Below are positions 1 through 64,000 of a DNA stretch of 64,000 nt, one piece after another. Source of the DNA: Sphaerisporangium rubeum (lineage in GTDB: Bacteria > Actinomycetota > Actinomycetes > Streptosporangiales > Streptosporangiaceae). The notes beneath the pieces are model-generated. The model saw nothing but the letters and a program-made list of their open reading frames with translations, ran no database searches and was not told the origin of the DNA. Location: positions 2,472,501 through 2,536,500 of the forward strand of contig NZ_JACHIU010000001.1 in the NCBI RefSeq assembly GCF_014207705.1, given 5' to 3'. Every line of letters begins with the position of its first letter. Position 1 is the first letter of the stretch. The position numbers and the translations under genes were made by a program.

Positions 1-1
1 C

Positions 2-916
2 GGCGCGGGCCCGCAGAGCACCGCGGCCCTCCTGCGGACCCGGCCGGGCCGTCTGCTGACCCACGCGCACCCGCTGCTCCCCGGCACCCCCGGCCCGCCT
101 TGGGATCCCGGCGCGCACGAGGTGACCCGCTGGTGCGCGATGCTCGGCTGGCACGGCGTCCCGGCCGATCCCGCCGACCTGTCCCTGACGGCCCCCGTGT
201 CCGAGGTGCGCGGCCACGTCGTCGTCCACCCCGGCGCCGCGTACCCCGCGCGACGCTGGCCCCCGGAACGGTTCGCCGAGGTCGTGGCCGCTCTGACCCG
301 TTCCGGCCACCGCGTGTTGCTGACCGGCGGCCCGGCGGAACGTCCGCTGGCCGGCGAGGTCGCCGCACTGGCACGCGACCGCGGGGCCACGAGGACCGAG
401 GTCGTGGCCGGCCGTACCGACGTGGCGGAGCTGGCCGCGCTGGTCGGGGCCGCGCGCCTGGTGATCTGCGGGGACACCGGCGTGGCGCACCTGGCCACCG
501 CGCTCGGCACCCCCTCGGTCGTGATCTTCGGCCCGGTCTCCCCGGCGTTGTGGGGGCCGTCCGGCCGCGCCGCGCACATCGCGCTGTGGGCCGGCCGCTC
601 CGGCGACCCGCACGGCGACGTCCCCGGCGAAGGGCTGCTGGAGATCGGGGTGGCCGACGTCCTCGCCGCCGCCACCGGCCTGCTGGCCCGGGCCGGTGAG
701 GAGACGGACCCGGTCACGGTGACGCTCTGCGAGGACGGGCCGCTGCTGGTGCGCGGTCCGTTCACCATCGTCACGCGGGACGGCCGGGCCGTCGGCCCCG
801 GCCGGTCGACCGTGGCGCTGTGCCGGTGCGGACGGTCGAGGGTCAAGCCGTTCTGCGACGGCTCGCACAAGGCGGCGGGGTTCCGCGCGCCGGGAGAGCC
901 CGCCGCAGACGCCTGA
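2..916 (+). CDS. Glycosyltransferase family 9 fused to a C-terminal CDGSH iron-sulfur domain (5' end outside window)
   Basis: The open frame enters from the left edge, so the start is missing; reading in from base 2 gives a typical GT9 stretch (LLTHAHPLLPG ... HEVTRWCAMLGW) before the first in-window ATG at 122. The GT9 part resembles heptosyltransferase-type enzymes: a nucleotide-sugar binding core with HPGAAYPARRWP and the ICGDTGVAHLATALGTPSVVIFGP motif. After about residue 195 past the 122 ATG the frame continues without a stop into a CDGSH zinc-finger-like 2Fe-2S domain, with the ligands seen as CRCGRSRVKPFCDGSH. Internal GTG codons near 712-720 could let the CDGSH part be made alone. CDGSH genes of actinomycetes often neighbour a haem-oxygenase-like redox enzyme, which is present at 1853-2857. 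Whether the fusion is real or two genes lost a stop is open. Confidence 0.8.
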   Translation, partial: GAGPQSTAALLRTRPGRLLTHAHPLLPGTPGPPWDPGAHEVTRWCAMLGWHGVPADPADLSLTAPVSEVRGHVVVHPGAAYPARRWPPERFAEVVAALTRSGHRVLLTGGPAERPLAGEVAALARDRGATRTEVVAGRTDVAELAALVGAARLVICGDTGVAHLATALGTPSVVIFGPVSPALWGPSGRAAHIALWAGRSGDPHGDVPGEGLLEIGVADVLAAATGLLARAGEETDPVTVTLCEDGPLLVRGPFTIVTRDGRAVGPGRSTVALCRCGRSRVKPFCDGSHKAAGFRAPGEPAADA

Positions 917-1856
917 CCGAGTGGGCCGCGACGAGCAGCCGCAGTCCCCGGTACGGCACACCCCCGCGCAGCCGGGCCGCGAGCGCCGGCCACGAGCACA
1001 CGGCCCGTTCCAGCACCCACACCGGGGCCAGGACCGAGCAGGTGGCGGGGAAGACCCGCCGGCCGCCGTCCCTGCGGCGGCCCACCTCGGCCAGCCCCGT
1101 CACCGCCGCGGCGCCGAGCAGCACGGCGGCCACGGCCCGCCTCGGCCGGCGGGCCGCCGCGACGGCCAGGCAGGGGAGCACGGCGAGGAACAGCGCCATG
1201 CGCGCCGGCTGCGCCAGGTCGTCGTACGCCTGCCTGACCCGCTGGGACCAGAACCGCCGCGTCCCCGGCGGCAGGCGGCGCACGTACACCTCGCGCGCGC
1301 GGCGCTCCCGGCCGCCGTGCGCGCGCACCGTCCTGATCAGCTCCAGGTTCTCGAACATCACGTCGCCGTCGTAGCCACCCATGTGCTCGAAGAACGATCT
1401 GCGTATCCCGAACGTCCCCGGATAGTCCGCGCCGAAGACCCGGTTGAGCAGCGTGCGCGCGGTGTCCCAGCGCGCGTGCCACGGCATCGGGTCGAAGTAA
1501 TTCTGCGGCCGGACCAGGTCGGCGGTCTCCAGCAGCTCGCGGACCCGCGCGAGGCCCGCCGCGTCGTACCGCACGTCGTCGTCCGCCACGACCACGAACT
1601 CCGACCGCGCCACGCGCATCCCGGTGCGCACCCCGGCCACCTTGCCGTTGCCGCACGCCAGATCGGGGTCGGGCCGCAGATGACGCGCGAACCCGCTCCA
1701 CAGGCGCGCGTGCCGTGCGAACACCGCCGGCGGCGAGCCGTCGACCACGATGACCCCGGCGTGCTCGCTCAGCCGGCGCAGGTACGCGGTCAGCTCCGGC
1801 AGGTCGTCGCCGTCCCGCGTCCACCGCAGCGGCAGCACGTACTCCACGCCGGTCAC
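843..1856 (-). CDS. Glycosyltransferase family 2 with C-terminal membrane segments
   Basis: A 337-residue protein starting at a GTG whose first bases overlap the stop of the upstream redox gene (GTGA), so the two are translationally coupled. The GT-A fold is visible: an N-terminal LPLRW strand, VIVVDGSPP, the metal-binding acidic motif VVVADDDVRYD, and a later GGYDGDVMFENLEL acceptor region. After about residue 220 come two hydrophobic stretches (MALFLAVLPCLAVAAA and VAAVLLGAAAVTGLA) typical of polyprenyl- or lipid-linked glycosyltransferases at the membrane. The 3' end runs 74 bp into the convergent GT9-CDGSH frame, so the last ~24 residues are Arg/Pro-rich and probably constrained by the opposite gene. 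Substrate cannot be told. Confidence 0.8.
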   Translation of the reverse strand: MTGVEYVLPLRWTRDGDDLPELTAYLRRLSEHAGVIVVDGSPPAVFARHARLWSGFARHLRPDPDLACGNGKVAGVRTGMRVARSEFVVVADDDVRYDAAGLARVRELLETADLVRPQNYFDPMPWHARWDTARTLLNRVFGADYPGTFGIRRSFFEHMGGYDGDVMFENLELIRTVRAHGGRERRAREVYVRRLPPGTRRFWSQRVRQAYDDLAQPARMALFLAVLPCLAVAAARRPRRAVAAVLLGAAAVTGLAEVGRRRDGGRRVFPATCSVLAPVWVLERAVCSWPALAARLRGGVPYRGLRLLVAAHSVRRLRRALPARGTPPPCASRRRTA

Positions 1857-2857
1857 CTCCCCGCCGTGATCGGCTCCAGCAGCGACGAGGCGCCGCGGCG
1901 CCAGCGGCCGAGGACGTGCTCGGCGAAGAGCCGGTCCAGGGTCAGCGCGCAGGCCGCGCCGTACAGCACGTCGCCGGTGAGCCAGGGGTGGCTCGCCGCG
2001 AACCTCCCGCACATGTCGTACACCGCGATCTGCTCGTGCACCGCGTCGGCCTGCACGTGCTCGTCGAAGTAGCGCCGCGCCGCCGCGCCGCCGCCGAGCC
2101 GCCGCAGGGCCTGCGCGTACCGGAGGTTCGGCAGGGACGACGTCATCTCGAACGCCGCGAGGTGACCGAGCAGCCTGCCGCGGTGCCGCCGGTGCAGCCC
2201 GAACATCGACATCGCGTTCCCCACGGCCAGCGTGATCGCGGGGACCAGGTCGGCGTAGGCGCCGTAGGCGTCGTCGAGGCCGAGCGCGCGCATGGTGTGC
2301 CGGAACAGCTCCGAGTGCATGCGGCCCGCGCGGCCCCCGCCGTACTCGTCCGCCTGGATCTCCACGAGCGCCGCCTTGACCGGCCCCCGCAGCCGCGGGA
2401 TGGCCCAGGTGTGCGGGTCGGCCTCCTTCAGGTGGTACAGCGACCGGTGCGCGACGAACTCCCGGAAGCGGTCGAGGCAGGCGTCCTTGTGCAGGAAGTC
2501 CGCCAGCGACCACGGGCCGTCCGGCACCATCTCGATCAGCAGCCGTGGCACGCCGCGCGCCGGCGCCTCCGGCGGTGGTGGTACGGCCGCGGCCAGGGCC
2601 CGCTCGAAGACCTCCTCCAGCCGTTCCCGCACCGCCAGCATCGAACGGTTCCACTCCCACCGTTCGTCGACCTCGTCGAACCCCTGGTAGTGCAGCTCGT
2701 AGCAGGCGAACAGCGCCACCTGGACGTCCTCGTCCGCCACGACCGGCCCCGCCGGCGGCACGGCGAGCTCCTCAGGGAGGCCGAAGTCGTGGGGGTCCGC
2801 GGTGAGCTCTCCGAAGAGCCGTTCGCTGATCGGGCCTCTGGGTACCGGCAGCCGCAT
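1853..2857 (-). CDS. Iron-containing redox enzyme family protein (haem-oxygenase-like fold)
   Basis: 334 residues, ATG start preceded by a run of six G about 7 bases upstream. The helical sequence with FACYELHYQGF, a HKDACLDRFREFVAHRSLYHLKEADPH segment, LVEIQADEYGGG and YFDEHVQADAVHE fits the iron-containing redox enzyme family (haem-oxygenase-like di-iron fold), where scattered His and Glu residues bind the metal. Such genes are commonly found beside CDGSH proteins in actinomycetes, and a CDGSH domain is encoded convergently here. It is the first gene of a two-gene operon with the GT2 gene (4-bp overlap). The reaction is unknown; a role in iron/oxygen chemistry is family-level knowledge only. 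Confidence 0.8.
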   Translation of the reverse strand: MRLPVPRGPISERLFGELTADPHDFGLPEELAVPPAGPVVADEDVQVALFACYELHYQGFDEVDERWEWNRSMLAVRERLEEVFERALAAAVPPPPEAPARGVPRLLIEMVPDGPWSLADFLHKDACLDRFREFVAHRSLYHLKEADPHTWAIPRLRGPVKAALVEIQADEYGGGRAGRMHSELFRHTMRALGLDDAYGAYADLVPAITLAVGNAMSMFGLHRRHRGRLLGHLAAFEMTSSLPNLRYAQALRRLGGGAAARRYFDEHVQADAVHEQIAVYDMCGRFAASHPWLTGDVLYGAACALTLDRLFAEHVLGRWRRGASSLLEPITAGR

Positions 2858-3006
2858 GGCGTCCCCCCGATGACGAGACGCATCCAGGCTAGGTCGCCTC
2901 CGCGAACCGGCGGAACCGCCGAGCGGTAAAGGCCCGCACCTCGTTGCGGCAAAGCCCCGCGGATCACCAGGCGGGTACGCGGGCCGCGTGCGGGTAGGTG
3001 CGGTCC

Positions 3007-3726
3007 ATGGCGGTGCGGCACGGCGAGCGGGTGCGTGTTCCGGTGATGTACCAGGACTGGTTGGACATCACCTTCATCCACTGGCGCTACCCGGTGGAAC
3101 CGATCCAGCGGATGCTGCCGGACGGCCTGACCGTCGACTCCTTCGACGGGTCGGCGTGGGTGGGGCTCACGCCGCTGCTGATGTCGGACGTCCGGCCACC
3201 CGGCGTCCCGGCGATCCCGTGGCTGTCGCGGTTCCCCGAGACCAACGTGCGCACCTACGCGCGGGACGCCGAGGGCCGGACCGGCCTGTGGTTCCTGTCG
3301 CTGGACGCCGCGCGCCTGCCGGCCGTGCTGACCGCGAGGGCCACCTACCGGCTGCCGTACCACTGGGCCGCGATGTCGGTGACCGGAACCTCCACCCGGC
3401 GGGTCTACCGCTCACACAGGCACCGGTCCGCCGGCGCGCACTGCCACGCCGAGGTCGAACTCGGCTCCCCGCTCGCGGCCCCCGGTGAGCGCGCCGAGCT
3501 CCTGACCGGGTTCCTCACCGAGCGGTACCGCCTGTTCACCGTGATCGCCGGCAGGCTCGCGCACGCGGAGGTCGAACACGTCCCCTGGCCCCTGCACGAG
3601 GCCCGCCTGCGTCACCTGGACCAGGACCTCCTCCAGGCGGCGTCCCTGCCGGCCCCCGGCGGCACCCCTCTGGTGCACGCCTCGCCTGGTGTGCGCGTTC
3701 GAGTGGGCCCCTGGTCGCTGCGGTGA
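3007..3726 (+). CDS. YqjF family protein (DUF2071)
   Basis: 239 residues from the ATG at 3007, chosen because AGGTG lies 6-7 bases upstream; an in-frame GTG at 2998 is the alternative. The protein matches the YqjF/DUF2071 family in outline: YQDWLDITFIHWRYPVEPIQRMLPDGL near the start, WVGLTPLLM, the conserved ETNVRTYA segment, and GLWFLSLDAARLPAV. The family has no firmly known function; it is a soluble beta-rich protein. It is transcribed divergently from the redox/GT2 operon, with the 149-bp gap between 2858 and 3006 holding both promoters. No partner gene follows in the same direction within 300 bp. Confidence 0.8.
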   Translation: MAVRHGERVRVPVMYQDWLDITFIHWRYPVEPIQRMLPDGLTVDSFDGSAWVGLTPLLMSDVRPPGVPAIPWLSRFPETNVRTYARDAEGRTGLWFLSLDAARLPAVLTARATYRLPYHWAAMSVTGTSTRRVYRSHRHRSAGAHCHAEVELGSPLAAPGERAELLTGFLTERYRLFTVIAGRLAHAEVEHVPWPLHEARLRHLDQDLLQAASLPAPGGTPLVHASPGVRVRVGPWSLR

Positions 3727-4054
3727 GAGCGCTCGCCGGCGGGAGTGACCAAGGGAAACGCCGGGCAACTTTTTCGTGGCGGGGGGAACATCCCGGAGGG
3801 GACCGGGGTTACAGTTTTCGTGGCCGGTGTGTCCGGTGTCCCCGGGCCTCACCTATTGCCTTCGCGGACTACCGTTCGGCTGGAGCCGCGTTGAGCGTTT
3901 CGCCGAGAGGCGACCCGCACACCGGTTCGCGATCGTGGGACCCCGCCGGACTTCCGGCGGGGTTCTGCGTTTTCCTGGGGCTTCGAGGGTTGTGAGGGGC
4001 CTCGGGGAGGGTTAGCGTGACTGCTGTTCTTGACCCGCGGTCGACAGGGGGATC
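3727..4054. other. Gene-free stretch between the DUF2071 gene and the P450
   Basis: 328 bp with no convincing open frame; overlapping short frames have no family resemblance or start signal. It holds one clear hairpin (3941-3962) and presumably the P450 promoter. Confidence 0.6.
3941..3962 (+). terminator. Hairpin, probable terminator downstream of the DUF2071 gene
   Basis: Perfect GC-rich stem CCCCGCCGG / CCGGCGGGG with a 4-nt loop, followed by TTCTGCGTTTTCC. The distance (215 bp) from the DUF2071 stop is long, so it could also act in the P450 leader. Confidence 0.5.
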
Positions 4055-5311
4055 ATGAGCACGTCAGGCGGTCAGGAGGCGTCCGGAGCGGTCGATCTGC
4101 TGGATCCGGGGGTGCTGCGCGATCCGTTCAGGGCCTACTCGCGGCTCAGGGACCGCGCGCCGCTGGCCCGGGGGAGCTTGTTCGGACAGCAGGAGCTCTG
4201 GCTCGTCACGCGGTACGACGACGTCAGGACGGTCCTCGGCGATCACCGGTTCGTCAACGACCCGGCGCACGTGCCGGGGATGGACGCCGGCAACCTGCGC
4301 GAGAAGCTCGTCGCGGCACGTGGCGTGCCGCCGGAGTACGCCAAGTACATCCTGGACAGCATCCTCGACGCCGACGGCGAGGACCATCTACGGCTGCGGC
4401 GCCTGGTGTCCCGTACGTTCACGGCGCGCCGCGTCATGGAGCTGCGGCCCAGGGTCGAGCAGATCGCCGAGGACCTGCTGGACCGGCTGCCGGGCCACGC
4501 CGAGGACGGCGTGGTCGACCTCCTGCCGCACTTCGCCTACCCGCTGCCGATCACGGTGATCTGCGAGCTGGTCGGCATCCCTGAGGAGGACCGGCCGCTG
4601 TGGCGGAAGTGGGGGAGGCAGCTGTTCGACCAGGAAGGCATCGCGTCGGCGGTGCGCGACCTGGTCGGGTACATCGAGGACCTCATCGCGCGCCGCCGGG
4701 CCACCCCTGCCGACGACCTGCTCACCGGGCTGATCCGCACCCATGACGAGGACGGCGACCGGCTCTCCGACACCGAGATGGTCACGATGGTCCTCACCAT
4801 CGTGCTCGCCGGCCACGAGACCACCGCGCACCTGATCGGCAACGGCACCGCCGCGCTGCTCACCCACCCCGACCAGCTCACCTTGCTCCGCGAGGACCCG
4901 TCCCTGCTGCCGCGCGCCGTCCACGAGCTGATGCGCTGGTGCGGCCCCGTCCAGGGGACCCGCATCAGGTACGCGACCGAGGACGTCGAGCTCGGCGGCA
5001 TGACGATCGCCAAGGGCCAGCCGGTCATGGCGATGCTGGTCGGCGCCAACTACGACCCGTCGGTGTTCCCCGACCCCGAGCGTCTCGACATCACCAGGGA
5101 GCCCGACGGCCGCAAGGAGACCCACGTCGGCTTCGGCCACGGCCTCCACTACTGCCTCGGCGCGGCCCTGGCCCGCCAGGAAGGCGAAGTGGCCCTCGGC
5201 GCGCTGTTCCGCAGATTCCCCGGCCTGTCCCTGGCCGTCGACCCGTCGGACCTGGAACACGAGCCCCTTCCCGGCTCGTGGCGCCTGGCCCGTCTGCCAC
5301 TGCGCTTGTAG
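4055..5311 (+). CDS. Cytochrome P450
   Basis: 418 residues, usual length for soluble actinobacterial P450s. The I-helix oxygen-activation motif LAGHETTAH lies near residue 252, the K-helix ELMR (ExxR) follows, and the haem loop FGHGLHYCLGAALAR places the proximal Cys at residue 367. The sequence style is that of CYP107-type monooxygenases, which hydroxylate polyketides, terpenes or xenobiotics with electrons from a ferredoxin. No ferredoxin or reductase gene is adjacent and no biosynthetic genes flank it on the same strand, so the substrate is unknown. Start ATG at 4055; a GGGG run lies just upstream. The gene is followed 33 bp later by the 14-bp tandem array. Confidence 0.93.
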   Translation: MSTSGGQEASGAVDLLDPGVLRDPFRAYSRLRDRAPLARGSLFGQQELWLVTRYDDVRTVLGDHRFVNDPAHVPGMDAGNLREKLVAARGVPPEYAKYILDSILDADGEDHLRLRRLVSRTFTARRVMELRPRVEQIAEDLLDRLPGHAEDGVVDLLPHFAYPLPITVICELVGIPEEDRPLWRKWGRQLFDQEGIASAVRDLVGYIEDLIARRRATPADDLLTGLIRTHDEDGDRLSDTEMVTMVLTIVLAGHETTAHLIGNGTAALLTHPDQLTLLREDPSLLPRAVHELMRWCGPVQGTRIRYATEDVELGGMTIAKGQPVMAMLVGANYDPSVFPDPERLDITREPDGRKETHVGFGHGLHYCLGAALARQEGEVALGALFRRFPGLSLAVDPSDLEHEPLPGSWRLARLPLRL

Positions 5312-5344
5312 ACGCGTTCCGGTGCCGGCGCGGTCAGTGTGGGG

Positions 5345-5540
5345 CCCGGTCACGTCGGCCCGGTCACGTCGGCCCGGTCACGTCGGCCCGGTCACGTCGG
5401 CCCGGTCACGTCGGCCCGGTCACGTCGGCCCGGTCACGTCGGCCCGGTCACGTCGGCCCGGTCACGTCGGCCCGGTCACGTCGGCCCGGTCACGTCGGCC
5501 CGGTCACGTCGGCCCGGTCACGTCGGCCCGGTCACGTCGG
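5345..5540. repeat. Perfect 14-bp tandem array, 14 copies
   Basis: Unit CCCGGTCACGTCGG repeats 14 times without a mismatch. The array is bracketed by two direct copies of CGGCGCGGTCAGTGTG (around 5325-5340 and 5538-5553). It lies between the convergent P450 and AmaP genes, so it is not needed by either protein. Because 14 is not a multiple of three, all frames stay open and translate as a 14-residue repeat, which creates false open frames. Confidence 0.97.
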
Positions 5541-5545
5541 CGCGG

Positions 5546-6109
5546 TCAGTGTGCGGCGGGGTGAGCGGAACGGCCGTGCGCCGCGCGGATGCGGATGACG
5601 GCCGGCAGGCGGTCGCTTTCCAGTGCGGTCCGCAGCCGCTCCACCCCTCGCTGCGCGCGGCGTCTCGCCGCGGCCGGGTCGCCGTCACCCGGTACCGCCA
5701 CGGTGAGCGCCAGCCGGGGGTCCGCCGGAGCGCCGCGGAACCCCGCGCGTACCCGCTCACCGGACGGGCCGTTGTCGAGTTCCTCCTCGATGGCCCCCGC
5801 GGCGGCCCGCGCGCCGAGCCGTGTCGCGCCGTGGCCCCTGTCCGGTTCGAGATCCAGGTACCTGATCCCGCCTGGCCGGCCCTGGAGGAACAGCCACCGC
5901 AGCGCGGCGAGCGTCACCAGCAGAGCCACGAGGCCGACCACGGGCCAGAACCACGGCTGCGCGGCGACCTGACCGGCCTCCGGCGGGATCAGCGGCCCGG
6001 CGCCGAGCAGCCCGGCCGACCGTGCCAAGGCCGTCAGGCCGCCGAGCAGAAGCAGCAGCCCCGTCACGGTCAGCCCGATCCGGTTCACCCTCGTGACGCG
6101 ATCGTTCAT
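5546..6109 (-). CDS. amaP: Alkaline shock response membrane anchor protein AmaP
   Basis: 187 residues. Two membrane segments are clear: LTVTGLLLLLGGLTALA near the N-terminus and FWPVVGLVALLVTLAALRWLFL around residues 54-75, followed by a cytoplasmic domain. This is the layout of AmaP, which anchors Asp23-family proteins to the membrane in Gram-positive bacteria. It is the last gene of a six-gene minus-strand operon with three Asp23-like genes. The ATG at 6109 has a good GGGAGGTGGGGG upstream, and degenerate copies of this start region fill the spacer behind it (6125-6230). C-terminal residues IRIRAAHGRSAHPAAH are low complexity. Confidence 0.8.
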   Translation of the reverse strand: MNDRVTRVNRIGLTVTGLLLLLGGLTALARSAGLLGAGPLIPPEAGQVAAQPWFWPVVGLVALLVTLAALRWLFLQGRPGGIRYLDLEPDRGHGATRLGARAAAGAIEEELDNGPSGERVRAGFRGAPADPRLALTVAVPGDGDPAAARRRAQRGVERLRTALESDRLPAVIRIRAAHGRSAHPAAH

Positions 6110-6124
6110 CGACCCCCACCTCCC

Positions 6125-6230
6125 GCGTTCATCGACCCACTTCCCGCTTCCCGCGTTCAGCGGATCCGGCTTCCGGCGTTCAGCGGATCCGGCTTCCGGC
6201 GTTCAACGGACCCCGCCTCCGCGTTCAACG
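6125..6230 (-). repeat. Degenerate ~23-bp tandem repeats between DUF6286 gene and amaP
   Basis: The motif GCGTTC (plus strand) recurs at 6125, 6153, 6176, 6199 and 6221, spacing 28, 23, 23 and 22 bp. On the minus strand each copy reads like TGAACGC preceded by a G-rich patch, resembling the amaP initiation site (ATGAACG). The last copy contains the DUF6286 stop codon. Confidence 0.8.
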
Positions 6231-6797
6231 GACCCGCGGCTCCTTGCGCCGCACGGCCACCCGCACCTTCGGCCGCCGTAGCGGCGCCAGCTCCTCCAGA
6301 TGGCGCTCCACTGCGGCGGTCACCCGTTCCCGCAGATCACCCGGCTCGCGCAGCGGTGTGGTGACGCGGACGTCCAGGCGCCTGCGTCCGAGGCGCGCAC
6401 GGGCCCGCGACACCCCTTCCACGTCGTCGGCGACCGCCGCCATGTACCGGCGTGCCGCACCCTTGGTGATCCCCACCGCCGAGAGCGGGTCGTCCGACGC
6501 CAGCGGCACCAGCCGTGGCCGGCCAGGCGTCACCCCGAGCCCCAACAGGACCAGTCCCAGCAGGACGGCGAGCGCCGAGGCCGCCATCGTGGCGGGATCG
6601 GCCCAGCGCGCCGCCACCCAGTCCACGGCCCGGTCCAGCGACTCCGCACGCACCGGGCTCCCCGGAGTGGACGCGACCGCCTCGATCAGCGTCAGCACAC
6701 CGGCCACCGCGAGCGCCACCGCCACCACCGCCGCCGGCACCGACCGATGCGGCCGGAACACCCGGGCCCCGCGCCGCCACGCCTTCCGGCCGCTCAC
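6225..6797 (-). CDS. DUF6286 domain-containing membrane protein
   Basis: 190 residues with a GTG start that overlaps the stop of the preceding Asp23 gene by 4 bp. Two hydrophobic helices are visible, VPAAVVAVALAVAGVLTLIEAV (about 20-41) and MAASALAVLLGLVLLGLGV (about 70-88), and the C-terminal half (ITKGAARRYMAAVADDVEGV ... LDVRVTTPLREPGDLRERV) is a small alpha/beta domain like the DUF6286 proteins that accompany Asp23 genes in actinomycetes. It probably sits in the membrane with AmaP and contacts the Asp23 proteins. Function is otherwise unknown. Confidence 0.75.
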   Translation of the reverse strand: MSGRKAWRRGARVFRPHRSVPAAVVAVALAVAGVLTLIEAVASTPGSPVRAESLDRAVDWVAARWADPATMAASALAVLLGLVLLGLGVTPGRPRLVPLASDDPLSAVGITKGAARRYMAAVADDVEGVSRARARLGRRRLDVRVTTPLREPGDLRERVTAAVERHLEELAPLRRPKVRVAVRRKEPRVR

Positions 6798-7447
6798 GAC
6801 TCCTCCGGTCCACGCACCCGAGGCGGTTCGTTCCCGGCGGGTTCTCCGGTGCCGTACGCACGAGGCGGTTCGTTCCCGGCGGGTTCTCCGGTGCCGTAGG
6901 CACGAGGCGACTCGTCCCCGGCCGGCTCCCCGGTGCCGTACGCGCCGAGCGGTTCGTCGGCGCCGTACGCGCCGAACGGTTCTTCCGCGCCGTGTGGTTC
7001 GCGGGTGCCGTGCACACCGGACGGCTCTTCGGTGTCCTGCCTGATGAGCCGTTCGCGTGCGCCGGCCGGTTCCCCGTCGCGGTTCGCGCCGGGGAGGAGA
7101 CGGTCCACGTCTATGTCGACCTGGCGGACGTCCAGGCCGGTGAGAGCGTGGACGCGGTCGGTGACGTGGTCGCGGACGCGGCGGGTGACCTCCCGGACCG
7201 GTGCGGGGTAGGCCACGGAGAGGTGGATGCGCAGCATGGCGAGGCCGCCGTCGATGTGGCCCGACACCCGTGGTGGCGCGCTCGTGGTGTCGTGTCCCAC
7301 GGGTACGCCGAGCACGCGGCGGACCGCACGGCCGGCCTCGTCCACCTCGGCGGCGGCCGTGGCGGCGATCCGTTCGAGCACCTTGCCGGAGATCCGGGTC
7401 CTGCCGCGTTCCTCAGGTGCGCGGATCCCGGCGGGACCGGCGCTCAT
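6794..7447 (-). CDS. Asp23/Gls24 family envelope stress protein with C-terminal 14-residue repeats
   Basis: 217 residues, ATG start inside an ATGA overlap with the small upstream membrane gene. The first ~120 residues form an Asp23 domain (GKVLERIAATAAAEV ... LRIHLSVAYPAPVREVTRRV ... LTGLDVRQVDIDVDRL). The rest is a Gly/Glu/Pro-rich tail with three clean copies of a 14-residue unit (AYGTGEPAGNEPPR) and decayed ones, matching a 42-bp DNA repeat. Asp23 proteins are cytosolic but bound to the membrane through AmaP and respond to cell-wall stress. The tail is not part of the family and looks like a recent expansion. Confidence 0.85.
   Translation of the reverse strand: MSAGPAGIRAPEERGRTRISGKVLERIAATAAAEVDEAGRAVRRVLGVPVGHDTTSAPPRVSGHIDGGLAMLRIHLSVAYPAPVREVTRRVRDHVTDRVHALTGLDVRQVDIDVDRLLPGANRDGEPAGARERLIRQDTEEPSGVHGTREPHGAEEPFGAYGADEPLGAYGTGEPAGDESPRAYGTGEPAGNEPPRAYGTGEPAGNEPPRVRGPEES
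6813..6990 (-). repeat. 42-bp in-frame repeats in the tail of an Asp23 gene
   Basis: Units built on GGTTCGTTCCCGGCGGGTTC (plus strand) recur at 42-bp spacing, two nearly identical, then degenerating toward 6990. They encode AYGTGEPAGNEPPR-like repeats. Confidence 0.85.
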
Positions 7448-7635
7448 GACACGCGTCTGCGGCCGAGCACGCCGCTCATGTCCATGGTGCCGCTCATCGC
7501 GCGTCCGGCGAGGAAGCCGATGACGCTGAGGACCAGCACGATCAGGAACACCACGAAGCCGCCGAACGCGCCGGCGAATCCCAGTGCCGTCCCCCACAGC
7601 AGGCCTGCCATCGGCCACCAGCGGTTCTCGTCCAT
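7444..7635 (-). CDS. Small membrane protein of the Asp23 operon
   Basis: 63 residues starting MDENRWW; the ATG at 7635 is preceded by GAAGGG at about 8 bases. A long hydrophobic region (LLWGTALGFAGAFGGFVVFLIVLVLSVIGFLAGRAM) could be one long or two tight membrane helices. It resembles the short DUF2273-like proteins found in Asp23 operons of Gram-positive bacteria, though I cannot assign the family with certainty. It ends in an ATGA overlap with the next Asp23 gene, so it is translated with it. A role in tethering Asp23 proteins is inferred from context. Confidence 0.7.
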   Translation of the reverse strand: MDENRWWPMAGLLWGTALGFAGAFGGFVVFLIVLVLSVIGFLAGRAMSGTMDMSGVLGRRRVS

Positions 7636-7699
7636 GTCGTTCACCCTTCGTCGTGTCGCAGTACTCACGGCCCGCAGGGACCCGCGGGCCTCCGGTCGC

Positions 7700-8275
7700 T
7701 CATCGCCGGTTCCGGGACGGCAGGCGGACGTCCTCGACCCGGACGTCCACCGGTTCACCGGGAACCAGTGGCGCCACGGCGTCGCGCACCCCGGCGGCCA
7801 CCTCCGCGAGCGGCCTGCCGTAGTCCGCCACCACCGCGACGCGCACCTCCCGCTCCAGCACGGACACCCCACGCACGGCCCGTCCCGCCAGGTGGGTGGC
7901 CAGCGGCCCCCGCGCCAGCCCGGCGACCCCCGGACAGTCACATACGGCCCGCGCGATGCGCTCGGCCAGCTCACCGGCCTGTTCCGCCGTGACGTCCGCT
8001 TCGGGACCGGCCGGCACGGCCTGTTCCGCCGTGACGTCCGCTTCGGGGCCGGCCGGCACGGCCTGTTCCGCCGTGACGTCTGCTTCGGGGCCGGTGTGCG
8101 AACCGGTCTGTTCGGTCGTGACGTCCGCTTCGGGACCGGTCGTTCTCGCTGTGGCGGCCGTGTCGAGGCCGGTGTCGCGCCGGCCGGCCTGACCCGCCGT
8201 GCGGCCCATGTCACGCGCACCCGTGGGCTCACCCGCGGGTTCCTTCCCCGGGTGCCGGGGGTTCCGCGCGTTCAC
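7700..8275 (-). CDS. Asp23-like protein with N-terminal 14-residue repeats
   Basis: 191 residues from a GTG in a GTGA overlap with the upstream Asp23 gene. The C-terminal ~90 residues (IARAVCDCPGVAGL ... REVRVAVVADYGRPLAEVAAGV ... EPVDVRVEDVRL) are an Asp23-type domain. The N-terminal half is an Ala/Glu/Thr-rich region with repeats of GPEADVTAEQAVPA, encoded by 42-bp DNA units starting at 7978, 8020 and 8062. It would pair with the neighbouring Asp23 proteins in an envelope-associated layer. The repeats could act as a flexible or sticky spacer; that is inference. Confidence 0.75.
   Translation of the reverse strand: MNARNPRHPGKEPAGEPTGARDMGRTAGQAGRRDTGLDTAATARTTGPEADVTTEQTGSHTGPEADVTAEQAVPAGPEADVTAEQAVPAGPEADVTAEQAGELAERIARAVCDCPGVAGLARGPLATHLAGRAVRGVSVLEREVRVAVVADYGRPLAEVAAGVRDAVAPLVPGEPVDVRVEDVRLPSRNRR
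7978..8140 (-). repeat. 42-bp in-frame repeats in an Asp23-like gene
   Basis: Three near-identical 42-bp units begin at 7978, 8020 and 8062 (CCTGTTCCGCCGTGACGTCC on the plus strand), with a fourth decayed copy to about 8140. Confidence 0.9.
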
Positions 8276-8724
8276 TGGACCCGGGACTCCGTGGGTTCCG
8301 GCCCCTCCTCGCCAGGCAGGTGGAGGTCCTCGACGGCGATGTTGACCTCGGTGACCTCGAGGCCGCACATGTTTTCCACCTTGTTGACGATGTTGCGCCG
8401 GATCCCCGCGGCCACGTCCGGTATCGAGGCGCCGTAGTCGACGATGACGGCGAGGTCCACGGCGGCCTGTCGTTCGCCGACCTCCACCGTGACGCCGGTC
8501 GTCGGGCTGACGCCTCCCGAGAAGCGCTCGCGGACGGCGCCGAGGGCCCGGGTCATGCCGGTCCCCACGGCGTGGACCCCGGTCACCTCACGGGCCGCCA
8601 TGCCGGCGATCTTGGCGACCACCATGTCGGCGATCGTGGTCTTGCCGCGCTCGGTGAGCAGGGTCGTGCCGCCGCCCTCTCTGATCCTCGGACGCGGTAC
8701 GGTCTCGTTCCTCTGCGTGCTCAT
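8272..8724 (-). CDS. Asp23/Gls24 family envelope stress response protein
   Basis: 150 residues starting MSTQRNET; the ATG at 8724 has GGGGGA about 6 bases upstream, better than the longer start at 8778. Canonical Asp23 features: ADMVVAKIAGMAAREVTGVHAVG, then VEVGERQAAVDLAVIVDYGASIPDVAAGIR and VTEVNIAVEDL. It is the most typical of the three Asp23 copies and heads the six-gene minus-strand operon (three Asp23, small membrane protein, DUF6286, AmaP). Likely a cytosolic, AmaP-anchored protein of the envelope stress response. Confidence 0.9.
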   Translation of the reverse strand: MSTQRNETVPRPRIREGGGTTLLTERGKTTIADMVVAKIAGMAAREVTGVHAVGTGMTRALGAVRERFSGGVSPTTGVTVEVGERQAAVDLAVIVDYGASIPDVAAGIRRNIVNKVENMCGLEVTEVNIAVEDLHLPGEEGPEPTESRVQ

Positions 8725-8854
8725 CTCGTCCCCCGTTCCCGCGAGACCCTCCCCCCGTGGTGCAGGCGGTGAAGGCACGACGGGCAGCCATGTTCACTCT
8801 CACCAGGACTTATGCCCTGTTTTGTCACATTTACCCGTTTTGTCTGGCTGGGGA

Positions 8855-10666
8855 TCAGGCCGGTGCGGGAGCCTCCCAGCGGCCCATCAGGTCGCGGTAC
8901 AGCGGCGAGGCGTCCATCAGCTCGGCATGCGTGCCGGACATGGCCCTGCTGCCGTCCATCACGAGAATCCTGTCGGCACGGAGCGCCGACGTGAGCCGGT
9001 GCGCGACGACGATCAGCGTGCCGTCCCTGCGCGCGAACGCCTCCTCGGCCCGCGCCTCGGCCGCCGGGTCCAGGTGGCAGGTCGCCTCGTCGAGCAGCAC
9101 CAGCCGCGCCGGGGACAGGTAGGCCCTGGTCAGCGCGATGAGCTGCCGCTCGCCTTGCGACAGAGCGGCCGGGTCCACCTCGGCCGCGTACCCGCCGAGC
9201 CGGGCCGCGAGATCGGTCATGCCGACCGCCGCCACAGCGGCGTCGAGCTCGATCGAGCCGGGGGAGTCCGCCAGGTACGCGAGGTTCTCGCCGAGCGTGC
9301 CGCGGAAGACGTACGCCTCCTGCGGGATGAGCACGCGGGTCCGGCTCAGCGCGGCCCGGCCGAGCGTGTCCACCGGCACCCCGCCGATCAGCACCCGTCC
9401 CTCCTTGGGCCGGAGCACCCCCGCCGCGAGCGCCGCCACCGTGGACTTGCCGATGCCGCTCGGCCCGATCACCGCGAGGTGCTCACCGTCCGGCACCTCC
9501 AGGTCGAGACCGGCCACCACCGGCTCCGCGCCGAGGCCGTACGCGAACGTCACTCCGCGCATGCGCACCGCGCCGCCGCGCGGCGTCCCGCGCGGCGTCC
9601 CGCGCGGCGTCCCGCGCGGCGGACCGGCCTCGGGGGAGCGGCCGGCGGGGAGGGTCGTGGTGTTTCCGCCGGTGGTCAGGATGCGTTCGAGTGCGACGGT
9701 GAGGCGCACGCCGTTCACGCCGATGCCCTGCACGAGGCTGCCGAGGGCCGGGGTGAGGGACTGCGCGACGTACGTCAGCGTGCCGAGCACCACCCCGGCG
9801 GTCGCGCCGTCGCGTACCAGGGACGGGGTGGCGGCCAGCACCAGCAGGATCGGCAGCCAGCCGCCGACGGCCAGCGACAGCGTGCGGACGGACGTGAGGC
9901 GGGCCAGCCCGGTGGCGGCGCCGGCCTGCTCGTCCACGGCCCGGCCGACCCGCGCCGCCACCCGGCCCTCGGCGCCGCAGGCGCGCACGTCGCGCAGGCC
10001 GTCCACCATGGCGGCCAGCGACGCCGCGGTACCCTCCTCGGCGAGGATGGCCCGCCGCTGCCGTGCCGCCATCGAAGGCAGCGACGTCACGAAGAGCGCC
10101 AGCCCGGCCAGCAGCGGCAGGAGCACCAGCGGCAGCACCGAGCCCATCAGCGACCACACACCGAGGACCACGCCGGTCACCGAGAACGCGAACGACCGGA
10201 CCACCGCGATGACCGCGGCGAACGCGTCCCTCGCCAGCTCGACCTGCCGGTTGAGCCGCGCCACCGCCGCGGTGTCCTGGCCCCTGCCGGTGGCCGCCGC
10301 GCGGTGCAGCGTGCCCGCCACCACGCGGGTCAGCAGGTCGTCACGGAACGGCTCCACGATGCCGGCGATGGCGAGCAGCACCTGCCGCGCACCGATCGCC
10401 GCGGCGAGCCAGGCGGCGGTCAGGATGCACAGCCACCCGAACCCCACGGCGGGCCGCCCCACCGCGAAGCCGTCGTCCAAGGCGTGCGCGACGGCGAGCC
10501 CCGACACGAACGACGGCGCGGTCTCGGCGAACGACCACAGCAGCAGCCGCACCACATGCCGCCGCCGCCGAGCCAGGGCCGCACGCAGCACCCCGCCGAC
10601 TGTGGTCCCGTCCCTCGTCACGGCGCGTCCCCTCACTCCGCCGACTGTGGCTCCGTCCCCCGTCAC
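8855..10666 (-). CDS. ABC exporter (TM-ATPase half transporter), second of the lanthipeptide pair
   Basis: 603 residues from the GTG at 10666, which overlaps the stop of the first exporter gene (GTGA); a duplicate in-frame GTG lies 45 bp further in. Six-helix membrane domain in the first ~330 residues, then an ATPase with Walker A GPSGIGKST, signature LSQGERQLI and Walker B LVLLDEATCHLD. The linker holds three copies of RGTP (12-bp DNA repeat near 9585-9620). It corresponds in position to ramB of the SapB-type operon and most likely forms a heterodimer with the upstream gene to export the lanthipeptide. A substitution of His after EATC in the D-loop (CHLD) is normal. Confidence 0.87.
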   Translation of the reverse strand: MTGDGATVGGVRGRAVTRDGTTVGGVLRAALARRRRHVVRLLLWSFAETAPSFVSGLAVAHALDDGFAVGRPAVGFGWLCILTAAWLAAAIGARQVLLAIAGIVEPFRDDLLTRVVAGTLHRAAATGRGQDTAAVARLNRQVELARDAFAAVIAVVRSFAFSVTGVVLGVWSLMGSVLPLVLLPLLAGLALFVTSLPSMAARQRRAILAEEGTAASLAAMVDGLRDVRACGAEGRVAARVGRAVDEQAGAATGLARLTSVRTLSLAVGGWLPILLVLAATPSLVRDGATAGVVLGTLTYVAQSLTPALGSLVQGIGVNGVRLTVALERILTTGGNTTTLPAGRSPEAGPPRGTPRGTPRGTPRGGAVRMRGVTFAYGLGAEPVVAGLDLEVPDGEHLAVIGPSGIGKSTVAALAAGVLRPKEGRVLIGGVPVDTLGRAALSRTRVLIPQEAYVFRGTLGENLAYLADSPGSIELDAAVAAVGMTDLAARLGGYAAEVDPAALSQGERQLIALTRAYLSPARLVLLDEATCHLDPAAEARAEEAFARRDGTLIVVAHRLTSALRADRILVMDGSRAMSGTHAELMDASPLYRDLMGRWEAPAPA

Positions 10667-10677
10667 GGCGCGTCCCC
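10593..10677 (-). repeat. 45-bp-period duplication carrying two GTG start sites
   Basis: A 40-bp sequence at 10593-10632 recurs at 10638-10677 with three differences. Each copy includes CGTCAC, giving in-frame GTG codons at 10666 and 10621 (minus strand). The upstream copy also carries the stop codon of the preceding gene. Confidence 0.9.
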
Positions 10678-12483
10678 GCACCGCGCGAGAGGGTCCGGGG
10701 AGAGCTCGGCCGTGACCTCGAAGATCGACCGGTACTCGGGGTCGTGCCACAGCGCGTCGTGGGTGTCCTGACCGCGCACCCGGCCGTCCTCCAGCCAGAC
10801 GACCAGGTCGGCGCGGGCCGCGGTGGCGGCGCGGTGGGCCACGATGAGCCGGGTGCGGCCCCGCAGGGTGCCGGTCAGCGCGCGCGCCACCTGGTGCTCG
10901 GTGACGGTGTCCAGGCTGGAGGTGGCGTCGTCCAGGACGAGCACCCGGCCCCCGTGCGCGAAGGCCCTGGCCAGGCCGATGCGCTGCCGTTCGCCGCCGG
11001 ACATCGGCGCCTCGTCGAGCGCGGTGTCGTACCCGCGCGGCAGCCGCCGGATGAACGAATCGGCCGCCGCCGCGCCGGCCGCGGCCCGCACGATCGACGC
11101 GCCACGACCTTCCCGCACTCCGCCGGCCGCCTCGCCGCGCGTGGTGACCGGCCGTCCCGCCGCGATGGCGTCGGCGACGCTGGTGCCGAACAGGACGGGC
11201 CGCTCGAAGGCGTACGCCACCGCCTCCCGCAGCGCCGTGTGACCGAGGCTCCGCAACGGCACACCGTCGAGCAGCACCTCGCCGTCGTCGGGGTCGGCGA
11301 GCCTCCCCGCCACCGCCGCCAGGGTGGACTTGCCGCTTCCCGACCGTCCCACCACGGCCACCGCCGTCCCGGCGGGGATGTCCAGGTCGATGTCGCGGAG
11401 CGCGTCGCGTCCGTCCACGCGGACGCCGACCCCCCGGAACTCCAGCCGTCCGCCGGGGCCGTCCTCCGGCAGGCGCAGGTCGCCGTACGCGGGAGGCGTG
11501 TGGCCGAGCAGAGCGGTGAGGCGGCCGGCGGCGGAGCGCGCGCGGGCCAGGCGGTTCAGGTGGCCGAGCGCGGAGGCGAGACCGGCGCCGAGGACGGTGT
11601 AGCGCGCGGCGGCGAACAGCTCACCCGCGGTCAGGTGGCCGCCGGACAGCAGCAGGCCCCCCACCCCGAGCACCGTGACCTCCAGCATGGGGACGACGAT
11701 GGCCGCCTGCACACCGGCGCGTGCGTTGACGCGCCACAGCGCCATGCCGTGGCGGCGAAGCCGGGGGAGGGGGGACAGGACGCGGCGGGTCTCCAGGTCC
11801 TCGGTGCCGGCGGCGGCGATGGTGCGCGCGCCGGAGAGCGCGTCGACGAGGCGGGTCGCGAGGTCGCTCTGCGCCTGCTGGTACCCGGAGGAGACGCTGG
11901 TGGTCTCGCGCAGGAACGCGCGCAGCACCAGGCCGATCACGGCGAGGCCCGCCGCGAAGGCCACCGCGAGCCGCACGTCGATGAGCGCCAGCGCGACCAG
12001 GGCTCCGGCGGCGGGGACGAGCAGCGCGACCGCGGTGATGACGGACTCCGGTGCGGTGCCGGTCTCGTCGGCGTTGGCACCCGCACGGGTGACCAGGTCA
12101 CCGGCGGAGAAGTGCCGCGACAGGCCGGGTCCGGTGACGAGGACGTGCCGGACGACGCGGCGGCGCAGCCTGCGTGCCGCCTGCGCGCTGCCGGCCCCCG
12201 CGGCGAGCACGGCCACCGCGTCGCAGGCCACCACGGCGGCGATCAGCACCGCGCACGTCACGAAGGCCGTGCCGAGGGTGCCGCCTGGTGTGACCAGTGC
12301 GTCCACCGCGCGGCCGAGCGCGGCCGGCAGCAGCAGCTCGACCACGGCCGCGGTCAGCGCGGTCGCCGCGTACACCGAGGGCCACGCGCCGCTGCGCCGC
12401 AGTACGTCACGCAGCAGCCCGTCACCGGAGGCCGGTCCGGAGATGCCGGTTCCCTGGCTTGGCGTCGCCTGGGTTTCCGACAT
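10663..12483 (-). CDS. ABC exporter (TM-ATPase half transporter), first of the lanthipeptide pair
   Basis: 606 residues starting MSETQATP at 12483 (GAAGGG about 9 bases upstream). About six membrane helices are followed by an ATPase with Walker A GRSGSGKST, signature MSGGERQRIG and Walker B VLVLDDATSSLD. No N-terminal peptidase C39 domain is present, so leader removal must be done elsewhere, as is usual for class III lanthipeptides. Position directly after the precursor genes matches ramA. It ends in a 4-bp overlap with the second exporter. Walker B has DD rather than DE, so this half-site may be catalytically weak; the pair would then be an asymmetric heterodimer. Confidence 0.87.
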   Translation of the reverse strand: MSETQATPSQGTGISGPASGDGLLRDVLRRSGAWPSVYAATALTAAVVELLLPAALGRAVDALVTPGGTLGTAFVTCAVLIAAVVACDAVAVLAAGAGSAQAARRLRRRVVRHVLVTGPGLSRHFSAGDLVTRAGANADETGTAPESVITAVALLVPAAGALVALALIDVRLAVAFAAGLAVIGLVLRAFLRETTSVSSGYQQAQSDLATRLVDALSGARTIAAAGTEDLETRRVLSPLPRLRRHGMALWRVNARAGVQAAIVVPMLEVTVLGVGGLLLSGGHLTAGELFAAARYTVLGAGLASALGHLNRLARARSAAGRLTALLGHTPPAYGDLRLPEDGPGGRLEFRGVGVRVDGRDALRDIDLDIPAGTAVAVVGRSGSGKSTLAAVAGRLADPDDGEVLLDGVPLRSLGHTALREAVAYAFERPVLFGTSVADAIAAGRPVTTRGEAAGGVREGRGASIVRAAAGAAAADSFIRRLPRGYDTALDEAPMSGGERQRIGLARAFAHGGRVLVLDDATSSLDTVTEHQVARALTGTLRGRTRLIVAHRAATAARADLVVWLEDGRVRGQDTHDALWHDPEYRSIFEVTAELSPDPLARCGDAP

Positions 12484-12567
12484 GCCGGCGTTTCCCTTCG
12501 AAGGATCCCGGGAATGAACGTGCCTGGAGCGGCCGGGCAAGGGCCGCCCCAGGCGGGTTGTTCAGCG

Positions 12568-12593
12568 GCGTGCTCTGCTCGCGCGGAGCACGC
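12568..12593 (-). terminator. Hairpin between precursor genes and exporter genes
   Basis: Stem GCGTGCTC / GAGCACGC with a 10-nt loop, 16 bp past the second precursor stop. It lacks a long T run, so it is better seen as an attenuator or 3' stabiliser letting precursor mRNA outnumber exporter mRNA. Confidence 0.5.
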
Positions 12594-12608
12594 TCAGGCT
12601 GTGAGGGT

Positions 12609-12728
12609 TCAGCCGCAGATGATGCTCAGGCTGCTGTTCTCGTGGGGGGTGCACCCCAGGAGGGACAGGTTGCTGCCGCCGCCGCCGCCACCGGCGAGTT
12701 CCATGTCCTGCAGGTCGAGAAGCGCCAT
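12609..12728 (-). CDS. Class III lanthipeptide precursor (copy 2)
   Basis: 39 residues. The leader starts MALLDLQDMELAG and carries the LLDLQ motif bound by class III synthetases, followed by a run of six Gly. The core SNLSLLGC ... SSLSIICG has two Ser-x-x-Ser-x(2-3)-Cys units, the pattern converted to labionin or lanthionine rings in SapB-type peptides. It is identical to copy 1 except for one leader residue (Leu for Val at position 11). It lies 77 bp after copy 1 and before the exporter genes. Confidence 0.92.
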   Translation of the reverse strand: MALLDLQDMELAGGGGGGSNLSLLGCTPHENSSLSIICG

Positions 12729-12805
12729 GATCGTGCCTTTCTTACGGATGTGAAACGCTGGGTCGTGCACGGCCGAGGGCCGGCCGCTGGCGCTGCGGTG
12801 AGGGT

Positions 12806-12925
12806 TCAGCCGCAGATGATGCTGAGGCTGCTGTTCTCGTGGGGGGTGCACCCCAGGAGGGACAGGTTGCTGCCGCCGCCGCCACCGCCGGCGACCTCCA
12901 TGTCCTGCAGGTCCAGAAGAGCCAT
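12806..12925 (-). CDS. Class III lanthipeptide precursor (copy 1)
   Basis: 39 residues, ATG at 12925 with an excellent GGAGGTGAACAC ribosome site, only 16 bp after the synthetase stop. Leader MALLDLQDMEVAG plus six Gly; core of 21 residues with Ser1-x-x-Ser4-x3-Cys8 and Ser14-x-x-Ser17-x2-Cys20. The SapB precursor RamS has a very similar second half (SSLSITTC) but with three residues between the last Ser and Cys. The product would be a small two-ring morphogen-like or antimicrobial peptide; activity cannot be read from sequence. Confidence 0.93.
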   Translation of the reverse strand: MALLDLQDMEVAGGGGGGSNLSLLGCTPHENSSLSIICG

Positions 12926-12941
12926 GTGTTCACCTCCTTCT

Positions 12942-15548
12942 TCAGGTGTCCGTCGGGTCCACCGCTCCGGCGGGGGTGCCGGAGGGGGAGTCTTGGGGGA
13001 GGATGAACGGCAGCCGCACCGGCCGGTCGTGCAGCGCGGCGCCGAGCGCCAGCAGCACACCGGCCGTGCCGGTCGCCAGGTCCATCGAGAGCCGGAGCAA
13101 CTGGTTGCCCGGGAAAGCCAGCCCGCCGCGGTACGGCGTGGCGTGCCAGGCGAGGCCCTCGACCTGTCGCGCGACCTCGGGTGAGGTGCGGTCCAGGCCG
13201 GGCCGCAGGCCCGAGCACAGCGCCGCGATCATGCCGCCGCGGCCGGAGAACAGGCCGCACTGCACGTAGTAGTCCAAGGTGGCGACCGGTGCGATCGCCG
13301 CGAGGGACGCACCGAACGCCTCGTCGTCGCGGTGCCGCAGGTACTGCGCGAGGACCATGCCGATGCCGGCCGAGCCCTCGTCGACGTACGGGTTGGTGCG
13401 CCAGCCCTGCTGCACCTGCAGCTGACCGTCCTCGCGGACCGTGCAGCGCTTGAGGTCCTGCCGCAGCGCGGTGTGCGCCAGGTCGAGCATGGTCTGGTCG
13501 CCGGTGGCCTCGTACATGCGCAGGAACAGCAGCGCGGGTCCGGACGAGCCGTGCATCAGGCCGGCGTGCGGGTTGCCGCCACCGCTCACCTCGGCGACGC
13601 TCTCGACGTCGCCGAGCCGCTCGGCCACCACACCGGTGACCTCGGCGGCGGCGCGCGTGAGGTCGCTCTCGCCGGTGACCTGGCCGAGGTGCAGCAGGTT
13701 GAGCCCGATGCCGGCCAGGCCGGCGTGCAGGCTCAGCCCGAGCCGTTGCCACCGCTCACGCAGGCACAGGGAGACCAGCTCCAGCGCGTCGTCGCGCCGG
13801 CCGAGCTCCTCGAAGGCGTACGCGACGCCGTGCAGGCCGTCGTAGAAGCCGAGGCCCGTGCCGGGCTTGGGGGAGAACGCGCGCTTCCTGAGCCACTCCT
13901 CGTGCTCGGGGTGTCTCCCGGCGCCGGTCGCCGCCAGCGCGTACAGCACACCTGCGGCGCCGGTCGCCAGGTTGAGGCCCCCGCCGGGCTGGAACTGCGT
14001 GATGTCGCCGGGGAAGAGCCGGTCGTCGCGCTCGGGGGTGGCGGAGGCGAGGATGGCCCGTGCCGCGGCGTCGCGCACCTCCTGCCACGGGGCCCGGCCG
14101 GGGAGCGGCAGTTCCCGCATGCGCGCGTCGTCGTGCGGCCCCTCGCCCAGGATCAGGCTGACGGCCTCGTCGAGGTAGCCGGCCGGCACGGGGAACGTCC
14201 CGGCGGCCAGCTCGGCCAGGTGGTTCACCTTGGGCCGGTGCAGCGGGATGAGCACGGTGGACATCGGCGCGAACAACCCGAGGCGCAGGCAGGCCAGGGA
14301 GTAGCGGTCGGCGTGGACGCCGAGGCGGTCGGCCGGGGGGCAGAAACCGGGGTGCGCGAGCGTGGGCCTGGCGTTCCGCTCGGCGAGGGTCGCGACCTCG
14401 AAGTCGATGAGCACGACACGGTCGCCGTCCACCAGCACGTTGAACGGGTGCAGGTCGCCGAACACGACCCCGCGCTCGTGCAGCGCCGCCACGGCGTCCT
14501 CGACCTTGGCGAGCGTCTTCATGGTCCACTCGGTGAACTCGGCCGCGTGCTCGGGGGTGATGACGGCACGGGTCAGGGGGTGCCGGTGCACCGACTCCTG
14601 GCTGAGCGTGGTGCCGTCGACGAATTCCTGCACGAGGAAGTGGTGCTCGCCGAGGGTGAAGTAGTCGTACAGCTGCGGCACGACGTCCAGGCCCTTGAGC
14701 CGGCCGAGGATGTCGGCCTCGTGCCTGAGCCGTGCCACGGCGTCGCGGCCGACGGCGTCGAGCCCGGCGTAGGGCCTGGCCTCCTTGAGCACGACGGTGC
14801 GGCCGTCGCGGGTGTCGGTGCCCTTGTACACGCCGCCGCCGTTGGAGAAGTGGAGGACCTTCTCCACGGTGTACGGCAGGCCCTCCAGGGTCACCGCGTT
14901 GCGCGCGGCGAGATGGGGGGCGAGGAAGTCCGGCAGGGTCACCCAGGACGGCGGGGAGAACGAGGGGCCGCGGCGGTCGGGGACGAGGTTGCCGTCGGGG
15001 TCCTCTATGGCGAGCACCTGCTCGCGGTTGCCGTCCACGCAGTAGCGCTCGGCGAAGCCGCCGTACCGGACGAACAGGGGCCCCTCACCGATGCGCAGGT
15101 CGCTGAGGATGTACGGCCCCCGCACGCCGTGCAGGAGCTCGCCGAGCTCCTTGAGCACGAGTTCGAACTCGTCGACGTCCGCCGGGTACATCGTCACGAG
15201 CTTGCCGCTGCCGCCGCGGTCGGCGTACTTGCTGTTGAGCATCATGACGACGCGGGGGCCGCGCAGGAACTTGAAGGGCAGCCGGCGGCCGACGCAGTAG
15301 TCGAAGACGGCGTCCAGGGTGCGCTCGGCGTCGTCCAGGCACGAGGAGACGTGGATCTTCCAGCCCTGGGGAGGCAGGGGCCGGTCCTGCGGCATGTAGT
15401 GGAACCAGGTGTCGGTCGGCCGGTGGAGCCAGCCGGCGGGGACGGCCCTGGACGCCGCGGGAAAGTCGGGGTGGTCGGAGCGCTTACCGTCAAGGGAGTC
15501 GTAAAACAGCGGATCAGCCAGGCAATACATCGCGTATTTGTCGATCAC
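12942..15548 (-). CDS. Class III lanthipeptide synthetase LanKC (RamC-like)
   Basis: 868 residues from the GTG at 15548 (GAGAGGGG about 10 bases upstream); an ATG at 15530 (MYCLADPLFYDS) is the alternative. Three domains follow in order: an N-terminal phosphoSer/Thr lyase (~1-210, with KYADRGGSGK), a Ser/Thr kinase (~230-500, with VVLKEARPYAG, HERGVVFGDLHPFN and LIDFEVA), and a C-terminal LanC-like cyclase (~530-868). The cyclase shows no zinc-ligand Cys-His set, as in class III enzymes. It phosphorylates and eliminates Ser/Thr in the precursors and closes the rings. It heads the operon synthetase, precursor, precursor, exporter, exporter, the same order as ramCSAB of Streptomyces. Confidence 0.95.
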   Translation of the reverse strand: MIDKYAMYCLADPLFYDSLDGKRSDHPDFPAASRAVPAGWLHRPTDTWFHYMPQDRPLPPQGWKIHVSSCLDDAERTLDAVFDYCVGRRLPFKFLRGPRVVMMLNSKYADRGGSGKLVTMYPADVDEFELVLKELGELLHGVRGPYILSDLRIGEGPLFVRYGGFAERYCVDGNREQVLAIEDPDGNLVPDRRGPSFSPPSWVTLPDFLAPHLAARNAVTLEGLPYTVEKVLHFSNGGGVYKGTDTRDGRTVVLKEARPYAGLDAVGRDAVARLRHEADILGRLKGLDVVPQLYDYFTLGEHHFLVQEFVDGTTLSQESVHRHPLTRAVITPEHAAEFTEWTMKTLAKVEDAVAALHERGVVFGDLHPFNVLVDGDRVVLIDFEVATLAERNARPTLAHPGFCPPADRLGVHADRYSLACLRLGLFAPMSTVLIPLHRPKVNHLAELAAGTFPVPAGYLDEAVSLILGEGPHDDARMRELPLPGRAPWQEVRDAAARAILASATPERDDRLFPGDITQFQPGGGLNLATGAAGVLYALAATGAGRHPEHEEWLRKRAFSPKPGTGLGFYDGLHGVAYAFEELGRRDDALELVSLCLRERWQRLGLSLHAGLAGIGLNLLHLGQVTGESDLTRAAAEVTGVVAERLGDVESVAEVSGGGNPHAGLMHGSSGPALLFLRMYEATGDQTMLDLAHTALRQDLKRCTVREDGQLQVQQGWRTNPYVDEGSAGIGMVLAQYLRHRDDEAFGASLAAIAPVATLDYYVQCGLFSGRGGMIAALCSGLRPGLDRTSPEVARQVEGLAWHATPYRGGLAFPGNQLLRLSMDLATGTAGVLLALGAALHDRPVRLPFILPQDSPSGTPAGAVDPTDT

Positions 15549-16060
15549 CGCTGGACACCCCTCTCTTGGCTCGATCGCTCGATCGCTAGGAGGAGAATTA
15601 CGGATAACCAGACCTGTGCCTAGTGACACGTTCCATTGGTCACATGGGAGGGTGTCACTGTTCGTGTCATGACGTTCGTCATATTTTCCCCCTACGAGCT
15701 GTGATTAGTTGTGCGGTGGTAGTGCATGACTCGTTGCAAAATTCCTTGTTGTCCTGGTTTGCCACTGCCTGTAGGGCTCTGGCCTGCGGCCGAATGATGT
15801 TCGGAATGCTGGCCCCCGGGGTCGGTGGGGCATCCGAGGGCTTTCGGACAGCAGGCGGTTGTCAAGGCTTGACGTGATTCTTATGTCCTGGTTCGGGAGG
15901 ATGTGGAGCTTCCTGGGGAGACTTCTGCTGTCGTAGCGTCCCTGCCAGATGCGGCATTTCTGCGGCCGTGCGGGACGGTGGACGCGCTCCGCGGGAAGAG
16001 GTCAGGTTTAGCCTCCTCTTCCTCGGGTAGAAGCAGGGTTTTTCGTTCGGGGGGGATTCT
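15549..16060. other. Long regulatory region between the lanthipeptide operon and the DUF2795 gene
   Basis: 512 bp without a believable gene and with a locally lower GC stretch (about 15590-15740). It must hold the divergent promoters. It contains the inverted repeat at 15622-15659 and a hairpin GGAAGAGG / CCTCTTCC at 15994-16022 just upstream of the DUF2795 start. No LuxR/RamR-type regulator gene is present. Confidence 0.6.
15622..15659. promoter_or_regulatory. Candidate operator: inverted repeat AGTGACAC / GTGTCACT upstream of LanKC
   Basis: Two perfect 8-bp arms (15622-15629, 15652-15659) with centres 30 bp apart, i.e. about three helical turns, 74-112 bp upstream of the synthetase start. 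The half-site GTGTCA occurs again at 15664-15669. The binding protein is unknown. Confidence 0.5.
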
Positions 16061-16252
16061 ATGGGAACGCCGGAGTTCATACACGTACAAAAGTATTTGT
16101 CCGGAGTCGACTACCCGGTAACGAAAGAGCAGCTGCTGGAACACGCCAAGAGCCACAAGGCCGACGAGAAGGCCATGGAGGCACTGCGGCAGCTTCCCGA
16201 GGGCACCTTCGACGGCCCCAACGCCGTCAGCAAGGCGGTCGCTCGCACCTGA
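16061..16252 (+). CDS. DUF2795 domain-containing small protein
   Basis: 63 residues, ATG at 16061 with a GGGGGGG ribosome site 6 bases upstream. The sequence (YLSGVDYPVTKEQLLEHAKSHKADEKAMEALRQLPEGTFDGPNAVSKAV) matches the small helical DUF2795 family of actinobacteria, which has no established function. It is transcribed away from the lanthipeptide operon and is 112 bp upstream of the aminotransferase gene, possibly in one transcript. Confidence 0.85.
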   Translation: MGTPEFIHVQKYLSGVDYPVTKEQLLEHAKSHKADEKAMEALRQLPEGTFDGPNAVSKAVART

Positions 16253-16364
16253 GCGGCTCTCACCGCGAACACGGCCGATCTCCGGCTGAACCGGACGCCG
16301 CCGGGCCGCGTACCTCCCCATGTCGCGTCCCGGCGACGTCCGCCGTTCATGGAGGAGGCCCCCA

Positions 16365-17897
16365 TTGCCTGTGTCGCCTGGTGCCGGCGAGGCCGGCCCG
16401 CCGCGTGCCGAGGCGCACAGCCCGTCGTACTTCTCGCTGCTGCGCGGAAGTCCCGGGCTGCGCGAGGCGCCGGTGGACTTCTGCATCCCCTGCAACCCGT
16501 ACTTCCCCACACCGGAGCTGTTCGGGCTGCTTCAGCAGAACCTCACGACGATCCTGAAGTACTACCCGAGCGACGCCGGCGCCATCACCGCCGAACTCGG
16601 CTCGTTGCTGGGGCTCCAGCCGCAGACCCTCGTCATGGGCAACGGCTCCACCGAACTGATCACCTGGATCGACCACCTGCTGATCCGTGAGAGCGTCGCC
16701 GTCCCCGTGCCGACCTTCGGCCGCTGGACCGACCAGCCGCTGGAGACCGGCAAACGGGTGGACATGTACCGCCTGCCGGAAGAGCGGGGATTCGCCTTGG
16801 ACACCGAGGACTTGGTGCGCTTCATCCGCGCACGCGGCTCACGGGCCGCGGTGATCTGCAACCCCAGCAACCCCGACGGCGGCTACCTGCGCCGCGCACA
16901 GGTGATCGACCTGCTCGACCGGCTCACCGACCTGGACCTGGTCGTGGTGGACGAGTCGTTCATCGACTTCGTCGACGAGGAGCACTCGCCGAGCGTCGCC
17001 GACGAGGCCGCGCTGCGGCCCAACGTCGTCGTGCTCAAGAGCCTCGGCAAGAACTTCGGCCTGCACGGCATCCGCTTCGGCTACATGGTGGCCAACCCGG
17101 CGCTCGCCGGCACGGTGCGCCGCATGCTGCCGAAGTGGAACCTCAACTCGTTCGCCGAGGCGGTCGTGTTCCTGCTCAAGGAGCACACGCGGGCCTACCA
17201 GGAGAGTCTGCGGCTGGTCGCGGCGGACCGCCGGTCGATGCTCCAGCAGCTGTCGGCGCTGCCGGGGCTCAAGGTGTACCCGTCGCAGGGCAACTTCTTG
17301 CTGGTGCGGCTGCCGGACGGCAAGGACGGGGTGCACCTGCGCGACCACCTGCTGTCGTCGTACAACCTGCATGTGCGCGAGTGCGGCAACAAGCTCGGTT
17401 CGAGCAGCCGCTTCCTGCGGTTCGCCGTACGGCCCCGCCAGGACGTCGTCCGGCTCGCCGACGGCCTGCGTGCCTACCTGTACGCCGGATCCGGCCGCGT
17501 CACGGCCGCCATCACCTCCGCCGCCGTCGTCCCGCCGTCGCCGCCGTCCGCGCCGTACCGGGAGGAGCCGGCCTACCTGGAGAAGCCCGCGTACCGGGAG
17601 GAGCCGGCGTACCGGGAGAAGCCCGCGTACCGGGAGGAGCCCGTCTACCGCGCCGAGACGTACGCCACACCGGCCCCCGCGGTGACCGAGGCGCCGGTGT
17701 ACCGCATGGAACCGGCGCGGCGGGAGACGCCGTACCCGGAGGACCCGTTCGTCGTCGGCGGGGACGACCCGCGGCACCGCAGGCTGGACCCCCTGGACCT
17801 CAGCACCCGCTGGACGTTCGGTGAGGACACCTCGCCGTTCCGCGCGCTCGGTGACGGCCGGGCCGAGCACACGCGGGGGTACGACCACCGGAGCTGA
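16365..17897 (+). CDS. PLP-dependent class I/II aminotransferase with a Tyr/Glu/Pro repeat tail
   Basis: 510 residues from the TTG at 16365, chosen because GGAGGAGG sits 6 bases upstream; a GTG at 16371 or the unsupported ATG at 16320 are alternatives. Residues ~20-380 form a fold-type I aminotransferase close to histidinol-phosphate aminotransferase and CobD-like enzymes: YYPSDAG, GNGSTELITW, CNPSNPDGG, VVVDESFIDF, the PLP-lysine loop SLGKNFGLHGIRFG and RFLRFAVRP. The last ~130 residues are unrelated: about six copies of a six-residue unit (PAYREE/PAYREK), then an acidic-basic tail. The reaction is unknown. A class I/II aminotransferase near a lanthipeptide operon could be coincidental. Confidence 0.85.
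   Translation: MPVSPGAGEAGPPRAEAHSPSYFSLLRGSPGLREAPVDFCIPCNPYFPTPELFGLLQQNLTTILKYYPSDAGAITAELGSLLGLQPQTLVMGNGSTELITWIDHLLIRESVAVPVPTFGRWTDQPLETGKRVDMYRLPEERGFALDTEDLVRFIRARGSRAAVICNPSNPDGGYLRRAQVIDLLDRLTDLDLVVVDESFIDFVDEEHSPSVADEAALRPNVVVLKSLGKNFGLHGIRFGYMVANPALAGTVRRMLPKWNLNSFAEAVVFLLKEHTRAYQESLRLVAADRRSMLQQLSALPGLKVYPSQGNFLLVRLPDGKDGVHLRDHLLSSYNLHVRECGNKLGSSSRFLRFAVRPRQDVVRLADGLRAYLYAGSGRVTAAITSAAVVPPSPPSAPYREEPAYLEKPAYREEPAYREKPAYREEPVYRAETYATPAPAVTEAPVYRMEPARRETPYPEDPFVVGGDDPRHRRLDPLDLSTRWTFGEDTSPFRALGDGRAEHTRGYDHRS
17555..17660 (+). repeat. 18-bp in-frame repeats in the aminotransferase tail
   Basis: Units of the type GCGTACCGGGAGGAGCCG repeat about six times and encode PAYREE-like hexapeptides. 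Confidence 0.85.
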
Positions 17898-17916
17898 GGA
17901 GAAACGGAGAATGAGG

Positions 17917-17946
17917 GACATATGGCGTCACATGACGCCATATGTC
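17917..17946. promoter_or_regulatory. 30-bp palindrome between the aminotransferase and ppgK
   Basis: Two perfect 14-bp arms, GACATATGGCGTCA and TGACGCCATATGTC, around a 2-bp centre (CA). It is 19 bp after the aminotransferase stop and 107 bp before the ppgK start. The tiny centre and lack of a T run favour a protein-binding operator over a terminator. Confidence 0.65.
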
Positions 17947-18052
17947 TGCCAGGTTGCGTCATGCGATCCCCGCACCTGCTAGGACTATGGACGTCCCGCC
18001 GGGGCACTGAACCTTGTGGTGCGGCGACCGGCACAGCGGGTGAGGGAGCACG

Positions 18053-18796
<744 letters not shown>

Positions 18797-18884
18797 CACG
18801 TGAAACAAGAATCTTCCTCCACCCGGTTCTGGGTTTGCGCCTGGTGCTGAGGGCACTTTAGAGAGCAGGGTGGAAGGAGGAGAC

Positions 18885-19322
18885 GTGGAGGTGACCATCG
18901 CATTGCGCTTGCCGCGCGATGCAGCGAGCGTGTCCGTCACGAGGCAGATCCTGGGGGCCGAACTCGACGTGCTCGGAGTCGAGCGTCAGATCCGTGACGA
19001 CATCCAGCTCATGCTCACCGAGGCGTGCTCGAACGTCATCAGGCACGCCACAGAGACGGACGAGTACACCGTCAGCGCCGAACTGATCGGCGAACGCTGT
19101 GTGATCACGGTGGTCGACACCGGCAACGGCTTCGATCCCGAGGCGATCGCCGACAAGAACGGTTCGATGCTGACCGAACACGGACGCGGCCTGCAGATCA
19201 TGCGCGCGTTGGCCGACGACTGCCGGTTCTTCACCCGGCCACGCCAAGGCGCGGTCGTGTGCCTGGAGAAGGCGCTGCGTTTCACCAACGGCGCCGCCGG
19301 TCAGATGCTCAGTTCCCACTGA
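18885..19322 (+). CDS. Anti-sigma-factor-type ATP-binding protein (RsbW-like HATPase)
   Basis: 145 residues from GTG 18885, close behind GGAAGGAGG; GTG 18891 is equally possible. A compact GHKL ATPase with N-box LMLTEACSNVIRHA, G1 box VVDTGNGFDPE and G2 box EHGRGLQIMRAL, and no other domain. Such proteins bind and phosphorylate anti-anti-sigma factors or hold sigma factors in actinomycetes. No sigma or anti-anti-sigma gene is adjacent, so its partner is elsewhere. Confidence 0.88.
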   Translation: MEVTIALRLPRDAASVSVTRQILGAELDVLGVERQIRDDIQLMLTEACSNVIRHATETDEYTVSAELIGERCVITVVDTGNGFDPEAIADKNGSMLTEHGRGLQIMRALADDCRFFTRPRQGAVVCLEKALRFTNGAAGQMLSSH

Positions 19323-19424
19323 GCGCCGGGTCCGTCCCGGTAAACCGCTGGCGAAGCCCCCGCAGGAGTTGCTTATCCTTGCCGGGGGCGGTCGCGTGAG
19401 ACGGAGGCGGCCGGGAAAGCGACC

Positions 19425-23324
<3,900 letters not shown>

Positions 23325-23439
23325 CTCGGCAATGCCGTCGAGCATGTCCAGGCCCTGTGATTCGGCGGACGTCGACCGGAGGCCGGCAGGGACGAGGTGA
23401 CCGAGTAGGGTTCGGACGGTGTGCGCGGAAGGAGGTCCG

Positions 23440-24096
23440 GTGATCCGGGTGGTGGTGTTCGACGTCGGGGAGACGTTGGTCGACGAGACGCGGATCTGGA
23501 CGCGGTGGGCCGAACGGCTCGGGGTGACGCCGTTCACGATGCACGGGGTGCTCGGCGGCATGGCGGCGCTGGATCGTTCGCATCGGGAGGCGTTCGAGGT
23601 GGTGCGGCCGGGGATCGACATCGGGGCCGAGATCGAGGCCTGGCGGCGCGACGATCCGGACGGGTTGCGGGAGAACTTCGACGCCGACGACCTGTATCCG
23701 GACGTCCGTCCCGGCCTCGCGTCACTCCGCGACGCCGGTTACCAGGTCATCATCGCCGGCAACCAGCCCGTCCAGGCGTACGACGCGCTGACCGCCATGG
23801 ACCTTCCGGTGGACGCCGTGTACACCTCCGCGGGCTGGTCCGTCACCAAACCGCACCCCGCCTTCTTCGGCAAGGTCGCCGCCGCCGCGGGCTGTCCGCC
23901 GGAGGAGATCCTCTACGTGGGGGACCGCCTCGACAACGACATCCTCCCCGGCCGCCAGGCAGGCATGCGCACCGCTCTGATCCGCCGCGGCCCCTGGGGC
24001 CACCTCCACGCGACCCGTCCCACCGCCTCCGCCGCCGACCTGATCGTCGACACCATTCCTGACATCACCATTGCCTTGGTGGAAGATCGTCTCTGA
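23440..24096 (+). CDS. HAD family hydrolase
   Basis: 218 residues from GTG 23440, with GGAGG 4 bases upstream (a GTG at 23419 is less well placed). Motif I VVVFDVGETLVDET, motif II IIAGNQ, motif III lysine in SVTKPHPAFFGK and motif IV YVGDRLDNDILPGRQAGM show a haloacid-dehalogenase-type phosphatase with a C1 helical cap (~15-90). Substrate unknown. It begins 115 bp after the helicase gene, possibly co-transcribed. Confidence 0.9.
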   Translation: MIRVVVFDVGETLVDETRIWTRWAERLGVTPFTMHGVLGGMAALDRSHREAFEVVRPGIDIGAEIEAWRRDDPDGLRENFDADDLYPDVRPGLASLRDAGYQVIIAGNQPVQAYDALTAMDLPVDAVYTSAGWSVTKPHPAFFGKVAAAAGCPPEEILYVGDRLDNDILPGRQAGMRTALIRRGPWGHLHATRPTASAADLIVDTIPDITIALVEDRL

Positions 24097-24329
24097 TCGG
24101 ACGAAGGGGTTCGGCGGCGGCTCGCCGGCGACGGGACGGCCATCTTCGCCGGGGTGCGCTTCGCACCGCTCGTGGAACCGCGTCTGGTCTCGTTCACTCT
24201 CAGGCGACTCATTGTGGCTGGTCGGGGTAGAAGGGGTTGCGGGCTGGGGAACAGCGTGTGGCCTGGACGTGACGTGCTCGCCTTTCGGAGGTGGGGTCGC
24301 TCGCGTTCATGATGGTGCGGGAGGGTCGG

Positions 24330-25205
24330 ATGGGTGCGACGGTGGACGTTGTGGTCCTGACGATGAACGATCGGCCGGAGGCGTTCCGGGAGGCCATGGA
24401 CTCCTTGCTGGCGCAGCGAGGGGTTTCGATGCGGGTGGTCGTGGTGGGGAACGGGGTGGAGCCCGAGGGGGTGCCTGAGGGGGTTCGGGCGGTGGGGTTG
24501 CCGGTCAATCTGGGGATTCCTCAGGGGAGGAATGTGGGGGCTGAGGTTCTAGGTGGGGAGGATGCGGGGGAGTTTCTGTTCTTCTTGGACAATGACGCGG
24601 TTCTGCCGGAGGTGGACACTCTCGCGCGGTTGGTGGGGGAGGCGCGGGAGCATGAGGAGGCGGCTTATGTGCAGCCGCGGATCGCGGACGCCGGGTCGGG
24701 GGTGACGTTGCGGCGGTGGGTGCCGCGGCTTCGTGCGGGGGATCCGGGGCGGCCGGGGAGTGTCACGGTGATGGCGGAAGGGGTGGTGTTGATCCGGCGG
24801 GCCGACTATGAGGCGGTCGGGGGGTGGCCGGGGCATTTCTTTCTTTTTCACGAGGGGATCGATCTGAGTTGGCGGTTGTGGGATCTCGGGAGGACGGGGT
24901 GGTACGCGGCGGGGGTGGTGGTGCATCACCCGGCGACGTCGCCGAGCAGGCACGATCTGTACTACCGGCTGGTGGCGCGTAACCGGGTGTGGCTGGCGTA
25001 CCGGCGGCTGCCTGCGGCGCTGATCCCGGTCTACCTGGCGACGTGGACGTTGCTCAGTGTCGTGCGGATCCGGCGGAGGGGGAATCTCGCGGTCTGGTTC
25101 ACCGGGTTGTGGGAGGGGATCAAGGGGGGTCACGGCAGGCGGCGGCCCATGTCGTGGGGGACGGTGCTTCGGCTGACGCTCGCGGGGAGGCCGCCGATCG
25201 TGTGA
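24330..25205 (+). CDS. Glycosyltransferase family 2
   Basis: 291 residues from ATG 24330 (GGGAGGG upstream; earlier in-frame starts at 24291 lack one). GT-A motifs: VDVVVLTMNDRP, NLGIPQGRNVGAE, the FLFFLDNDAVLP metal site, and HEGIDLSWRLWDLG (ED-like acceptor motif). A hydrophobic C-terminal part (ALIPVYLATWTLLSVV) suggests membrane association. The gene uses many GGG, GTG and TTG codons, unlike the C-ending codons of the helicase upstream. Likely modifies an envelope glycan; acceptor unknown. Confidence 0.87.
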   Translation: MGATVDVVVLTMNDRPEAFREAMDSLLAQRGVSMRVVVVGNGVEPEGVPEGVRAVGLPVNLGIPQGRNVGAEVLGGEDAGEFLFFLDNDAVLPEVDTLARLVGEAREHEEAAYVQPRIADAGSGVTLRRWVPRLRAGDPGRPGSVTVMAEGVVLIRRADYEAVGGWPGHFFLFHEGIDLSWRLWDLGRTGWYAAGVVVHHPATSPSRHDLYYRLVARNRVWLAYRRLPAALIPVYLATWTLLSVVRIRRRGNLAVWFTGLWEGIKGGHGRRRPMSWGTVLRLTLAGRPPIV

Positions 25206-25235
25206 AGGGGACGTCGTGCCGGCCGGGGGTCATGT

Positions 25236-25311
25236 GGTGGACATGGGGCACCGGTAGGGCACGTGCCTGGGGGTTCGGCGGCCGGGGGTTCGGTGGACAT
25301 GGGGCACCGGT
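25236..25311. repeat. 20-bp direct repeat between convergent genes
   Basis: GGTGGACATGGGGCACCGGT occurs at 25236-25255 and 25292-25311, 56 bp apart, each preceded by a GGCCGGGGGT-like stretch. Confidence 0.9.
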
Positions 25312-25355
25312 GGGGCCGCGCCAGGGGTCTTGGCGGTCGGGGTGCCCCACCGGTG
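25305..25355. terminator. Hairpin between convergent glycosyltransferase and esterase genes
   Basis: Perfect 12-bp arms CACCGGTGGGGC (25305-25316) and GCCCCACCGGTG (25344-25355) with a 27-nt loop. Position between two converging genes suits a two-way terminator, though no T run is present. Confidence 0.5.
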
Positions 25356-25380
25356 GGTCGGTGCTGACGGGGTCAGGTGG

Positions 25381-26328
25381 CTACGGCCTGCTTTGGGGTG
25401 CGGCGGCCGGGGGTGTGGCGTCGAGGCCGAAGAAGCGGATGGCGTGGACGGCCATGCCCTTGTGGGGGAGGTCGTGGCCGGCGTCGGTGATGGTCCAGGC
25501 CTCTATCTGGCCGGTGCCGTAGACGCGCTTGGTCCAGTTCCGCTGCACGGTGGTGGTGGATGTGGGGATCTGACTGGTCTCCCACACGTCGGTCCACTGG
25601 TCGACCTGCTTCCGCAGCATCGAGAAGTTCAGGACGTCGTCGGTGGTGCCGTGCCAGGCCATGAGGCGGGGACGGGGGCCTGTGTAGCCGGGGTAGGCGC
25701 CGCGTACCAGGTCGCCCCAGTGCCGGGGGGTGCGGTCGCCGCAGCCGGGAGGGCCGAGGCAGCCGAAGGGGACGCCGGCGAAGGGTGCGCCTGCCGTGAA
25801 GACGTCGGGGTGGGTGGCGAGCAGGTTGACGGTCTCCATGGCGCCGGAGGAGAAGCCGGTGGCGAACACGCGTCGTGCGTCTCCGTTGTGGCGCCGGACG
25901 ACGTGATTCACCATGGAGACGATCGACGCCGGATCGCTGCCGCCGTCGTGGCGCAGCGCGTCGTCCGACCACACGTCGAAGCAGTTGGACAGGCCGTTGG
26001 CGCTCTTGCCGGCCTGCGGGTAGATGACGACGAAGCCGTAGCGGTCGGCGAGCGAGGCGAACTCGGTGTCCTGGTGGAAGGCGGTGGCGGTGCCGTTGCA
26101 GCCGTGCATCGCCACCAGGATTCCCGGCCGGGGGGCCACGTCGGCGGGGACGTACAGGTACATCTGAATGTCGCCGGGGTTGGCGCCGAAGTCGGTCACC
26201 TGAGTGAGGGTCGCCGCGGTCGCCTGCGGCTCGGGGGCCGTCGAGGCGGACAGCGCGGTGATCACTCCGGTGCTCACCGCGACGACACCGGCACCGAGGC
26301 CGACGAGTTGCTTGACGTGCTTTCTCAT
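25381..26328 (-). CDS. Secreted CE1/PHB-depolymerase-like esterase
   Basis: 315 residues from the ATG at 26328 (GGAGGA almost touching the start). A signal peptide (KHVKQLVGLGAGVVAVSTGVITALSA) is followed by an alpha/beta hydrolase of the poly(3-hydroxybutyrate) depolymerase/acetylxylan or feruloyl esterase type: LVAMHGCNGTATAFH oxyanion region, ATGFSSGAMET with nucleophile Ser160, MAWHGTTDDVLN (acid) and DAGHDLPHKG (His). It is divergent from a GH10 xylanase across a 675-bp region, so removal of acetyl or feruloyl groups from xylan is a reasonable guess. PHB depolymerase activity cannot be excluded from sequence. Confidence 0.85.
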   Translation of the reverse strand: MRKHVKQLVGLGAGVVAVSTGVITALSASTAPEPQATAATLTQVTDFGANPGDIQMYLYVPADVAPRPGILVAMHGCNGTATAFHQDTEFASLADRYGFVVIYPQAGKSANGLSNCFDVWSDDALRHDGGSDPASIVSMVNHVVRRHNGDARRVFATGFSSGAMETVNLLATHPDVFTAGAPFAGVPFGCLGPPGCGDRTPRHWGDLVRGAYPGYTGPRPRLMAWHGTTDDVLNFSMLRKQVDQWTDVWETSQIPTSTTTVQRNWTKRVYGTGQIEAWTITDAGHDLPHKGMAVHAIRFFGLDATPPAAAPQSRP

Positions 26329-26701
26329 TCCTCCGCCTCGTGGTCCGCCGGCGCGCCGGCGGACACGCCTCGGGCCTCGCGGCCGTCTGTGGTGGGAGAT
26401 CCTCTGCCGAGAGCCACACGGCATGGCACCGGGAGCCGAGACGTGGTGTCTGTCTCGGGCCCGCCGAGCCGGCTGTGGCGTCCGCGAACGGATGAACGTG
26501 CTGTGAGCGCTGATGCGTCGATCTGGCCGGCAGCCGCTCCTTCCGTCGCGGTGGCCCGTGGTGGTGGGGCGGAGCAAATACGAGGCTTTGTCGTCTCGTC
26601 AAGGGGGGTGGTGCGGCTCGTGCCGGAGCCGGCGGTGAAGCGGCGGCGGCTGATCTGCGTGATCAGGCAGGGAACGCACGTGGCCGGTGCTGATGGTGTG
26701 A

Positions 26702-26712
26702 TGAAACTTTCA
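26702..26712. promoter_or_regulatory. Candidate LacI-type operator TGAAACTTTCA
   Basis: Perfect odd palindrome TGAAA-C-TTTCA, 292 bp before the xylanase start. It matches the GAAA-N-TTTC pattern around the LacI gene at 52-53 kb. Confidence 0.55.
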
Positions 26713-26769
26713 ACTCTCTGGATCGCGCAGGCTGGTGCAGGTGGGTGTGGGGGGTGCCGGGTCGGTTGA

Positions 26770-28500
<1,731 letters not shown>

Positions 28501-28516
28501 CCGTCCCCGACACCGG

Positions 28517-28551
28517 CGCCTCCGGCACGGCTTCCCGCCGCGCCGGAGGCG
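28517..28551. terminator. Terminator hairpin after the xylanase gene
   Basis: Perfect 10-bp arms CGCCTCCGGC and GCCGGAGGCG with a 15-nt loop, 16 bp past the xylanase stop and followed by TTCTGT. It also lies just beyond the convergent kinase gene. Confidence 0.65.
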
Positions 28552-28556
28552 TTCTG

Positions 28557-30575
28557 TCACGGGTGCGGCTCCGGTGAGGGCCGCTGCGCCAGCGGGTGCG
28601 CGGGGTGCGGGTCGGGTGGCAGGTTGTCGTTCGGCAGGATGATCATGCTGGTGGGGAGGAGGACGACGGCGCTGGTGCCGCCGTACGGGGAGCGGCGCAG
28701 GGTGACCTTGGCGTGGTGGCGGGCCGCGAGGCGGCTGACGACGAACAGGCCGAGGCGGTCGCTGTCGGCGAGGTCGAACTCCGGGGGGTCGGCGAGGCGC
28801 TGGTTGATCTCCTCGCGCGCCTCCTCGCTCAGGCCGAGGCCCCGGTCCTCCACCTCGACGGCGAAGCCACGGCCCACCAGTTCGCCGCGGATCTGCACCC
28901 GGGTGGTCGGCGGCGAGAAGACGGTGGCGTTCTCGATGAGCTCGGCGAGCAGGTGGATGACGTCGGCGACGGCGGTGCCGGCGATGGCGGCGTCGGACAT
29001 CGGCAGTACGGTGACGCGCGCGTGCTGCTCGACCTCGGCCACGGCGCCGCGGACGACGTCGTGCACGGGGACGGGACGGCGCCAGGCGCGGCCGGCGGGT
29101 GCGCCGGACAGAATGATCAGGCCTTCGGCCTGGCGGCGCATGCGGGTGGTGAGGTGGTCGAGCGAGAAGATGTCGGCCAGTGTGTCGGGTGCGTCGGTCT
29201 TGCTCTGCATGGTGCTGAGTTGCGTGAGCTGCCGGTGCAGCAGCGACTGGTTGCGGCGGGCCAGGTTGCGGAAGACGTGGCTGACACCGGTACGCAGGTC
29301 GGCCTGGCCCACGGCGGCCTCGATGGCGGTGCGGCGCACGGTGGTCAGGGCCTGCGCGACGTCCTGGGCCTCCAGCGTGGTGCCGGTGATGGTGACGGGA
29401 GGCGCCTCGGACTCGACGTCCACGGCCTGGCTGTCACGCAGCTTGCTCACCACGCGGGGAAGTTGCACGTCGGCCAGTTCCAGCGCGGCGCTGCGCAGGT
29501 CGGCGAGCTCCTGCGCGAGGCCCCGGCCGAGCCGCGCCGACAGCACGAGAGCGATGAGGATCGCGAGCAGGCCGAGGCCGCCGGCGGCGACGATCTGCGC
29601 GATCATGCCGGCGGCGGTGGCGTCGGACCGGTCGTTGAGCAGCGCCTGGCTGTCGCCGGTGAGGCGGTCGAGCCCGGGCCCGACCGAGGTGGCGAGGGCC
29701 TGCCAGTCCTGCGCGGACGCCGGGAGTCCGTCGCCGGCCAGCACCTGGTTCTCCAGCGCGACGAGGTTGCGGTAGTCGGCCGAGTCGAGCAGCGTGTCGT
29801 ACGGCCGCCGCAGCTCCCCGTCGAGCACGGCGACGCCGCGGTCCAGCAGCAGCCGGCGGCCCGCGACCATCTCGGCGAGCGCGCGCCGCTCGTGTCCCTG
29901 CAGCGGGCCGCGCAGGATGGCGGCGGTCAGCAGCGCGTCCTCCCGCGACAGCGTCTCGCGGGACCTGACGATGGTCTGCAGCCCCGCCGCCTGCCGGAAC
30001 AGCCCGATCTCCGGCACGGTGACCAGCCGGTCGTACAGGCCGTACAGGGTGTCCTGGATCCTGGTGTACTCCTGCACGATGCGCATCCGGTCCAGCGTCC
30101 GCGCGTCCACGTCCTGGCGGATGGTGCCGAGGCCCTGGGCCTGCCGTTCCAGTTCGGCCACGTCGGCCAGGATGTCGGGGCCGATCGCCGACAGGCCCTC
30201 CAGGGACGTGGCCCGCTGGTGGAACAGCGACACGGCGGCGTCGGTGTCCTCACGCGCGTCCGACAGCCGTCCGCCGTCGGACTCGTCGCTGCTCACGAGC
30301 ATCGCCGACAGGCGGCGTTCCTGCATGACGGCGGACGCGAGGTTCGCGGCCGGCATGGCGACCTGGTCGAACTGGGTGACGGCCCTGCGCAGCTCGAAGT
30401 AGTCGCCGACGATGTGGCCGGTGATGAACATCCACAGCACCGACAGCGCCGCGATCGGCAGGCATAACAGGGAGTACAGCTTGAAGCGGATGGTCCGCAT
30501 CCGCGCGGGTGGTGCCGGCTGCCCGAGGGGCACGAGCCGCCGTACAGCGGCCCCGAGGTCAGTGAAGGCGCCCAC
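28557..30575 (-). CDS. Sensor histidine kinase with nitrate/nitrite-sensing (NIT) domain
   Basis: 672 residues from a GTG at 30575 with GGAGG 6 bases upstream. One membrane helix (LLCLPIAALSVLWMFITGHIV), an extracytoplasmic helical NIT domain (~50-300, FDQVAMPAANLASAVMQERRLSAMLV), a second helix (IVAAGGLGLLAILIALVLSARL), a linker, and a cytosolic ATPase with HVFRNLARRNQSLLHRQL, N-box HLLAELIENATVFSPP and G-box VEDRGLGLS. This type usually sits with roadblock, DUF742 and small GTPase genes; none are here. Instead it follows the ECF transporter/amidohydrolase genes by 21 bp and is probably co-transcribed with them. Confidence 0.88.
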   Translation of the reverse strand: MGAFTDLGAAVRRLVPLGQPAPPARMRTIRFKLYSLLCLPIAALSVLWMFITGHIVGDYFELRRAVTQFDQVAMPAANLASAVMQERRLSAMLVSSDESDGGRLSDAREDTDAAVSLFHQRATSLEGLSAIGPDILADVAELERQAQGLGTIRQDVDARTLDRMRIVQEYTRIQDTLYGLYDRLVTVPEIGLFRQAAGLQTIVRSRETLSREDALLTAAILRGPLQGHERRALAEMVAGRRLLLDRGVAVLDGELRRPYDTLLDSADYRNLVALENQVLAGDGLPASAQDWQALATSVGPGLDRLTGDSQALLNDRSDATAAGMIAQIVAAGGLGLLAILIALVLSARLGRGLAQELADLRSAALELADVQLPRVVSKLRDSQAVDVESEAPPVTITGTTLEAQDVAQALTTVRRTAIEAAVGQADLRTGVSHVFRNLARRNQSLLHRQLTQLSTMQSKTDAPDTLADIFSLDHLTTRMRRQAEGLIILSGAPAGRAWRRPVPVHDVVRGAVAEVEQHARVTVLPMSDAAIAGTAVADVIHLLAELIENATVFSPPTTRVQIRGELVGRGFAVEVEDRGLGLSEEAREEINQRLADPPEFDLADSDRLGLFVVSRLAARHHAKVTLRRSPYGGTSAVVLLPTSMIILPNDNLPPDPHPAHPLAQRPSPEPHP

Positions 30576-30596
30576 GGCGCACCTCCGGGTGGGGGG

Positions 30597-31880
30597 TCAT
30601 GGGTGGTCCTGCGGGGTCTCGGTGGCGGGGTGGATCCGCCCGTTCGCCGTGACGGTCGCGACGCACCGGCCGGGGCCGTCCACGACGAGCGCGTCGTAGG
30701 GGTTGTGGCCGGCCGGGTCGACGGCGAACACGGCGAAGTCGCACCGCGATCCCGGTCCGAGGGTGCCGATGCGGCCGGGCCCTGACCCGAGCCCGAGCGC
30801 GTGCGCGCCGCCGGCGGTCGCGGCCTCCATCAGCCGCCGCGACAGGTCGGGGGAGCGGTAGCCCTGCCGCAGCGCGAGGTCGCGCAGCAGCCGCACGTCC
30901 TCCAGCAGGTCCAGGGACGGCGCCGAGGCCAGCGAGTCGGTGCCGACGGCGATCGGGCCGCCTTCCTCGAGCAGCGCGGCGATCGGTGGCCCTTCCAGGC
31001 CGAGCGCCTGGTTGGAGCGGGGGCACAGCGCCACGCTGACGCCGCGTTCGCGCAGCAGCGCGCGTTCGTCGTGGTCGAGGTGCACGCCGTGCGCGACGTG
31101 GCACTCCGGCCCGAGCAGGCCGACCGAGTCGAGGAACGCCACGGGGCCCTTGCCGGTGCCGCCGTCGCGCAGGATCTGGAAGTCGAACCCGAGGTCGCGC
31201 ACCAGCCGCGCGATCGGCCCGGTGCCGGACACGGTGTACTCGCGTTCGTGCAGCGACTCCAGCAGGTGGATGTGCTGCCGCAGCCCGAACGCGCGGCCGA
31301 GCACGGCGAGGTCGCCGAGCACCCCGGTGTCCAGGGTGTACGGCGAGTGCGGCGACAGGCCGAGCACCCCGAAGTCGCGCACCCTGCCGGTGAGGCGGTC
31401 GCGGCCGGTCGCCGTCCAGGTGGCATCGGTGTCGCCGAGGACCTCGAAGTAGGCGACGCCGCCGAGGCCGCACTCGCCGAGCACGGGAAGCGCCTCGGCG
31501 TCGGTCACGATGTCGGCGACCGCGGTCGTGCCGTGCCGCAGCGCCAGGCACGCACCCTCACGCGCGCTCGCGGCCCAGTCGGTGTCCCTGCTCGCCGCGT
31601 ACACCGCGTCGAACGCGGTCGACCAGTCCTCGAACGTGCCGTGCGGGTGCCGTCCCACCTCGGCCATCCGGGTGAACTGCAGGTGGGTGTGCGCGTTGAC
31701 CAGCCCCGCGACCATCACCCCCGGCCAGCGCAGCTCCTCGGCGTCGGGGTGGGTGGCCGTGATCTCACGGCGCGGCCCGGTGGCGAGCACCCTGCCGTGG
31801 CGTACGGCCACCGCGCCGTCACGGATCGGGGGACGGGAGATGGGGACGACCAGCGGTGCCGAGTGGATCACGGCACCCAT
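30597..31880 (-). CDS. Amidohydrolase (nucleobase/aminodeoxyfutalosine deaminase type)
   Basis: 427 residues, ATG at 31880 inside the end of the EcfT gene (13-bp overlap). Metal-dependent amidohydrolase: VAGLVNAHTHLQFTRM (HxH), HIHLLESLHERE, CHVAHGVHLD and IAVGTDSLASAPSLDLLEDV. The sequence is like the TrzN/chlorohydrolase and aminodeoxyfutalosine deaminase branch acting on amino-purine or pyrimidine rings. Operon position behind an ECF importer suggests it deaminates the imported compound or a related metabolite; a menaquinone-pathway role is possible, but no other mqn gene is in the window. Confidence 0.85.
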   Translation of the reverse strand: MGAVIHSAPLVVPISRPPIRDGAVAVRHGRVLATGPRREITATHPDAEELRWPGVMVAGLVNAHTHLQFTRMAEVGRHPHGTFEDWSTAFDAVYAASRDTDWAASAREGACLALRHGTTAVADIVTDAEALPVLGECGLGGVAYFEVLGDTDATWTATGRDRLTGRVRDFGVLGLSPHSPYTLDTGVLGDLAVLGRAFGLRQHIHLLESLHEREYTVSGTGPIARLVRDLGFDFQILRDGGTGKGPVAFLDSVGLLGPECHVAHGVHLDHDERALLRERGVSVALCPRSNQALGLEGPPIAALLEEGGPIAVGTDSLASAPSLDLLEDVRLLRDLALRQGYRSPDLSRRLMEAATAGGAHALGLGSGPGRIGTLGPGSRCDFAVFAVDPAGHNPYDALVVDGPGRCVATVTANGRIHPATETPQDHP

Positions 31881-32686
31881 ACGTTCTCCGTCAGTCCGAG
31901 GAACCGGGCCGCGACCATGCCGGCGGCGAGCGCCGCGAAGCCGGTGAGCACCAGCAGGTCGGCGCGGTCGAACGCCAGCTCGCGCATCCATGTGCGGTGC
32001 CTGCTGCCGCCGAAGCCGCGCAGGTCCATCGCGTTGGTGGTGTCCTCGGCGTCGATCAGCGCGTTGACGGTGACCGGGATGACGACCGGTTTCAGGGAGA
32101 TGAGCCGCTTCACCGGGTTGCGGCTGCCGCTGTGCTCGTACCCCCTGACGCGCTGCGCGTCGATGGTCTCGCGGAACGCGGCCCAGGTGGACGGCAGGAA
32201 CCGGAACGTGAGGTCCACACCGTAGGCGAGCCGCTGCGACAGGCCGAGCCGCGCGAACGCCACCCCGAGGTCCGACGGCGCGATGTTGAACGCCACGGGG
32301 AACCCGACCATGGCGAGGGACACGTACCGCACCAGCAGCGTCGCGGCGTACGACAGCGTGGCCCAGCTGATAACCGTACCGGTCAGGGGCACGGTGAAAA
32401 GCTCGGCGCCGGACGTGCGGGTGTCGGCGGTGGTCAGGATGCTGTTGGCGATCACGATCAGCGTGGAGAACGTCAGCATGAAGGCCCAGTTGGCGCGTAC
32501 TCCGCGCCACGGGATGCCCGCGGCGCGGTAGTACAGCAGCGCGACGGCCGCGCACGCCAGCACGGCGCGCAGGTCGTCGATCCCGGCCACGGCCACGAGG
32601 TAGAGCGCGGGCACAACCAGCAGCACGCGCGGGTCGCGGCGGCTGAGGAAGGAGCCCGCGCCGAGGTACCGGGGCGTGACATCCAC
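31868..32686 (-). CDS. ECF transporter transmembrane component EcfT
   Basis: 272 residues; ATG at 32686, four bases after the S-component stop. Five or six membrane helices, and in the cytosolic loop the coupling motif FPVAFNIAPSDLGVAFARLGLSQRLAYGV followed by AQRVRGYEHSG (ArgGly-containing EcfT coupling helix). It is the scaffold that joins the two ATPase domains to the substrate-binding S protein. Confidence 0.9.
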   Translation of the reverse strand: MDVTPRYLGAGSFLSRRDPRVLLVVPALYLVAVAGIDDLRAVLACAAVALLYYRAAGIPWRGVRANWAFMLTFSTLIVIANSILTTADTRTSGAELFTVPLTGTVISWATLSYAATLLVRYVSLAMVGFPVAFNIAPSDLGVAFARLGLSQRLAYGVDLTFRFLPSTWAAFRETIDAQRVRGYEHSGSRNPVKRLISLKPVVIPVTVNALIDAEDTTNAMDLRGFGGSRHRTWMRELAFDRADLLVLTGFAALAAGMVAARFLGLTENVWVP

Positions 32687-32690
32687 CTGG

Positions 32691-33263
32691 TTACCGTCCG
32701 GTCCGCTTCGACAGTGGCTCCCAGATCGCGTCCAGCGCCGGGGTGAGCACGACGACGGCGACGGCGTTGGCGAACAGCGCCGGCAGGTAGTTCAGCGTGA
32801 CGAACGTCTCGAAGCTGATGCCCTGCACCCAGATGTCGGTGATGACGAACAGCAGGCCGAGCGCGGTGGCGACCAGCGAGCCGATCGCGGTGACCAGCAG
32901 GCGTACCGCCTCACTGCGGCTCGGCCGGATGTAGGCGAAGATCAGCCCGGCGATCGCGCCGACGAGACCGTTGGCGACGCTCCAGTTCCAGTAGGTCAGG
33001 CCCGACCCCTGGATCAGGTCGATGATGACGTTGCCGACGAAGCCGACGAAGAAGCCGGCGATCACGCCGAACCGCTTGCCGAAGAACGGCACGAGCGCGA
33101 ACGCCGGTCGTACCGTGACGTTCTGCGTGCCGGGGATGATGAAGCTGAACAGGCCGAGCACGGCGTAGAGCGCCGCACCCACCGCGCCGAACACGACCGT
33201 GCGGGACGATATGGCGAACAACGGCTCACGGGGTGCGGTCGCACCCGCGCTTTCTGCGGTCAT
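32691..33263 (-). CDS. ECF transporter substrate-binding S component
   Basis: 190 residues with about six membrane helices (VVFGAVGAALYAVLGLFSFI, VRPAFALVPFFGKRFGVIAGFFVGFVGNVIIDL and others). It lies between the fused ATPase gene (ATGA overlap) and EcfT. The substrate is not deducible from the sequence alone; UPF0397/thiamine-precursor-like S proteins look alike. The amidohydrolase in the operon suggests a nitrogen heterocycle. Confidence 0.85.
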   Translation of the reverse strand: MTAESAGATAPREPLFAISSRTVVFGAVGAALYAVLGLFSFIIPGTQNVTVRPAFALVPFFGKRFGVIAGFFVGFVGNVIIDLIQGSGLTYWNWSVANGLVGAIAGLIFAYIRPSRSEAVRLLVTAIGSLVATALGLLFVITDIWVQGISFETFVTLNYLPALFANAVAVVVLTPALDAIWEPLSKRTGR

Positions 33264-34918
33264 GGGATGGTTCCTTCCTGGGGGGAGGGGTTGGAACGTG
33301 TGAGGGCCGGCAGGCCGCGGGCCAGGTCGAACGGGTGCGGCAGTGGCTCCGCCTCAGGCAGGTGCTCGCGTACCGCACGCACGAGGCTCGTGGCCCGCAG
33401 GCCGGCGCCGGACCAGACGTCCGCCGCGCGGGCCAGCGCGGCCGGCGCGGCGTCGGCGACGACGCGGCCGCCGTCCACCACGACGACACGGTCGGCGTAC
33501 GTCAGCGCCAGGTCGACGTCGTGGGTGATGAAGTAGACGCTCTCCACACCGTTCATGGCGAGCACGTGTCCCATGAACTCGGTGGTGGTGCGCAGGTCCT
33601 GACCCGCGGTCGGCTCGTCGAGCACCAGCGTGCGGGGCCGCATGGCGAGCGCCAGCGCCACGGTCAGGCGGCGCTGCTGGCCGAACGACAACGTGCGCGG
33701 CGGACGGTCGAGGATGTCCTCCTCACGGTCGAGCAGCATGGCCTTCAGCGCGGCGGCCGACTCCTCGGCGATCCGTGTGTCGTCGAAGCCGAGGTTGCGC
33801 GGCCCGAACGCCAGTTCCTGCCGCACGGTGGGGCTGAACAGCGACTGGCCGGGGTTCTGGAAGACGTACCCGAACGTGGTGGCGAGACTCAGCACCGACC
33901 GCTCTGCGACGGGGGAGCCGTCCACCAGCACCTCGCCGTCCCGCGCGGTGATCAGCCGGACGGCGGCGCGCAGCAGTGTGGACTTGCCGGCGCCGTTGGG
34001 GCCGAGCACCGCGACCCGCTGCGTCGCGCCGAGCGCGAGGTCCACGCCGGACAGCACGGTACGCGCGCCGTACCCGAGGCTCACCCCCCGGTACGAAAGT
34101 CGTGGCGCCGAGCCGGTGCCGTCCGCGCGCGGCGGCGGCACGGGGGACGGCGGCAGCTCGGCGGCGCGGTCCACGAGGGTGCCGAACGGCAGCTTGACAT
34201 GGCCGATCGGCGCGACCCGCAGGAAGCCGTCCACCGGTCCCTGGTAGCGGGTCGTGCCGCCGTCCAGGTGGAGCACCTCGGTGGGGGAGTAGGCCAGGAT
34301 CTCCTCGACGCGGTGCTCGACCACGATCGCCGCGCCGCCGTCGTCGACGAACCGCCGCACCTCACCCATCAGCCGCGCGCCGGCCGCCGGGTCGAGGTTG
34401 GCCAGTGGCTCGTCCACGATGACCACCCGGGGCCGCATGGCGAGCACACCGGCGAACGCCACCATCTGCAGCTCGCCGCCGCTCAGCTCGGCGGTCGCGC
34501 GGTCGAGCAGGTGCGTGACGCCGGTCCGCGCGGCGACGTCGTCGATCCTGCGCCTGATCTCGGCGCGCGGCAGGCCGAGGTTCTCCGGGCCGAAGGCGAT
34601 CTCGGCGGCCACGGTCGTGCCGACGATCTGCGTGCGGGGATCCTGCAACAGGGTGCCGACCATCGCGGACCGCTCACGGATGCTCTGCGCGGCGGCGGGC
34701 CGGCCGCCGATCAGCACCTCACCGGTGACGTCGGCGCGGTAGGAGTGCGGGATCAGGCCGTTGACCAGCCGCAACAGGGTGCTCTTGCCGCAGCCTGAGG
34801 GCCCGGTGACCAGGACCAGATCGCCGGGCCGCACGGTGAGGCTCAACGGGCCGAGCACGGCCCTGCCGGTCGAGCGGTAGCGGACCCCGGCGTCACGGAC
34901 CTCGATGAGCGCGGTCAT
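33260..34918 (-). CDS. Fused ECF transporter ATPase (two ATP-binding domains)
   Basis: 552 residues holding two complete ATPase domains, equivalent to EcfA1 plus EcfA2. Domain 1: GPSGCGKST, LSGGELQM, VVIVDEPLANLD. Domain 2: GPNGAGKST, LSFGQQRRLTV, TLVLDEPTAGQD. About 60 residues link them. First gene of the ECF operon; its 3' end overlaps the S-component start by 4 bp. Confidence 0.93.
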   Translation of the reverse strand: MTALIEVRDAGVRYRSTGRAVLGPLSLTVRPGDLVLVTGPSGCGKSTLLRLVNGLIPHSYRADVTGEVLIGGRPAAAQSIRERSAMVGTLLQDPRTQIVGTTVAAEIAFGPENLGLPRAEIRRRIDDVAARTGVTHLLDRATAELSGGELQMVAFAGVLAMRPRVVIVDEPLANLDPAAGARLMGEVRRFVDDGGAAIVVEHRVEEILAYSPTEVLHLDGGTTRYQGPVDGFLRVAPIGHVKLPFGTLVDRAAELPPSPVPPPRADGTGSAPRLSYRGVSLGYGARTVLSGVDLALGATQRVAVLGPNGAGKSTLLRAAVRLITARDGEVLVDGSPVAERSVLSLATTFGYVFQNPGQSLFSPTVRQELAFGPRNLGFDDTRIAEESAAALKAMLLDREEDILDRPPRTLSFGQQRRLTVALALAMRPRTLVLDEPTAGQDLRTTTEFMGHVLAMNGVESVYFITHDVDLALTYADRVVVVDGGRVVADAAPAALARAADVWSGAGLRATSLVRAVREHLPEAEPLPHPFDLARGLPALTRSNPSPQEGTIP

Positions 34919-35305
34919 GACACCGATCCCCTCCCCTCGCGTGCAGGGTCAATGTCCGTAGGAGATTAAAGGGGAGATCATCACCTAGTGCAATGAGCAG
35001 GAAGGATATGACAATCGCCGGTCGGAGTGACCGATTATCGGTTTTCGGCGCGCACAATAACCGGTCATTGAGACAGGAACGGTTAAATGATGACGCCAGG
35101 GTTTCGGACACATGTCGGACGACACCGCCGTACCCGCCGGGAGGACCGTGATTTTCCCTCACAGATCCGGCCGCGCCGGCCCGCCGCGCCTGACGGCGCA
35201 CGGCCCCGTGCGGCCGGCCGGACACGTCCCCGTCGGCTCCCCGTCGCCACAGTGGCCCTACCACATTCGGTGTGTGGACATACAACCCATATACGCTGAG
35301 GAGCG
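34919..35305. other. Divergent promoter region between the ECF operon and the phosphatase gene
   Basis: 387 bp without a credible gene. It holds an imperfect inverted repeat at 35028-35067 and an AT-richer patch at 34950-35090. I looked for conserved TPP, purine or cobalamin riboswitch cores on the minus strand before the ECF genes and saw none. Confidence 0.6.
35028..35067. promoter_or_regulatory. Inverted repeat TGACCGATTAT / ATAACCGGTCA
   Basis: Two 11-bp arms with one mismatch, 18 bp apart, 110-150 bp upstream of the ECF operon and 240 bp before the phosphatase gene. Could be an operator for either. Confidence 0.45.
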
Positions 35306-36160
35306 ATGAACGAACTCACGAGGTGGATAGAGCTGGACGGCGCCGTCAACGTGCGGGACCTCGGCGGTCTCCCCACCGAGGACGGCGGCACGACGAGGTT
35401 CGGCCGCGTCCTGCGCGGCGACAACCTCCAAGACCTCAGCGCGTCGGACGTCGAACGGCTGCTCAGCCGGTTCAAGCTCCGCGACGTGATCGACCTGCGG
35501 TCCCACGCCGAGGTGGACCTCGAAGGGCCGGGACCCCTCACACGGGTGCCTGACGTGACCATCCACCATCTGACGCTGTTCGCCGAAGGCGGCACCTACA
35601 CCGACGTCGAGGCCGACACCTCCGGCGTGCCGATCACCGGCACCGCCGCGGCCGAGGCCGGCGCGGCGGCGGCCCAGATCGACGCCGAGCGCGTGCTGCC
35701 GTGGCAGGGCCGCCACGAGGACAAGGTCGCCGAGGCCAGGGTCGTCGGCTTCTACAGCGCCTACCTGCGCGACCGGCCGGACTCGGTGCTCGCGGCCCTG
35801 CGCGTGCTCGCGTACGGCGACGGCGCGGCGCTCGTGCACTGCGCCGCCGGCAAGGACCGCACCGGCGTGGTGTCGGCGCTCGCGCTGTCGGTCGCGGGGG
35901 TCACCCGTGAGGCCATCGTGGCCGACTACGTCGCGACCGGTGACCGCATCGAGCCCATCCTCGGCCGCCTGCGGAGCAGCGCGACCTACCGCGACGACCT
36001 CGACTCGCGGCCCCCCGACAGCCACGTGCCACGGCCGGAGTACATGGACTTCTTCCTGCGGTCCCTGGACGAGCGCCACGACGGCCCGCTCGGCTGGCTC
36101 GCACGCAACGGCTGGACCGCCGCCGACGAGGCGGCGCTGCGCGCACGCCTGCTCGGCTGA
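35306..36160 (+). CDS. Tyrosine-protein phosphatase (PtpB-like)
   Basis: 284 residues. N-terminal NVRDLGGLPTEDGGTTRFGRVLRG, the helical insert typical of the mycobacterial PtpB group, and the catalytic loop HCAAGKDRTG with nucleophile Cys179; DYVATGDRIEPIL follows. The extended P-loop (CxxGKDRT) is characteristic of dual-specificity/lipid phosphatases of this family, which act on phosphotyrosine and often phosphoinositides. No secretion signal is present. Single gene, convergent with the PAC2 gene. Confidence 0.9.
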   Translation: MNELTRWIELDGAVNVRDLGGLPTEDGGTTRFGRVLRGDNLQDLSASDVERLLSRFKLRDVIDLRSHAEVDLEGPGPLTRVPDVTIHHLTLFAEGGTYTDVEADTSGVPITGTAAAEAGAAAAQIDAERVLPWQGRHEDKVAEARVVGFYSAYLRDRPDSVLAALRVLAYGDGAALVHCAAGKDRTGVVSALALSVAGVTREAIVADYVATGDRIEPILGRLRSSATYRDDLDSRPPDSHVPRPEYMDFFLRSLDERHDGPLGWLARNGWTAADEAALRARLLG

Positions 36161-36229
36161 CCGCCGGTCGAGAAGGCGCCGGCCTGCTCGGCCGCTCGCC
36201 GGTCCGGAACGCTCCGGAACGGCCGCCGG

Positions 36230-37135
36230 TCAGGAGTCGCTCTCGTCGCGCTCGGCGAGGAACCGCTCGAACTGCGCGGCCAGCTCGTCGCCGGTCGGCA
36301 TCGGCGTGGGCTCGGCCATGAGGTTCTCGTGCTCGGCGCCTGCGGTGAACGCGTCGTACTGCTGCTCCAGGCCCTTGATCGCGGTGGACAGCTCCTCGGA
36401 GGCGACGATCTGCTCCTCTATCTCGGCGGTGGTCTTGTCGGCCGCGTCCCGGAGGTTCTCCATCGGGAACACCAGCCCCGTGCTGCGGGTGACGGCCTCC
36501 AGAGCGGTCACCGCGGCCCGTGGGTACTCCGCCTGCGCCAGGTAGTGGGGGACGTGCACGGCGTACCCGAGCGCGTCGTGGCCCCGCGCGCCGAGGCGCA
36601 GCTCGATCAGCGCGGCGGCGCTCCCCGGCACCTGGATCTTGCCGAACGGGCTTCCCGGACCGCTGACCAGCTCCGGCTTGGTGCCGTGCGCGGTCACGCC
36701 GAGCGGCCGGGTGTGCGGGGCGGCCATGGGGATGCCGTGCACGGTGACCAGCTTGCCGACCTTGAGCCGGGTGGCGAGCGTGCCCACCGCCTCGGTGAAA
36801 AGCTCCCACTCGCGGTCGGGCTCCGGGCCGCTCATCACGAGGAACGGCGTCCCCGTGGTGTCGTGGGCCAGGCGCACCACGAGCTCGGGGGACTCGCAGT
36901 CGACCCACCGGTCGGTGTCGAACGTCATGATCGGGCGCCGTGACCGGTAGTCGAGGAGGCGGTCGACGTCGAACGTCGCCACCACCCGGTTCTCCAGTTC
37001 GGCGAGCAGGTGCCCGACTGCGAGCCGTCCGGCTCCTCCCGCGTCCACGAAGCCCTCGAAGTGGTACAGCAGCACCGGATCGCTCAGCTCGGGCACATCG
37101 CCGCTGAGCCGGTAAAGATCCGTCGGGTCGAACAC
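36230..37135 (-). CDS. PAC2 family protein (proteasome-assembly-chaperone-like)
   Basis: 301 residues starting at GTG 37135 (VFDPTDLYRL), the usual start of this family; no other start gives a better ribosome site. PAC2 features: LLYHFEGFVDAGGAGRLAVGHLL, ATFDVDRLLDYRSRRPIMTFD, FLVMSGPEPDREWELFTEAV, GIPMAAPHTRPLGVTAHGT and HVPHYLAQAEYPRAAVTALEA. A coiled, acidic C-terminus (TAEIEEQIVASEELSTAIKGLEQ) follows. Actinobacterial PAC2 proteins are conserved, cytosolic and of uncertain role; a proteasome link is only by homology to eukaryotic Pba1/2. Confidence 0.9.
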   Translation of the reverse strand: MFDPTDLYRLSGDVPELSDPVLLYHFEGFVDAGGAGRLAVGHLLAELENRVVATFDVDRLLDYRSRRPIMTFDTDRWVDCESPELVVRLAHDTTGTPFLVMSGPEPDREWELFTEAVGTLATRLKVGKLVTVHGIPMAAPHTRPLGVTAHGTKPELVSGPGSPFGKIQVPGSAAALIELRLGARGHDALGYAVHVPHYLAQAEYPRAAVTALEAVTRSTGLVFPMENLRDAADKTTAEIEEQIVASEELSTAIKGLEQQYDAFTAGAEHENLMAEPTPMPTGDELAAQFERFLAERDESDS

Positions 37136-37489
37136 CTTGGTCCCAGCCTTTCTATCGTCTCTGAAGAGAGAACCTATGGGATGCGCCGTCGATTCCGCCG
37201 GGCGAGTCCGCAGGTGCGCGTGGCCGGAGGCGGCCGTCCACGGCGGCAGGGCCCGCCGGGGCCCGTCCCGCGCGAAGGGGCCGGGAGGCGTCGTGGCGGC
37301 GGCCGGAGGGTTAGGGCCTGGCGGATATCGGGAATGGTCCACCGCGGAAAACGCCTGGCGCGGGACGTGGGTGAGTTCGCCCTTCACTCGGCTCACCGGG
37401 GGAAACTCCTGGTCGCGAAGGTGGGGACGGTTCGGGGGTGAGATAGGCGGCGACACGTTGTAGTTGCTGTGCATTTTTATTGCCATGAT
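37136..37489. other. Gene-free stretch between the PAC2 and terpene synthase genes
   Basis: 354 bp; purine-rich on the plus strand, no credible gene or clear hairpin. It must carry the divergent promoters; I cannot place boxes with confidence. Confidence 0.5.
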
Positions 37490-38488
37490 ATGGAGATGGC
37501 TGAAATAGCGCCGTCCGAGCTTGTTCTCCCGCGTTTGTCGTGCCCGTTCCCCAGTCTCGTCAACCCGCACGTGGCCGAGGTGAATCGGGAGACCTTCTCG
37601 TGGCTGGTGGCGAGCCGCATGATCAGCGACGCCGTCGAGCTGGACCGCTACCGCGAGGCGGCCTACGGCTGGCTCGGGGCCCGCACCTACCCCTACGCCG
37701 GTCCGGAGGAACTGCGCCTGGTCACCGACTGGTGCGTGTGGCTGTTCGCCTTCGACGACGCCTTCTGCGAGTCCGACCGGCGGGCCGCGGAGATCGCGCG
37801 TGCGCTGCCGCGACTGCTCGCCGTGCTGGACGATCCCGGCGCCGGCGACGAGCCGCACGACCCGTTCACCCGCGCCTTGCTCGACATCACCCTGCGCGTG
37901 GCCGCCGCGGGAACCCCCGACCAGCTCGACCGCTGGCGCTGGGTCACCAAGGACTACCTGTTCGCTCAGGTGTGGGAGGCGGCCAACCGCGAGGACGAGA
38001 TCGTGCCGACGTACGGCGACTACATCTTCATGCGCCGCAGGACCGGCGCCATGCTCACGGTGTTCGCGCTGATCGACGTGGCCACCGGCGAGCCGCTCAC
38101 CCCCGCCGAGTGGCGCCATCCCGACACACAGGCCATCACCCAGCAGGCCAACGACGTCGTCGTCTGGGACAACGACCTGCTGTCGTACGCCAAGGAGCGC
38201 GGCGGGGTCAACAGCCGCAACAACCTGGTCAGCGTGCTGTCGCAGGACCGGCACCGGTCGGTGCAGGAGGCGATGGACCACATCGGACGCATGCGGGACG
38301 AGGCGATCGGCGCCATGCAGGAGCTGCGCGCGCGGCTGGAGAAGCTCGGGTCCCCGGCGGTGGACGCCTACGTCCGCGGTCTCGAACACTGGATCAGCGG
38401 CAGCATCGACTACTCGCTCACCAGCACCCGCTACACCCGTGCCTGGAAGTCCCCGGCGGCGGCGCCGCCGATCTCCCCCATGGCGTAG
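37490..38488 (+). CDS. Class I terpene synthase
   Basis: 332 residues from ATG 37490 (37496 and GTG 37469 are alternatives; none has a good ribosome site, so a leaderless message is possible). Metal-binding motif FAFDDAFCESD with Asp89-Asp90 and Glu94 and the second motif NDLLSYAKE are both present, and RTGAMLTVF and RYTRAW (final RY pair) fit bacterial terpene cyclases that act on prenyl diphosphates. No prenyltransferase or P450 is adjacent, so the product is unknown. The last 58 bp overlap the end of the convergent NTPase gene. Confidence 0.92.
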   Translation: MEMAEIAPSELVLPRLSCPFPSLVNPHVAEVNRETFSWLVASRMISDAVELDRYREAAYGWLGARTYPYAGPEELRLVTDWCVWLFAFDDAFCESDRRAAEIARALPRLLAVLDDPGAGDEPHDPFTRALLDITLRVAAAGTPDQLDRWRWVTKDYLFAQVWEAANREDEIVPTYGDYIFMRRRTGAMLTVFALIDVATGEPLTPAEWRHPDTQAITQQANDVVVWDNDLLSYAKERGGVNSRNNLVSVLSQDRHRSVQEAMDHIGRMRDEAIGAMQELRARLEKLGSPAVDAYVRGLEHWISGSIDYSLTSTRYTRAWKSPAAAPPISPMA

Positions 38489-40557
38489 CCGACGGCCTCT
38501 TCGAAGCTCATCTCGCCACCCTCCTGGTACGCCGCGAGGAACGCCTCCTCGCCGAGGATCCGCTTGCACTCCTTGACGCACGCCTCGTGCTCGGTGCCGA
38601 AGAACGGCGAGCCGAACAGCGGCAGCCCGAACAGCTTCCAGTTGGCCTGCGCCGCACCGAGGATGCGCGCCGCGCGCACCCCGTCACCCTGGTCGGCCGC
38701 GAGGCCCGACAGCGTCTCCATCGCGAGCACAGCGCCGAGCACGTCGTGGAAGCTCCGCTTGATGCGCAGCGCCTCCTGCGCGTCGAGCACCGCCTGCTCG
38801 GTGCGGCCGGTGATGCGCTCGATGGTCGCCGTGGCCCAGATGGCGTACGAACGCAGCCACAGCTCGCCGCGCTCGGTGCACAACTGGCGGCAGTCGCGCA
38901 GCAACGCCTCGGCCTCGGCCAGCTCGTTCTGCTGGGTGAGCACCACGGCGAGCTCGGCGATGGCCGGCAGCAGGCCGGGGTTGAGCTCTCGGCCGCTGCG
39001 GTGGAACTCGATCGCGACGCCGAGCAACGCCGTCGCCTTGTGCAGGTCGCCCTGCAGGAACGCCACCGTCCCCTGCATCTTGGTGGCGAGGATCACCGCG
39101 ATCGAGTCGCCGACCCGCACGGCCTCGGCGGAACACTGCTCGGCGGCCTCCAGAGCCGCGCCGGTGTCCCCCTGCGCGTTGCGCACGTACGCGAGGACCC
39201 ACAGAGCCTTGCAACGTTCCTTGCTCGGCTCGGTGCAGGCCTGCAGCGCGCGCTCCAGGTACAGGCGGCCCTCGCGCGCGAACCCGCACGCGACCCACAT
39301 GAACCACAGGGAGGACAGCAGTTCGAGGCCGGTGCGGGCCTCCTCGGCGTCACGCAGGCAGTAGTCGAGCGCGGCCCGGATGTTGTCGTGCTCCTGGCGC
39401 ATGCGGCTGAACCAGTACACCTGGCGCGGACCCGACCAGGCGTGCTCGCCGCGCTGGGCCACCTGCAGGTAGTAGTCGCGGTGGCGCCGCCGCACCCAGT
39501 CGCTCTCACCGAGCTTGTCCAGCCACTCCTTGCCGTAGTGGCGCAGCGTGTCGAGCAGCCGGTACCGCACGCCGACCGGCTCGTTGCCGCTGAGCAGGAT
39601 CGACTTCTCGACCAGGCCCGCGACGAGGTCCACGATGCGCTCGGCCGGCAGGTCCTCGCTGGCGCAGATGTACCGGACGGCCTCCAGCTCGAAGTCGCTG
39701 GAGAAGATCGACAGCCGGGCCCACAGCAGCCGCTCCGCCGGCTCGCACAGCTCGTGGCTCCACCCGATGGCGGCCCGCAGCGTCTGGTGGCGCGGCAGCG
39801 CGGTACGGCTGGCGCCGGCGAGCAGGCTGAACCGGTCGGTGAGCAAGGCGAGGATCTGCTCGACCGACAGCGCGCGCAGCCGTACCGAGGCCAGCTCGAT
39901 GGCGAGCGGGATGCCGTCCAGCCGCCGGCACAGCTCGGAGACGGCGGTGACGTTGTCCTCGTCCACCGTGAAGTCGGGCACCACGGAGGTGGCGCGCTCG
40001 GTGAACAGCCGCACGGACTCGTTGACGAACGGGCTCTCGGCGGCGTCCTCACCCGGCACCCGCAGCGGGCTGATGGGGAAGGACTGCTCACCCGGCACCC
40101 CGAGCGCCTGCCTGCTCGTGGCGAGCACGCGCACCCGCGGCGCGTCGCGCAGCACCCGGTCGATCAGCTCGGCGCAGGCGTCGACGAGGTGCTCGCACGA
40201 GTCGATCACCAGCAGCAGGTCACGGGGGATCAGCCATTCGGAGAGCGTCTCGGCCTCCGGCCTCGCCGACTGGTCGGGGATGCCGAGGGAGCTGTTGACC
40301 GCGTGCCGGACCATGGTGGCGTCCTGGAGACGGGACAGGTCGACGTACCAGACGCCGTCGGGGAACTGTCCGCTGACCTGGTGCGCGACGCGGAGGGCCG
40401 TGCGGGTCTTGCCGACGCCGCCGATGCCGGTGATGGTGACGAGGCGAGAGTCCTGGAGACGCTGCCTGATGGTGGCGAGCAGCCGGTCACGACCGACGAA
40501 GCTTGTCAGCTCCGCCGGTAAGTTGCCCTCTCTGCGCCATCCTGCGGGGGTGTCCAT
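38431..40557 (-). CDS. Large STAND-type NTPase with C-terminal TPR region, no DNA-binding domain
   Basis: 708 residues from ATG 40557. Starts AELTSFVGRDRLLATIRQRL with Walker A ITGIGGVGKTRTALRVA (~45-60) and Walker B LLLVIDSCEHL, then VLATSRQALGVPGE, RLDGIPLAIELASVRL and RTLRAAIGWSHELC, the NB-ARC-like core of AfsR/LuxR-type regulators. The rest is TPR-like helices (ALWVLAYVRNAQGDTGAALEAAEQCSAEA and so on). There is neither an N-terminal OmpR/BTAD nor a C-terminal LuxR helix-turn-helix, so it cannot bind DNA in the usual way. Convergent with, and overlapping, the terpene synthase gene. Confidence 0.85.
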   Translation of the reverse strand: MDTPAGWRREGNLPAELTSFVGRDRLLATIRQRLQDSRLVTITGIGGVGKTRTALRVAHQVSGQFPDGVWYVDLSRLQDATMVRHAVNSSLGIPDQSARPEAETLSEWLIPRDLLLVIDSCEHLVDACAELIDRVLRDAPRVRVLATSRQALGVPGEQSFPISPLRVPGEDAAESPFVNESVRLFTERATSVVPDFTVDEDNVTAVSELCRRLDGIPLAIELASVRLRALSVEQILALLTDRFSLLAGASRTALPRHQTLRAAIGWSHELCEPAERLLWARLSIFSSDFELEAVRYICASEDLPAERIVDLVAGLVEKSILLSGNEPVGVRYRLLDTLRHYGKEWLDKLGESDWVRRRHRDYYLQVAQRGEHAWSGPRQVYWFSRMRQEHDNIRAALDYCLRDAEEARTGLELLSSLWFMWVACGFAREGRLYLERALQACTEPSKERCKALWVLAYVRNAQGDTGAALEAAEQCSAEAVRVGDSIAVILATKMQGTVAFLQGDLHKATALLGVAIEFHRSGRELNPGLLPAIAELAVVLTQQNELAEAEALLRDCRQLCTERGELWLRSYAIWATATIERITGRTEQAVLDAQEALRIKRSFHDVLGAVLAMETLSGLAADQGDGVRAARILGAAQANWKLFGLPLFGSPFFGTEHEACVKECKRILGEEAFLAAYQEGGEMSFEEAVGYAMGEIGGAAAGDFQARV

Positions 40558-40750
40558 GGCCGCCTCACGGGTCTCGTCCCGGCGTGCTGTCCTGCCCCCG
40601 CATCGTACCCGTGCCGCGTCCACGCTGTCCCGGTCGCGCGCCGTCACCGGTACGGTGCGTGACACACACCGACCAGCTGATTCGTAGGCATTTGCGGAGG
40701 TTTTCCCAGGGAGACGATCAGGCGTGGCCCGGTCCGCGTAGCATGGTGGC

Positions 40751-40918
40751 GTGACTGTGCACGAGCCGGATGACCTCCGTCCGGTGGACCTCTTCGACGA
40801 GGGACTGCCGGTGCTGCCCGACCAGACGAACGACGACACCGACTCAGGGTGGGGCGAGTGGCGCTCCACCGACGACGTGTCACGTTTCCTCGAGGAACGT
40901 CCGCCGCACTGGGACTGA
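40751..40918 (+). CDS. Small conserved-looking acidic protein, 55 residues
   Basis: Starts at GTG 40751 and reads VHEPDDLRPVDLFDEG ... GWGEWRSTDDVSRFLEERPPHWD. Strong codon bias, a natural ending and the acidic Trp-rich C-terminus argue for a real gene. TAGCAT (40739-40744) lies 6 bases before the start and could be a -10 box, which would make the message leaderless. No ribosome site is visible. Function unknown. Confidence 0.65.
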   Translation: MTVHEPDDLRPVDLFDEGLPVLPDQTNDDTDSGWGEWRSTDDVSRFLEERPPHWD

Positions 40919-40988
40919 TCCGGGCATGACGCGGCCCGGGAGGCGCCGCCTCCCGGGCCGTGCGAGACGCCGGGGTCACCTCACCGGA

Positions 40989-42317
40989 TCAGACTCCGGG
41001 GGACGCGCCGTTCATCGACAGCACCGGAGCCTCGGGCTGCTCGGCACGGTCGGTGTGGTTGCCGGTGTGGGTGTCGGTGTCGGTGCCGTCGGGGACCACG
41101 ATGGCGGGGAAGGTGCCGGTGTCCACGATGCCGTGCTCCCGGTAGGCCGCCTCCAAGATGGCGTGCGCGCGGGGTTCGAGCTTCCACAGCGCGCGGTACT
41201 CACGCGCGGTCGCGAGCGACACCCCCGTCTCCTTGGCGATGTCGGCCGCACGCGGCACGAAACGGCGCTCGATCTGCTTGTCCCAGTACGCTCTGGCGGC
41301 ACGCTGCAGCGCGGCACGCTGCGCGGGCTCGACCACCGGAGCGGACTGGTGCGTCATCTCCGGCTCCTCCTCGTCGTCGTCCACGTGCGACCCGCCGGCC
41401 GCGGCACCCACCGGAGGCAGCGCGTGCGGACCGGGCCGCTGCTGCTCCTCCTGCTCGGGCTCCCACGGCACCGGCGGACGCAGGTCGATCAGCGCGCTGG
41501 TGTTGTACAGAGCGCCGATCTGGGACAGCAGGGCCTCCTGCCGCGCCGGGTCGACCGCGAGACCGGTGTGCTCCACGGCCTGGTCCATCACGCGGTCCAG
41601 CTTGGCGAGCGCCACCCGCATGCGGCGGTCGGACGCGCCGGCCTCGCGCAGCGCGCGGGCCCGCTTGGCGGCCAGCGCCACCCGGGTCAGCCTGCGGTGC
41701 GCGTCGACCTCGGTCACCGTGCGGTCGCTCACCTCGGCGAGGCCGAGACGCACCATCGCGCGCTCGGTGGTGAACCGCCACTTGATGCGCGAACGGCCGG
41801 TGATGCGGTGCCGCTCGATGGCCATGCCGCGCTCCCACAGCCACGCCGCGACGAGCGGCGCCGCCAGGCGGAAGATCGCCTCGGCCAGGCTGCGCGCGTC
41901 GAGGCTGGACAGCACGGCCGACAGGCCGGTGAGCACCCACACGGCGATGCCGTCGATGCCGGCCGAATAGTTCTCACGCATGTTGCGCCGCGCGCGGACC
42001 GCGCTGGTGATGACCGCGACCTCGATGAAGGCGAAGAGCAGCAGGCGCAGCGGCCCGTCGAAGCCGAGCACGTCACCGGAGAATCGCCACATGCCCTGCG
42101 CGGACACCCCCGTGGCGATGGAGGCGGCGACGATGGTGAGGATGTCCTCGGCCGGCCGGTTGGCCGCGAACCGGCGGAAGGTGGTGGACCCGGCGCGGTA
42201 CGTGGCCCGGAGCGCGAGGAACGCGAGGACCAGCAGGATCAGGGCGAAGACACAGATGACGGCCGTTCCGACCGGATTGTTCGACGCGAAAGTGGTTATC
42301 TGATCAATGGGGGGCAT
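40989..42317 (-). CDS. Membrane protein with cytosolic C-terminal helix-turn-helix-like domain
   Basis: 442 residues. Four membrane helices lie in the first ~150 residues (AVICVFALILLVLAFLALRA, ILTIVAASIATGVSAQGMW, LRLLLFAFIEVAVITSAV, IAVWVLTGLSAVLSSLDA). A long helical basic region, an acidic Pro-rich linker and, at ~360-405, RRFVPRAADIAKETGVSLATAREYRALWKL, which looks like a helix-turn-helix, follow. The organisation recalls DUF2637/Spd-type proteins of actinomycete plasmids, but I cannot assign it. No mobile-element genes flank it. Confidence 0.7.
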   Translation of the reverse strand: MPPIDQITTFASNNPVGTAVICVFALILLVLAFLALRATYRAGSTTFRRFAANRPAEDILTIVAASIATGVSAQGMWRFSGDVLGFDGPLRLLLFAFIEVAVITSAVRARRNMRENYSAGIDGIAVWVLTGLSAVLSSLDARSLAEAIFRLAAPLVAAWLWERGMAIERHRITGRSRIKWRFTTERAMVRLGLAEVSDRTVTEVDAHRRLTRVALAAKRARALREAGASDRRMRVALAKLDRVMDQAVEHTGLAVDPARQEALLSQIGALYNTSALIDLRPPVPWEPEQEEQQRPGPHALPPVGAAAGGSHVDDDEEEPEMTHQSAPVVEPAQRAALQRAARAYWDKQIERRFVPRAADIAKETGVSLATAREYRALWKLEPRAHAILEAAYREHGIVDTGTFPAIVVPDGTDTDTHTGNHTDRAEQPEAPVLSMNGASPGV

Positions 42318-42456
42318 CAGTCACTGTCCGTCATGCTCGATATCCGACAGGATTTACCGAGAGGATCATTGCAGAACATCGGCCCCGATGTTCCGTGAAC
42401 CCCCGTGGATCTCACAGAAAGTATCGGATCACTCCCGTCCCGCAGGCATCACGGGA

Positions 42457-43332
42457 TCAGGACACGACGTCCTTGCTGCGGAAACGGCGGAACGCCAGGG
42501 CCAGGAGCACCACGGCGTACGTCACCGAGAGCGCCGCACCCCTGACCATGCCGCTCCAGTCGAGCTCCGGCACGAGAGCGTCCAGCCAGGCGGTGTTCCA
42601 GAACGTCGGCAGGAACTCGCGCAGCCCGCCGAGCGCCTCCACCGCCTGCAGGATGTTGCTGACGATGACCAGCCCCACCGCGCCGCCGACCGCGCCGAGC
42701 GGCGAGTCGGTGCTCACCGACAGCAGGAACGCCAGCGCCGCCACGACGAGCTGGCTGACCAGGGAGTACCCGATGACGATGCCGAACCGCGGCAGCACGG
42801 CGGCGGCCGGGATCACGTCGCCGGTGCCGGGGAGCTGGACGTCGTTCCACCCGAAGGCGACCGTGCCGGCCAGCAGCGCCATCAACGGCAGCGCGATCAC
42901 CGCCACCGCCGAGTAGCCGAGCGCGACGATCAGTTTGTGCCGCAGCAGCCTGCCGCGCGGCACCGGCGCGGCCAGCAGGTAACGCAGCGACGACCAGTTG
43001 GCCTCGCTCGCCACGGTGTCGCCGCAGAACAACGCGACCGCGACGACCAGCAGCAGGGACGCCGACACCGACAGCACGAACGCGGCGAAGTTCAGGCCAC
43101 CCTGCGTCGCGAGGTCCGACAGGCGGAACCCGCCGGGCCTGGCCGGCGCGGGGCCGAGCGCGAACGCCACCACGAGGATCCACGGCAACGCCAGCAGCAG
43201 GCCGAACATCACCATGGTGCGGCGGCGCCTGAACTGCCGCACCACCTCGACCCGCAGCGGCAGCGTGCGGCCGGGGGAGTACCCCGGGCTCACCTCGCTC
43301 GTCCCGGTCATCGTCTCTCCCGCGCGTGTCAT
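42457..43332 (-). CDS. ABC transporter permease (ABC-2 type)
   Basis: 291 residues, ATG at 43332 overlapping the stop of the upstream fusion gene (ATGA). About six helices (MVMFGLLLALPWILVVAFAL, FAAFVLSVSASLLLVVAVALF, LIVALGYSAVAVIALPLMALLAGTVAF and others) with GDTVASEANWSSLRYLLAAPVPRGRLL, the ABC-2 pattern. It pairs with the ATPase domain of the upstream protein. Confidence 0.87.
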   Translation of the reverse strand: MTRAGETMTGTSEVSPGYSPGRTLPLRVEVVRQFRRRRTMVMFGLLLALPWILVVAFALGPAPARPGGFRLSDLATQGGLNFAAFVLSVSASLLLVVAVALFCGDTVASEANWSSLRYLLAAPVPRGRLLRHKLIVALGYSAVAVIALPLMALLAGTVAFGWNDVQLPGTGDVIPAAAVLPRFGIVIGYSLVSQLVVAALAFLLSVSTDSPLGAVGGAVGLVIVSNILQAVEALGGLREFLPTFWNTAWLDALVPELDWSGMVRGAALSVTYAVVLLALAFRRFRSKDVVS

Positions 43333-45956
43333 GATCGTTCCTGGATCAGGTCGAGGAAGACCTCTTCCAGGCGTGCCTTGTGGCCGTTGGCCGGAGCGGC
43401 CCCCACCAGCAGGTCCGACACCCGGCCCGCGGTGACCAGCCGGCCGCGGTGCATCACCACCACGTGGTCGCACACCTGCTCCACCTCGGCGAGCAGGTGG
43501 CTGGAGACGATCACGGTACGGCCGTCGCGCGCGTACCGGATCAGCACCCGCCGCATCTCGGCGATCTGCGGCGGGTCGAGCCCGTTGGTCGGCTCGTCGA
43601 GCACCAGCAGGTCCGGCAGGCCCAGCATGGCCTGCGCGATGGCGAGCCGCTGCCGCATGCCCTGCGAGTACGTGCGCACGGCCCGCTCCAGCGCGTCGCC
43701 GAGCCCGGCGATCTCCAGGGCCTCCTCCATGTGCGCGTCCGCCTCGGGACGGCCGGTGGCCCGCCAGTACAGGCGCAGGTTCTCCCGGCCGGACAGGTGC
43801 GGCAGGAAACCCGGCCCCTCGACGAAACAGCCGAGCCGGGACAGCACCGGGGCCCCCGGGGCGACCGGGTGGCCGAACACCTTGATCTCGCCGGCGTCGG
43901 GGTGGATGAGGCCCATCAGCATGCGCATCGTGGTCGTCTTCCCCGCGCCGTTCGGCCCGAGCAGGCCGAGCACCTGGCCGCGCTCCACCCGGAACGACAG
44001 GCCGTCCACGGCGAGCTCGCCGTCCCGGTACCGCTTGGTCAGCCCGGTGATCTCCAGCGGCACGTCGGGGTCGCCGGGACGGCCCTTCGCCGCGCGGCGG
44101 CGGCCGGTGAGCGCGACGATCGCCGCCACCACGGCGGCGGCCAGGGGAAGGGCCCAGACCGTCCAGCTCACGCCGCCTCTGGCGAGACGCAGCGACGGGT
44201 CGGTGGGGACCGTCACCACCGGGTCCGCCAGCGACACGCGGTGGACCGCCGGGTCGGTGGCCGCGGTGAACCCCATGTCGGTGGTGCTCACCGCGACCCG
44301 CAGCCGGTGACCGGGGGCCAGGCGATGGTCGATCGCCGGCAGTGCGACCGTGACCGGCGTGCCGTCCTCGGTGGCCGTCACCCGGAACGGCGCCACGAGC
44401 CCCTGCGGGAGCAGCGGCCGGGGCCCGCCGACGTCGTACACCTTGGCGAACAACGAGACCTCGCCGGTGCCGCGCACCCGCAGCCGCACCACCGGCGACC
44501 CCGTCACCTGGAGCGACCCGCCGAGCGGCGCCGAGTCGAACACCGCGACCTGGCCCGGCATGTCCAGCGATGCCCCCGCGCCGGTCGCGCCGCTCAGCAG
44601 CGCGCCGAGCCCCGGCACCGACGACAGCGCGGCAGGCGACCCGCCTGGCGGCGTCGCCACCGCCTGCTCACCCCCGCCGAGCCGCACCGGGACCGCCGCG
44701 GTCCCCGCGAGCCCCGGATACGTCGCGGCCGTCGCGTGCTCCAGGACCGGCCGCCGCGTCCCCGGATCCCGGCCGCCGTCCCGCGTCACCGTGAACGCCT
44801 CCCCGGCGGCCCCGCCGTCCTTCTTCAGCCACCGGTCGAACCACGCCGCCGTCCGCTCACCGAGCCAGTCAGGCTCTCCGTCCCCGCCGTCGTGACCTCC
44901 GTCGAACCACGCCACCTCCACCGGCGCACCCGTCGCCGCGATGGCCCGTGCGTTGGCGTCCGCGTGCGCGATGGGGAACAACGAGTCCCGCTTCCCCTGG
45001 ATGAGCAGGGTCGGCACCCGGATCCGGCCCGGCACGGACACCGGGCTGGAGGCCCGCAGCAGCCGCACCGCCTCAGGCGTGGCCCGTCCCGTCCTCGCCA
45101 CCTGCAGATAGATGTCACAGATCGCCGGCAGGAACCGTCCGCACTGAACCTCCCGTCCCGCGTCCCCGCCAGGCGAGGCGGGGGAACCGGTACCGGGGGA
45201 GGCCGCCGGGGTCGCGCCGGCTCCTCCCGGCGCCTCCGCCGGGGTCTCAGGCGTGGGCCGCGTGTCCGAGGAGCCGCCGGCCGGTGGCGCGAGCAGGCCG
45301 CCGCCGCCGGAGGCCAGAGGGGAGTCGCTCGCGCGGCTGAAGAACAGCGCGGCCCACATGCGCTTGAACACGCCGTTCTCCGGGCCGCGACCCGAGGCGT
45401 CGGGGAACAGCGCGTCGGCGAGGTCGTACCACGTGATCTGCGGCACGAGCGCGTCGATCCGCGCGTCGTACGCCGCCGCCATCAGGGATATCGCGCCGCC
45501 GTACGAGCCGCCGGCCGCGCCGACACGAGGGTCGCCAGGCGCGTCGAGCAGCACCTCGGGCCGCTTCGCCAGCCAGTCGACGAGCTGGCGCACGTCCTTG
45601 ACCTCGTAGTCGGGGGAGTTGAGCGCGATCTCGCCGGTGGAGGCGCCGAACCCCCGCGCCGACCAGGTGAGCACCGCGTACCCGCGCGCGGCGAGCGACT
45701 CGGCCTCGGTGCGGACACTGCGCTTGCTGCCGCCGAACCCGTGCGCCAGCAGCACCGCCGGGGCCTTCCCCCCACCCGCCGGCGGGAAGAACGTCGCGTC
45801 GAGCGTGACCCGCTGGTCGTCCCCCGGCCCGTCGACGACCGCGATCCGCTCCTCCAGACCACCCCCGGCGCCGCCGGACGGCCACAGAGCCCAGCCCCCC
45901 ACCCCCAGCACCACCACGACGACCAGCGCCGCCGTCCACCGCCCCACGAGCTTCAT
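43329..45956 (-). CDS. Fusion: secreted-side CocE/X-prolyl-peptidase-like hydrolase joined to an ABC ATPase
   Basis: 875 residues. An N-terminal signal-anchor (WTAALVVVVVLGVGGWALW) leads to an alpha/beta hydrolase (~45-340) with LLAHGFGGSKRSV, nucleophile in GAAGGSYGGAISLM, IQGKRDSLFP (acid) and WFDGGHDG (His), interrupted by a Gly/Pro-rich insert around 225-270; a jelly-roll C-domain (~400-590) as in CocE/NonD enzymes; a helix WTVWALPLAAAVVAAIVAL (~608-626); and a complete ABC ATPase with GPNGAGKTT, YSQGMRQRLA and LLVLDEPTNGLD. The topology puts the hydrolase outside and the ATPase inside. Membrane crossings are predicted by eye. Confidence 0.87.
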   Translation of the reverse strand: MKLVGRWTAALVVVVVLGVGGWALWPSGGAGGGLEERIAVVDGPGDDQRVTLDATFFPPAGGGKAPAVLLAHGFGGSKRSVRTEAESLAARGYAVLTWSARGFGASTGEIALNSPDYEVKDVRQLVDWLAKRPEVLLDAPGDPRVGAAGGSYGGAISLMAAAYDARIDALVPQITWYDLADALFPDASGRGPENGVFKRMWAALFFSRASDSPLASGGGGLLAPPAGGSSDTRPTPETPAEAPGGAGATPAASPGTGSPASPGGDAGREVQCGRFLPAICDIYLQVARTGRATPEAVRLLRASSPVSVPGRIRVPTLLIQGKRDSLFPIAHADANARAIAATGAPVEVAWFDGGHDGGDGEPDWLGERTAAWFDRWLKKDGGAAGEAFTVTRDGGRDPGTRRPVLEHATAATYPGLAGTAAVPVRLGGGEQAVATPPGGSPAALSSVPGLGALLSGATGAGASLDMPGQVAVFDSAPLGGSLQVTGSPVVRLRVRGTGEVSLFAKVYDVGGPRPLLPQGLVAPFRVTATEDGTPVTVALPAIDHRLAPGHRLRVAVSTTDMGFTAATDPAVHRVSLADPVVTVPTDPSLRLARGGVSWTVWALPLAAAVVAAIVALTGRRRAAKGRPGDPDVPLEITGLTKRYRDGELAVDGLSFRVERGQVLGLLGPNGAGKTTTMRMLMGLIHPDAGEIKVFGHPVAPGAPVLSRLGCFVEGPGFLPHLSGRENLRLYWRATGRPEADAHMEEALEIAGLGDALERAVRTYSQGMRQRLAIAQAMLGLPDLLVLDEPTNGLDPPQIAEMRRVLIRYARDGRTVIVSSHLLAEVEQVCDHVVVMHRGRLVTAGRVSDLLVGAAPANGHKARLEEVFLDLIQERS

Positions 45957-46089
45957 GCCGCGAGCCTACTGACGCCACCTGAGAGATCGCTGAGCCGCCA
46001 CACCGCCGGACCGGTGGCACGGGAACGGTCCGTTATCAGGGAAGTCCCTGATTGCGGAGCATGCGCCAGGAGCGGCATCATTTCTTCGC

Positions 46090-47289
46090 GTGAGCGAAGG
46101 CACGCGTTTCGAGACCGCGGCGGGGTCCGGCAAGGGCAGGGTCGCGAGGGCGGTGGAGTGGGCCACTCCGTACTGGACGCGGGGGGAGGCGGGCCGGGAG
46201 ACCCCCGCCGACCTGGTGCGGGTGATGTACACCGCGTGGATCGTCGCGTTCGGGCTCAAGGTGCTCGGCGCGTCGTGGGACGTGTCGTGGCACTTCAAGT
46301 GGCTGCGGGACGATCTGGCGCCGCCGCACCTGCTGAACAGCGCGGGGACGGCCATCGTGGTCGTGCTCACGATCGTGCACTGGTACACCGGGTACGGCGT
46401 GGACCGGGTCGCGCAGCGGCTGATCCAGTGGGGCACGGGGGTCTTCCTCATCGCGGTGCCGCTCGACCTGATCAACCACCGGGTGAACGGGCTCGACATC
46501 ACCTCGTGGAGCCCGTCCCACATGCTGCTGTACGTCGGGACCGCCTTCATGATCGCCGGAGTGGCCCGCGGCTGGTACGTCAGCGCGCCGCGCACCCGGA
46601 GCCGTCCGGTCGTCCTCGGCGCGTTCTTCCTGTTCTTCCTGGAGAACGTGCTGTTCCCGAGCGAGCACCAGGAGTACGGCGTCCTGGAGCTGGCCTCGTG
46701 GGACCGCGGGTCGCCGTACGCCGAGCCGAGCCTCATCAACTTCGCGGCGCAGCAGATGGGCCGCGCCGTCGACCGCGGCATGGTGGAGAAGTTCTCCCTG
46801 CCGGTCCCCGACTGGGTGTACCCCGTGTGGTACGGCGTCGCGGCCGTTCTCGTGCTCGTCGCGGCGCGCAAGCTGGTCGGCCTGCGCTGGACCGCGACCT
46901 CCGTCGCCGTCGTGTACGTCGCCTACCGCGCCGTCATCTGGCCGCTCCTGGTGCTCGGCGGCTTCCCCCCGTCGGCCGTCCCGTTCTTCCTGGTGATCGC
47001 CGGCGTCTGCGTGGACGTGGCCTTCCTGATCCCCTGGACGTACCTGCGTCCGGTGCTCGGCGCCGCACTCACCACCGCCGGCGTCTACGGCGGCCTCACC
47101 CTCCAGGACCGCGTCCTGGAGGCCCCCCCGTTCCTGATGGCCTCGGCCCCGGCCACCGCCGCCGCGGTCGCCGCAGCCTGGCTCGCCTTCGAATGGTGGC
47201 ACTCCAGAACCACCCGCAGGCGCACCCCGGCCCCTGACCCGGCCCCCGACCCCGCACCGGCCCCCGCGACCGGCCCCGTCACCCCGTGA
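46090..47289 (+). CDS. Multi-pass membrane protein of unknown function
   Basis: 399 residues from GTG 46090, which sits in the 4-nt loop of a perfect hairpin (46084-46099); AGGAG is 16 bases upstream. About nine helices, with motifs WDVSWHFKWLRDDLAPPHLL, WSPSHMLLYVGTAFM and LFPSEHQEYGVLE carrying conserved-looking His residues that could bind metal or haem. The C-terminus is a Pro/Ala tail (PAPDPAPDPAPAPATGP). It is convergent with the CopD/CopC genes, so a role in metal handling is possible but unproved. Confidence 0.75.
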   Translation: MSEGTRFETAAGSGKGRVARAVEWATPYWTRGEAGRETPADLVRVMYTAWIVAFGLKVLGASWDVSWHFKWLRDDLAPPHLLNSAGTAIVVVLTIVHWYTGYGVDRVAQRLIQWGTGVFLIAVPLDLINHRVNGLDITSWSPSHMLLYVGTAFMIAGVARGWYVSAPRTRSRPVVLGAFFLFFLENVLFPSEHQEYGVLELASWDRGSPYAEPSLINFAAQQMGRAVDRGMVEKFSLPVPDWVYPVWYGVAAVLVLVAARKLVGLRWTATSVAVVYVAYRAVIWPLLVLGGFPPSAVPFFLVIAGVCVDVAFLIPWTYLRPVLGAALTTAGVYGGLTLQDRVLEAPPFLMASAPATAAAVAAAWLAFEWWHSRTTRRRTPAPDPAPDPAPAPATGPVTP

Positions 47290-47398
47290 CCCCGGCTCCG
47301 CACAAGCCCTGGTGACCGGCCCATGACCCCCGGCTCCGCGACCGGCCGACACCGGCCGTACGGTCCCCGGTCTCACGACGAGGTGGACCGGGCCGGGG

Positions 47399-48442
47399 TC
47401 AGGCGACCGGGGCCCGGGTGAGGGCCACGGCGACGCCGTAGGCGAGGCCCATCACGGTGAGTTCCACGGTGGCCCACGCCGCGAAGGCGGCCGGGCGGCC
47501 GGAGCGGACGGCGGGGAGCAGGCGCCAGCGGATGTGCGCGCCTGCCACGGCGACGACGGCGGCCAGGAGGGTCTTGAGGACCACCAGCCGGCCGTAGTGC
47601 GTGGTGAGCAGCGAGCCCGGCAGGGTCGTGGTGGGGGAGAGCGCGAGCTCCACGAGCGCGTTGAACAGGCCGGAGAGGGTGACGACGACCAGGGCCGCCG
47701 TGGCGAGCCGGGAGAACCTCGGCAGCGCGCGGGCCAGCAGGTCGCGCCGGCCCGCCAGCAGCACGGCGAGCGCCAGGAGGCCGCCGGTCCACGCCGACGC
47801 GCCGATGACGTGCAGCTCCATCGAGACCATGCTCAGGTCGTGCCAGTACCAGTTGCTCGCGTGGCCGCTCACCGGCAGCGGCAGCAGGCCGAACCCGGCC
47901 ACCAGCACGCGCAGCTCGGCCGGCACCTTCTCGCCGAAACGCACCGCGAGCAGCGCGAAGAACGTGAACACCAGCGCGCACGCCGCGCTGATCACCAGCC
48001 CCTGACCCGACCCGATCAGCTCGACGTACGCACCGGGGTCCGGAACCTGACCCGGCATGACCTCCGCCGCGCCGAACACCATCGCGGCCAGCGCCGCGAC
48101 GGCCCACCCGAACGCCGCGACCACGGCCCACTCCCTGGCCCGGCCCAGCACCCTCTCGGTCCGCTCGGGCTCGTCGAACCCCACGAGCTTCGGCAGCAGA
48201 CTGAGCCCCACCGCCGCCAGCGCGCACAACACGAGCACCAGCCGCGCCACCGGCAACCCGTACTCCACCAGCGGCGGAGGCACCGCGATCCCCGGCACCG
48301 CCTCCGGCGACGTCCACCAGGTGGCCCCGAGCACGGCCAGCAAGGCCCCACCCGCCAGAGCCCCCACCGGCCCCCGCCGGCCACGCACCACTTCCGGCTC
48401 CGCCGCGGCCTCCACACCGAGCTCCTGCCCCACCGTGCTCAC
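47399..48442 (-). CDS. copD: Copper resistance/uptake membrane protein CopD
   Basis: 347 residues from GTG 48442, which overlaps the stop of the preceding repeat peptide frame (GTGA); an ATG 6 bp upstream (48448) is the usual alternative. Eight or so helices and the CopD domain HVIGASAWTGGLLALAVLLA ... FSRLATAALVVVTLSGLFNAL ... HYGRLVVLKTLLAAVVAVAGAHIRWRLLP. CopD is thought to move copper across the membrane with periplasmic CopC. The upstream gene is CopC, separated only by 51-bp repeats. Confidence 0.87.
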   Translation of the reverse strand: MSTVGQELGVEAAAEPEVVRGRRGPVGALAGGALLAVLGATWWTSPEAVPGIAVPPPLVEYGLPVARLVLVLCALAAVGLSLLPKLVGFDEPERTERVLGRAREWAVVAAFGWAVAALAAMVFGAAEVMPGQVPDPGAYVELIGSGQGLVISAACALVFTFFALLAVRFGEKVPAELRVLVAGFGLLPLPVSGHASNWYWHDLSMVSMELHVIGASAWTGGLLALAVLLAGRRDLLARALPRFSRLATAALVVVTLSGLFNALVELALSPTTTLPGSLLTTHYGRLVVLKTLLAAVVAVAGAHIRWRLLPAVRSGRPAAFAAWATVELTVMGLAYGVAVALTRAPVA

Positions 48443-48654
48443 GCGCATCGCCTCCCGCCGGCCGTGGTCTCGACCTGGAACCTGTCCCGCACCATGCTCA
48501 CGCGTCGCCTCTGGGAGGGCTCGACCTGGGACCTGTGCCTCACCATGCTCACGCGTCGCCTCTGGGAGGGCTCGACCTGGGACCTGTGCCTCACCATGCT
48601 CACGCGTCGCCTCTGCGGGGTCTCGACCTGAGGACTGTCACTCACCATGCTCAT
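48439..48654 (-). CDS. Repeat peptide frame bridging copC and copD
   Basis: 71 residues starting MSMVSDSPQVETPQRRR at an ATG that overlaps the CopC stop (ATGA) and ending in a GTGA overlap with copD. It is nearly all a 17-residue repeat (VSMVRHRSQVEPSQRRR), four copies, ending TTAGGRRCA. The DNA repeat is 51 bp, so the frame stays open. It may simply keep ribosomes running from copC into copD rather than make a useful protein. Confidence 0.45.
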   Translation of the reverse strand: MSMVSDSPQVETPQRRRVSMVRHRSQVEPSQRRRVSMVRHRSQVEPSQRRRVSMVRDRFQVETTAGGRRCA

Positions 48655-48657
48655 GCG
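48487..48657 (-). repeat. 51-bp tandem repeats at the copC/copD junction
   Basis: CACCATGCTCACGCGTCGCC (plus strand) begins at 48490, 48541 and 48592, with a variant copy at 48643 and a decayed one at the copD start (48431). On the minus strand each unit holds GTGAGCATGGTG, i.e. the copD start sequence with start codons. Confidence 0.92.
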
Positions 48658-49256
48658 CCGTGTCCCCCACTCGCCGGCGGCCGCCGCGCCACGACGGCGA
48701 TGCCGAGGCCGGACACCAGGAGGGCCACCACCAGCAGCCCCCAGACCCACGACCCGCCTCCGCTCTGCGGCACGCCTGACGCGGCGGCTCCGGTCACCGG
48801 GTCACCTGGGCCCGGGGAAGCCGTCTCCGGCGCGACCTCCGGTGCCGGGCTCGCCGTGCGGTCCGGGGGAGAGGTGGCGCCGGTGGCGGACGAGGGGCCG
48901 GCGACGGTGAAGCGGATGGTGCCGGTGACCGGGTGGCCGTCGTTGGAGACGATCTGGTAGCCGATGGCGTACGCGCCGGCGGGACCGCCGGGGGGGAGCG
49001 GAGCGATCACCTTGCTGCCGCGGACCTCGACGCCGGTCACCGGGAGGGCCGCGCCACCGGGAAGGGTCAGGGCCAGCTTGGCGAACTCGGCACGCACCGG
49101 CTGGTCGAAGGTCAGCGTCGCGCGCTCGGGAAGCTCCTTCAGCATGGCGCCGTTCTTGGGGTCGCTCCCGGTCAGCACGTTGTGCGCCACGGCGGGGGTG
49201 ACCACTGTGGCGAGCGCCGCGCACGCGACGAGCAGGACAGTGAGAAGTCGCCTCAC
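48651..49256 (-). CDS. copC: Copper-binding protein CopC
   Basis: 201 residues from GTG 49256; a longer start at ATG 49298 is possible. Signal peptide LLTVLLVACAALATVVTPAVA, then mature N-terminus HNVLTGSDPKNGAML whose first His forms the type-2 copper (histidine-brace-like) site of CopC. Further motifs ATLTFDQPVRAEFAKLAL and VSNDGHPVTGTIRFTVAG complete the beta-barrel. A Pro/Ser linker and a C-terminal membrane helix (WGLLVVALLVSGLGIAVVA) anchor it outside the membrane. Works with CopD downstream. Confidence 0.92.
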   Translation of the reverse strand: MRRLLTVLLVACAALATVVTPAVAHNVLTGSDPKNGAMLKELPERATLTFDQPVRAEFAKLALTLPGGAALPVTGVEVRGSKVIAPLPPGGPAGAYAIGYQIVSNDGHPVTGTIRFTVAGPSSATGATSPPDRTASPAPEVAPETASPGPGDPVTGAAASGVPQSGGGSWVWGLLVVALLVSGLGIAVVARRPPASGGHGA

Positions 49257-49523
49257 CGGTTGTACGACCTTTCCTTCGACTGCATGTGACGCTGCCATGC
49301 TGCCACCGATGACGCGCACCCGGACCCGCCGCGGCCCCGCCTGTGGAAAACCACCCGCCGTGACCCCGGCCTGTGGACGACCAGTCCCTGTCGGACGCGC
49401 GGACCGGGGAGCCCGTGCCGGCCGCCGGGGAGATCGTCACCCCCGGGATCAGGGGGTTCCTCGCCGTGATCGGGGCCGTTACGATCGCCAGCATTTCCCG
49501 CCGTCACTGAGGGAGACACGCCG

Positions 49524-50813
49524 GTGACCACCACCCCCCCGGTTCCGCCGCCGCCACGCGAGTTACCCGAGGCGCTCGCCGAGCCGTTCAAACGGGTCGG
49601 CGCGCGATGGGTCACCTTGATCTCGCTGGTCAACCTCGCCTTGTGGATGGGGTACATCGGCCCCTTGCAGGTCCTGCTGCCGCGGCAGATCGAGGCGGCG
49701 GCGCCGGTGGGAAAGGAGGCGGTGCTCGCGTGGGTCACCGGGGTCGGCGCGGCGGTGGCCATGGTGTTCAACCCGGTGGCGGGTGCGTTGTCGGACCGGA
49801 CGACCGGCAGGTTCGGTCGCAGGCATCCGTGGACGCTCGCCGGCGCGTTCGCGGGGGCCGCGGGGCTGGCGTTCCTGGCGTTCCAGGGGTCGGTGTGGGG
49901 GGTGGCGGTCGGCTGGTGCGTCACGCAGGCGGGGTTGAACGCGCTGCAGGCGTCGGTCACGGCGGGGGTGCCGGACCACGTGCCGGTGAGCCAGCGTGGC
50001 GCGGTGTCGGGGTGGATCGGGGTGCCGCAGGTCCTCGGGGTGGTGACCGCGGTGGTGCTGGTCACGGTTCTGTTCACCACCGTGCGGTCGGGGTACCTCG
50101 CGATCGCCGTGCTGATCCCTCTGATCACGTTGCCGTTCGTGCTGAGCACCTCCGACCCGCGGCTGCCGCGTGAGCACCGGCCGCCGTTCGAGGTGAAGGA
50201 GTTCCTGCGCGGTTTCTGGATCAGCCCGCGCGCTCACCCCGACTTCGCGTGGGCCTGGGTGACGCGTTTTCTGATGATGCTCGGCAACGCGCTGGCGTTG
50301 CTGTACTTGCTGTACTTCCTCGTCGACGCCGTGGGGTACGAGCGGCGCTACCCCGGCAGCCGCGCCGAGGACGGCCTGCTGGTGCTCATCCTGATCTACA
50401 CCGCCGCGGTGGTGGCCACCACGGTGGTCGCCGGCGTGGTGTCCGACCGGCTCGGCCGCCGCCGGGCCCTGGTCTGTGTGTCCGGTGTGGTCAGCGCGAT
50501 GCCGATGGCCCTTATGGCGTTCTGGCCGGAATGGCCGGTGATCATGGTCGGCGCGGGGCTGCTGGGGGTCGGGTACGGGATCTACCTGTCGGTGGACAGC
50601 GCGCTGGTCACCGAGGTGCTCCCCGCCGCCGCGGGCCGGGCCAAGGACCTCGGTGTGATCAACATCGCGAGCACGGGGCCGCAGGTGATCAGCCCCGTCA
50701 TCGCCGGGCCGATCGTGGCGGGCTTCGGCGGCTACCCGGTGCTGTACCTCACCGCCGCCGTGGTGTCGGTCGTCGGCGGCCTGCTGGTCTGGCGCATCCG
50801 CCTGGTCGCCTGA
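49524..50813 (+). CDS. MFS transporter (sugar-cation symporter-like)
   Basis: 429 residues, GTG at 49524 with GGGAG 8 bases upstream. Twelve helices; SDRTTGRFGRRHPWTLAGAF is the loop 2-3 motif of the GPH/SLC45-like group, and SDRLGRRRALVCVSGVV the equivalent in the second half; VEVLPAAAGRAKDLGVINIASTGP also fits sucrose/glycoside transporters. Substrate not certain; sugar or glycoside is likely given the neighbouring oxidoreductase and LacI genes. The 3' end overlaps the convergent oxidoreductase gene by 65 bp. Confidence 0.85.
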   Translation: MTTTPPVPPPPRELPEALAEPFKRVGARWVTLISLVNLALWMGYIGPLQVLLPRQIEAAAPVGKEAVLAWVTGVGAAVAMVFNPVAGALSDRTTGRFGRRHPWTLAGAFAGAAGLAFLAFQGSVWGVAVGWCVTQAGLNALQASVTAGVPDHVPVSQRGAVSGWIGVPQVLGVVTAVVLVTVLFTTVRSGYLAIAVLIPLITLPFVLSTSDPRLPREHRPPFEVKEFLRGFWISPRAHPDFAWAWVTRFLMMLGNALALLYLLYFLVDAVGYERRYPGSRAEDGLLVLILIYTAAVVATTVVAGVVSDRLGRRRALVCVSGVVSAMPMALMAFWPEWPVIMVGAGLLGVGYGIYLSVDSALVTEVLPAAAGRAKDLGVINIASTGPQVISPVIAGPIVAGFGGYPVLYLTAAVVSVVGGLLVWRIRLVA

Positions 50814-51882
50814 GCGGGACGCCGGGCCGTCGCCGGACCGTCAGCGGGGTGGTGCCGCCGTCGAGCCGGTGGTAGAACGGGTTGTCCATCGTCAGGTCCG
50901 ACCTGCGGACCGGCCGTCCGGTGAAGGCGGCGGCGTACAGCCCGGTGACGAACTCCAGCGTGGCACGGCTGTCCTTGCCGCTCATCGCGGGCCGTTCGCG
51001 GCGTTCGTAGGAGTCGAGCAGCGCGGCGAGCTGCGCGGCGTGCGAGCCCGCCACGTCGTCGGGGGGCTGCCACAGGTCGGGCCGCGAGCACGTCCAGTCG
51101 TCGTTGTGGTACCCGTTGACGTGCCGCAGCTCGACGGTGGCGCGGTCGAAGTCGAACCGCAGGTAGCTCTCCTCACGCGGGGAGAGCACGCTGTTGAGCA
51201 CCGAGCCCATCGCGCCGTTGGCGAACCGCACCGAGGCCACCGAGACGTCCTCGGTCTCGACGGGCCGGTCCACCCGCCGGGCCATGGCCCTGATCTCCTC
51301 CCAGTCGCCGAACATCGACAACATGAGGTCCATCTGGTGGATGCCGTGCCCCATGGTCGGCCCGCCGCCTTCGGTGTCCCAGCGTCCCCGCCACGGCGCG
51401 GCGTAGTAGGAACGGTCTCGGTGCCAGGCGGTGACGCACAACGCCACCATGGGACGGCCGAGCTCGCCGGTCTCCACCAGGCGGCGCAGGTGGCGCGCGC
51501 CGGAGCCGAAGCGGTGCTGGAAGACCACGGCGGCGAAGGTGCCGCGCTCCGCCGCCGTGATCCGGTCGTGTTCCGCCAGTGACAGGCACGGCGGCTTCTC
51601 GCACCACACCCACGCTCCGGCTTTCAGGCAGTCGACCACCTGGCGTGCGTGCGCGTGCGGAGGGGTGCAGATGTGGACGATGTCGGGTCGTTCGCGCGCG
51701 AGCATCTCGTTGAGGCCGGAGTACGCCTGCGGGATGCCGTGTTCGCCGCAGAACGCCTTCACCCGCACGGAGTCGACGTCCACGGCGGCCACCACCTGGA
51801 CGCGGTGCCGCTCGGCAGCCAGCGCCGGCATGTGACAGGCGGCGGCGACGCTCCCGGTGCCGGCGATGGCGACGCGGATCAT
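50749..51882 (-). CDS. Gfo/Idh/MocA family oxidoreductase
   Basis: 377 residues from ATG 51882 (GGGAG 4 bases upstream). N-terminal NAD(P)-binding MIRVAIAGTGSVAAACHMPAL, DIVHICTPPHAHARQVVDCLKAG, the catalytic-lysine motif WCEKPPCLS, and GGPTMGHGIHQMDLMLSMFGDW. It oxidises or epimerises a sugar or sugar derivative; the exact one is unknown. The last ~22 residues (Arg/Pro-rich) lie over the MFS gene. A good promoter and GAAA/TTTC sites upstream put it under the LacI regulator next door. Confidence 0.9.
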   Translation of the reverse strand: MIRVAIAGTGSVAAACHMPALAAERHRVQVVAAVDVDSVRVKAFCGEHGIPQAYSGLNEMLARERPDIVHICTPPHAHARQVVDCLKAGAWVWCEKPPCLSLAEHDRITAAERGTFAAVVFQHRFGSGARHLRRLVETGELGRPMVALCVTAWHRDRSYYAAPWRGRWDTEGGGPTMGHGIHQMDLMLSMFGDWEEIRAMARRVDRPVETEDVSVASVRFANGAMGSVLNSVLSPREESYLRFDFDRATVELRHVNGYHNDDWTCSRPDLWQPPDDVAGSHAAQLAALLDSYERRERPAMSGKDSRATLEFVTGLYAAAFTGRPVRRSDLTMDNPFYHRLDGGTTPLTVRRRPGVPLRRPGGCARPAGRRRPTPRRR

Positions 51883-51890
51883 CGCGCTCC

Positions 51891-51958
51891 CGAAACTTTC
51901 TCCAGAATTACGAGAGTTTTCGCGTCCGAAACCTAGAACGGATCGCGGCATGCGTCAA
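51891..51958 (-). promoter_or_regulatory. Promoter and operator cluster of the oxidoreductase gene
   Basis: On the minus strand TTGACG (51958-51953), a 17-bp spacer and TAGGTT (51935-51930) make a near-consensus promoter. Operator-like sites GGTTTCGGACG, CGAAAACTCTCG (51911-51922) and GAAAGTTTCG (51891-51900) overlap or follow the -10 box. Confidence 0.65.
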
Positions 51959-51984
51959 GACCCGCACTCTTACGGGTGCGGGTC
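51959..51984 (-). terminator. Terminator hairpin after the LacI regulator gene
   Basis: Perfect 9-bp arms GACCCGCAC and GTGCGGGTC with an 8-nt loop, 18 bp past the LacI stop and just before the oxidoreductase promoter. Confidence 0.65.
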
Positions 51985-52001
51985 CAGAAACTTTCGGCTG
52001 C

Positions 52002-53015
52002 TCACCGGCGCGGTGCGGTGGTGCTGTCTCTGATCAGGAGGTCGGTGGCCAGCTCCACGCGCCGCGTCTCCGGCGTCTCGCCGCGCGAGATGTCGAGCGC
52101 CATGCGGGTGGCGAGCGCCGCCATCTCCTCCAGCGGCTGGCGCACCGTGGTCAGCGGCGGCCACGCCGAGCGCGCGAGGGGGAGGTCGTCGAACCCGACC
52201 ACGCTCAGATCGTCCGGCACCCGCAGCCCGGCGCGCCTGGCCGCCTCGAACACGCCGAACGCCTGCAGGTCGCTCCCGGCGAAGATGGCGGTCGGCGGGT
52301 CCGGCAGCTCCAGGAACTCCTTGCCGTACAGGTGGCCGGAGTTGACGAGGAAGTCGCCGTACCGGATCAGCCCGGGGTCGACCGGCACCCCCGCGGTCTC
52401 CAGGGCCGCGCGGTAGCCGTCGATGCGCGCGCGGCTGCACAGCATCTCCGGCGGGCCGCCGATCATGCCGATCCTGCGGTGGCCGAGCTCCAGCAGGTGC
52501 CGGGTGGCGGCCAGCCCGCCGTGCCAGTTGGTGGCGCCGACGGAGGCGACGTCGGGGGCCGGCTCGCCTTCGGGGTCCACGATGACGAACGGTATGGAGC
52601 GCGCGAGGAGCTGGCCGTGCTGGCGCCGGGTCAGCCGGGAGGCGACGAGCACCACCCCGTCGGTGCGGCGCGCGGCGATGCGGTCGAGCCAGTCGCGTCC
52701 GGGTCCTGAGTGGGTGTGCAGCACCGAGACGACCACGGCGGCCTCGGCCTCGCGCGCCGCCGTCTCGGCACCCCTGATGATCTCCATGGCCCAGGGGCTC
52801 TCAATCTCGGCGAACACCAGGTCGACCAGGCCGACCGGTCCGTCGCCCTGACCGGTTCTGCGCCGGTAGCCGTGCTCGTGAAGCAGGCGCTCCACCCGCC
52901 GGCGGGTATCGGGGGCGACCTCGGGCCGCCCGTTGACGACTTTTGAGACGGTCGGGACCGAGACCCCGGCCTGCTCGGCGATCAGGGCGATGGTGACCCG
53001 CCTCTTCACTGACAT
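52002..53015 (-). CDS. LacI family transcriptional regulator
   Basis: 337 residues. N-terminal helix-turn-helix VTIALIAEQAGVSVPTVSKVVNGRPEVAPDTRRRVERLL, then a periplasmic-binding-like sensor domain (VGLVDLVFAEIESPWAMEIIRGAE ... HRRIGMIGGPPEML ... PTAIFAGSDLQAFGVFEAARRAG ... SVVGFDDLPLARSAWPPLTTVRQPLEEM). Divergent from the sugar ABC operon. The palindrome CCGAAAGCTTTCGG lies 15 bp before its own start, so it likely represses itself, the importer operon, the oxidoreductase and perhaps the xylanase, with a xylo- or gluco-oligosaccharide as inducer (inferred). Confidence 0.93.
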   Translation of the reverse strand: MSVKRRVTIALIAEQAGVSVPTVSKVVNGRPEVAPDTRRRVERLLHEHGYRRRTGQGDGPVGLVDLVFAEIESPWAMEIIRGAETAAREAEAAVVVSVLHTHSGPGRDWLDRIAARRTDGVVLVASRLTRRQHGQLLARSIPFVIVDPEGEPAPDVASVGATNWHGGLAATRHLLELGHRRIGMIGGPPEMLCSRARIDGYRAALETAGVPVDPGLIRYGDFLVNSGHLYGKEFLELPDPPTAIFAGSDLQAFGVFEAARRAGLRVPDDLSVVGFDDLPLARSAWPPLTTVRQPLEEMAALATRMALDISRGETPETRRVELATDLLIRDSTTAPRR

Positions 53016-53029
53016 GCCAGGGAGTTTAT

Positions 53030-53043
53030 CCGAAAGCTTTCGG
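53030..53043. promoter_or_regulatory. Perfect operator palindrome CCGAAAGCTTTCGG
   Basis: 14-bp perfect palindrome immediately upstream of the LacI gene; best match to the operator pattern in this window. Confidence 0.75.
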
Positions 53044-53166
53044 TTGCGGCTGCGTAGGGCACCATGTGCAACTTCGCAAGTCCCGAGCCACGAGGGTTCA
53101 GGTTCCTGTAACGGTTCCGGCCAGGCTATTGACGCGTTACACGCGGTTTACGTACTCTCCGGGTCA

Positions 53167-53206
53167 CGAAACATTCGGGGTTGCCAAAGAAAGTTTCAGA
53201 AACTCG
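53167..53206. promoter_or_regulatory. Two operator-like sites before the sugar-binding lipoprotein gene
   Basis: CGAAACATTCGG (53167-53178) and GAAAGTTTCAGAAACTCG (53189-53206) lie 62-101 bp upstream of the lipoprotein start, downstream of a likely promoter with TTGACG at 53129-53134. Confidence 0.6.
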
Positions 53207-53267
53207 CGGGAGTGGCCGGGAGTTCTTCTGCGGTCCCCTCCCGTTGATCAAGAAGGGAACCACTGCG

Positions 53268-54557
53268 ATGTCGTTGAGCCGGCGAGGTGTGGTTTTACTG
53301 GCCGCGAGCGCGCTGTTCATGGCGGGCTGTGGCGGTGGAGGAGGCGACACCGGCGCCGCGCCTGCGTCGTCGTCCGACGCCAAGGTCACCGTCGAGTGGT
53401 GGAACATCTCCACCACCGAGCCGCTCAAGTCGTTCTGGGTGAAGAAGGTCAAGGAGTACCAGGCCGCACACCCCAACGTCACGATTAAGAACGTACCCAT
53501 CGAGAACGAGGCATTCAAGGCCAAAATCGCTACGGTTACCCAGTCCGGCAAGACTCCGGACCTCTTCACGACGTGGGGTGGCGGCGTCCTGAAGCAGCAG
53601 GTGGACGCCGGCCTGGTCAAGGACCTCTCCTCCGAGGCCGCGACCTGGCTCGCCGACTTCACCCCGGCGGCGCTGTCGGCGTACCAGTTCGACAGCAAGA
53701 CCTACGCCGTGCCGCACGACATCGGCATGGTCGGCTTCTGGTACAACAAGAAGCTCTTCAACAAGGCCGGCATCACCGAGCCGCCGGCCACCTGGACCGC
53801 GTTCATCGACGCCGTGAAGAAGCTCAAGGGCTCCGGCACCACCCCGATCGCGCTCGCCGGCAAGGAGAAGTGGCCCGGCCACTACTACTGGGCCTACCTC
53901 GCGATGCGCATCGCGGGCCTCCCGGCGCTCCAGCAGGCCGCGGTCGACGACGACTTCAACAAGCCCGAGTTCATCCAGGCCGGGGTCAAGCTCAAGGAGC
54001 TCGCCGACCTCCAGCCGTTCCAGAAGGGCTTCCTCGGCGCCGGCTACGGCTCGACGGACGGCCAGGCCGCGCAGGTGTCCAACGGCAAGGCCGCCATGGA
54101 GCTGATGGGCCAGTGGGCCCCGACCGTGCAGAAGGACTCCGGCAAGGGCCTCGGCGAGGACCTCGGCTTCTTCCCGTTCCCGGCCGTCGAGGGCGGCAAG
54201 GGCAACATCGGTGACGCCTTCGGCGGTGGCGGCGGCTACGCGGTCGGCGTCAACGCGCCGCCGGCGGCCGTCGACTTCCTGAAGTTCATCTCCTCCGCCG
54301 AGCAGCACCGCCAGGAGGTCGAGACCGGTGCGGTACTGCCGGTCCTGAAGGGTGAGGAGTCCGTGGTCAAGGACCCGAACCTGTCGATCGTCGCCAACCA
54401 GCTCGCCGCCGCGACCGGCTTCCAGCTCTACCTGGACCAGGCGTACCCGCCGGCCGTCGGCCAGGAGGTCAACGACAGCGTCGCGGCCCTCATCGCGGGC
54501 CAGAAGACGCCTGAGCAGGTCGCCGATTCCATCACGCAGGTCGCCAAGTCCGAGTAG
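53268..54557 (+). CDS. Sugar ABC transporter extracellular substrate-binding lipoprotein
   Basis: 429 residues from ATG 53268 (AAGGG 10 bases upstream). Lipoprotein signal with lipobox LFMAGCGG (Cys21), a Gly/Ser spacer, then a family 1 solute-binding protein: VTVEWWNISTTEPLKSFW, TPDLFTTWGGG, YAVPHDIGMVGFWYNKKLFNKAG, AMELMGQWAPTV. It captures an oligosaccharide outside the membrane for the two permeases downstream. Operators upstream suggest LacI control. Confidence 0.95.
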   Translation: MSLSRRGVVLLAASALFMAGCGGGGGDTGAAPASSSDAKVTVEWWNISTTEPLKSFWVKKVKEYQAAHPNVTIKNVPIENEAFKAKIATVTQSGKTPDLFTTWGGGVLKQQVDAGLVKDLSSEAATWLADFTPAALSAYQFDSKTYAVPHDIGMVGFWYNKKLFNKAGITEPPATWTAFIDAVKKLKGSGTTPIALAGKEKWPGHYYWAYLAMRIAGLPALQQAAVDDDFNKPEFIQAGVKLKELADLQPFQKGFLGAGYGSTDGQAAQVSNGKAAMELMGQWAPTVQKDSGKGLGEDLGFFPFPAVEGGKGNIGDAFGGGGGYAVGVNAPPAAVDFLKFISSAEQHRQEVETGAVLPVLKGEESVVKDPNLSIVANQLAAATGFQLYLDQAYPPAVGQEVNDSVAALIAGQKTPEQVADSITQVAKSE

Positions 54558-54628
54558 CAGCGCCGGCGCGGTTCCCGGCGCGTCCCCGCCACACGGGGTG
54601 CGCGTCGGGGGCCGTGACGCCGTACGAG

Positions 54629-54659
54629 ACGCGCGGGCCGGTGCGAGCGGCCCGCGCGT
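54629..54659 (+). terminator. Intra-operon hairpin after the binding-protein gene
   Basis: Perfect 12-bp arms (ACGCGCGGGCCG and its complement) with a 7-nt loop, 71 bp past the binding-protein stop. No T run; the usual role is to protect the binding-protein mRNA or partly stop transcription so that it exceeds the permeases. Confidence 0.6.
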
Positions 54660-54670
54660 GAAGGAGCGAG

Positions 54671-55672
54671 ATGACACGTCCGGCGCTGACGGATGATCGA
54701 CGGGGGATCGTGGCGAACCCGCCGGGCAGGGGAAGCCCGCCGGCCGCGCCGACGGCGCGCCGCCGCAAGACCAAAGGCCTGCTCACCATCACGTTGTTCA
54801 TGCTGCCGGCCCTGGTGCTGTTCTGCCTGCTGGTGCTGGCTCCCATCCTGCTGGCGAGCTACACCAGCTTCTTCAAGTGGAACGGCCTCGGCGGCCTGCC
54901 GACACAGTTCATCGGCCTGGACAACTACACCAGGCTCCTTGAGGACCCCGTCTTCAAGGGAGACCTCGGACGCGGCCTGTTCCTGCTGGTCATGTCCCTG
55001 CTCATCCAGTTGCCGCTGTCCCTCGGCCTCGCCATGCTGCTCAACCAGCGCATGCGGGGACGAGCGTTCTACCGGCTGCTGTTCTTCGCGCCGTACGTCC
55101 TGTCCGAGGTCATCACCGGCGTGCTGTTCACCATGATCCTGTCGCCGGACGGGGGCCTGGCCAACCAGATCCTCGACGCCATCGGTCTCGGTTCGCTGCA
55201 GTCCACCTGGCTCGCCGAGCCGTCCACGGTGATGTACTCGATCTTCATCGTGATGACGTGGAAGTACTTCGGCTTCCACATGATCCTCTACTTGGCCGGC
55301 CGGCAGAGCATCCCCAAGGAGCTGACCGAGGCCGCCGCCATCGACGGCGCGGGGAGCTGGAAGCAGTTCCGCTACGTCACGCTGCCGCTGCTCGGGCCGA
55401 CCATCAGGATCAGCGTCTTCCTGTCGATCATCGGCACGATCCAGCTCTTCGACCTGGTCTGGGTGCTCACCTCCGGAGGGCCGATCCACTCCTCCGAGAC
55501 GATGGCCATCACGATGTTCCAGTTCGGCTTCAAACGCACGCAGATCGGCTACGCCAGCGCCATCAGCGTCGCCATGTTCCTCATCAGCCTGGTCTTCGCG
55601 CTCGGCTACCAGCGCTTCGTCATGCGCCGTGACACAGAAGGAGCCATCACCACCATGCGAGACCAGCGATGA
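54671..55672 (+). CDS. Sugar ABC transporter permease (MalF-like)
   Basis: 333 residues, ATG with GGAG upstream. Six helices after a basic N-terminus (TARRRKTKGLLTITLFMLPALVLFCLLVLAPILL) and the cytosolic EAA loop KELTEAAAIDGAGSWKQFRYVTLPLLGP that docks to the ATPase. Ends in an ATGA overlap with the second permease. Confidence 0.94.
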   Translation: MTRPALTDDRRGIVANPPGRGSPPAAPTARRRKTKGLLTITLFMLPALVLFCLLVLAPILLASYTSFFKWNGLGGLPTQFIGLDNYTRLLEDPVFKGDLGRGLFLLVMSLLIQLPLSLGLAMLLNQRMRGRAFYRLLFFAPYVLSEVITGVLFTMILSPDGGLANQILDAIGLGSLQSTWLAEPSTVMYSIFIVMTWKYFGFHMILYLAGRQSIPKELTEAAAIDGAGSWKQFRYVTLPLLGPTIRISVFLSIIGTIQLFDLVWVLTSGGPIHSSETMAITMFQFGFKRTQIGYASAISVAMFLISLVFALGYQRFVMRRDTEGAITTMRDQR

Positions 55673-56544
55673 CGGCCACCCTCGACGGCCGCCGCCACGC
55701 GCGGCCCGCCAGGACGAGCCGGCGGAAGGTCGTCAAGGCGGTCTCCCTGCACACGATCGCCATCGTGATCGGCGCGATCGTCGTCATCCCGCTGCTGTTC
55801 GGCCTCATCGGCGGGTTCAAGACCACCGCGCAGCTGTCCACCAACCCCTTCGGCCTGCCGGACCCGTGGCAGCCGGGGAACTACACCGAGGTCATCTTCT
55901 CGGGGTCGTTCTGGCAGCAGGTGTGGAACAGCGTCTTCATCGCGATGGCCACCACCGTCATCGTCGTCGGGCTCGCGGCCATGGCGTCGTTCGTGTTCGC
56001 CAGATTCGCCTTCCGCGGCAGGGAGTTCTGGTTCCTGCTGTTCACCGTCGGGCTGATGTTCCCGTTCGCGGTGGCCACCTTGCCGCTGTTCGTCCTGCTG
56101 CGCTACATGGGGCTGCTGGACAACCCGCTCGGCGTGATCCTGCCGCAGGCGGCGTTCGGCCTGCCGGTCACCATCATCGTGCTGCGGTCGTTCTTCCGCA
56201 CCATCCCGCGCGAGGTGGAGGAGGCCGCCACCATCGACGGGTGCAGCAGCTTCGGGTTCTTCTGGAGGATCCTGCTCCCGATGGCGAGGCCCGCGCTCGC
56301 CACGGTGTCGGTGCTCGCCATCGTCGGCAGCTGGAACAACTTCTTCCTGCCGCTGGTCATCCTGAACGACCCCGGTCTGTGGACGCTGCCGCTCGGCGTC
56401 CAGCAGTTCAACGGCCAGTACTCCTCGGACACCGCTCGCGTGCTCGCCTACGTGGTGCTCGCGATGGTACCCGCGCTCGCGTTCTACTCCGTGGCCGAAC
56501 GCCAGCTCATCGGCGGCCTGACGGCGGGAGCCACCAAGGGATGA
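55669..56544 (+). CDS. Sugar ABC transporter permease (MalG-like)
   Basis: 291 residues, ATG in the ATGA overlap. Six helices and EAA loop REVEEAATIDGCSSFGFFWRILLPMARP. No ATPase gene follows; like many actinobacterial sugar importers it probably shares an MsmK-type ATPase encoded elsewhere. Confidence 0.94.
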   Translation: MTATLDGRRHARPARTSRRKVVKAVSLHTIAIVIGAIVVIPLLFGLIGGFKTTAQLSTNPFGLPDPWQPGNYTEVIFSGSFWQQVWNSVFIAMATTVIVVGLAAMASFVFARFAFRGREFWFLLFTVGLMFPFAVATLPLFVLLRYMGLLDNPLGVILPQAAFGLPVTIIVLRSFFRTIPREVEEAATIDGCSSFGFFWRILLPMARPALATVSVLAIVGSWNNFFLPLVILNDPGLWTLPLGVQQFNGQYSSDTARVLAYVVLAMVPALAFYSVAERQLIGGLTAGATKG

Positions 56545-56611
56545 CCCTTGCGGCCCCTTCCTCGCCGCGCGTGAGCCCCGGCGGCCCCTGACGCTTTCCC
56601 AAGGAGCATTG

Positions 56612-57985
56612 ATGAACCTGCGTGTGTCCGGATCCCGCCTCGTCGCGGCCGACGGTACCCCGGTACGGCTGCGTGGAGTGGGCCTCGGGGGCTGGATGAA
56701 CATGGAGAACTTCATCACCGGCTACCCGGCCAACGAGTCGTCGATGCGCGGCGCCGTGCGCGCCGTGCTCGGCGACGACCGGGCCGAGGCGTTCTTCGAC
56801 CGGCTGATCACGTCGTTCTTCGGACCCGAGGACGCCGCGCTGCTCGCGCGGATCGGCATGAACTGCGTGCGCATCCCGGTGAACTACCGGCACTTCGAGT
56901 CCGACGAACGTCCGATGGAGATCATCGAGTCCGGGTTCCGGCACCTCGACCGGGTCATCGGACTGCTCGGCGAGCACGGCATCTACAGCGTCATCGACCT
57001 GCACGCGCTGCCGGGCTCGCAGAACCAGCACTGGCACTCGGACAACCCGACCCACGTCGCGTCCTTCTGGCTGCACCGGCACTTCCAGGACCGTGTGGTC
57101 CACCTGTGGGAGTTCATGGCCGACCGGTACAAGGACAACCCGTGGGTCGCCGGGTACAACCCGGTCAACGAGCCGGGTGACGTCTCCGGCCGGGTGATCG
57201 GCCCGTTCTACGACCGCCTGGTCAAGGCGCTGCGGGCCGTGGACCCCGGCCACGTGCTCTTCCTGGACGGCAACACCTACTCCACGGACTTCTCGATCTT
57301 CCGTGAGGTCTACGAGAACACAGTGTTCGTCTGCCACGACTACGCGCTCGCCGGCTTCGCGCACGGCGGGCCGTACCCGGGGTACACCCGCGGCGAGTGG
57401 GTGGACCGCGAGCAGCTCGAGCTGGCCTTCGAGCGGCGCACCGCGTTCCAGCGGGAGACCGGCACACCGCTGTGGGTCGGCGAGTTCGGCCCCGTCTACA
57501 CCGGCGACCCGGTCGTCGACGAGATGCGGTACCAGGTCCTGTCGGACCAGCTGGAGATCTTCGACGCGCACGAGGCCGGCTGGTCGCTGTGGACGTACAA
57601 GGACGTCGGGCTCCAGGGGCTGGTGCACGCCGACCCCGCCGGGCCGTACCTGAGCCGGTTCGGCGACTTCATCGCCAAGAAGAAGCGGCTCGGCGCCGAC
57701 CGGTGGGGCTCCACCATGGAGGAGTCCGGCGACGTGCTGACGCCGGTGCACCGCCTGGTGGAGGACGAGTTCCCCGACTGGAACCCCTACCCGTGGGGTG
57801 CCAGGTACCAGACCGACGACCTGATCAGGCACATCCTGATCGCGCAGGCCCTGCTGCCTGAGTACGCCGCGCTGTTCGCCGGCCTGGACGACGGCGAGCT
57901 CACCGCGCTCGCCGACTCGTTCACGCTGGACGGCTGCGTGCGCCGCGAACGGCTCATCGAGCTGCTCACCGGCAACCTGACCTGA
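56612..57985 (+). CDS. Intracellular glycoside hydrolase family 5
   Basis: 457 residues from ATG 56612 (AAGGAG 5 bases upstream; TTG 56609 less likely). No signal peptide. GH5 barrel with GVGLGGWMNMENF, NCVRIPVNYRHFE, DLHALPGSQNQHWHSD, acid/base Glu187 in YNPVNEPGD and nucleophile Glu291 in VGEFGPVY. The style is that of exo-glucosidase/exo-1,3-glucanase-like GH5 members acting on short oligosaccharides. Placed right after the importer, it would cut imported sugars in the cytosol. Confidence 0.9.
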   Translation: MNLRVSGSRLVAADGTPVRLRGVGLGGWMNMENFITGYPANESSMRGAVRAVLGDDRAEAFFDRLITSFFGPEDAALLARIGMNCVRIPVNYRHFESDERPMEIIESGFRHLDRVIGLLGEHGIYSVIDLHALPGSQNQHWHSDNPTHVASFWLHRHFQDRVVHLWEFMADRYKDNPWVAGYNPVNEPGDVSGRVIGPFYDRLVKALRAVDPGHVLFLDGNTYSTDFSIFREVYENTVFVCHDYALAGFAHGGPYPGYTRGEWVDREQLELAFERRTAFQRETGTPLWVGEFGPVYTGDPVVDEMRYQVLSDQLEIFDAHEAGWSLWTYKDVGLQGLVHADPAGPYLSRFGDFIAKKKRLGADRWGSTMEESGDVLTPVHRLVEDEFPDWNPYPWGARYQTDDLIRHILIAQALLPEYAALFAGLDDGELTALADSFTLDGCVRRERLIELLTGNLT

Positions 57986-58000
57986 GTCCGTCCGAGAAAG

Positions 58001-58030
58001 GGTCACCGGCCGAGGGGACGGCCGGTGGCC
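58001..58030 (+). terminator. Hairpin between the GH5 and GH10 genes
   Basis: Near-perfect 12-bp arms GGTCACCGGCCG and CGGCCGGTGGCC (one G-T pair) with a 6-nt loop, 15 bp past the GH5 stop. No strong T run; may partly separate the xylanase from the operon. Confidence 0.55.
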
Positions 58031-58058
58031 CTCGTTCGCGATCCTTGAGGAGACTCGC

Positions 58059-61043
58059 GTGACCTTCCCCCGTTCCCGGGTGGCGGCCGTCCTGCTCTGC
58101 CTGGCCCTGCCCCTGACCTTCGCCACGGCCGTCCTCGCGGCCGCCACCACGATCGCCGCGTACGGCTTCGAGGACGGTACCCCGCAGGGCTGGTACGCGC
58201 GTGGCGGCGGCGTCACGGTCGCCGCGACCACCGAGGCGGCCCGCACCGGAGAACGTTCCCTGCTCGTCACCGGCAGGACCGACACCTGGAACGGCGCCTC
58301 GGTCACCCCGCCGCTCGAAGCAGGCGTGCGGTACGACATCACCGCGTACGCGCGCCTCACCGCCGGCCAGCCGTCCGCCACCGTCGCGCTCACCATGCAG
58401 CGCACCACCGACGGCGCCACCACCTACGAACGCGTCGGCGCGGCCACCGTCACCGACGCCGGCTGGGTGGAGATCTCCGGCACCTACACCTTCTCCGCCG
58501 AGTCCACCCTGGAGCTGTACGCCGAGAGCTCCGACCCGACCGGCCGGTACTACCTGGACGACGTCACCGTCACCTCCGACACCGACCCCGGCACGTCCGG
58601 CGCGGCCAGCGACTTCGAGAGCGGCACCACGCAGGGCTGGTCCCCGCGCGCCGCCGCGCAGCTGACGGTGACCACCGACCAGGCGCACGGCGGCACCCGC
58701 AGCCTGCTGTCCACCGCGCGGCAGGACTTCTGGGACGGGCCGTCGCTCGGCGTCCTCGGCAAGATGACCAAGGGCTCCAAGTACGACCTGTCGGTGTGGG
58801 TGCGGCTCGGGCCGGACGTCACCGCCGGCGAGCTCGGCATGTCCGTCGAGCGGCGCACCGGCGGCACGCCGAGCTACGAGCGCGTGGCGGCGCCGCAGGC
58901 GATACCGCAGGGCCAGTGGGTGCGGCTCAGAGGCACCTACACCCTGGCGTACGACGTGGACTTCCTCAGCGTGTACATCGAGTCGTCCTCCGGCACGTTC
59001 CCGTTCTACATCGACGACTTCGCGCTCACGTACGTCGAGCCGAAGCCCATCCAGACCGGCATCCCGTCGGTGAAGGACACCGTGCCGTTCACCTTCGGCG
59101 CCGCGGTGGCGCGCGAGTCGACCCTCGGGGTGCACGGCGAGCTGCTCGCCAAGCACTTCGGCAGCCTCACCCCCGGCAACGCGCTCAAGTGGGACGCCAC
59201 CGAGCCCGCCGAGGGCCAGTTCGTCTTCACCGACCCCGACTACCTGGTGGACTACGCGCAGCGGCACGGCATGCAGTTCCGCGGCCACACCCTGGCCTGG
59301 CACAGCCAGACGCCGGACTGGGTCTTCAAGGACGGCGACCGCGACCTCACCGCCTCGGCCGCCGACAAGGCGCTGCTGCTGTCCCGGCTGGAGAACCACG
59401 TCAGGACCGTCGTCGGCCGGTACAAAGGCAAGATCAAGGTGTGGGACGTCGTCAACGAGGTCGTGGACGAGTACCAGCCGGACGGCATGCGCCGCAGCAA
59501 GTGGTTCACCATCACCGGCTACGACTTCATCCGCACGGCGTTCCGCGTCGCGCACGAGGTGGACCCGGCGGCCGAGCTCGTCATCAACGACTACAACACC
59601 GAGTTCCCGCGCAAGCGTGAGGCGCTGTTCAACCTGGTCAAGAAGCTCAAGCGCGAAGGCGTGCCGGTGCAGGGGGTGGGCCACCAGCTGCACCTGAACA
59701 TCGAGCAGCCGCCGGCGGCCGAGGTCGAGAAGACCATCGAGTACTTCAAGCCGCTCGGCCTGGACCAGCAGGTCACCGAGCTGGACGTCAGCGTGTACAC
59801 CGACTTCGTGTCGTCCTACACCACCGTCCCCGCCGAGGTGCTGGCCCTGCAGGGGTACCGGTACAAGGAACTGTTCGACGTGTTCCGCCGCCAGGCCTCG
59901 TCGCTGTCGTCCGTCACCGTGTGGGGCCTCGCCGACGACGGCACGTGGCTGTCGACGTTCCCCATCACCCGGCTCAACCCGCCGCTGCTGTTCGACGACG
60001 AACTGCAGGCCAAGCCGGCGTACTGGGGTGTCGTCGACCCCGCACGCCTGCCCGCGCTCGTCCGCCGCGGCGAGGCCCCGCGCGGCACCGTGAAGCTGGA
60101 CGGATCCCGCGAGCCCGAGTGGGACATCCTGCCGGACACCCCGGTCGCGCGGATCGGCACCGTGTCCGCCGCCTTCCAGGCCCGCTGGTCCCCGTCCGGC
60201 CTGAGCGTTCTCACCGAGGTCACCGACCCCACCTGCGACAGGACCGACACCCTCACCCTCAGGGCCGGCACCACCACCCGCACCTCCAAGCGCGACGGCA
60301 CCGCCACCTGGTACCGCGCGACGGCCACCCCCGGCGGCTACCGCGTCGAGGCGACCCTCCCCGCGACCGCCACCCAAGGCGCCACCGTCCCGTTCGAGCT
60401 GACGGCCCTGGACGGCAAGACCGGTAAGAGCGCCACCTGGTCCGGCGAACTGACCCTCACCCCCCAGGTCCAGCGCACCCAGGCCGCCAAGGGCACCCCC
60501 GTCCTGGACGGCGTGGCCGACCCCGTGTGGTCCAGGTCCCCCGAGTTCCGCACCGCCACCTGGATCCAGGGCACCACCGGCGCCACCGCCAGGATCCGCA
60601 CGTTGTGGGACGACAAGAACCTCTACGTCCTGGCGAAGGTCACCGACCCGTCCCTCAGCGAGGAGTCCCCCGACGCCTACCAGCAGGACTCGGTGGAGAT
60701 CTTCGTCGACCCGGCCGACAACAAGACCAAGGGCTACGACGACGACGACGGCCAGTACCGCGTCTCCTACACCGGCAAGCAGACCATAGGCGGCACCTTC
60801 GACGCCTTCGCCGTGAAGGACAACCTCACGAGCGCCGTCAAGATCATCCCCGGCGGCTACGTGGTGGAGGCGTCGATAGCCCTCCCCACCATCACCCCGA
60901 AGAAGGGCACCTACCTGGGCTTCGACCTCCAGGTCAACGACGCCACCGGCCCCGCCAGAACCTCCGCCGTCACCTGGAACGACCCCACCGGCCGCTCCTA
61001 CCTCGACACCTCCCACTGGGGAGTACTCGAACTCACCAAATAA
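58059..61043 (+). CDS. Large secreted multidomain xylanase (two CBM4_9-like, GH10, two CBM9-like domains)
   Basis: 994 residues from GTG 58059 with GAGG-AGAC upstream. Signal peptide (VAAVLLCLALPLTFATAVLAA). Two tandem ~150-residue beta-sandwich CBM4_9/CBM22-like modules (AYGFEDGTPQGWYARGG ... and SDFESGTTQGWSPRA ...), a GH10 barrel ~340-670 with FGAAVARESTL, GHTLAWHSQTPDW, acid/base Glu467 (WDVVNEVV) and nucleophile Glu574 (VTELDV), then two CBM9-like modules (VKLDGSREPEWD ... and PVLDGVADPVWSRSPEF ... DDKNLYVLAKVTDPS ... DSVEIFVDPADNKTKG). Modular cell-free xylanase with several carbohydrate-binding parts; follows the importer/GH5 operon. Confidence 0.93.
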   Translation: MTFPRSRVAAVLLCLALPLTFATAVLAAATTIAAYGFEDGTPQGWYARGGGVTVAATTEAARTGERSLLVTGRTDTWNGASVTPPLEAGVRYDITAYARLTAGQPSATVALTMQRTTDGATTYERVGAATVTDAGWVEISGTYTFSAESTLELYAESSDPTGRYYLDDVTVTSDTDPGTSGAASDFESGTTQGWSPRAAAQLTVTTDQAHGGTRSLLSTARQDFWDGPSLGVLGKMTKGSKYDLSVWVRLGPDVTAGELGMSVERRTGGTPSYERVAAPQAIPQGQWVRLRGTYTLAYDVDFLSVYIESSSGTFPFYIDDFALTYVEPKPIQTGIPSVKDTVPFTFGAAVARESTLGVHGELLAKHFGSLTPGNALKWDATEPAEGQFVFTDPDYLVDYAQRHGMQFRGHTLAWHSQTPDWVFKDGDRDLTASAADKALLLSRLENHVRTVVGRYKGKIKVWDVVNEVVDEYQPDGMRRSKWFTITGYDFIRTAFRVAHEVDPAAELVINDYNTEFPRKREALFNLVKKLKREGVPVQGVGHQLHLNIEQPPAAEVEKTIEYFKPLGLDQQVTELDVSVYTDFVSSYTTVPAEVLALQGYRYKELFDVFRRQASSLSSVTVWGLADDGTWLSTFPITRLNPPLLFDDELQAKPAYWGVVDPARLPALVRRGEAPRGTVKLDGSREPEWDILPDTPVARIGTVSAAFQARWSPSGLSVLTEVTDPTCDRTDTLTLRAGTTTRTSKRDGTATWYRATATPGGYRVEATLPATATQGATVPFELTALDGKTGKSATWSGELTLTPQVQRTQAAKGTPVLDGVADPVWSRSPEFRTATWIQGTTGATARIRTLWDDKNLYVLAKVTDPSLSEESPDAYQQDSVEIFVDPADNKTKGYDDDDGQYRVSYTGKQTIGGTFDAFAVKDNLTSAVKIIPGGYVVEASIALPTITPKKGTYLGFDLQVNDATGPARTSAVTWNDPTGRSYLDTSHWGVLELTK

Positions 61044-61051
61044 CCCGGCCC

Positions 61052-61080
61052 CCGGTCCCCGCCACCCCGGCGGGGACCGG
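61052..61080. terminator. Strong terminator hairpin between the xylanase and the antitoxin gene
   Basis: Perfect 12-bp arms CCGGTCCCCGCC and GGCGGGGACCGG with a 5-nt loop, 8 bp past the xylanase stop and 6 bp from the end of the convergent antitoxin gene. Confidence 0.7.
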
Positions 61081-61086
61081 CCCTGC

Positions 61087-61446
61087 TCATCCCGCTCTGA
61101 GGAACTGCTCGAAGGCCTCCCGGGCCAGCGCCGAGATCGTCTTGCCTTCCTGAGCGGCCCGCGTCTTAGCTCGTTCCCTCAACTCCTCGGGAACCCGGAA
61201 AGAGACCCGGGGGGAGTGCGCGGCGTCGCCGGTAAGGGACGGACGTCCCCCGCGGCCGGTCGGCACCGGCACTCGACCTTCGGCGATGGCACGATGAACA
61301 TCGGCGACGGCCGCGTCCACGTACTGGTCGGTGATCCGGTTCCCCTTGGTGTCGTAGATCTCTTCAGAATCGCCGTCGATCTCAGAGTCGTCGTCCAAGG
61401 CAAGTTCGATGTCCTCAGGTGGCCAGCCTGCCTCATGCTCGGTCAT
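61087..61446 (-). CDS. Ribbon-helix-helix antitoxin-like protein
   Basis: 119 residues. C-terminal PRVSFRVPEELRERAKTRAAQEGKTISALAREAFEQFLRAG is a ribbon-helix-helix DNA-binding motif; the first half is acidic (DIELALDDDSEIDGDSEEI), as expected for a part that wraps a basic toxin. The order toxin then antitoxin, with a 4-bp ATGA overlap, supports a type II pair that represses its own promoter. Confidence 0.8.
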   Translation of the reverse strand: MTEHEAGWPPEDIELALDDDSEIDGDSEEIYDTKGNRITDQYVDAAVADVHRAIAEGRVPVPTGRGGRPSLTGDAAHSPRVSFRVPEELRERAKTRAAQEGKTISALAREAFEQFLRAG

Positions 61447-61694
61447 GGCTTTGTCCTCCTAAAAGCGGTCGGCATCACGTGCAGGATCACCAGGGACTTC
61501 TCGGTGAGAATGCCGATCACCTCCAACTCGATGCCCCGATCGTCTTCCCCGATCCACACCCACCGATCCTCCAGGCCGGGGTCGCCCGCCGGGACGATGA
61601 CCGGGGGGCCTGATCTCACTACGTGAAGGGCATGCGCTCGCCCGATGCGGTGCTTCCGTGCCGAGCGGTAGAAGCGCAACTTCCTCATACCCAT
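61443..61694 (-). CDS. Small basic toxin-like protein
   Basis: 83 residues, MGMRKLRFYRSARKHRIGRAHALHVV ... DRWVWIGEDDRGIELEVIGILTEKSLVILHVMPTAFRR. The fold pattern resembles RelE/BrnT-like small toxins, with a conserved His-Ala-Pro-like end MPTAFRR. First gene of the pair. TAATAT lies right before the start, so the message is probably leaderless. Start could also be the ATG at 61688. Confidence 0.7.
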   Translation of the reverse strand: MGMRKLRFYRSARKHRIGRAHALHVVRSGPPVIVPAGDPGLEDRWVWIGEDDRGIELEVIGILTEKSLVILHVMPTAFRRTKP

Positions 61695-61889
61695 ATTATG
61701 TCCGACACAACTTGCGCGGATAGGGGGAATCGGTTGGGCCGCCGAAGTGAGTGAGCACGAACGGGGGAAGCGCGAGTGGCAAAATCACGCCTTTCAGGTA
61801 CGAACCGGTGCTTATCTGTCTTTGACGGCATCGGATGGTGGCGACAGACTGCCCGTCGTACTCACGTCCATCGACGGAAGGCACGACAC

Positions 61890-61964
61890 ATGCGGTTCCT
61901 CCGGCGCGCCACGTTCACGGCGCTGGCCGTCCTGGAGCTCGGTCCCGTTCCCGGGGGGCACTGA
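61890..61964 (+). CDS. Possible leader peptide before the penicillin-binding protein gene
   Basis: 24-residue frame MRFLRRATFTALAVLELGPV... with GGAAGG 8 bases upstream, ending in a TGATG overlap with the next gene. Basic start and hydrophobic centre; coupling to the downstream gene is the only evidence of function. Confidence 0.35.
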   Translation: MRFLRRATFTALAVLELGPVPGGH

Positions 61965-64000
61965 TGCGGCGCGAAGCGAAGTCCGCGGTCGCGTCACTGG
62001 CCGAGGTGCCGCAGGGGACGGGGGCCAAGATCGCGCATCTGGTGATGGTCGGGGCCATGGCGGGGTTGCTGGCCGCGGGGCTGGCGTTGCCGGCGGTCGG
62101 GGGAGCGGGGTCGGTGATCGCGGGGGCGGCGGAGGATCTCACGCCGCTCGCGTTGTCGGAGCCGCCGCTGGCGGAGAAGACCACGGTCGTGGACGCCGGG
62201 GGGAGGCCGATCGCGCAGTTCTGGGACACCTACCGGGAGATCGTGCCGCTCGGCAAGGTCGCGGAGGTCATGCGGACGGCCATCGTCGCGATCGAGGACT
62301 ACCGGTTCTACCAGCACGGGGCCATCGACGTCGAAGGCACGGTGCGTGCACTGGCGAAGAACCTCCAGGCCGGGGGAGTGAGCCAAGGGGGGTCGGGGCT
62401 CACGCAGCAGTACGTCAAGCAGGTGCTGCTGAACACGGCGGTCACCGACGACGAGAAGGCCAAGGCTCTGGAGTCGAGCTACGCGCGCAAGCTCACCGAG
62501 TTGCGGTACGCGATGGGGGTGGAGCAGAAGTACACCAAGGACCAGATCCTGGAGAAGTACCTCAACATCGCGTACTTCGGCGCGGGGGCCAACGGCATCG
62601 AGGCGGCGGCCAAGCGGTTCTTCGGGGTGCACGCCTCGCGGCTCACGCTCGCGCAGGCGGCCACGCTGGCCGGCGCGGTACAGCTCCCCACGGCCACCGA
62701 CCCCGAGGGGGGTGCGGCCAACCGTAAGCGGCTGCTGGCGCGGCGCGACGTCGTGCTCGACCGCATGGTGCAGCTCAAGAAGATCACCGCCGAGCAGGCC
62801 GCGGCGGCTAAGGCGCAGAAGCTCGGCTACAAGGGGACGCCGCTTCCCGGTGGCTGCGTCGCCAGCCCGTACCCGTACTTCTGCGTGTACGTGCGCGAGG
62901 AGTTCCTGCGGGACCGCGCGTTCGGCGCCACCCAGCGGGACCGCGCGCTGCTGCTGTCACGTGGCGGCCTGACCATCCACACGACGCTGGACCGGCGTGC
63001 GCAGGCCGCGGCCGACCGCGCGATCAGGCGGTACGTCCACGCGTCCGACCAGGCGGTGGCCGCCGAGGCGCTCGTCCAGCCCGGCACCGGCATGATCAAG
63101 GCGATGTCGGCCAGCCGCAGGTACGGCACGTCGGCGCGGGACCGCGAGGTGTCGTACAACATCGTGGCCGACGAGGCGCACGGCGGCATCGGCGGCTTCC
63201 AGGCCGGCTCGACGTTCAAGACCTTCACCCTGATCACGGCGCTGAAGAAAGGCATGAAGGTCAACGACGGCTTCACCGTCGGCAACGGCTTCCGCGCCTC
63301 CGGGTACGGCGACTTCGTCGACTGCTCAGGCGGCCGGGTCGGCGACCCCACGCACACCGTCACCAACGACGAGGGCTCACCCGGCTTCAAGTCGCTCAGC
63401 ACCGGCACCTGGGAGTCGGTCAACACGTTCTTCATGGAGCTGGAACGCCGCGTCGGGCTGTGCGACACCGTGCAGACCGCGCGGTCCCTCGGCATCAGGC
63501 GCGCCGACGGCCGGCCGCTGCGGCAGTACGAGACGTTCACCCTCGGCATCAACGAGATGGACCCCGTGACCGTCGCCAACGCGTACGCCGCCATCGCCGC
63601 CAGAGGCCGGTACTGCGCGCCGATGTCCATCACCAAGGTCCTCGACCGGGACGGCAAGGCCACCGACCTGCGGCCCCGGTGCCGCGAGGCCCTCGACCCC
63701 GAGGTGGCCGACGCCACGGCGCACGTGCTGTCCGGGGTGTTCACCAAGGGCACCATGCGGGCCGTCGGCGGCATCGGCCGCGACGCCGCCGGCAAGACCG
63801 GCACCAACGACGACCAGGCCAGCGCGTGGTTCGCCGGCTTCACCCCCGACCTCGCCGGCGCCGTCAGCATCGGCGACCCCCGAGGCGCCATCGCGCACAA
63901 ACTGAACGGCGTCACCATCGGCGGCCGCTACTACGGCGCGGTCTTCGGCGCCACCATCCCCGGCCCCATCTGGCGCGACACCATGCTCGCCGCGCTGAAA
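61964..64000 (+). CDS. Bifunctional penicillin-binding protein (transglycosylase/transpeptidase), 3' end outside window
   Basis: At least 679 residues from ATG 61964 (GGGGGG 5 bases upstream); the frame is open to the window edge. One N-terminal membrane helix (LVMVGAMAGLLAAGLALPAV), GT51 domain with catalytic Glu111 in IEDYRFYQHGAIDVEG, GGSGLTQQYVKQVLL and YLNIAYFGAGANGIEAAAKRFFG, then a transpeptidase with active site FQAGSTFKTFTL (SxxK), SVN in WESVNTFF and KTGTNDDQASAWFAG. It builds and cross-links peptidoglycan as in class A PBPs. Confidence 0.95.
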   Translation, partial: MRREAKSAVASLAEVPQGTGAKIAHLVMVGAMAGLLAAGLALPAVGGAGSVIAGAAEDLTPLALSEPPLAEKTTVVDAGGRPIAQFWDTYREIVPLGKVAEVMRTAIVAIEDYRFYQHGAIDVEGTVRALAKNLQAGGVSQGGSGLTQQYVKQVLLNTAVTDDEKAKALESSYARKLTELRYAMGVEQKYTKDQILEKYLNIAYFGAGANGIEAAAKRFFGVHASRLTLAQAATLAGAVQLPTATDPEGGAANRKRLLARRDVVLDRMVQLKKITAEQAAAAKAQKLGYKGTPLPGGCVASPYPYFCVYVREEFLRDRAFGATQRDRALLLSRGGLTIHTTLDRRAQAAADRAIRRYVHASDQAVAAEALVQPGTGMIKAMSASRRYGTSARDREVSYNIVADEAHGGIGGFQAGSTFKTFTLITALKKGMKVNDGFTVGNGFRASGYGDFVDCSGGRVGDPTHTVTNDEGSPGFKSLSTGTWESVNTFFMELERRVGLCDTVQTARSLGIRRADGRPLRQYETFTLGINEMDPVTVANAYAAIAARGRYCAPMSITKVLDRDGKATDLRPRCREALDPEVADATAHVLSGVFTKGTMRAVGGIGRDAAGKTGTNDDQASAWFAGFTPDLAGAVSIGDPRGAIAHKLNGVTIGGRYYGAVFGATIPGPIWRDTMLAALK

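Follow-up and report, generated by a model that had tools for sequence, protein, structure and literature searches.

A five-gene SapB/AmfS-type class III lanthipeptide operon with twin precursors in Sphaerisporangium rubeum, as predicted from sequence

A 64,000-nucleotide stretch of the Sphaerisporangium rubeum genome (contig NZ_JACHIU010000001.1, positions 2,472,501 to 2,536,500; the window, numbered here from its first letter) contains a complete class III lanthipeptide operon of the ramCSAB type with two precursor genes. Five unbroken genes occupy positions 8855-15551 on the minus strand in the order LanKC, precursor, precursor, ABC exporter, and ABC exporter, and family models score over cut-off, bearing out the gene content and order given in a preliminary description of this DNA. 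A synthetase, a precursor, and two exporters, the combination that marks the SapB/AmfS family, lie in one cluster, and judged by its genes the locus is of the known SapB/AmfS (ramCSAB/amfTSBA) kind. The gene arrangement is far beyond chance, since the genus loci that we fetched share it. What is new here is modest: a PHEN core subfamily of precursors, a promoter module, and a strong, partly covarying hairpin. With these findings, a developmental system familiar from Streptomyces is extended to a genus without RamR beside the operon. The genes of the operon are as follows.

12942..15551, minus strand: lanKC (ramC/amfT-like), class III lanthionine synthetase, 869 aa, GTG start; NF038151 and RamC_N
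12806..12925, minus strand: precursor P1 (RamS/AmfS-like, 39 aa); PF19402 at 44.8 bits and NF033212 at 50.6 bits; ribosome-binding site AAGGAGGTG
12609..12728, minus strand: precursor P2 (RamS/AmfS-like, 39 aa); PF19402 at 42.8 bits and NF033212 at 48.8 bits
10663..12483, minus strand: ABC exporter 1 (ramA-like place); PF00664 and PF00005, membrane and ATPase domains
8855..10666, minus strand: ABC exporter 2 (ramB-like place); PF00005, with NCBIfam exporter models scoring below their cut-offs

Synthetase, exporters, and flanking genes

The range of 8855..15548 first assigned to the operon holds the genes in their places, except that translation of the synthetase probably begins three bases beyond it, at the GTG at 15551. 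LanKC matched the NF038151 model, 'class III lanthionine synthetase LanKC', from end to end at 1101 bits (cut-off of 575) and RamC_N (PF25816) at 268 bits; the class IV LanL model reached 413 bits, below its cut-off of 650. Against the solved synthetase ThurKC (8sap), LanKC scored 294 bits over 869 aa, and it resembles ThurKC in its lyase-kinase-cyclase order and listed catalytic residues. In this alignment, read by eye, all eight lyase residues are kept (K65, H67, K94, K108, K117, D152, R163, and R191), which PMC10604976 lists as closely conserved in the text available, and the kinase DFE motif is present. The zinc-ligand positions (S726, F770, and D771 in ThurKC) are D, F, and S in LanKC; the three zinc ligands are thus absent, which matches the metal-free cyclase expected of class III in the same portion of that paper (PMC10604976). 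In contrast to ThurKC, where D771 is the proposed cyclase base, LanKC has S at this position.

The 7.5-Mb genome contains a single full-length LanKC, and the other 10 of its 11 matches cover only the kinase part. Two further LanC-like proteins are encoded in the same genome at C1:4720659-4721648 (L001) and C1:202625-203704 (L002), in frames of 665 and 482 aa. LanKC was found in 10 of 11 genus genomes, and the trait looks dispensable because the remaining genome, a 99% complete draft (G009), gave no LanKC match. The closest named synthetases are from Nonomuraea gerenzanensis (59.9% identity) and Actinomadura (57%). We considered and rejected a mobile origin, as LanKC had no phage match and all 107 matched records of the plasmid collection were below 60% identity.

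ABC exporter 1 is 63-72% identical across the genus loci, and the probable GTG start of ABC exporter 2 overlaps its stop codon (GTGA). A 45-bp in-frame tandem duplication (10589-10678; 89% alike) lies at this junction, and because it spans the stop-start overlap, the N terminus of ABC exporter 2 may be 15 residues longer. Within the second exporter gene, a 12-bp repeat at 9569-9621 encodes repeated TPRG residues in the segment that joins the membrane part to the ATPase part.

Asp23-family and DUF6286 genes adjoin the exporters at 6225-8778, a place kept in the genus loci reaching that far, and the Asp23-family gene is next to the exporters in all eight fetched genus loci that extend there. In the loci fetched from other genera, tblastn detected neither gene adjacent to the operon. 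Across the promoter, at 16061-17897, are a divergent DUF2795 gene and a gene for a CobD-like aminotransferase. DUF2795 is present in seven of the nine fetched genus loci that reach upstream, and one relative (G005; L066, 184-1500) has a CobD-like aminotransferase match with one in-frame TGA. Rfam models had no match in 8000-16500.

Twin precursors and the PHEN core

Both P1 and P2 pass the curated cut-offs of the PF19402 RamS and NF033212 SapB/AmfS models. A single substitution (V11L) separates the two 39-residue peptides, their genes show 7 mismatches in 120 bases, and the last 21 residues, SNLSLLGCTPHENSSLSIICG, are identical, in agreement with the identical 21-residue cores noted at the outset, the core boundary being predicted. 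Each carries an LLDLQ leader of the LxLQ form. The first core motif, S19-x2-S22-x3-C26, has the published S-x2-S-x3-C form; the second, S32-x2-S35-x2-C38, is one residue shorter, both than this form and than the corresponding SapB motif. T27 and H29 are also present in the core, two residues apart (T-P-H).

Within the accessible part of PMC7268733, S-x2-S-x3-C motifs give rise to lanthionine or to labionin, depending on the class III peptide, and the available text of PMC13380574 calls ring type difficult to predict from the synthetase sequence alone; for this core, the sequence is compatible with either lanthionine or labionin rings. Because two lanthionines with two dehydroalanines, as in SapB, have the same mass as two labionins, the 'two-ring' product predicted earlier is uncertain. 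With four waters lost, the bare 21-residue core has a calculated mass of 2071.98 Da, to which each leader glycine retained would add 57.02 Da.

The duplication of the precursor, which had been expected to raise product output, proved to be common. In a family sample of 250 genomes, 140 had SapB/AmfS precursor matches, with 77 having one, 38 having two, 23 having three, and 2 having four, so that 63 of the 140 precursor-carrying genomes contain two to four; matches were counted per genome and may sit in separate clusters. In a published survey, as far as its available text goes, 57% of class III precursors are the sole predicted one in their cluster and one cluster has 13 identical precursors (PMC7268733). 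Among 31 genomes compared, 24 have at least two whole PHEN-type copies (a tally excluding G010, in which the second copy is cut by a contig end), and their cores are identical in 9 and non-identical in 15. With identical cores in just 9 of 24, reiterating a single product is not the general function of duplication.

It is quite possible, if somewhat short of probable, that the twins are a recent duplication or a conversion tract with no dosage role. The copies in the window are 94% alike over 132 nt (some flank included), the nearest core among genus copies is for each its own twin, and both copy number and core identity vary among relatives. Such an origin has to be set against a multi-copy state that persists, as each of the nine genus genomes in which a precursor was found has two or three matches (one G010 gene being contig-cut), and not all twins are recent, since in most of these genomes the closest core to a copy was found outside its own genome. 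A comparison over 18 codons gave a mixed signal for concerted evolution between the two copies, and we do not claim it.

To place the core among its relatives, we read 126 precursors from 74 loci chosen, not at random, from the listed rows of the family sample and the genus; a guessed stretch (L116) was left out, although the lists count 75 loci including it. Sixty of these precursors, from 32 genomes of six genera, are of the PHEN type found in the window. Twelve of 18 core positions are invariant in all 60 PHEN cores, and 13 of 18 are invariant in the 58 cores counted by column, from which the search pattern dropped two (G215) with V or I at the first position. The CTPHENSS loop varies solely by a T-to-V change, which occurs in both copies of one genome, and the PHEN leaders vary in both length and sequence. 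That a core so nearly invariant is found over six genera indicates that the product is under selection and suggests that the exact peptide sequence matters. The preliminary description had named a core already described from another strain as grounds for setting its reading aside. This applies in part: we found the exact window core in seven other genomes, all of one other genus, and four fragments of the core family had no match in the literature text searched.

Promoter module and the hairpin after the last precursor

Three noncoding features accompany the operon.

15593..15702, minus strand: conserved promoter/operator module upstream of lanKC, with a putative role in expression
12522..12554, minus strand: 13-bp GC-rich hairpin after the last precursor and before the exporters, a candidate attenuator or mRNA stabiliser
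12568..12593, minus strand: second hairpin, between P2 and the conserved hairpin

Conservation in the 400 bp upstream of lanKC is limited to the proximal part in 10 genus loci, and alignment of these loci resolved a module of TGAC/GTCA half-sites followed by GTCACT-N17-TCCGTAATTC. A sequence-only model of this module (R1), trained on ten genus genomes, found one site each in 10 of the 11 genus genomes; the exception was G009, which also gave no LanKC match. On a 120-genome family sample, R1 found one site each in 16 genomes, four from the genus and 12 from other genera. The 12 sites outside the genus played no part in training, and each directly precedes a LanKC gene with 53-65% identity to the LanKC of the window. 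In total, the module was located in 22 genomes, as a single copy that in every case immediately precedes lanKC. The core pattern likewise occurs once in the S. rubeum genome with up to three mismatches allowed. These findings suggest a dedicated promoter that would be driven in trans. We looked for a wider regulon and rejected it; the S. rubeum genome held no second convincing site, with one further place at two mismatches and five in the backward control.

R1 had no match in several precursor-carrying genomes (G018, G019, G025, G026, and G032, among others). Five R1-negative loci from three genera (L072-L076) have GTAACT-N17-TCCGGAATTC before lanKC. The combined pattern GTMACT-N17-WCCGKAANTC has exact matches in the window, six of the nine other genus loci, L072-L077, and 9 of the 12 loci that R1 found outside the genus; it is absent from L064, L066, L068, L028-L031 (the named relatives), L143, L145, and L155. 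A BldN-type promoter, for which the available text of PMC2375139 gives the consensus CGTAAC-N16-CGTTGA, was rejected: the GTAACT half of the family resembles the published -35 element, but the -10 element is mismatched and the window has GTCACT.

Regarding a local regulator, we scanned 29 chosen ORFs between 843 and 31551 with Pfam in sets of 9, 10, and 10, five of them being the operon genes. No RamR/LuxR-type domain was recognised among these 29 ORFs, so the earlier observation that no RamR-type gene sits beside the operon holds. This is expected, since a published survey, as far as its available text goes, found ramR in streptomycetes alone (PMC4255298). A protein with NIT (nitrate and nitrite sensing) and HATPase_c domains, a histidine-kinase-like sensor, is encoded at 28557-30575, 13 kb from lanKC, and nothing links it to the operon. 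A consensus scan found one sigma-70-like match just before P2 (0.1 expected), and P2 may therefore have a promoter of its own.

The gap after the last precursor folds at a z score of -4.46, and the gap between the precursors folds at -0.09. In a 16-locus alignment, the consensus stem has 12 pairs, 4 of which show both-sided, pair-keeping changes; this alignment was trimmed around the hairpin, which biases it in the hairpin's favour, and L029, which has its own hairpin, was left unaligned. Across the alignment, five cells of the 12 consensus pairs are broken, and L028 fits the stem poorly. By eye, the folded relatives showed no second hairpin at its position. Thirteen multi-copy loci were folded, and in 12 of them the longest unbroken helix in the 60 nt after the last precursor exceeds that of any inter-precursor gap. 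For the window this difference is small (8 versus 7), with those 60 nt cutting off the conserved hairpin. The L076 helix after the last precursor is likewise the longer one (16 versus 8), but the energies are nearly equal (-33.7 for the gap versus -33.8 kcal/mol). Inter-precursor gaps fold strongly in L075 (-22.8 kcal/mol) and L076 (-33.7 kcal/mol), and a consensus scan detected no terminator-like site with a T run (1.3 expected). Given the missing T run and the strong inter-precursor folds in these two loci, the last hairpin is at most a candidate attenuator. It may attenuate transcription or stabilise the mRNA, and this arrangement suggests precursor-biased transcript levels. The promoter module and the hairpin offer handles on the regulator and on the precursor-to-exporter ratio, respectively.

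Proposed mechanism and role of the product

Like the SapB operon ramCSAB of Streptomyces coelicolor, whose cluster content is given in the accessible part of PMC4255298, the locus combines a synthetase, a RamS-family precursor, and two ABC exporters, and its precursors share with SapB two Ser/Cys ring motifs and an LDLQ leader motif. It differs from SapB in having two precursors instead of one, a poly-Gly leader end, a core with a CTPHENSS loop, and no adjacent ramR. AmfS of Streptomyces griseus (amfTSBA) and durhapeptin of Streptomyces durhamensis are likewise NF033212 precursors made with a RamC/AmfT-type synthetase, as described in the available text of PMC13380574. In contrast to these two, the operon here has a different core and no amfR-type regulator recognised alongside.

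Considered as a whole, these features make a working SapB/AmfS-type class III lanthipeptide operon very probable. A single conserved promoter upstream of lanKC, presumably activated by a trans-acting factor encoded elsewhere, would drive the operon, and the gene order and spacing imply that lanKC, P1, P2, and both exporter genes are transcribed as one unit. The hairpin after P2 may limit read-through into the exporters or protect the precursor end, such that precursor mRNA would outnumber the rest. LanKC, with its kinase and lyase residues present, would recognise the LLDLQ leader, phosphorylate and eliminate Ser, and close two Cys rings, S-N-L-S-L-L-G-C and S-S-L-S-I-I-C, without zinc, giving a predicted product with two lanthionines or two labionins. 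ABC exporters 1 and 2, probably as a heterodimer, would then export the peptide, and a protease encoded elsewhere may trim the poly-Gly leader.

By analogy with SapB and AmfS, we consider it rather likely that the product acts at the hyphal surface in aerial growth or sporulation. A pure surfactant would not need so strict a hydrophilic CTPHENSS loop, which counts against this surfactant-type explanation, and the strictness points to recognition or a constraint on the substrate as well as surface activity. Accommodating it with a specific signal or kin-recognition peptide, whose invariant CTPHENSS loop is read by a receptor and which is not mainly a surfactant, is a minority option that we think unlikely. 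A signal would be in keeping with the 12 of 18 positions that never vary in the 60 PHEN cores, the near-fixed loop, and the variable leaders, and durhapeptin, according to the available text of PMC13380574, acts on some strains only. However, neither the operon nor the flanking ORFs scanned contained a recognisable receptor gene, and the same conservation could also reflect what the synthetase needs of its substrate. The strict core is a handle on whether SapB-type peptides act as surfactants or as recognised signals.

We hold it improbable that PHEN peptides form a separate morphogen class in which activity resides in the invariant CTPHENSS loop rather than in general amphipathicity, a metal or receptor is bound by the loop His, and one cross-genus, externally driven promoter times release. 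The loop His might then act with Glu, Asn, or the neighbouring Thr, possibly in a third, His-butyrine ring. Noursin, a copper-binding class III peptide with a labionin and a histidine-to-butyrine crosslink, is similarly a LanKC product with Thr and His in its core, as far as the accessible text of PMC10206099 shows. However, its crosslink joins residues 8 and 11, three apart, and T and H are two apart here, and the PHEN relative with V for T in both copies differs further from noursin. An antibacterial or defensive lanthipeptide, instead of a morphogen, would fit the varied activities of class III peptides and the operon's own exporters. Yet the scanned ORFs revealed no immunity gene other than the exporters, and the cores are nearly identical across genera even though weapons usually diversify, leaving a defensive role quite improbable.

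Finally, with respect to the favoured role at the hyphal surface, the S. rubeum genome contains seven chaplin-type domains over cut-off, in a row in one 600-aa open frame (C1:549271-550422; L078-L084). They would fit, as weak support, an organism with a hydrophobic surface layer. Known chaplins are short, and a seven-domain frame of 600 aa is unusual against them.
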